From a virus, in the IMG/VR virus record IMGVR_UViG_3300046466_000049, positions 1 to 22,639 of that record: 22,639 bases of DNA; one strand, 5' to 3'. Position 1 is the first letter of the stretch. Each line of letters opens with the position of its first letter. A model generated the notes under the pieces. It saw only the letters and a list, made by a program, of their open reading frames with translations, ran no database searches and was not told the DNA's origin. Shown piece after piece: positions 1 through 22,639 of the stretch. The position numbers and the translations under genes are program-made.

Positions 1-1555
1 CATTAGGATTCTTAAACTCTCTAGTATTGTTTGGCTGTGGATCATTGTCCATAAAATCACATAGTACTGCTAAAGATGCATACGAACTATCTTGGTATGC
101 AGCTCCACAATAAACCCGTATAGAAAATACTGAATTTACACTAAGCGGTTTGCATTTAACCTGAAGATGAGTATGTGGGCCATTAGTAGCGTTAGTATCC
201 AACTCCACATTATACGGACTAGCAGTAAATCCAGCTGCTGTGCCACCCTGTCCAGAAGTAACCATGTACATATTACATGTTCTACCCGAAACAGGCATAT
301 AAGCATTTTTAGCTGCATTCTTAATACCTGCTTCACCGTTTACAGTGGTAGAAGCTGGAGCAGCTATATCTCTTTTATAATACACAGTGTCAGGTTGAGA
401 CGAACTCATCTCTGTACCCAACTGTGTAGTTCTGCTTTCAATAAATTGTATTCTGTTATTTTGTGGTATAGTCACATTATTATTTAACGTAAGGGTAACT
501 GAATAATTAGATGCCCCAAAATTTGCCATAGTACATGCTACTATATGTGTACCTACAGGTACATTTATATCACTAGCGTCACCAGCAACTGGTACTAAAT
601 ATTTACCCACCCACTGATTAGCTGTAATTGTTATGATAGCATCAAAGCTACCAGTGCCAGCTATACTTGTTGTTCTGCGTACAGTATCAAGAACTACAGT
701 AGTACTGTTAGATACAGCATTGGTAGAGTTTGCAGTTACCCATTCGCCAAAAGCGCCATGCTCATCATTATTTTCTGCTATATTTGCTAAGTACGCAAGA
801 GAACCTACACTTACAGGAATATCATGGTCTTCTGCATGAGAATACAATGACGTATCATCACTACTGGTGTTAGTAGAATACGTAGCTGCAGCTGAAGGTG
901 CAGTGTTAGTTGTATACGTTAATGTTTCTGTAGCATTTCGTACATGGGGTAAATATGGATGACCTCGCACAGGTATATTTATATACCCTGTATCAGTATT
1001 ATTATCTTCAGATATATCAGCTGGGCTTAGCGCTGTGTAAGTAGTATTAGTACCATCTGATTTCAACGCAAACTTAATATCTTGATCTTCTTTATCTGAA
1101 GCTGTTGCAGTAAGTGTTTCTCCAGCTGCAGAAGGATTACTCCTAAAAACTTTTGCATGAGTGCCTGTTGTAGTACGAAACTTAAATTTATCAGGCTGAG
1201 TAGGAAAATCAGGTAAAACATTATCTAAGTCAAATAGATCATTAACAGAATTAGCTGTTGTACGAATTTCTACAGAATCACCAGCTGAAAATGTATTGTT
1301 TAGATTTCTAGCAGTACCATCTGCTTGTTTAATTGTTAGAGTATCTGCACTCCTAGCAGTTACACGCATAACCTCTGTATTAGTAGCGAGAGCTGCAGAA
1401 GTAACTGTTATATAAAAATATTCATTTGTACCTAGTGTAGGAAACTTACCACCTTCCCCGCCTAACAAAGACAAAGTACCTTGGTTAGCAGAAATGCCTC
1501 CTGCTAAAGAACCTTTAGCACTATTGGCTGTTTTTACTAACGAGTGATTTGTCAT
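1..1555 (-). CDS. Tail/fibre-like virion protein, N-terminal 518 aa (C-terminus outside window)
   Basis: The frame is open from an ATG at 1555 to the left edge, with no stop in 518 codons, so the 3' end is missing. The ATG directly follows the TAG of the upstream gene (TAGATG) and has no clear Shine-Dalgarno, which points to translational coupling. The product is rich in Thr, Ser, Asn, Ala and Val, poor in Cys, and has no membrane segment. Its composition and short alternating hydrophobic/Thr stretches look like beta-sandwich or beta-helix virion proteins. It lies last in the late virion arm, where tail fibre or spike genes usually sit. A tail/fibre role is inferred from composition and position; I recognise no named domain. 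Confidence 0.6.
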   Translation of the reverse strand, partial: MTNHSLVKTANSAKGSLAGGISANQGTLSLLGGEGGKFPTLGTNEYFYITVTSAALATNTEVMRVTARSADTLTIKQADGTARNLNNTFSAGDSVEIRTTANSVNDLFDLDNVLPDFPTQPDKFKFRTTTGTHAKVFRSNPSAAGETLTATASDKEDQDIKFALKSDGTNTTYTALSPADISEDNNTDTGYINIPVRGHPYLPHVRNATETLTYTTNTAPSAAATYSTNTSSDDTSLYSHAEDHDIPVSVGSLAYLANIAENNDEHGAFGEWVTANSTNAVSNSTTVVLDTVRRTTSIAGTGSFDAIITITANQWVGKYLVPVAGDASDINVPVGTHIVACTMANFGASNYSVTLTLNNNVTIPQNNRIQFIESRTTQLGTEMSSSQPDTVYYKRDIAAPASTTVNGEAGIKNAAKNAYMPVSGRTCNMYMVTSGQGGTAAGFTASPYNVELDTNATNGPHTHLQVKCKPLSVNSVFSIRVYCGAAYQDSSYASLAVLCDFMDNDPQPNNTREFKNPN

Positions 1556-1996
1556 CTACGACACCGTTACTGTCCACGTAATCGCTAACGTATCATTAGC
1601 ACCTTTGTTAATTACACTAAATACTGTACGGCATAACATAGTGCCGCCGCTTGAAGCATTTAAAATAGCTGCTTCAGTTAATGCACCTGTTCCTTGCCCG
1701 TTACCAAATGTTGAAGAATAAGTAACTTGACCACCAGATACAGCAGTACTTGTAAGTGCCTGCCTATTTGCCTCTGTGACCAGTGCTGTCTGACCTGCAG
1801 CTGCTGCTGTAGTCCCAGTACCAATCGCCATGTGACTCATAGCAGTGGCAGTAGCATCTTTCATACGTGACGCTATATACTCTTTACCCGTAGTTACAAC
1901 CAGGTTATCAATATCACGTTCATCTTTTATAATACCCATCTCATCGACAAGTAATAGGTTTAGACGACCTGTAACTGTAATTTCTTCATCAAACAT
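1556..1996 (-). CDS. Small tail-associated structural protein, 146 aa
   Basis: A start at the second Met is chosen because GGAGG (2006-2002) lies 5 nt upstream of the ATG at 1996; the upstream ATG at 2008 would bury that site in the gene. The protein begins MFDEEITVTGRL. It has a central Gly/Thr/Ala-rich stretch with the motif MAIGTGTTAAAAGQTAL (about residues 56-72) and a C-terminus of beta character ending in DTLAITWTVTVS. I recall similar short proteins from tail regions of uncultured marine phages, but I know no tested function. The stop abuts the ATG of the long tail protein downstream, which suggests the two are made together and may contact each other in the virion. Confidence 0.65.
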   Translation of the reverse strand: MFDEEITVTGRLNLLLVDEMGIIKDERDIDNLVVTTGKEYIASRMKDATATAMSHMAIGTGTTAAAAGQTALVTEANRQALTSTAVSGGQVTYSSTFGNGQGTGALTEAAILNASSGGTMLCRTVFSVINKGANDTLAITWTVTVS

Positions 1997-2001
1997 ATAC
2001 A

Positions 2002-2006
2002 CCTCC
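2002..2006 (-). promoter_or_regulatory. Ribosome binding site deciding the start at 1996
   Basis: GGAGG on the minus strand lies 5 nt before the ATG at 1996. It overlaps codons of the longer reading frame opened by an ATG at 2008, so it argues for the shorter product. The same TAATGGAGG arrangement places the stop of the upstream gene next to this site. Confidence 0.6.
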
Positions 2007-2007
2007 A

Positions 2008-2784
2008 TTAAGTGCTAAAGAGCTGCAGCGCAAACTCTTCTTTGAAAGGAGGTGTTTCGCTAACTAACCCAGCTGAGTTAAATAGCCCGCCGTCTCCCTC
2101 AAAGAATGCACCTATCTCATACGTGTTGTCAGATGCACTAATTGAATCTACCACGGGCTTAGTGGTTTGTAAAACTATATTTTGAGAAACTGACACACTG
2201 TCTGATGGTGTATGAGTTGGTAAAACTCTAGTAAAGTCAAACACATCATTCATAGTAACTGTATCGCCAGCCATTGTAGCTGACACAGAGAATGTTGGAT
2301 CATCAGTTACAGTAGGAGTTTCCTCTGGATTAAACCCAACTGTAAACACTTGTGCATCGCTAAGACTAAAAGTGTCAGCTAATGGTCTGCTTACAGAAAG
2401 AAACGGAGTGTCAGTTATTAAAGGTGTGTCAGCAAATACAGGAGAAATACTAAACACTATGTCTTGTGTTGCAGTTACAGTGTCAGCAAACAAAGGCTGT
2501 ATACTAAATATAGGATCGCCATCAACTACAGGAAAAGATACTGCAGGTAGGTTTTCAAAAGGAATAGCTTTGAACCGTAAAAGTATCTCGTGATTCTGTG
2601 GTTCTGCTCTTGCTCTGTATATTTTATCAGTGACTATGGGATCAGCAGAAAATGCTATCTCACTATCCTGTGGCTCTACATTTAATGTTATGCCACCACC
2701 ATCATATGCTATGCCAGCGGTAGGAGCTGCTACGTTAAAAGCCAGCCCACCTTGAGTAGCGGCTTTCAAACGTATATTTGCCAT
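2008..2784 (-). CDS. Repeat-containing virion protein, 258 aa
   Basis: The ATG at 2784 shares one base with the TAA of the upstream gene (TAATG), and the gene's own TAA at 2008-2010 shares a base with another ATG, so it sits in a coupled tail-gene run. Residues about 93-222 hold seven diverged units of 17-20 aa. Typical units read FSIxPxxADTxxxTD or near variants with the core D-T/S-xxx-S/T-D. Residues 1-60 carry weaker strands of the same hydrophobic/polar alternation. The C-terminus (GGLFNSAGL onward) is Gly/Phe-rich and not repeated. No enzyme motif, Cys pair or membrane segment is visible. An elongated beta-repeat spacer in the tail or fibre base is a reasonable inference; a glycan-binding role is possible but unsupported. 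Confidence 0.6.
   Translation of the reverse strand: MANIRLKAATQGGLAFNVAAPTAGIAYDGGGITLNVEPQDSEIAFSADPIVTDKIYRARAEPQNHEILLRFKAIPFENLPAVSFPVVDGDPIFSIQPLFADTVTATQDIVFSISPVFADTPLITDTPFLSVSRPLADTFSLSDAQVFTVGFNPEETPTVTDDPTFSVSATMAGDTVTMNDVFDFTRVLPTHTPSDSVSVSQNIVLQTTKPVVDSISASDNTYEIGAFFEGDGGLFNSAGLVSETPPFKEEFALQLFST
2119..2508 (-). repeat. Coding repeats, about seven units of 17-20 aa
   Basis: Within the 258-aa protein, successive segments begin FSIQPLFADT, FSISPVFADT, LSVSRPLADT, TVGFNPEETP, FSVSATMAGDT, FTRVLPTHTPSDS and LQTTKPVVDS. Each carries an acidic/Thr turn followed by an SD/TD/ND pair about six residues later. The DNA has diverged well beyond simple tandem duplication, so the units are old and kept at the protein level. 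Confidence 0.6.
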
Positions 2785-3116
2785 TAGAAATTATCCCGTA
2801 CTCTAAACTTCATAAGGTCATAAACAGTTTGGACAGCACCGTTAAAATCTATATTTACTTCACCTTCATACATCCCAGGATCTACATTAAGCACACCCCC
2901 AGCGAAATCAAACTGGATTTGCCCTGTAGTACCACCGCCAACTTTAACTGTGGATATTGTAGAAAGAACAGTAGTCGTATTTTGTTTACGAAACTTTACA
3001 GTAACTGTAGTTGTACCAGCGCTAAGATCTATAGCAGACCCAGTGTTATCATCCGTTAAAGTAACTACAATGTCAGGTTTAGTGTTACCTTTTACTAATC
3101 TAATTACATCTGCCAT
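2784..3116 (-). CDS. BppU-like N-terminal-domain tail/baseplate protein, 110 aa
   Basis: The start at 3116 has GAGGTG a few bases upstream. The protein opens VIRLVKGNTKPDIVVTLTDD, followed by AIDLSAGTTTVTVKFR and a late GMYEGEVNIDF. This is the pattern of the BppU N-terminal domain family (phage baseplate upper protein): a Gly-Asn/Asp-Thr loop, 'vvTLTD', 'DLsgatvtvkfR', then a 'G.yege' hairpin. The whole protein is one such domain with no C-terminal extension. The domain is widespread in phage tail genes and mostly serves in protein-protein attachment in tail or baseplate assemblies. The family call is by motif only. Confidence 0.6.
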   Translation of the reverse strand: MADVIRLVKGNTKPDIVVTLTDDNTGSAIDLSAGTTTVTVKFRKQNTTTVLSTISTVKVGGGTTGQIQFDFAGGVLNVDPGMYEGEVNIDFNGAVQTVYDLMKFRVRDNF

Positions 3117-3124
3117 ATATCACC

Positions 3125-3778
3125 TCAACATCCAAAAGCTACTGGTTTCACACGTAGAGAATTTCTAGCAGCACCTAGATTAGCTCTAGCTCTTCGCTCT
3201 GCAGTTTTATGCAAAAATTGCTTAGCGTGATATGCAGCTAACTCTCTGTCTGACCATGTTCGTTCTGGTAAGATCAATAAGTTCTGTAATGCTCCGTGCA
3301 TAATAATATTTTCTAATTCGTCAAAAGCTGTAGTATCCATATCTATGGCTGTGCGTAACGGTTTAACAGCAATAACCATACGTATCTCGTAGGTTTTAGC
3401 ATTGTCAGGCGTAGGCGTTACGATAAATGTATCAGCATCAAGTTGTGAGATGTACCTTGGAATGCCATAATCAGCGGCTACAAAATCAGGCCACTTAGGA
3501 AATCTATCTTGAAAATCTTCTAAAGGTAATGCCGTCATATGAGTGCCATCAAGAGAAGCACTTAAAAACGCATGAACCTCAGTGTTAGTTGGGGGGTCAT
3601 AGGGATAATCATACACCCCTGTAGTTAATGGTATTTTAGTTTGTATATGTCTATAAGCCAAAGTTTTTTCACACGCATCTATAGCAGCATCTCTCACATA
3701 CTGTTCTATAACAGGCTGCGGACATCCTGGGACACTGGGTGATAACCTTGGCACTAGACTGTCGAATCTTGTTGGCAT
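3125..3778 (-). CDS. Putative connector/adaptor-region structural protein, 217 aa
   Basis: GAGGAGG lies 7 nt before the ATG at 3778, which overlaps the stop of the upstream gene. Residues 17-60 resemble the helical start of head-tail connector proteins (IEQYVRDAAIDACEKTL), followed by a Tyr/Pro-rich segment GVYDYPYDPP. The central part has an LPLEDFQDRFP motif, and the C-terminal third is a basic helical region rich in Arg and Ala. It follows a DUF6682-like gene and precedes tail genes, so a place in the neck (adaptor, stopper or tail terminator) is likely. I cannot assign a named family. No catalytic motif is seen. Confidence 0.55.
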   Translation of the reverse strand: MPTRFDSLVPRLSPSVPGCPQPVIEQYVRDAAIDACEKTLAYRHIQTKIPLTTGVYDYPYDPPTNTEVHAFLSASLDGTHMTALPLEDFQDRFPKWPDFVAADYGIPRYISQLDADTFIVTPTPDNAKTYEIRMVIAVKPLRTAIDMDTTAFDELENIIMHGALQNLLILPERTWSDRELAAYHAKQFLHKTAERRARANLGAARNSLRVKPVAFGC

Positions 3779-4425
3779 TAGACAACCTCCTCTTCAGGTA
3801 TTCCGCCACCTTCTGTATCAGTAATCTGTCTAGTCTGCGAGGATATACCAAGTGCTTGTGCGAAGGACTGTTGGAAAAGTGCAGCTCTATTTGAGTTAAC
3901 ATGCTCATTATCTATAGACTCCGCTAAAAATACTGTGCCATCTACAATAGCAGGAAAGTATGCATCAGGTAGTAAAGCTACTGCTTGTGCTCCTGTGTAG
4001 ATAGGCGGAGTCTGCGCATACTCAATTACTATTTCGTGAGCGCTAGGAGCTTTCGGATAAATAAAAAACTTATTTGGATTACGTATGTTTCTAATCCAGT
4101 TAATGGTTTGAGCAGCATTATCAGTCATCCAAGCTGGATATGCCTGATCTAAGACTTCTCGTGTAGTTTCTATAATCCCATTCCCATTAACGTTATAATA
4201 GACTTCCATTAATCTAATAGAATCAGCAGGTGCTGATTGTACAACTGTACCAGCGACACAAGTTAGATTTGTCTGCAATGAAAACAAATCAGGTCTAAAT
4301 ATAGCTGTTCTTCTTAAAACCTGATTAGCAAACTGCAACAACATAGCATCTGTATAACGATACCCTGTTGAGTCTGTATCTTGTATTAGATCACGGACTT
4401 CCGTTATAACATCATTTAGAATCAT
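3778..4425 (-). CDS. DUF6682-like head-tail adaptor protein, 215 aa
   Basis: The protein starts with VITEVRDLIQDTDSTGYRYTD, an N-terminal helix pair, then MLLQFANQVLRRTAIFRPDLF, a hydrophobic/Asp-Ser-Ile-Arg segment (ADSIRLMEVYYN), and REVLDQAYPAWMTD. Near residue 120 comes FFIYPKAP, then EIVIEYAQTPP. This order of motifs matches what I know as the DUF6682 family of phage structural proteins, found between capsid and tail genes and thought to be adaptors. The length is normal for it. The ATG at 4425 lies within the 3' end of the previous gene (14-nt overlap), which implies coupled translation. A role in joining portal to tail is inferred from family and position. Confidence 0.65.
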   Translation of the reverse strand: MILNDVITEVRDLIQDTDSTGYRYTDAMLLQFANQVLRRTAIFRPDLFSLQTNLTCVAGTVVQSAPADSIRLMEVYYNVNGNGIIETTREVLDQAYPAWMTDNAAQTINWIRNIRNPNKFFIYPKAPSAHEIVIEYAQTPPIYTGAQAVALLPDAYFPAIVDGTVFLAESIDNEHVNSNRAALFQQSFAQALGISSQTRQITDTEGGGIPEEEVV

Positions 4426-4729
4426 CTACCCAAGCCTCATTCTCAGGCGTATCAGGATCATCAGCTATATAATGACCTTTATCATTTCTAGCTCTGGATA
4501 AACCTTTTGTAGCCTCTTCTTCTAACTCTGCAGAAACTTTAGGTGTGTCATCCACAACTTCTGTCTCCATGTTTACCTTAGCCTTACGCCCTTTTTGTTT
4601 TTTAGTTATAAATTTTTCTGGGAATGCTTCTTCCTCAGTAACTTCTTTAGTTAAAGGATTAGCGGCTAGGATTTCATTCCACCCATAGATTTCGCCATCT
4701 TTTATATTTTTTAACCATCTTTTGGTCAT
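4412..4729 (-). CDS. Small acidic protein next to neck genes, 105 aa
   Basis: AAGGAG lies about 7 nt upstream of the ATG at 4729, which overlaps the preceding gene's TGA (ATGA). The N-terminus MTKRWLKNIKDGEIYGWNEI, followed by LAANPLTKEVTEEEAFPEKF, forms a short compact motif that I have seen at the start of several small phage proteins. The rest is charged and low-complexity: a Lys/Arg stretch at 43-51, then a long Glu/Asp-rich tail ending in DDSK. It probably has a disordered C-terminus. It sits between the cationic small proteins and the neck genes. Function unknown; a minor virion or assembly role is only a guess from position. Confidence 0.55.
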   Translation of the reverse strand: MTKRWLKNIKDGEIYGWNEILAANPLTKEVTEEEAFPEKFITKKQKGRKAKVNMETEVVDDTPKVSAELEEEATKGLSRARNDKGHYIADDPDTPENEAWVDDSK

Positions 4730-5001
4730 TTTTTTCTCCTTACTGATTTAACTCGCCTTGGCTTACCTGCTGGTTGGCCAAGTCGTTTTTTCTGTGCAAT
4801 CCTACTTTTCTTTTCGGATGCACTAAGTTCACTAGATGTTTTGGGAGTCTTAGAACTGACACGCTTGGATGGGCGACAATATGGAGTACCCCGTTTTTCA
4901 CCTTTACGTCTGCCACATGCTTTCCCCGTACGAACGTCAACCCATTTCTCCTTGAACCATCGTTTTAATTTTGCCCCTTCCGCTGTTTTTCTGACCGCCA
5001 T
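4726..5001 (-). CDS. Small cationic protein, DUF5872-like, 91 aa
   Basis: It is strongly basic, with 29 Lys/Arg residues in 91 by eye, and ends in a KRLGQ...RRVKSVRRKK tail that should bind nucleic acid. The N-terminal part holds LKRWFKEKWVDVRTGKACGR and GTPYCRPSKRV, with two Cys about 16 residues apart. The KRWFKEKWVD...CGR...PYCRPSKRV arrangement resembles what I know as DUF5872, small proteins seen in phages and algal viruses; I hold this family name only tentatively. It overlaps the 105-aa gene by 4 nt (ATGA). It could coat DNA or sit on the inner capsid surface. Confidence 0.55.
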   Translation of the reverse strand: MAVRKTAEGAKLKRWFKEKWVDVRTGKACGRRKGEKRGTPYCRPSKRVSSKTPKTSSELSASEKKSRIAQKKRLGQPAGKPRRVKSVRRKK

Positions 5002-5002
5002 A

Positions 5003-5158
5003 TCATTTTTTCTTTCTGGTAGTCTTCTTAACTTTAGAGTTGCCCCAATTAGAAGCGCCTACTTTTCTACATTTAGATAAAGCCCCTGAAGCATATGCTG
5101 AGGGCCAAACTTTGTAGCGGCTCTTCACCTTATGATAGCATGCGTCTTTTTTACCCAT
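5003..5158 (-). CDS. Very small cationic Cys-containing protein, 51 aa
   Basis: This short frame runs from the ATG at 5158 to TGA at 5003-5005. It starts 3 nt after the TAA of the gene upstream and ends 1 nt before the ATG of the gene downstream, so it fills the gap exactly. The product begins MGKKDACYHKVKSRYKVWPS and continues AYASGALSKCRKVGASNWGN with a Lys/Arg tail. The YKVWPSAYASGALxKCRKVGA motif recurs in small proteins of marine phages and some algal viruses, so I consider it real despite its size. It has two Cys 23 residues apart. Its role is unknown; a DNA-binding or virion role is inferred from charge and neighbours. Confidence 0.7.
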   Translation of the reverse strand: MGKKDACYHKVKSRYKVWPSAYASGALSKCRKVGASNWGNSKVKKTTRKKK

Positions 5159-5161
5159 AAC

Positions 5162-5407
5162 TTACCATTTCTTGCATGACCAATATCTAGCTGTCATCTT
5201 AGACGGTGGCCTGCTGTCACAACCATGTCTAGCACGAAAGTTCTTTCTGCGACCTGGCTGATTCTTTTTAATCTTCATATTGGCATCGCCAAACCTAATA
5301 ATTTTTTCTTTGCCACCTTGACACGCTTTAACAACAAACTTCTTGCCACCAGATACCTGACGCTTAGGTTTGTTACATGCCATCTTAACTTTATTAATTT
5401 TAGCCAT
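5162..5407 (-). CDS. Small cationic Cys-containing protein, 81 aa
   Basis: AAAGGA lies 7 nt before the ATG at 5407. The protein is strongly basic and contains MACNKPKR, FVVKACQGGKEKIIRFGDAN, a central RRKNFRARHGCD and a C-terminal MTARYWSCKKW. The order 'CNKPKR - VKACxGGKEKIIRFGD - RRKxFxARHxCD - sArYWScKkW' is a pattern I know from small uncharacterised phage and algal-virus proteins. It has four Cys, which might bind a metal. It is the first of three adjacent small basic genes directly downstream of the capsid genes, all on the same strand. Function unknown. Confidence 0.65.
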   Translation of the reverse strand: MAKINKVKMACNKPKRQVSGGKKFVVKACQGGKEKIIRFGDANMKIKKNQPGRRKNFRARHGCDSRPPSKMTARYWSCKKW

Positions 5408-5424
5408 ACTGTGTCCTTTTAGAG

Positions 5425-5464
5425 TAGGGGGGCATCGCAGTGCGAATCCTAACCCGCCCCCCTA
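5425..5464 (-). other. GC-rich stem-loop downstream of the capsid genes
   Basis: A perfect 9-bp inverted repeat (TAGGGGGGC at 5425-5433 against GCCCCCCTA at 5456-5464) encloses a 22-nt loop. It occupies nearly the whole 62-nt gap between the decoration protein gene and the 81-aa gene. There is no T-run on the minus-strand 3' side (CTCTAAAAG follows), so it is not a classical terminator. An mRNA-stabilising 3' end for the highly expressed capsid transcript, or a partial attenuator, are the likely roles (inference). Confidence 0.55.
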
Positions 5465-5469
5465 ATCCT

Positions 5470-5946
5470 TTAGGCAACTGTTGAACAATCAACAACCACT
5501 GCCCAAACTTTAATCCTAGCCGCATCAGTCACAGCTCCAGACACACCGATAAGCATATCAATGGTATCTGCAGTTGCAAAATAGTGGCTTTGATTATCGC
5601 CATTCAAAAGTGCACCGTTTGAAGATGTAGTACCCGCTGCATTAGCATCGCCCCCATCAACAAAACCGTCAACATCTCCGCCTGTAAGACCGAGATCAAA
5701 TGTTGACGCTGCACCTTCAGCAGTAATAGTAGTTGCACCAACGGCTAACACTAGCGTATTAGCTGGAATCGAAAGTACTTCGATGGAATCACCAGCGGCA
5801 AGAGCTGTAGCACCTGCTGTAGCCCTAGCTGTAGTAATATCAGCGAAGTTCAAATCAACTTCCATGTACCCGACCCTGGTTAAGCCCTTAGCTGGATGTC
5901 CAGCAGAACCTTTATCAAAGCCGTGTGAGTCTGTATAAGCAGCCAT
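5470..5946 (-). CDS. Probable capsid decoration/head-stabilising protein, 158 aa
   Basis: AGGAGG lies 6 nt before the ATG at 5946. The gene follows the major capsid gene with a 12-nt gap. The product is acidic, rich in Ala, Gly, Thr, Asp and Val, with almost no Lys. It has a conserved-looking opening AYTDSHGFDKGSAGHPAKG and a beta-type body (VDLNFADITTARATAG, IEVLSIPANTLVLAVGA, ARIKVWAVVVDCS). Small all-beta proteins encoded immediately after the major capsid gene commonly decorate or cement the capsid. The role is inferred from position, size and composition; no named family was recognised. Confidence 0.6.
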   Translation of the reverse strand: MAAYTDSHGFDKGSAGHPAKGLTRVGYMEVDLNFADITTARATAGATALAAGDSIEVLSIPANTLVLAVGATTITAEGAASTFDLGLTGGDVDGFVDGGDANAAGTTSSNGALLNGDNQSHYFATADTIDMLIGVSGAVTDAARIKVWAVVVDCSTVA

Positions 5947-5958
5947 CTGATCCTCCTA

Positions 5959-6864
5959 TTAAAGAGTAACAACCATCGTGGCAAGAGCTTCAGGCTTAAC
6001 GACTTTATAGCCGTAAACTTGAAGACCACGAATGATGTTACCAAAAGTTGTTTCAGAACGGATGGTTTCCATATTTGTCATCTGAGATGCAAATGTGAAG
6101 CCCATATTGTGTCCACCGATAACGCTGAACTCAGAACCGTTCTTGTAAAGATTGTGGCTTACGTAAACAGTAAACCTATCAATCATGCCCAAACGTCCGT
6201 TACGAAGAGGTGTATTACCATCTCCAGTAATAGACGCATCCTTCAGATCAGATTGCTTGATCATGCCAGCCATCTTAGCAGGAATCACTATGAAGCGATC
6301 TCCTTCAGGACAGTTAGCTTCGTCAAGCACAGTACCCATATCAATGATCTTACCAATAACATTGGCAGATGTAATTGCTTCTGGAGTACCAGCCACACCA
6401 AGGTCAATGTCACCAGAAATTCTTCCAGCGGCAGTGCCTTTATTACTAGCGTGAACATCAGTAAGCATGTCAGTCAAGACTCTTTGATCAATCTTGATTT
6501 TCATTCTTTCTGAAGCGTCTTTTGACCACTGATCCATCATATTGATGTCAGCTTGTACTTCGTCTACATCGTCTTCGATACATGCGAAATACTCACCTTT
6601 GTCAATAAGCAGCTGTAGCTTTGGCTTATCAGGCTGCTCTACATTAAGAGTCTGACCCTTAACGTAAGTTTGGATAGTGATTTCAGGGGTTGTACGGATA
6701 TTAACCGTATCACCCATGCTACGAATCTCACCTTCGTAGGAGGTGTTAGAGATTGCTGCGAGCACTGTTGCATCGTAGAAATTCTCAATGAGCTTCCCAG
6801 ACCATATTTCAGGAATAAAATTCCCTGTATATGAGGGATGCCCAGGGGATGTTGCGTATGCCAT
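5959..6864 (-). CDS. Major capsid protein, 301 aa
   Basis: AGGAGG lies 6 nt before the ATG at 6864. The order scaffold, this gene, small decoration protein is typical of a capsid module. The sequence reads like an HK97-fold capsid protein of the P22-type/marine phage group: an N-arm (FIPEIWSGKLIENFYDATVL), an early strand segment GDTVNIRTTPEITIQTYVKG, a spine-helix-like region DASERMKIKIDQRVLTDML, an A-domain stretch RFIVIPAKMAGMIKQSDLKDA, and a late FTVYVSHNLYK / GFTFASQMTNMETIRSETTF region. It has no N-terminal delta-domain, which agrees with a separate scaffold gene. About 300 aa is usual for this kind. The product forms the capsid shell. Confidence 0.88.
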   Translation of the reverse strand: MAYATSPGHPSYTGNFIPEIWSGKLIENFYDATVLAAISNTSYEGEIRSMGDTVNIRTTPEITIQTYVKGQTLNVEQPDKPKLQLLIDKGEYFACIEDDVDEVQADINMMDQWSKDASERMKIKIDQRVLTDMLTDVHASNKGTAAGRISGDIDLGVAGTPEAITSANVIGKIIDMGTVLDEANCPEGDRFIVIPAKMAGMIKQSDLKDASITGDGNTPLRNGRLGMIDRFTVYVSHNLYKNGSEFSVIGGHNMGFTFASQMTNMETIRSETTFGNIIRGLQVYGYKVVKPEALATMVVTL

Positions 6865-6883
6865 TTTGGCCTCCTAACACATT

Positions 6884-7879
6884 TTAAGTTATGCGACCCT
6901 CTGCCTGAGCAGCAAAGATGTCACGTTCAATTTTTGCCCTCTCCTCATCACGACCTTTGAACTTGCCTTTTCGTACATCGTCATAAAACGCAGCTATATC
7001 AGCTGTGCTATATGATGGTTTAGATCCAGCAGGTGTATTAGCCCCAGCACTTCTGCTTTTCTTAGGGGCAACCTGTTGCTTAAGTTCGTCTTGATTTGTG
7101 GACTTCACCTGTTGAGCAGATCCGTTACCGTTTAAGTCTGACCAAGATGTGAAGAATGCTGCTACCCTGTCAACATCATAACGCCTCTGAGCATCTTCAA
7201 GATATGCCTGTCTTGCCATACCCGATAGTGGGTCGACTTCTAACAACCATGTTTGAAAATTTTCATTCTCGTTAATACTTTGCCAGTCTGGAACAATAGT
7301 AGAAAGTTTAGACCAGAATAATTGCTCTTGAGTATCACCAACTTGATTAGCTAGTTGTTGAACTTGCGGAACAGTATTCTGTGCCATTTGAGCAATTTGT
7401 GCTTTCAAAGCGCTAACTTCTCCTAACAAATTACCCGTCTCTTCTTTGGTAACTTTACGCATAATATCTATAGACTCACCATACTCGTTAAGCTCTTCGT
7501 CACTTAGTATTGGCTTCGGAGCTTCTTGCGGCTGTTGCTTCTGTTGGTTAATAGTCGCAATCAACTGCTCAAACTGGTTTATCTTAGATCCTTGTTCCTG
7601 CACCATTTGTTTTAGCTGGGGAACTTCTGCGTTATACATTCCTTGAAGAGTCTTGTACTTTTGTTGCCAATTAGTACCCTTCTCTTGATTGTCCTCTGAG
7701 TGCTCTCCAGAAGACTCGACCGCAACTTCTTCTACACTGTCGGCAGGGGGAATAGTCTCAGTGGCCTCCGCCTCTGCTTGAGGGGCCTCCTGATTCTCAT
7801 TCACTTCATCAGTGTTTAATTCTTTATACAACTCTTGTACTGCCTCAGACTGTTTCTGAACTTGCTTTGGTATTGCCAT
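6884..7879 (-). CDS. Capsid scaffold protein, 331 aa
   Basis: AAGGAG lies just upstream of the ATG at 7879. The protein is acidic at its N-terminus (Glu/Ala-rich, residues 20-65). A coiled-coil stretch begins near NWQQKYKTLQGMYN (about 71) and continues through a Gln-rich segment to about 115. A second helical segment lies near 150-190 (LLGEVSALKAQIAQMAQN). A basic linker (KKSRSAG) and a charged C-terminal helix (RDEERAKIERDIFAAQAEG) end it. Scaffolds usually bind the shell through a basic C-terminal helix. Its place between portal and major capsid genes agrees. It should direct procapsid assembly and be lost or cleaved on maturation. No protease domain is visible. Confidence 0.8.
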   Translation of the reverse strand: MAIPKQVQKQSEAVQELYKELNTDEVNENQEAPQAEAEATETIPPADSVEEVAVESSGEHSEDNQEKGTNWQQKYKTLQGMYNAEVPQLKQMVQEQGSKINQFEQLIATINQQKQQPQEAPKPILSDEELNEYGESIDIMRKVTKEETGNLLGEVSALKAQIAQMAQNTVPQVQQLANQVGDTQEQLFWSKLSTIVPDWQSINENENFQTWLLEVDPLSGMARQAYLEDAQRRYDVDRVAAFFTSWSDLNGNGSAQQVKSTNQDELKQQVAPKKSRSAGANTPAGSKPSYSTADIAAFYDDVRKGKFKGRDEERAKIERDIFAAQAEGRIT

Positions 7880-7920
7880 TTTTCGCTCCTTAAGGTATGC
7901 GTGTTAGGCGGCTGGTCATA

Positions 7921-8136
7921 CTAAACCTTTGCCGCTGTTGATGGGGCTTCTTTAATTAACTTGACTATTTCGCCAAGAACTTGACACCGCCCCTGTTGTA
8001 GCGCCACGTTATTAATGACACTTGGTAAGGTTTCTAACTCATGTAACCTCCAAGCCTCAATAAATTCTAATATCTCTGGAAACTGTTTGGATACAGCCGC
8101 CAGACTTTGTAATGTTTTAGCATCAGGTCTAATCAT
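7921..8136 (-). CDS. Small protein between portal and scaffold, 71 aa
   Basis: The ATG at 8136 overlaps the stop of the portal gene by 4 nt (ATGA). The product is short and mostly helical: MIRPDAKTLQSLAAVSKQFP, then LEFIEAWRLHELETL and a C-terminal LGEIVKLIKEAP. It has no Cys pairs or membrane segment. Equivalent short helical ORFs often sit between portal and scaffold in phages of this type, and their function is not known to me. Translational coupling to the portal suggests a part in procapsid assembly; that is inference. Confidence 0.6.
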   Translation of the reverse strand: MIRPDAKTLQSLAAVSKQFPEILEFIEAWRLHELETLPSVINNVALQQGRCQVLGEIVKLIKEAPSTAAKV

Positions 8137-10202
8137 TGGCTATTCCCTGTAGACCTGTTCATAACTGTATTTGCACCCATGCCACCTGCTGGATTACCAG
8201 CGGGGTCAGTTACCTGCCCTTGTTGTGGCTGTTGTGCTTGCTGCATTTGTTGCTGCTCTTGTTGTGCTTTTAATATGCGAGACTTAAATGCTTCTTTCTC
8301 TTTCGATGGAATAATATCATCGACTGGCATCTGAAGCCCTTTAGCAACTTCCCTAAGGATAGCAGCCCTGCCTTCTGTACCAAGGATCTGTGAATCAATC
8401 TCATTACCTGTAGCATTAAGAAACTCAATACGTCTGATATTAACAGTCTCTTTAACAGCTAGGTTAACAGCACCTTTCGGTACAATAGCCAGATCACCCT
8501 TGATAGATTCATCATCATTATACCGCATATTATACAAGAATATCCTGTGGATAACTGGTTTGATAACATCATTATCTATATGCATAACTACCTGACGTAT
8601 ACCTTTACCTGCTGATCCCATCAACATTGAAAGTCCAGAGGCAGTTCGACCTGCACCCTGAACGTTCAAGTCTCCAGTGACATAGGAAGGAATGCCACTA
8701 TGGTCGTCTGCCAACTTAGCAAACTTATCATATATAGCCGCTAACGTATTTGCATTATCCTCAGGCTGTGTAAACCTAACTGCAGGTGCGTTAGCTCCAA
8801 GGGGATCGTTTGTTACTTGCCAGATTTTCCACGGGTGGAGCTGCGTGATGTCTTCGTTCGGCGGGATTCTTTCGAGATTAACTTCGACCTGAGGCCCGCT
8901 AGATATGCCCATGTTATTAACAAGCGCTCTTGTAGCTGCGTTACAAACATTTTGGACATCTTCAATAATTTCTGGTATACCTTTACCCCAAAACGCTCCA
9001 GGGGATTTAATAAATGATGTTTTAGCATATGGTTTTTCTCCTAGTGGGTCGTAATTTAAGACCGCTTTAATTACGTAATTACCTATCACCCACACGTTTG
9101 CGTCATACTCTTTGGCTTGGTCTGGAACCATTTCTTTGTCCATACCCCACTCAACAAGCATTTGACCGCTAACCTTGCCCCAAAACTCTAAGGCATCATA
9201 CATACTTGTAGGTCGCCTATGAGTGCTAAATTTACGTTCTTCTTCATCCTTTGAATATTCAAAATCTTCTGTTATCCAGCTACCATAATCATTTACACCT
9301 AACTCTAACAACTCACGAATAGCATCGTCATCATACCCAGGCAGACCAATAAGCTCGGAAAGATCAGATCTGCTGAGCTTGTGGTGCTCAAAAAGATAAC
9401 CATCATTTATATGTGAAACTCCTGGCTCTGGATAAATATTAAACGGATCAACCCGTTCAAACTCTGGTGCTATAACCTCATCAGCACTAACTGTGGTCAT
9501 CTCAGACGACTGGTCGTATTTAATACGCCTCTGTCTGCGAATGACAGGCCCTTTGAGAAAAGCACATGGAAAAGTTACTAGATCAGTAATAAATTCATTA
9601 AATGATTCAGACCAACCGCCATGAGCAAACTGATCATTGATAGTGATTTTCATTTTGTCTGCACGATTCTGTGCACCCTGCAACATTCCGAATCGGAAGT
9701 CTTGAGTCACCATTTCTTTTAATTCACTAAGCTGAGCTGGTGTAGGGGCTTGCCCCATCTGTTTAATCATATCAACAACAGATTCAGCAAACGCCTCTTG
9801 TATCTCTGCTTGTTGTAAAGGTGTAAGTTCTGGAATAGGCGTAGGCTCTAAGTCCCAAGGGGGTGTACCCGAATCTAACAGTATGTCACGTAACCAAGAT
9901 TCAGCGCCTCGGCACTTGACTTCAGTTAACATCATGTAAATTTCTGAGCCGCCTTGAGATTGTATAGCCGCTAATTTATCTGCCTCGTACTCACCATTAC
10001 GTTGCCGCAATGCTTTAAGCATAATATTTTCAATAGGATCTTTAGCTTCTTTAGCTGCATGCCAACACTCTTGTATATGTGAGTGTAATCCTAATATATA
10101 AGGCTCATTCTGTCTGTCTTGCAAAGCAGCCTTTGCTGCAGCTTCTTCTTCAGCTACAAGCTCTGCATTGCCTACAACACGTAACATTCTAAGCCCAACC
10201 AT
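8133..10202 (-). CDS. Portal protein, 689 aa
   Basis: This is the largest complete gene in the virion arm, two genes downstream of the terminase. The product has a helical N-terminus, a central portal core (ERVDPFNIYPEPG near 250-265, EDFEYSKDEEE, PYAKTSFIKSPGAFWGKGIPEIIEDVQ near 390, RALVNNMGISSGPQVEVN), then the DHSGIPSYVTGD / GAGRTASGLSMLMGSA region near 500-530 and a Gln-rich barrel-like tail (QQEQQQMQQAQQ) to the end. This matches the long P22-like portal proteins of podoviruses. It should form the dodecameric ring at one capsid vertex that docks the terminase and tail. The start shares a base with the TAA upstream; no strong ribosome site is visible, so coupling is likely. Confidence 0.85.
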   Translation of the reverse strand: MVGLRMLRVVGNAELVAEEEAAAKAALQDRQNEPYILGLHSHIQECWHAAKEAKDPIENIMLKALRQRNGEYEADKLAAIQSQGGSEIYMMLTEVKCRGAESWLRDILLDSGTPPWDLEPTPIPELTPLQQAEIQEAFAESVVDMIKQMGQAPTPAQLSELKEMVTQDFRFGMLQGAQNRADKMKITINDQFAHGGWSESFNEFITDLVTFPCAFLKGPVIRRQRRIKYDQSSEMTTVSADEVIAPEFERVDPFNIYPEPGVSHINDGYLFEHHKLSRSDLSELIGLPGYDDDAIRELLELGVNDYGSWITEDFEYSKDEEERKFSTHRRPTSMYDALEFWGKVSGQMLVEWGMDKEMVPDQAKEYDANVWVIGNYVIKAVLNYDPLGEKPYAKTSFIKSPGAFWGKGIPEIIEDVQNVCNAATRALVNNMGISSGPQVEVNLERIPPNEDITQLHPWKIWQVTNDPLGANAPAVRFTQPEDNANTLAAIYDKFAKLADDHSGIPSYVTGDLNVQGAGRTASGLSMLMGSAGKGIRQVVMHIDNDVIKPVIHRIFLYNMRYNDDESIKGDLAIVPKGAVNLAVKETVNIRRIEFLNATGNEIDSQILGTEGRAAILREVAKGLQMPVDDIIPSKEKEAFKSRILKAQQEQQQMQQAQQPQQGQVTDPAGNPAGGMGANTVMNRSTGNSQ

Positions 10203-10447
10203 TACGCCATCCCTGTTCCGTAGCCTGAACCTTTCTTACGAGACTTCTTAGCCTTGGCCATCTTTTCTTCATCATCCTCATCATCATCGTCTTTTTTCTT
10301 ACGCTTAGCCATATCATTACTATACTGCATAGCAGGGCCAACTAGCCCGCCTGTAATGTATGGTCTACGAAAATCGCCAGCAGTCCCGTTCATCTTAGGA
10401 TTGTCTGATGATCGCATGTAAGGTTTTCCACCGCCGCATTTACCCAT
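10202..10447 (-). CDS. Small charged protein upstream of portal, 81 aa
   Basis: The start is set at the ATG at 10447, with GGAGG 5 nt upstream; the longer TTG start at 10459 overlaps that site and is unlikely. The product begins MGKCGGGKPYMRSS, has a Gly/Pro middle with RRPYITGGLVGPAMQY, then a KRKKKDDDDEDDEEK block and a basic Lys/Ser/Gly tail. It is probably largely disordered. It is the first gene after the terminator that separates it from the terminase, and overlaps the portal start (TAATG). Function unknown; its charge pattern would suit interaction with DNA or capsid proteins. Confidence 0.6.
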   Translation of the reverse strand: MGKCGGGKPYMRSSDNPKMNGTAGDFRRPYITGGLVGPAMQYSNDMAKRKKKDDDDEDDEEKMAKAKKSRKKGSGYGTGMA

Positions 10448-10452
10448 AGTCA

Positions 10453-10457
10453 CCTCC
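10453..10457 (-). promoter_or_regulatory. Ribosome binding site deciding the start at 10447
   Basis: GGAGG on the minus strand lies 5 nt before the ATG at 10447. A longer frame could start at the TTG at 10459, but that codon overlaps this site. Confidence 0.65.
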
Positions 10458-10472
10458 AATAACTGACAACTT

Positions 10473-10505
10473 GTTATAGTTTACTCGAAAAAATAGCCCC
10501 GTCAA
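10473..10505 (-). promoter_or_regulatory. Candidate promoter for the portal-capsid-tail operon
   Basis: On the minus strand, TTGACG (10505-10500) is followed after 16 nt by TAAACT (10483-10478), or after 21 nt by TATAAC (10478-10473). The -35-like box lies inside the 3' arm of the terminator stem just upstream, so the two elements overlap. It would supply transcription to all late virion genes after terminase transcripts stop. The -10 match is modest, so this is a candidate only. Confidence 0.4.
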
Positions 10506-10533
10506 GTGGAAAGGAGTAAAACTTGACGGGGCT
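10488..10533 (-). terminator. Rho-independent terminator after terminase
   Basis: A perfect 13-bp inverted repeat (10495-10507 and 10521-10533, core AGCCCCGTCAAGT) has a 13-nt loop. On the minus strand it is followed by TATTTTTT (10495-10488). It lies 66 nt after the terminase stop and points the same way. The plus-strand side has no T-run, so it works for minus-strand transcription only. Confidence 0.85.
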
Positions 10534-10598
10534 TAAGTTAGGGAGGTTTGCCAGTGGAGTAACATTCCAACCCAAGGGAGGTCTACCAATGTCGAAAG

Positions 10599-11978
10599 CT
10601 ACGTCCACCCTACAGCTGCTACTCTGCGCACTTCACGAGCTTGGGGGGTGAGTGTGCCTTCACCTATAGAATGTATATGCATCATTAAATATTGTAAAGC
10701 CTCAGCTACATGTGAATGTTTATTTTTTTCAACAGTTCCGTTTTTCTTATGGAATCTATACCCACCCATCATAGCTGACTTAAGATGTGTGCAGCGGGGG
10801 TCAAGTAAGAATGCAGCATCTCCGTCTGCCTGTCGCATTAGGAAATCATCAACAGCTGACAGCCTAGCTGACACACTGTTAGTTTTTGCAGGGAATACTT
10901 TGAAGCCTTCTGCTTTTATTATGTCAACAGCAGAACGCTCATCAGTCTGTGCTCTTTGTGTACCAGCAGGATCAACCACGATTATAACTGGACAGCTAGA
11001 GAATCTTTCATAGATAAGTGGACGAATGATTGTGCGGACGAAACGCTGAATACCCATATCAAAGGAGACCGCCTCATCAAATATCAGCGCTCGCCCACGG
11101 GGATCTAATTGCCCGAAAACTGCTGCGGGTGTCAAGCCTAAGTCCATACCGATAATAACAGAGCGCACACCATTAACAATAGGAGCGAGCGTAGACGTTG
11201 CCATATGGTAGTCTGGCCTGAAGTATTTGTATACTGGTTGCCCCGCTGAGCTGAGTCCGTACTCACCGTCAATAAAGACCCGTACATATTCTTCTGAACG
11301 TCCTTGGGTGTCATAATATCCATCTGGTAAATTCTCCACGTTTTCTGCAAGAGTGCTTCTGCCTGATGGCTGTTTGAACACATCCCAACCATTATTATTG
11401 TTGCTGACCCCATCTTTCGGATCTAGCTTTTCCATCTGGTAATACCACCATGTATCCATAGTTGGGGGATTGGTGTCTCCCCACATACCAAACCATGAGG
11501 GCCCTCCATCCTTGGCGGACGGGAATCTACCAATACGTTTGGACATAGCATCCACAATCTCTGGGTTAATATCTCTACACTCATTGAACCACGCAAAGGT
11601 CAACTCAAGTGAGTTTAGGTTCGCCACATCATCTGCATCATCGAGTGCACGAAACATAATCTCGCACTCGACATCACCAACCTTAAAGAAGTAGGTCTTA
11701 GTTGTACGCATGAAGTTACCGCATGTGCCTGGTGGGAACCAATCGAGAAACGTCTTAATGGTCGTATCAGTCAACTGACGAACAGTTTCACGAACAACCG
11801 CAGCACGGGAGCGTCTCACCCCGTCCTGACTGGGAGCTTGTTGTGATGCCCTACGGACAATTTCAAAACAGCTCGCCACCGACTTACCTGACCCGACTGG
11901 CCCCATAAGTACACGCATCTTTGCATCAGACTTCATAAAAGCTGTGCATGTCTTTGATGGTGTAAAGTCTATGTTCAT
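10599..11978 (-). CDS. terL: Terminase large subunit, 459 aa
   Basis: The product is the DNA-packaging ATPase and nuclease. The Walker A motif is GPVGSGKS at residues 26-33. A Walker B-like segment with the catalytic Glu is LTFAWFNE, Glu133. The C-terminal nuclease domain shows the RNase H-like acidic positions: GMDLGLTPAAVFGQ near 274, VIIVVDPAGTQR near 337, and HVAEALQYL near 428. The length is normal for the family and there is no inserted homing endonuclease or intein. The start at 11978 overlaps the stop of the 47-aa gene (ATGA). A strong terminator follows, so packaging genes can be expressed apart from the capsid genes. It acts at the portal on concatemeric DNA. Confidence 0.92.
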   Translation of the reverse strand: MNIDFTPSKTCTAFMKSDAKMRVLMGPVGSGKSVASCFEIVRRASQQAPSQDGVRRSRAAVVRETVRQLTDTTIKTFLDWFPPGTCGNFMRTTKTYFFKVGDVECEIMFRALDDADDVANLNSLELTFAWFNECRDINPEIVDAMSKRIGRFPSAKDGGPSWFGMWGDTNPPTMDTWWYYQMEKLDPKDGVSNNNNGWDVFKQPSGRSTLAENVENLPDGYYDTQGRSEEYVRVFIDGEYGLSSAGQPVYKYFRPDYHMATSTLAPIVNGVRSVIIGMDLGLTPAAVFGQLDPRGRALIFDEAVSFDMGIQRFVRTIIRPLIYERFSSCPVIIVVDPAGTQRAQTDERSAVDIIKAEGFKVFPAKTNSVSARLSAVDDFLMRQADGDAAFLLDPRCTHLKSAMMGGYRFHKKNGTVEKNKHSHVAEALQYLMMHIHSIGEGTLTPQAREVRRVAAVGWT

Positions 11979-12118
11979 ATCTTACTCAGCAAAATTATAG
12001 CATAGGGTTTGTCAGCGTTGGGGTTTTTACGCAGCACCTTCTGTCTGAAAGCAACACCCTCAAGTTCAAGTAATTTGCCTATAGCCTCACATTCATCCAA
12101 CGTCTTGAATGTCGCCAT
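11975..12118 (-). CDS. 47-aa protein between small and large terminase genes
   Basis: The start is placed at the ATG at 12118 because GAGGGG lies about 6 nt upstream; a longer frame to 12229 lacks such a site and would run deep into the neighbouring gene. The gene overlaps the upstream gene by 26 nt and terminase by 4 nt (ATGA). The product reads MATFKTLDECEAIGKLLELE, then GVAFRQKVLRKNP and a hydrophobic end YAIILLSKI. It looks like a compact alpha/beta mini-protein with no known motif. Close overlap on both sides supports expression with the terminase genes. Function unknown. Confidence 0.55.
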   Translation of the reverse strand: MATFKTLDECEAIGKLLELEGVAFRQKVLRKNPNADKPYAIILLSKI

Positions 12119-12602
12119 CGGTTTCCCCTCGTACGTGTTCGAGAACCTCTCTCTCAGGTTCTTGATCAATAGTGGCCGTTGCGATGTGCTCTTGACCTCC
12201 GAGGTTAATTGTAATTTTAACTCCGCCACTTTGCCCCTCTATAGCTGTATCGTTCTTTGGTTCTAATCCGCCCCACTTAACAGTTGACTTTATCAAGTCA
12301 GCTTTAACTGCAGGCGATACTTCTGGAGAATGAATTAATGTCCAACTAGTTGTCAGTAGTTCTTCGGCTTGTGCTCGGGCCTTGAGCTTGAACGTCATGC
12401 CTTTCTCTTTGATGTCATCCCTATAAGAGTTGACCTGCTTGAGAAACACAGGGTCTTTGTTGAACACCAACACATCATCGGTACTAACCGAGTGTCGTTC
12501 TTTCAGTTCGTCCAAGGTCTCGCCACTGCCTTCTAGCATAAGCGCTATATCGAAAGCTAGTCGGTTTGACCACTTAGTATGTTTAAGCGGTAACGTATCC
12601 AT
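12093..12602 (-). CDS. Terminase small subunit-like protein, 169 aa
   Basis: The ATG at 12602 is chosen over the TTG at 12638, which coincides with a promoter-like TTGACA. The N-terminus has a probable helix-turn-helix (ALMLEGSGETLDELKERHSV), then VFLKQVNSYRDDIKEKGMTF and a helical AQAEELLTTSWTLIHSPEVS core, followed by VKADLIKSTVKWGGLEP. This layout fits small terminase-like DNA-recognition proteins of phages, and it is the first gene of the terminase operon. The C-terminus has a Gly/Ile beta stretch (GVKITINLGGQ) and an acidic tail. It should recognise the packaging site and regulate the large subunit. The call rests on motif pattern and position. Confidence 0.6.
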   Translation of the reverse strand: MDTLPLKHTKWSNRLAFDIALMLEGSGETLDELKERHSVSTDDVLVFNKDPVFLKQVNSYRDDIKEKGMTFKLKARAQAEELLTTSWTLIHSPEVSPAVKADLIKSTVKWGGLEPKNDTAIEGQSGGVKITINLGGQEHIATATIDQEPEREVLEHVRGETDGDIQDVG

Positions 12603-12609
12603 ATGGTTG

Positions 12610-12638
12610 ATCCTATGTGTAATGTACAATCCTGTCAA
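12610..12638 (-). promoter_or_regulatory. Candidate promoter for the packaging operon, possibly leaderless
   Basis: On the minus strand, a perfect TTGACA (12638-12633) is followed after 17 nt by TAGGAT (12615-12610). The -10-like box ends 7 nt before the ATG at 12602, so transcription would begin at or next to the start codon. Either the mRNA is leaderless or the AGGAT is a ribosome site fed by a promoter further upstream. Confidence 0.45.
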
Positions 12639-12806
12639 GAAACTTTGTAACTTTACACCTTCTAAAAAACGGCTCTTGTTATGAGAGGGTTACTTATATA
12701 CAAGGCGGTCATAAAACCAAATCCATGTACCCCCCTCCGACACACCCTATGGGTAATCGGTCAATCGAAAATATACCCCCCTATAACCCGCAGTTTCCCT
12801 AGCAAC

Positions 12807-12835
12807 TTGACATTGTGTCACGTTTTTGCCTTAAT
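12807..12835 (+). promoter_or_regulatory. Candidate early promoter for the 12925 operon
   Basis: TTGACA (12807-12812) and CTTAAT (12830-12835) are 17 nt apart. Transcription would start near 12842, about 80 nt before the first gene. The 11-nt GCAACTTGACA that includes the -35 box recurs exactly at 14303-14313, upstream of the second plus-strand operon. Confidence 0.5.
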
Positions 12836-12840
12836 GAAGT

Positions 12841-12891
12841 TGTCAGCAGGGCATGGTGTCCAGCTGACATAACCCGCCACGCACAGCGTGG
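12841..12891 (+). promoter_or_regulatory. Leader with two stem-loops before the first early gene
   Basis: TGTCAGC (12841-12847) pairs with GCTGACA (12863-12869) around a 15-nt loop. CCACGC (12877-12882) pairs with GCGTGG (12886-12891) around an ACA triloop. Both lie between the expected transcription start and the AGGAGG ribosome site. They could be a protein operator at the DNA level or protective/regulatory RNA hairpins. Confidence 0.4.
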
Positions 12892-12924
12892 TCTGTGTGT
12901 GGCACAACCTAGGAGGTATGACTT

Positions 12925-13344
12925 ATGTCATCATCTTATAACGGGTTGGTTGCACTCGATACTAGCAACCAAAAGGGTGTTCGCACTGTCGTGTTAAAGC
13001 GTGGTGTGGACGTTGGTGATAATCCAAATACGCCTGAGGTCACACTCAAGCGCTTGGAAGGTTTGCCTAAGGGTACGGCGTTGAACCCGTACAACTTCAA
13101 CATCATTGCATTCGATACGAATGTGAGGCTGAGGAAGAAAGGCGAACAGCTAACCATTGACCATCTTCGAGCAGTGCTCAAGAAGCTGGGCGATGACGCT
13201 AAGGTTTGGGTCTCTCCTTGCTGGAAGAGTTTCGGTAAGCCACCGAAGCTGAACATAGCGAAGGCGAGCGAGACATCGAACTTCGGTTCTCGCAAGTCTG
13301 CAGTCGACAAGTTCGACTTCGGATACACACTACCGCTTAAGTAG
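12925..13344 (+). CDS. Early protein of unknown function, 139 aa
   Basis: AGGAGG (12911-12916) lies 8 nt before the ATG. The product begins MSSSYNGLVALDTSNQKGVR, has a basic middle (RLRKKGEQLTIDHLRAVLKK), a VWVSPCWKSFGKPPKLNIA segment, and a C-terminus rich in Lys, Phe and Gly. It is basic, has one Cys and no membrane segment. Residues 44-100 look alpha/beta, but I recognise no family. As the first gene after the early promoter candidate, followed by a stem-loop, it could be an early takeover or DNA-binding protein; that is inference from position. Its codons use more G/C at third positions than the later plus-strand genes. Confidence 0.65.
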   Translation: MSSSYNGLVALDTSNQKGVRTVVLKRGVDVGDNPNTPEVTLKRLEGLPKGTALNPYNFNIIAFDTNVRLRKKGEQLTIDHLRAVLKKLGDDAKVWVSPCWKSFGKPPKLNIAKASETSNFGSRKSAVDKFDFGYTLPLK

Positions 13345-13352
13345 TAAACCCA

Positions 13353-13374
13353 GAGAGGAGCTTCGGCTCCTCTC
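13353..13374 (+). other. UUCG-capped stem-loop after the first early gene
   Basis: GAGAGGAGC (13353-13361) and GCTCCTCTC (13366-13374) form a perfect 9-bp stem with a TTCG tetraloop. No T-run follows (GCATTATCGA), and the next gene's ribosome site is 9 nt downstream. It is likely an RNA-stability or processing element, or a weak attenuator, not a full terminator. Confidence 0.6.
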
Positions 13375-13394
13375 GCATTATCGAGGAGGCAATT

Positions 13395-13565
13395 ATGCCA
13401 AAACTACGCACAACTACCTATCAGGTACGAGTCAGTGCCGATAAGTTCAAGGCTACGTATCACACCACAGTGTGTGCAACGTGGAGCCAAGCGAAACGTG
13501 TAGCCAAGCGCTGCATCGAGAAGCATGGTCTTGAAGCGAGGATACTGACAGTACGCAGTAGGTAA
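13395..13565 (+). CDS. Small basic early protein, 56 aa
   Basis: This short gene has a strong ribosome site, GAGGAGG at 13383-13389, 5 nt before the ATG, and lies between two perfect stem-loops. The product begins MPKLRTTTYQVRVSADKFKA and continues with TYHTTVCATWSQAKRVAKRC, IEKHGLEARILTVRSR. It is strongly basic, with two Cys. The shape suggests a short beta hairpin followed by a helix (SQAKRVAKRCIEKHG), as in very small nucleic-acid-binding proteins, but no family is recognised. It is probably co-transcribed with the genes either side. Function unknown. Confidence 0.65.
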   Translation: MPKLRTTTYQVRVSADKFKATYHTTVCATWSQAKRVAKRCIEKHGLEARILTVRSR

Positions 13566-13571
13566 TAACCC

Positions 13572-13600
13572 AGGGAGCACAGTGTGGCGCTGTGCTCCCT
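13572..13600 (+). other. Stem-loop after the second early gene
   Basis: AGGGAGCACAG (13572-13582) and CTGTGCTCCCT (13590-13600) form a perfect 11-bp stem with a 7-nt loop. The following ACTTTACAAAAGG has no real T-tract and leads into the next ribosome site. It resembles the stem-loop after the first early gene in position and length. Confidence 0.6.
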
Positions 13601-13621
13601 ACTTTACAAAAGGAGATAGCC

Positions 13622-13828
13622 ATGAAGATGTTCTTAGACGGATTTGGTATGGTCTTAATCATACTAGGCATACTATCAGCTAGTGGAGCAGCTGGTGATT
13701 GCGATGGTAATTGTATGGAGAACGCAAACTCAATAGGGTTTATGCTAATCATACTGTTCGGAAGTCTATGTGCTTGCCTGCTTGGAGGTATAATGATCCA
13801 TCTAGCAAGAAGAATAGAAGATATATAG
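13622..13828 (+). CDS. Small two-segment membrane protein, 68 aa
   Basis: AAAAGGAG lies 7 nt before the ATG at 13622; an upstream start would fall inside the stem-loop and is rejected. The product has two hydrophobic segments: about residues 9-26 (GMVLIILGILSASGAA) and about 38-61 (IGFMLIILFGSLCACLLGG). Between them is a polar loop with two Cys (CDGNCMENAN), and a short charged tail (ARRIEDI) ends it. This predicts a hairpin inner-membrane protein. Membrane mini-proteins in early phage operons may affect host membrane functions or superinfection, but nothing in the sequence fixes a role. A strong terminator follows directly. Confidence 0.65.
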   Translation: MKMFLDGFGMVLIILGILSASGAAGDCDGNCMENANSIGFMLIILFGSLCACLLGGIMIHLARRIEDI

Positions 13829-13870
13829 GAGACGGGGCTTCGGCCCCTCTCTTTTTCTTTTTATTTTTTA
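13829..13870 (+). terminator. Rho-independent terminator of the first early operon
   Basis: GGGGC-TTCG-GCCCC (13834-13847) is extended by a GAGA/TCTC pairing around one bulged C. A long T-rich tract follows (CTTTTTCTTTTTATTTTTTA, to about 13870). It starts directly after the membrane protein gene and points the same way. It ends the three-gene operon and insulates the non-coding region beyond. Confidence 0.9.
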
Positions 13871-14089
13871 CTTTCTATATCTATATACCATAGCTCGGGG
13901 GGTCATCGTGCGCTATTTGCGGCTATCTTACGGCTATATTGGGGGGGTCTAACTATACACTGTTAACAATCTATACGATATACAGCTAACATTACACAAC
14001 GAACACACATTTAGATTGCACAAGTTTACATGTAAAACAGCTTAACTGCCTGGCATCGCTCAAGTTTTGCACCATATAAGCGTCAAGTT

Positions 14090-14113
14090 AATCTAAATAA
14101 TCTAAATAATCTG
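14090..14113 (+). repeat. Iteron array, left half of dyad (AATCTAAAT units)
   Basis: Two exact 9-nt units AATCTAAAT (14090-14098, 14099-14107) are followed by a partial unit AATCTG (14108-14113), at strict 9-nt spacing. The array is matched in reverse orientation at 14189-14211. Confidence 0.75.
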
Positions 14114-14188
14114 TTAAAAATAAACATATCGCCTATAGATAGCACTATTTAGGGGGGTACATAGGTTTGCCGTGCTAACATTACATAG

Positions 14189-14211
14189 CAGATTGTTAGA
14201 TTATTTAGATT
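14189..14211 (-). repeat. Iteron array, right half of dyad
   Basis: Read on the minus strand, this is AATCTAAAT, then AATCTAAC, then AATCTG, that is, three AATCT units spaced 9 and 8 nt. It is a near copy of the plus-strand array at 14090-14113, so the two form an imperfect dyad about 122 nt long overall. The interval 14114-14188 between them is AT-rich and contains one GTACCCCCCT box (minus strand). Confidence 0.75.
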
Positions 14212-14236
14212 GTTTGCTCATAAAACATTGAAATTG

Positions 14237-14264
14237 TTGACTATCTTACGAGTCGTTTTACAAT
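14237..14264 (+). promoter_or_regulatory. Candidate promoter for the replication operon
   Basis: TTGACT (14237-14242) and TACAAT (14259-14264) are separated by 16 nt; each box matches the sigma-70 consensus in five of six positions. Transcription would start near 14271, about 130 nt before the first gene. The -10 box overlaps an AATCTA iteron (14262-14267), so an iteron-binding protein could repress it. Confidence 0.55.
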
Positions 14265-14302
14265 CTACTAGCACAGCGTGTTATATATTAGAACAGAGGG
14301 GG

Positions 14303-14335
14303 GCAACTTGACACTCGGCTCGGATTTGCTAATCT
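14303..14335 (+). promoter_or_regulatory. Second promoter-like element before the replication operon
   Basis: GCAACTTGACA (14303-14313) is identical to the sequence at the first early promoter and follows a G6 tract directly. The best -10 at 16 nt spacing is a poor TAATCT (14330-14335), so it may need an activator or may be a binding site rather than a promoter. Confidence 0.35.
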
Positions 14336-14401
14336 GGCGGTGCTTGGCGAGGTGGTCTCGTTATAGCATGTTCTAACTTAACATTTAAACTGGAGGTTAA
14401 T

Positions 14402-14746
14402 ATGGCTAGAACTTTTGATGGTACTGTTGAGGCTTATGTTGCACCTATTGCTAAGACTGTAAAGGTGCGTAACCACTCTGCTGGAACTGCTTATACAGCT
14501 GAGAATATCACTGAGCTTTATGGTGTAATGTTATCCGCTGCTGAAAAGCATGGTGTAACTGTGAGTGTATTTTGTCCTGATATTGAGAAAAGTCGTAAAG
14601 GTGGCTTTACTGTCGCTGAATTGACTGGCTTGGATATGGATAAATATCAACCGAAATTACTTGGCGGTAGATTCGGTGCTTATGTCGCTGTACTTGCTGA
14701 TGATGATAAGTCTGTACCAACTGGTGCTAAGACAATCGTACTGTAA
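14402..14746 (+). CDS. First protein of the replication operon, unknown function, 114 aa
   Basis: GGAGG (14392-14396) lies 5 nt before the ATG. The product begins MARTFDGTVEAYVAPIAKTV, followed by KVRNHSAGTAYTAENITELY, a helix (GVMLSAAEKHG), a hydrophobic strand (VTVSVFCPDI) and a C-terminal GGRFGAYVAVLADDD. It is small, soluble and mixed alpha/beta, with one Cys. It is the first gene after the putative origin, a place often taken by single-strand binding, initiator or regulatory proteins. I see no OB-fold signature clear enough to claim one. Function unknown. Confidence 0.6.
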   Translation: MARTFDGTVEAYVAPIAKTVKVRNHSAGTAYTAENITELYGVMLSAAEKHGVTVSVFCPDIEKSRKGGFTVAELTGLDMDKYQPKLLGGRFGAYVAVLADDDKSVPTGAKTIVL

Positions 14747-14759
14747 TGTTAATCACTGT

Positions 14760-14786
14760 GACAGGGTGTCTATATGATGCCCTGTC
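14760..14786 (+). other. Stem-loop between the first two genes of the replication operon
   Basis: GACAGGG (14760-14766) pairs with CCCTGTC (14780-14786) around a 13-nt loop. No T-run follows. It lies between a stop codon and the next gene's ribosome site, like the two T-less hairpins in the first early operon. Confidence 0.45.
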
Positions 14787-14806
14787 CAACCCTATTGGAG
14801 GCTTAT

Positions 14807-15013
14807 ATGAAAACTAAACGCTGTGTATATTGTGCTAATCAGTACCCTGTTGGACGCTATCAACTGGGGTATGTAACTTGTCTTGATTGTGGCAGTAAAC
14901 ATGCCAGTACAGTCAAGCATACTGTCGTGCCATTACACAAATCTAATTACATCGTTGTTACTAATCGTGATGACCTTGTTGGTATCAATGTGAAAGGGGG
15001 GGTAGTGAAATGA
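14807..15013 (+). CDS. Small zinc-ribbon protein, 68 aa
   Basis: The start at 14807 has GGAGG (14797-14801) 5 nt upstream; an in-frame upstream ATG at 14774 lies within a hairpin and is rejected. Cys6-x2-Cys9 and Cys25-x2-Cys28 form a four-Cys zinc ribbon in the context KRCVYCANQYPVGRYQLGY...TCLDCGSKHA. This pattern recurs in small phage proteins and recalls the C4 zinc site of TraR/DksA-type proteins, though no helical DksA domain is present. The C-terminus is basic. It may bind RNA polymerase or DNA; the evidence stops at the zinc motif. Its TGA overlaps the next ATG (ATGA). A G7 run lies near its 3' end (14996-15002). Confidence 0.65.
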   Translation: MKTKRCVYCANQYPVGRYQLGYVTCLDCGSKHASTVKHTVVPLHKSNYIVVTNRDDLVGINVKGGVVK

Positions 15014-15108
15014 AACTATCTACTCTGCTTTCATGGATACTGTACGGCATGGTGTCAAGTGTATGCTTGATACTAGCTGACAGTCATTTTGGTTGGGGTT
15101 TATTCTAA
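15010..15108 (+). CDS. 32-aa hydrophobic mini-protein
   Basis: The frame starts at an ATG overlapping the stop of the zinc-ribbon gene and ends in a TAA that overlaps the next ATG (TAATG). The product is MKLSTLLSWILYGMVSSVCL followed by ILADSHFGWGLF, a single likely membrane helix. Stop-start overlaps on both sides are the main support. Function unknown. Confidence 0.5.
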   Translation: MKLSTLLSWILYGMVSSVCLILADSHFGWGLF

Positions 15109-15299
15109 TGAGTAAGCTAACTGAAATCTTATTGGGGGTACTCATCAGTGGAGTGATGGGTATCCTACTGGCGTTCGTAGGTGTCAACTTTATCCTAGGT
15201 TGTGAGACATGGGATGAATCACTATGGACATATGAGCATTCGTGCTTAACACCATCGGCTATATGGGAAGGAGTAAAGGTATGGCTAAACAAAACTTGA
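15108..15299 (+). CDS. Small membrane protein, 63 aa
   Basis: The ATG at 15108 shares a base with the upstream TAA. Residues about 6-30 form one strong transmembrane helix (EILLGVLISGVMGILLAFVG). The remainder (about 33-63) contains two Cys and several Trp (CETWDESLWTYEHSC), possibly a disulphide-bridged outer loop. The gene overlaps the next by 19 nt. It forms a pair of hydrophobic mini-proteins with the 32-aa gene before it. A holin-like or membrane-modifying role is conceivable, but single-helix proteins in an early operon are too common to assign. Function unknown. Confidence 0.55.
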   Translation: MSKLTEILLGVLISGVMGILLAFVGVNFILGCETWDESLWTYEHSCLTPSAIWEGVKVWLNKT

Positions 15300-15469
15300 A
15301 GCTATTCATGTTACGGCATGAACAAGGTGGATATGCAATACGTGATGAAGGGGGGGATATAGTTCACTTCTCTGACAAAATGATTGCAAAGAAATCTAAG
15401 CAGGGAACTCAAGTAGTTTCCTATGGCATTGACCATCGCAACTATAAACTTAAGAAGGGAGACATATGA
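15281..15469 (+). CDS. Small basic protein, 62 aa
   Basis: The start at 15281 has GGAAGGAG (15266-15273) 7 nt upstream; the longer in-frame start at 15242 is inside the previous gene without such a site. The product begins MAKQNLKLFMLRHEQGGYAI, then RDEGGDIVHFSDKMIAKKSK, and ends with DHRNYKLKKGDI. It is basic, with a likely beta-hairpin and helix. No family is recognised. Its TGA overlaps the ATG of the AAA+ gene, so the two are translationally coupled. A G7 run (15350-15356) encodes Gly-Gly-Asp. Confidence 0.6.
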   Translation: MAKQNLKLFMLRHEQGGYAIRDEGGDIVHFSDKMIAKKSKQGTQVVSYGIDHRNYKLKKGDI

Positions 15470-16464
15470 TGCGAGCTACATTACTACAAGAAACTCTTAA
15501 TGAGTTATTCAAATCTAAAAGACCTGTGTGTATCGAAGGTATGCCAGGGGGCGGTAAAACTACCATCGTACAACAAGTTGCCAACAAACTATCTGTTGGG
15601 TACATCGAGAAGCATACACCTACCATGCTTGTCGAGGACTTTGGTGTACCAGATATGGCAGTTGAAGGTAACTCATTTGGTTACAAATTACCTGACTGGT
15701 ATCCTGCTGAAGGCAGAACAGATGTACCTGATGAGGGTATACTCTGCTTTGATGATCGTAACCAAGCACCTGCTGACATTCAGAAAGTACTAGCGAATGT
15801 ATTGCAGGCTAGGACATTGCATGGTGTACCACTGAAGAAAGGTTGGCACTGCATGTCTACTGGTAACAGACAACAAGACAGAGCAGGTGCTAACAGAATC
15901 TTATCTCACTTACGTAATCGTGAGACTGTCATTGAACTTGAAACACACCTAGATGATTGGACTAGTTGGGCTATTGAACATGAGGTCAAGCCAGAGCTAG
16001 TGTCATTCATTAGGTTCAGACCTAATCTACTACATGACTTTGACCCACAGCGTGACATCAATGCTACACCACGTTCATGGGTTGAGGGTGTATCTGATGT
16101 GATTGGTATTGTACCTGCTGATGCAGAGTACGAGTGCTTCAAGGGTGCAGTTGGTGAAGGTGCTGCGGCAGAGTTCGTTGGCTTTCTTAAGATACATCGT
16201 AAGCTACCTAATCCTGACAGCATACTGATGAATCCTAGCCAAGCTAATGTACCTGATGACCCTGCTACATTGTATGCACTGTGTGGCACTCTCGCTCACA
16301 AGGCTACGCTAGCTAACTTCGATAGGGTTATTACCTACGTTGGTCGTATGCCTAAAGAGTTCTCTGTCCTATGTATTTCGTATGCTACTCGCAAGAATGA
16401 TGAGCTTGCTAGTAGTGGTGCGTTTACTAAGTGGGCAGTTGATAACCAAGATGTTTTATTCTAG
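15466..16464 (+). CDS. MoxR-type AAA+ ATPase, 332 aa
   Basis: Walker A is GMPGGGKT at residues 25-32, the Walker B-like segment is GILCFDDRNQAP at 91-102, and sensor 1 is STGNR at 131-135. A likely arginine-finger region is LSHLRNRETVIEL at about 145-157. This layout matches MoxR/CobS-like AAA+ ATPases found in phages. The Walker B has Asp where the catalytic Glu normally sits (DD for DE). MoxR ATPases work with a von Willebrand A-domain partner, and such a gene lies two places downstream. The role is probably a chaperone or remodelling motor; annotation as cobalt chelatase CobS would be a family-level carry-over. Two adjacent ATGs (15466 and 15469) are both possible starts. Confidence 0.8.
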   Translation: MMRATLLQETLNELFKSKRPVCIEGMPGGGKTTIVQQVANKLSVGYIEKHTPTMLVEDFGVPDMAVEGNSFGYKLPDWYPAEGRTDVPDEGILCFDDRNQAPADIQKVLANVLQARTLHGVPLKKGWHCMSTGNRQQDRAGANRILSHLRNRETVIELETHLDDWTSWAIEHEVKPELVSFIRFRPNLLHDFDPQRDINATPRSWVEGVSDVIGIVPADAEYECFKGAVGEGAAAEFVGFLKIHRKLPNPDSILMNPSQANVPDDPATLYALCGTLAHKATLANFDRVITYVGRMPKEFSVLCISYATRKNDELASSGAFTKWAVDNQDVLF

Positions 16465-16465
16465 T

Positions 16466-16470
16466 GGAGG
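16466..16470 (+). promoter_or_regulatory. Ribosome binding site deciding the start at 16476
   Basis: GGAGG lies 5 nt before the ATG at 16476. An in-frame GTG at 16464 overlaps this site and the stop of the AAA+ gene, so the ATG start is preferred. Confidence 0.65.
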
Positions 16471-16475
16471 TAAAC

Positions 16476-17336
16476 ATGAAACTTACAGACAAAGCATTAC
16501 TCGTTCAGCTTAACGTGTCACAGTGGACGGCACGTAAGTATGACAGAGCAGTAACACAACAAGTTGCTGAACAACACAACACAATCGTTGAGGCAGGTAG
16601 ATACAACAAGTCTTTACTTCCTCTCAATGATTACCTTGGTAACATTCACAAGCTGACTACTACCATACGGACAGAGTACTACAAGAACACTCTGCCTTGG
16701 GGTATCAATGGTACGCAGATGTTACCATCTAAAAACTATCTGTCGTTTATGACAGAGCATCGTGCCAAGAAAGCTAACTGGTTGGCACTAGTTGACCAGT
16801 TCGTTGATGTGTATCCACAGTTGAAACTAGATGCACAAAGGCTACTACCTAACGGACTGTACAAGGAGGAGGACTACCCTACTCTCGATGGTCTACGTGC
16901 TAAGTTTGGTATGGAGATAGTTGTCCTACCAGTACCTGCCGATGACTTCCGAGTACAGATTGCAGATGAAGAACTGTCTGCTATTCAACAAGAAGTTACT
17001 GACAGAGTAACCAACGCATCACAGGAAGCTATGAAGGAAGCATGGCAACGACTGTACGATGTAGTCAAGCATGCTAGTGACAAGCTGAATGACCCTACTG
17101 GTGTATTCCGTGACTCACTGGTTGCAAATATCAATGACATCTGTGGCATATTGCCAAGGCTTAACTTTGCTGATGACCCTAACCTTGAGACCATGCGTCA
17201 ACAGGTTGAGCAATCACTTGCTAACGAGAACCCTGAAGCACTACGTGTAGACTGGGATTTACGTGAGCAGAAAGGCAGACAAGTCAAGGCTATCGCTGAC
17301 AAGATGGCAGTCTTTATGGGAGAGTTGAATGACTGA
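16476..17336 (+). CDS. DUF3150-like protein between AAA+ and vWA genes, 286 aa
   Basis: The product is soluble and mostly helical. It contains the order NKSLLPLNDYLGNIHKL, EYYKNTLPWGINGTQMLP, a helix FMTEHRAKKANWLALVDQFV, EEDYPTLDGLRAKFGMEI, then PVPADDFRVQIADEE, followed by a long helical C-terminal half. 'NTLPW - RLLP/QMLP - DYP - F - P.P...DFRV' is the pattern I know as DUF3150, found in phages next to MoxR ATPases and vWA proteins. No catalytic motif is visible. The gene overlaps the vWA gene by 8 nt, so all three are made together. It may be an adaptor or substrate-binding part of the AAA+/vWA complex (inference). Confidence 0.65.
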   Translation: MKLTDKALLVQLNVSQWTARKYDRAVTQQVAEQHNTIVEAGRYNKSLLPLNDYLGNIHKLTTTIRTEYYKNTLPWGINGTQMLPSKNYLSFMTEHRAKKANWLALVDQFVDVYPQLKLDAQRLLPNGLYKEEDYPTLDGLRAKFGMEIVVLPVPADDFRVQIADEELSAIQQEVTDRVTNASQEAMKEAWQRLYDVVKHASDKLNDPTGVFRDSLVANINDICGILPRLNFADDPNLETMRQQVEQSLANENPEALRVDWDLREQKGRQVKAIADKMAVFMGELND

Positions 17337-18453
17337 TTTACAAACACGCTTGGCTAAAGCCAAGACATCACTAATGCTGGAGTATCCCTTTTGGGGTACT
17401 CTAGTAATGAACATGCCGTTCAAGATTACAGATGCAGTATCTACTGCCGCTACTGATGGCAAGCAAGTTCTATTTAATCCAGAGTTCTGTGACAAACAGA
17501 ATGATGAGGAACTTAAGTTCCTTGTTGCGCATGAGATTGCACACCCAATGTTTGAACACACCACAAGGCGTGGTGAGAGAGACCACTACAAGTGGAATCA
17601 AGCAGGTGACTATGTAATCAATCAAGTACTAACTGATGAAGGTCTAGGCAAGATGCCAGAGGGAGGACTATATGACCCTGACTTATATAATTCTTGTGAT
17701 GGGATTACTGATCGCATCTATAACACATTACCTGACACGCCTGAAGGAGAACAAGGCTATGGAGGAGAGGGTCAGCCGTTTGATTCAGTTACAGATGGAG
17801 GACAGACGCAGGCAGAGATTGCACAACAGCAAGCAGAATGGCGTGTTAAGGTAGCTCAAGCAGTACAGTCTGCTAAGATGATGGGTAAGTTGAGTGCAGG
17901 TGTTGAACGCCTAGTCGGTGAACTACTAACACCCAAGGTATTGTGGGCAGATGTATTACAACGCTTCATCATCAAGGCTAAGACTGATGATAGAACGTTT
18001 GCTAGACCTAACAGACGATTCATTCAGCAGGGTATGTATCTACCTAGTATCACTGGTGAAGTGATGGGTGAGATTGTATGGGCGGTTGACTGCTCTGGTT
18101 CTATTGGACAGAAACAAATAGACCAGTTCGCTACTGAAATCATCAAGGTATGGGAAGACCATAAACCTACCAAGACTCATGTCATCTATTTTGATAGTGA
18201 AGTGAGTCACTATGATTGCTTTGGTCAAGACGATAGACCAGAGATTAAACCACATGGTGGTGGAGGTACTGCCTTCTCACCAGTGTTCAATTACATGCAA
18301 GACAACGACATAGAACCAGTTGCTTGTGTGTTCCTAACTGACCTCTACTGTGATGACTTCGGTACTGAACCTAATTGCCCAGTACTGTGGGTTACTACAG
18401 ATGCAGAGGAAGCACCATTCGGTGAAGTTGTAAAAATGGAAGGAGTAAACTAA
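17329..18453 (+). CDS. vWA metallopeptidase-like protein (DUF2201-type), 374 aa
   Basis: The N-terminal half carries a zinc-protease signature HEIAH at residues 68-72, within FLVAHEIAHPMFEH. The C-terminal half is a von Willebrand A-like domain with a complete metal site: DCSGS at 254-258, Thr314 in GGGGTAF, and Asp338 in FLTDLYCDDF. The linker (about 145-185) is Gly/Gln-rich. This is the two-domain layout of the DUF2201 putative metallopeptidase/VWA-like family (CobT-like in some annotations). It most likely partners the AAA+ ATPase upstream. All visible key residues are intact in both halves. Whether it cleaves proteins is not known. The TAA overlaps the next ATG. Confidence 0.82.
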   Translation: MTDLQTRLAKAKTSLMLEYPFWGTLVMNMPFKITDAVSTAATDGKQVLFNPEFCDKQNDEELKFLVAHEIAHPMFEHTTRRGERDHYKWNQAGDYVINQVLTDEGLGKMPEGGLYDPDLYNSCDGITDRIYNTLPDTPEGEQGYGGEGQPFDSVTDGGQTQAEIAQQQAEWRVKVAQAVQSAKMMGKLSAGVERLVGELLTPKVLWADVLQRFIIKAKTDDRTFARPNRRFIQQGMYLPSITGEVMGEIVWAVDCSGSIGQKQIDQFATEIIKVWEDHKPTKTHVIYFDSEVSHYDCFGQDDRPEIKPHGGGGTAFSPVFNYMQDNDIEPVACVFLTDLYCDDFGTEPNCPVLWVTTDAEEAPFGEVVKMEGVN

Positions 18454-19136
18454 TGGCAACAGTTAGATTTAGTGACTCACTCAAGGGTGAGATACGGAAC
18501 AAAGCTAAGGCTATGTTTCAAGACAAGATAAAGCAGGCACAGGATAACGTGCCTGCTCATTGGGCAGACAAGGTGTATGAATGTCTGTTTCCTGCTGATG
18601 TACGTAATGCTATGGCGTCATTACCAGACTACGTATTGCGTAAACAAGAAGTACTTGAGGTTACTGGTTGGGCTAATGCACCAGAGGATGTATGGCAGAG
18701 TGGTGATTACAAGCACAATACATGGAGACTAGATGGTGGTGGTATTAAGTTATCGTTCAGTAAGCCTATGCCCTGGGTTGCTAATTTTGAGAATGCGCCT
18801 AATGGATTTAAGTCATCATACAGCAGTGGTAAGTTTGACTATGAAGACTCACGTTGGGACTGGTTGAAACCAGAGTTCAAAGAATACAATCGCAAAGTCT
18901 TTGAAGCTACTGATAAACAGGAAAAGTTTCTGTCATCTGTCAACACGTTGATGGAAACATACACCACACTTGCACCTGCTCTCAAAGCATGGCGACCACT
19001 GTGGGATTTACTACCAGAAGAAGCCAAGGACAGACACAAGACTGTCAAAGAACGTAAGGTAGTCAAGGCAGAGGAGCTAGACCTTGACCTTAATGCAATG
19101 ACTAGTGCCGTGGCACTAAGTAAAATAACTAAATAA
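18453..19136 (+). CDS. Possible Nmad5-like (nucleotide modification-associated) protein, 227 aa
   Basis: AAGGAG lies upstream of the ATG at 18453, which shares a base with the vWA stop. The product starts MATVRFSDSLKGEIRNKAKA, with a helical MFQDKIKQAQDNVPAHWADK and VYECLFPADVRNAMASLPDY, then a beta region around GGGIKLSFSKPMPWV, and a C-terminal helix ending LAPALKAWRPLWDLLPEEAK. The order 'helix - LYECLFP..VR.A...LP - beta - L..aWP.lwdLLPE' recalls the Nmad5 family, linked by context to phage DNA modification. I hold the family name at moderate to low confidence. No transferase or nuclease motif can be seen. Confidence 0.5.
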   Translation: MATVRFSDSLKGEIRNKAKAMFQDKIKQAQDNVPAHWADKVYECLFPADVRNAMASLPDYVLRKQEVLEVTGWANAPEDVWQSGDYKHNTWRLDGGGIKLSFSKPMPWVANFENAPNGFKSSYSSGKFDYEDSRWDWLKPEFKEYNRKVFEATDKQEKFLSSVNTLMETYTTLAPALKAWRPLWDLLPEEAKDRHKTVKERKVVKAEELDLDLNAMTSAVALSKITK

Positions 19137-19146
19137 GGAGGTATAT

Positions 19147-20073
19147 ATGACAAGAAGTTATTTTGGTGAACCATTGATAAAAGACTACGCTGATTGTGAG
19201 CGTAGGTTTTCTACTGCAAGACACCCAGAAAAGGGTAAGCCTATACGTACATGGTGTAGGCTATACAAGAACCAAGATGTGTACGAGTTGAGGTACGTAA
19301 CTTGGAATGGTAAAGACGTTGATGTGATAGCTGAGTTTCATCCAGATGGTAGGATTGTACTGCCATCTGATAGCATTACATGGCAAGCTATGCATTCATC
19401 TTTATCAATGGCATTACATGGGGCAATACCTATAGTTACCCAACGGATTGGTAGAGCTAGGTATCGTATTGGTCATACTATATTCTTGGATAACAACGTG
19501 GAATACCAAGAACAAGACCCACTAGCAGGTGGTACTCATTACTACAATGACTGGTGGAAATCATTCAAGAAGAATGGAACAGAGTACTTTGCAGGTATTA
19601 CGTTCAATCACGAAGGTCTATGCACCAACCCACAGTACGCTGTGAGTGGTGAGATTGACGCAGAGAAACGTAAGACATGGCTACGTATACTTAGACGATT
19701 CAAGCGTGGGTTAAAAGCAAGAGCCAAGGTAGGTGCATTGCAACAACATGCCAAGCGTATCTATGACAAGCATGTTGATATGGAACGTAAAGGTGAACAT
19801 CGTTGGCAATGGCAGATGCCTAACTGGCACTCAAAGAAGTATTACGATATGCTCAAGGAAGCTATGCAGACTAATGAATACACACCAGAGTTCCTTGAAG
19901 CCTTTGTCGAATCAGCTACGCCTAATACCTATGGCAATTCTATAGCTACAGATTCACACATCTTACGATACGTTGACACGTTGATGAATGATTTGTCGTA
20001 TCAGCTACGTAAAGATTTCGGTGTCTTTATTACCGAGCCTAAAAACGCTGATGGAAAGGTAATACAACGATGA
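19147..20073 (+). CDS. Phage protein of unknown function, 308 aa
   Basis: AAGGAGG lies 5 nt before the ATG. The N-terminal half is beta-rich and aromatic (TWCRLYKNQDVYELRYVTWN, DVDVIAEFHPDGRIVLPSD). Residues 170-260 are strongly basic and helical (KTWLRILRRFKRGLKARAKV, then KRIYDKHVDMERKGEHRWQW), which suggests nucleic-acid contact. The last part is helical, with DTLMNDLSYQLRKDFGVFI. The last TGA overlaps the next ATG. It is encoded inside the AAA+/vWA/Ntn operon, with no family I recognise. No helicase, nuclease or polymerase motif is apparent. Confidence 0.65.
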   Translation: MTRSYFGEPLIKDYADCERRFSTARHPEKGKPIRTWCRLYKNQDVYELRYVTWNGKDVDVIAEFHPDGRIVLPSDSITWQAMHSSLSMALHGAIPIVTQRIGRARYRIGHTIFLDNNVEYQEQDPLAGGTHYYNDWWKSFKKNGTEYFAGITFNHEGLCTNPQYAVSGEIDAEKRKTWLRILRRFKRGLKARAKVGALQQHAKRIYDKHVDMERKGEHRWQWQMPNWHSKKYYDMLKEAMQTNEYTPEFLEAFVESATPNTYGNSIATDSHILRYVDTLMNDLSYQLRKDFGVFITEPKNADGKVIQR

Positions 20074-20537
20074 CAGTTATTGCATGGGATGGCGAGGTAC
20101 TAGCTACCGATACCCAATGTACGTTGGGTAATGCCAAGTATCAATCACCTAAAGCATGGTACGAGTCTGTGGGGGGGCAGGCTTGTATCATCAGTGGTGT
20201 AGGTACACTAAAAAATATACACCGACATAAGGAATGGTTGGTGAGAGATGATAAGTCTGACTTTCCTTATGGCGCATTAGAAAACCACTACTACCAATTC
20301 ATTCTTGTAACTAAAGAAGGACTACTACGTTACGAGGGTACACCTTATCCCATAGTACATGGGGTAAATGCTTGTGCATTCGGTGAAGCATCTGACTTTG
20401 CCTATGGTGCATTAGCTATGGGGGCTACGGCTATTGAAGCAGTCAAGGTAGCTATTCAATACTCTCACCAGTGTGGGGGTAATGTTGAATCATATTCGTT
20501 ATTGAAAGGAGACGGACATGAGAAGAAAGAAAACTAA
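20070..20537 (+). CDS. Proteasome-like Ntn-hydrolase fold protein, 155 aa
   Basis: The sequence opens MTVIAWDGEVLATDTQCTLG, with Thr at position 2, exactly where removal of Met would expose the nucleophile of proteasome beta-like and HslV-like enzymes. Family-like positions follow: an Asp in the 'aTDtq' segment, IISGVGTLKNI (the usual 'i.G.G' turn), and ACAFGEASDFAYGALAMGAT, matching 'a.GsG.d.A.gAm..Ga'. AIEAVKVAIQYSHQCGG completes the helical layer. Related proteasome-like proteins occur in many phages. It is compact, without the long inserts of HslV. Assembly, substrate and activity are unknown. It overlaps the next gene by 20 nt. Confidence 0.72.
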   Translation: MTVIAWDGEVLATDTQCTLGNAKYQSPKAWYESVGGQACIISGVGTLKNIHRHKEWLVRDDKSDFPYGALENHYYQFILVTKEGLLRYEGTPYPIVHGVNACAFGEASDFAYGALAMGATAIEAVKVAIQYSHQCGGNVESYSLLKGDGHEKKEN

Positions 20538-20961
20538 ATCTGAAAAGGTGTGGGCATACCTTATCAAACATCCAGATGCCAAGACTAAAGATGTAGCCAA
20601 GGCGTGTGATTGTACAATTAAGTATGTCTACAACTTACGCAGCCAAGTGGGTACACCGAAAGAGGTACTCGTTAAGCCTAAGGTGCGCATGCGTACAGAG
20701 ATACTGACATCTGCCAACGAGTTGGTGAGTGATAAACGTGAGCATGAACACGGCGACTTTGCAAGTAACGCTTTTATGATTGCTAATTACTGGAACACTC
20801 ACTTGGGTTTGATTGATTTCATCAAGCCTACTGATGTACCTACCATGTTGGCACTGATGAAGATAGCAAGGTCACACCAGAAACCACAGAAGGCAGACAA
20901 CTATCGTGATGCTTGTGGTTACTTGGCGTTAGCTAGTGAAATAGCGAGTGCATCTGAATGA
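20518..20961 (+). CDS. HTH plus DUF6378-like protein, 147 aa
   Basis: AAAGGAG lies upstream of the ATG at 20518. Residues 8-45 form a probable winged/helix-turn-helix (VWAYLIKHPDAKTKDVAKAC, then TIKYVYNLRSQVG). The rest matches the order I know for DUF6378: ILTSANELVSDKREHEHGDF, IANYWNTHLG, FIKPTDVPTMLALMKIAR, DNYRDACGYLALASEIA. DUF6378 alone is common in phages; here it is fused to a DNA-binding-type N-terminus. It sits directly before the DNA polymerase with a TGA/ATG overlap, so a regulatory or replication-linked role is likely by position. Function is not known. Confidence 0.68.
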   Translation: MRRKKTKSEKVWAYLIKHPDAKTKDVAKACDCTIKYVYNLRSQVGTPKEVLVKPKVRMRTEILTSANELVSDKREHEHGDFASNAFMIANYWNTHLGLIDFIKPTDVPTMLALMKIARSHQKPQKADNYRDACGYLALASEIASASE

Positions 20962-22639
20962 GTATTATAACTATAGACTTTGAAACCTACTACAGTAGGG
21001 AGTTCTCGTTGTCGAAGATGACAACAGAAGCCTATGTACGTGACGATAGGTTTGAGGTCATTGGGGTTGCTGTCAAGGTAGATGGCAACCCTACCACATG
21101 GTATGCAGGTAGTGATGTGGGGGGTTTCCTAAACGACATCGACTACACTGACCATACTATATTATGTCACAACACTGCGTTCGATGGTGCGATACTGTCA
21201 TGGCTATATAATATAAAGCCAAAGTTTTGGTTCGATACTATGCTGATGACTAGACCACTGGTCGGGCAGACCATCGGTGGCTCGCTCAAAAATCTCGCTA
21301 TACATTATAATATAGGGGCGAAGGGCGATGAAGTTTTTCACACGCTCGGCAAACGCAAGTCGGACTTCACACCACAAGAGCTTGACCGATTCGGCGATTA
21401 TGCAATCAATGACGTTGACCTTACATACAAGCTATTCAAGAAAGTATCTAAAGGTTTTCCTGTGCAAGAGTTAATGGTGATTGATCAGACCATTCGTATG
21501 TACACAGAACCTACGATTGAATTGGATAGGAGTACTCTTGCGTCTCACCTGGCAACAGTGCAGACAAACAAAGCACAACTTCTTGACACAATAAATACAG
21601 CAGGTGTAGATCCAGACAAGCTGAAGAAACTACTGATGAGTAACGAAAGGTTTGCCAAGTTACTCAAAGCTATGGGTGTCGAACCACCTACCAAGATAAG
21701 TCCTACCACTGGTAATAAGACATGGGCATTTGCCAAGACAGATGCAGGGTTCATTGAGTTATGTGAAAGTGGTTCACCTAAAGTACAAGCCTTATGTCAA
21801 GCAAGGTTGGGTATCAAGTCTACCATTGAGGAGACTAGAACAGAGAACCTAATCAAGGTTGCTGACAGAGGTAAGCTACCTATCATGCTTAACTATTATG
21901 GCGCACACACTGGTAGGTTTAGTGGTGGTGACAAGCTGAACCTACAGAACCTACCAAGGAATGGTGCTATACGCTCTGCCCTGACTGCCCCTGAAGGGCA
22001 TAAGCTAATTGCTTGTGACTCATCACAGATAGAGGCAAGAGTACTAGCACACCTAGCAGGGCAAGATGATTTGGTTGAAGCCTTTAGGCAAGGGCGTGAT
22101 GTGTACAGCGAGTTTGCATCCACTGTATATGGCAGGGTTATAACCAAAGATGACAAGCTAGAAAGGTTTGTCGGTAAGACTTGTATACTAGGCTTAGGTT
22201 ATGGCATGGGTGCAGAGAAGTTTCGTAACACTCTAGCCCTAGGCATGGGAGGACTCAAGGTAGACATACCAGAGGAAGAAGCTAGACGTATTGTATATCT
22301 ATATAGAGATAAGAACCATCGTATCACTGCACTATGGCAACGATGTCAATCGGCATTGTCTGACATGATAGCAAGTCGAGGTGGTGTAATCTCTGACTAC
22401 GTGTCTTATGATAAGCAAGGCATACTGTTACCAAGTAAGTTACGCATACAGTATCCTGCACTAAATCATACTGACAATAACTTTAGATATATATCTGACT
22501 CACGGACATACCGAAAGATTATGTCTGCTAGAGTCCAAGGGGAAGATGTTCCCCACAACAACTGGACTTACATCTATGGCGGCAAAGTCGTAGAGAACAT
22601 AGTCCAAGCACTGGCACGAATAGTAGTGGCAGAGCAAAT
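20958..22639 (+). CDS. Family A DNA polymerase with 3'-5' exonuclease, N-terminal 560 aa (cut at right edge)
   Basis: The ATG at 20958 overlaps the upstream stop. The frame is open to the window edge. The exonuclease domain (about 1-165) keeps Exo I DFE (Asp7, Glu9), Exo II HNTAFD (Asp76) and Exo III YAINDVD (Tyr148, Asp152), so proofreading should be active. The polymerase domain shows motif A CDSSQIEARVLAHLAGQ (Asp354) and the O-helix R403-x3-K407-x3-L411-x3-Y415. The residue aligned with E. coli Phe762 is Leu411. Motif C (HDE) lies beyond the window. There is no 5'-nuclease domain and no inserted DnaJ-like domain in the visible part. It should be the replicative polymerase. Confidence 0.92.
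   Translation, partial: MSIITIDFETYYSREFSLSKMTTEAYVRDDRFEVIGVAVKVDGNPTTWYAGSDVGGFLNDIDYTDHTILCHNTAFDGAILSWLYNIKPKFWFDTMLMTRPLVGQTIGGSLKNLAIHYNIGAKGDEVFHTLGKRKSDFTPQELDRFGDYAINDVDLTYKLFKKVSKGFPVQELMVIDQTIRMYTEPTIELDRSTLASHLATVQTNKAQLLDTINTAGVDPDKLKKLLMSNERFAKLLKAMGVEPPTKISPTTGNKTWAFAKTDAGFIELCESGSPKVQALCQARLGIKSTIEETRTENLIKVADRGKLPIMLNYYGAHTGRFSGGDKLNLQNLPRNGAIRSALTAPEGHKLIACDSSQIEARVLAHLAGQDDLVEAFRQGRDVYSEFASTVYGRVITKDDKLERFVGKTCILGLGYGMGAEKFRNTLALGMGGLKVDIPEEEARRIVYLYRDKNHRITALWQRCQSALSDMIASRGGVISDYVSYDKQGILLPSKLRIQYPALNHTDNNFRYISDSRTYRKIMSARVQGEDVPHNNWTYIYGGKVVENIVQALARIVVAEQ

Follow-up and report, generated by a model that had tools for sequence, protein, structure and literature searches.

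Seven genes packed directly upstream of a phage replicative DNA polymerase raise the question of whether their products work as one machine and, if so, on what. A preliminary description of the locus had proposed a protein-remodelling or degradation machine uniting all the parts. The reading that we favor, and hold to be rather likely, is narrower: a three-subunit, ATP-driven protein-remodelling machine made of the AAA+, DUF3150-related, and vWA proteins and acting in replication or establishment.

Organization of the Locus

The window, that is, the whole stretch of DNA analyzed (22,639 nt; positions 1 to 22,639 of IMG/VR record IMGVR_UViG_3300046466_000049), has its genes for virion structure and packaging on the minus strand in the left part and, on the plus strand of its right part, small genes followed by the seven-gene cassette and a family A DNA polymerase (PolA), which was used as the anchor for gene-order comparison (Table 1). 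The seven open reading frames and their coordinates had all been given correctly in the preliminary description, and the junctions bore out the tight overlapping gene run upstream of the replicative polymerase that it had reported. According to the ORF coordinates, AAA+ and DUF3150 have 1 nt in common, as do vWA and p4; overlaps of 8, 4, 20, and 4 nt occur at the DUF3150/vWA, p5/Ntn, Ntn/DUF6378, and DUF6378/PolA junctions, respectively, and a gap of 10 nt separates p4 from p5. The cassette genes are probably co-transcribed. Homologues begin at MKL (window position 16476) in the DUF3150 gene and, in the case of AAA+, at the second ATG; the true starts may therefore lie slightly downstream. PHROG matches in the cassette include phrog_1297 and phrog_1314. 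No Rfam families were found in the window, a promoter scan of it gave predictions no better than those from shuffles, and the sole PADLOC match in the cassette was a P-loop-level one to the ATPase.

Table 1. Genes of the cassette (15466-20961) and the polymerase gene that follows it.
Feature	Position	Strand	Remarks
AAA+ ATPase, AAA_5/MoxR-type	15466..16464	+	
DUF3150-related protein	16464..17336	+	DUF3150 label via relatives only
vWA co-chaperone with N-terminal metallopeptidase domain	17329..18453	+	DUF2201_N + DUF2201 vWA
p4	18453..19136	+	remote Nmad5/phrog_1965 relative, under Pfam cut-off
p5, conserved protein	19147..20073	+	
Ntn-hydrolase, PPH/HslV-like type	20070..20537	+	
DUF6378-domain protein	20518..20961	+	DUF6378 4.8e-23; weak N-terminal HTH match
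Family A replicative DNA polymerase with 3'-5' exonuclease domain	20958..22639	+	truncated at contig end

Conservation of the Cassette in Related Phages

Related loci were collected with the vWA, DUF3150, p4, and Ntn proteins as queries; the DUF3150 set comprised 80 contigs, and presence was counted only where the flank sufficed. The lineage consists of uncultured aquatic phages with contigs of about 50-55 kb. The order AAA+, DUF3150, vWA-metallopeptidase, p4, p5, Ntn, DUF6378, Pol was constant in the 80 relatives and identical in all 47 contigs showing both AAA+ and polymerase. Given enough flank, AAA+ and vWA were always present (65/65 each), and so were p4 (57/57) and p5 (51/51); Ntn loci with upstream room contained vWA, p4, and p5 in 30 out of 30 cases. 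Where 0.3-1 kb of extra DNA separated DUF3150 from vWA, or vWA from p4, the order was still the same. All cassette genes were under purifying selection, which was about as strong on the first three (dN/dS of 0.13 for AAA+, 0.105 for DUF3150, and 0.16 for vWA) as on the polymerase (0.12), with values of 0.20-0.26 for the remaining genes. Chance co-occurrence across related phages, or homologues lacking the HExxH, MIDAS, and Thr2 residues, would have spoken against the preliminary description; the genes co-occurred above chance and these residues were conserved.

The AAA+, vWA, and DUF3150-related Proteins

The first protein matched PF07728 (AAA_5) with 27.6 bits, above the cut-off of 22, and the MoxR-proper model PF07726 with 14.6 bits, under the cut-off of 27. 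Its Walker A motif is GMPGGGKT, and K31, D96, N134, R152, and R203 were invariant across the aligned set; by position, N134, R152, and R203 would correspond to sensor 1, arginine finger, and sensor 2. The AAA_5 match and the conserved motor residues support well the earlier assignment to the MoxR-type ATPases, which form hexameric rings. In its Walker B motif (LCFDDRNQA) an Asp occupies the place where the catalytic Glu usually stands; DD instead of DE was found in the window lineage, in 9 of 10 plasmid trios and in most trio ATPases, and ATP hydrolysis could thus be slow or regulated. The C-terminal tail HQD[VI]LF is near-invariant in the phage ATPases (NQDVLF in the window protein).

In the vWA protein, Pfam detected DUF2201_N (6.5e-43) and the vWA-like DUF2201 (7.6e-24). 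Zinc-peptidase residues (HEIAH at 68-72, H77, N90-x-A-x-D94, and N98) and the MIDAS (DCSGS...T...D; D254/S256/S258, T314, D338) are intact. Among 88 distinct aligned sequences, HExxH was present in 87 and the five MIDAS residues in all, which confirmed the intact HEIAH zinc-protease site claimed previously and its conservation among homologues. The vWA co-chaperones of MoxR systems engage substrate through the MIDAS, which was retained everywhere checked. HExxH was also present in the vWA protein of cyanophage MinM2, and the whole zinc motif had decayed in a Desulfobacterales contig (L240), Variovorax (L245), and P. dioscoreae (L281), all of which kept the MIDAS and the trio. From these alignments the peptidase appears to be usual but dispensable, which suggests that remodelling is the core activity and cleavage an accessory one.

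These domains also bear on the view that the pair is a CobST-like cobaltochelatase helper that raises B12 synthesis in the host to the benefit of viral replication, a reading given to AAA+/vWA pairs of haloarchaeal tailed viruses and cyanophages (PMC8651126). For the present locus this is hardly credible, because the vWA protein combines DUF2201_N with DUF2201 and keeps its zinc-peptidase motif intact; Pfam gave no CobT family at E <= 1 and NCBIfam no CobS/CobT model at E <= 0.01.

The preliminary label of the second protein as DUF3150 proved right through its relatives, but not through a Pfam match of its own: PF11348 was absent from the Pfam matches of the window protein at E <= 1 and was matched by only 3 of 11 relatives (best E 0.054). 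The profile built from DUF3150-related proteins (A7) nevertheless reached three proteins (L264, L266, and L246) at 2e-23 to 2e-33, and these scored 35-48 bits against PF11348, above the cut-off of 24.9, so that by profile comparison the window protein appears homologous to bona fide DUF3150 members. The predicted model is mainly helical, with long helices and moderate scores (pLDDT 76, pTM 0.50), and a PDB fold search with it returned nothing significant. Three more distant DUF3150 proteins, all above the Pfam cut-off, lie near another type of AAA+ together with DUF1257, an arrangement seen in several Desulfobacterota genomes and, without vWA, on a Manganitrophus plasmid. AAA+ ATPases thus accompany DUF3150 in two settings, and because of these neighbors and the mostly helical prediction we infer that DUF3150 may be an AAA+ adaptor and the third core subunit. 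In samples of 297 genomes per phylum, relatives were found in 8 Desulfobacterota and 1 Bacteroidota; such few, scattered carriers point to a patchy, mobile distribution. Phage G gp569 was considered as a hidden DUF3150 protein on a weak HMM match, and hhalign ruled it out.

The Core Trio Outside the Lineage

AAA+, DUF3150, and vWA occurred together on 10 of the 11 plasmids examined, from Burkholderiales and Rhodovastum, the exception being the Manganitrophus plasmid. The trio was also present in a Desulfobacterota genome (L263), in contigs assigned to Desulfobacterales and to Tannerella (L239), the latter in a different order, and in the freshwater cyanophage MinM2 with small genes interspersed. 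Across 11 diverse elements the pairwise distances of the three proteins correlated with one another (r 0.75-0.90, p <= 0.0005). The idea of a ParB-type gene close to the plasmid trios was discarded: the GERR motif appeared only in L240 and L242, and in L241, L244, and L247 the upstream genes lacked it at that place.

Only these three proteins travel together beyond the lineage, and on this distribution they would represent the core unit. The MoxR ATPase/vWA-peptidase pair of the preliminary description was thus supported, whereas its seven-protein degradation machine was not, because only the trio co-travels, the Ntn-hydrolase is separable and p4-like proteins occur in phages in which vWA and DUF3150 were not found. 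The same data weigh on a simpler account, in which the cassette is an operon of unrelated middle genes kept together by lineage synteny and sharing no common machine. Descent can preserve gene order in phage replication regions, and p4, p5, the Ntn-hydrolase, and DUF6378 diverge faster, some of them being separable; however, the trio turns up again in unrelated elements, where the distances of its proteins correlate, and its order survives DNA inserted between its genes, so that we regard synteny as an improbable explanation for the whole.

The Proteasome-like Protein and the Remaining Neighbors

The Ntn protein has 155 aa, starts with M1-T2, and contains D14, K28, and conserved G43/G45. Position 2 was Thr in 71 and Ser in 9 of 80 distinct sequences, in agreement with the Thr2 nucleophile proposed before, and the conserved Asp (80/80), Lys (81/81), and Gly (81/81) did not vary. 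It matched phrog_1040 ("peptidase HslV family"), and its profile matched the "HslV family" protein of a Jerseyvirus (hhalign, 3e-13). The phage proteasome homologue (PPH) published in 2021 (PMC8665760) was compared by length (about 140 residues), equivalents of Thr/Ser1, Asp17, Lys33, and Gly47, and distribution in phages; the two share a size of about 140-155 residues, Thr/Ser after Met1, the Asp, Lys, and Gly motifs and the phage distribution. Judged by these features, the Ntn protein is a PPH. Two contigs show an apparent TGA inside the PPH gene; the coordinates of one suggest that the match overran the stop.

PPH was described without a co-occurring AAA+ interactor (PMC8665760), whereas here it lies in a conserved operon holding an AAA+, a physical link between the two being at most weakly suggested. 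An ATP-dependent protease, in which an AAA+/vWA/DUF3150 unfoldase with DUF3150 as adaptor would feed the proteasome-like chamber of PPH, is compatible with the presence of PPH in the same overlapping run in 42 of the 46 DUF3150-set contigs with enough flank, with its conserved catalytic triad, and with a near-invariant AAA+ tail that could dock on a partner. Four contigs, L090, L099, L100, and L110 (54.7-kb contig searched whole), however, lack PPH and keep the trio with the AAA+ tail unchanged, for which reason the tail was rejected as a PPH docking signal. In addition, PPH-type proteins of Salmonella, Escherichia, and Klebsiella phages are encoded amid lysis or packaging genes with no AAA+ among their annotated neighbors, and profile searches of plasmid and bacterial trio loci (a subset of the plasmids) yielded no PPH. 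On balance, we consider such a protease very improbable.

The Nmad5-like assignment of p4 was upheld as a remote relationship to Nmad5/phrog_1965 that stays under the Pfam cut-off. The window p4 had no match to Pfam Nmad5 (PF18757), the best score being that of its relative G010 (19.1 bits, cut-off 27); G010 p4 matched phrog_1965 at 1.6e-6, and the phrog_1965 profile also detects the Nmad5 gene C130_2. BFVD structures labelled as nucleotide modification associated domain were matched by p4 at 0.011 to 0.1; direct hhalign of its profile with one Nmad5 protein gave no match, and a PDB fold search found nothing significant. Pseudomonas phage Rollin has a phrog_1965 protein, as does Pseudomonas phage KPP25 by a weak match; in both, vWA and DUF3150 profiles detected nothing. 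A tblastn search of isolate phages found neither p4 nor p5, and profiles detected no counterpart of either in MinM2, in the Rhizobium phage, or at plasmid and bacterial trio loci (a subset of the plasmids). p5 is the most divergent cassette protein; its identity to members in the distant half of the lineage is about 30%. On this distribution p4 would stand outside the travelling core, and p4, p5, PPH, and DUF6378 may be regarded as co-transcribed neighbors of related timing and separable function.

Proposed Mechanism and Relation to Known Systems

In the three-subunit machine that we favor, the MoxR-type AAA+ ring would couple to substrates by way of the vWA protein's MIDAS, while DUF3150 would act as a helical adaptor joining the substrate or the vWA protein to the ring. 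The metallopeptidase domain probably cuts a released substrate segment in most elements and would not be needed for the core activity. Expressed alongside the replication genes, the machine would dismantle or activate a complex needed for replication or establishment of the incoming element, phage or plasmid. This choice of target is the weakest step and is put forward tentatively, as a possibility on the doubtful side.

A MoxR AAA+/metallopeptidase-vWA pair has been described in jumbo (group 2.2) phages (PMC7824862), and as in our locus the AAA+ is encoded with a vWA protein bearing an N-terminal metallopeptidase domain. The present system differs in having DUF3150 between the two as a third core protein, and in occurring on contigs of about 50-55 kb, alongside replication genes, and also on plasmids. 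For the jumbo-phage pair, and for Acidianus two-tailed virus, a role in virion assembly or processing has been proposed, the chaperone folding or clipping structural proteins. That proposal concerns the same domain pair, and the vWA-metallopeptidase was found in 573 isolate phage records; moreover, five Burkholderiales plasmids have the trio immediately upstream of type IV secretion genes, which makes a role in the assembly of secretion or tail complexes possible. As an account of the cassette, virion assembly is nevertheless unlikely, since the trio resides on plasmids, which make no virion, the cassette is grouped with replication genes and runs on the other strand from the structural genes, and the N4 homologues are middle genes. 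We therefore prefer replication or establishment to virion assembly because plasmids without virions carry the trio and because the pair lies upstream of a polymerase; a Rhizobium phage and a Schitoviridae phage likewise have AAA+/vWA upstream of their DNA polymerase.

The N4 proteins are gp24 and gp25, core genes of N4-like phages, with gp25 a vWFA protein (PMC4193335). Schitoviridae phages likewise carry AAA+ and vWA-metallopeptidase homologues near the DNA polymerase, but the DUF3150 profile found no member in Schitoviridae phage SBP1, and Walker B in this N4-like system is DE, not DD. Since some phages encode the pair without DUF3150, the third subunit does not belong to every such system. 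VMAP and other MoxR-vWA ternary systems (PMC7159879) share with the trio a MoxR-type ATPase, a vWA protein, a third subunit, fixed order, and congruent trees; their third subunit is VMAP or iSTAND instead of DUF3150, and unlike them the trio shows no variable effector domains and is distributed on mobile elements. With the pair (PMC7824862, PMC4193335) and PPH (PMC8665760) already published, the earlier statement that no such phage system had been described was too strong for the parts. DUF3150 is mentioned in no paper of the open-access library searched, and in that literature the three-part module seems to be undescribed.

Many phages carry MoxR/metallopeptidase-vWA pairs, for which a part in virion assembly has been proposed in print. 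That plasmids bear the same ATPase and vWA protein together with a conserved third subunit makes such a part improbable as a general rule; it points instead to replication, establishment, or counter-defence, functions open to testing on plasmids with no phage involved. PPH, an orphan protease, is now placed in a conserved operon, and if the protease reading were true the trio would supply its missing AAA+ partner. DUF3150, for its part, gains a first functional context as a partner of AAA+ ATPases.

The MIDAS was kept whereas the zinc-peptidase motif had decayed in three plasmid or bacterial trios of AAA+ ATPase, DUF3150-related protein and vWA-metallopeptidase, those of P. dioscoreae, Variovorax and Desulfobacterales (Table). 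On the Robbsia plasmid, at L279:1-981, PRTRC system genes were located upstream of the trio and type IV secretion genes downstream; the latter also followed the trio on four further Burkholderiales plasmids.

Nearly every DUF3150-associated ATPase, including that of the window (15466-16464) and its relatives, displayed Asp-Asp instead of Asp-Glu in Walker B, with a QA motif after it; the ATPases of cyanophage MinM2 and the Rhodovastum plasmid were exceptions. The AAA+ C-terminal end in the relative L006/L043 was unlike that of all other relatives, which suggests a frameshift in this contig.

A second setting, with DUF3150 close to an AAA ATPase of about 475 aa and without vWA, was found in loci L264-L268 and L246, DUF1257 accompanying this ATPase wherever tested. 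Three cyanophage records with DUF3150 (H61-H63) are of equal length (65,014 bases each) and are probably one and the same phage. The 114-aa protein encoded upstream of the cassette presented 26-98% identity among relatives.

Table. Coordinates of the upstream protein and of vWA proteins with a decayed peptidase motif
Feature	Location	Remark
Conserved 114-aa protein, function unknown	window 14402-14746	upstream of cassette
Decayed zinc-peptidase motif, MIDAS intact	L281:6917-8194	P. dioscoreae
Decayed zinc-peptidase motif, MIDAS intact	L245:5950-7236	Variovorax
Decayed zinc-peptidase motif, MIDAS intact	L240:6994-8499	Desulfobacterales
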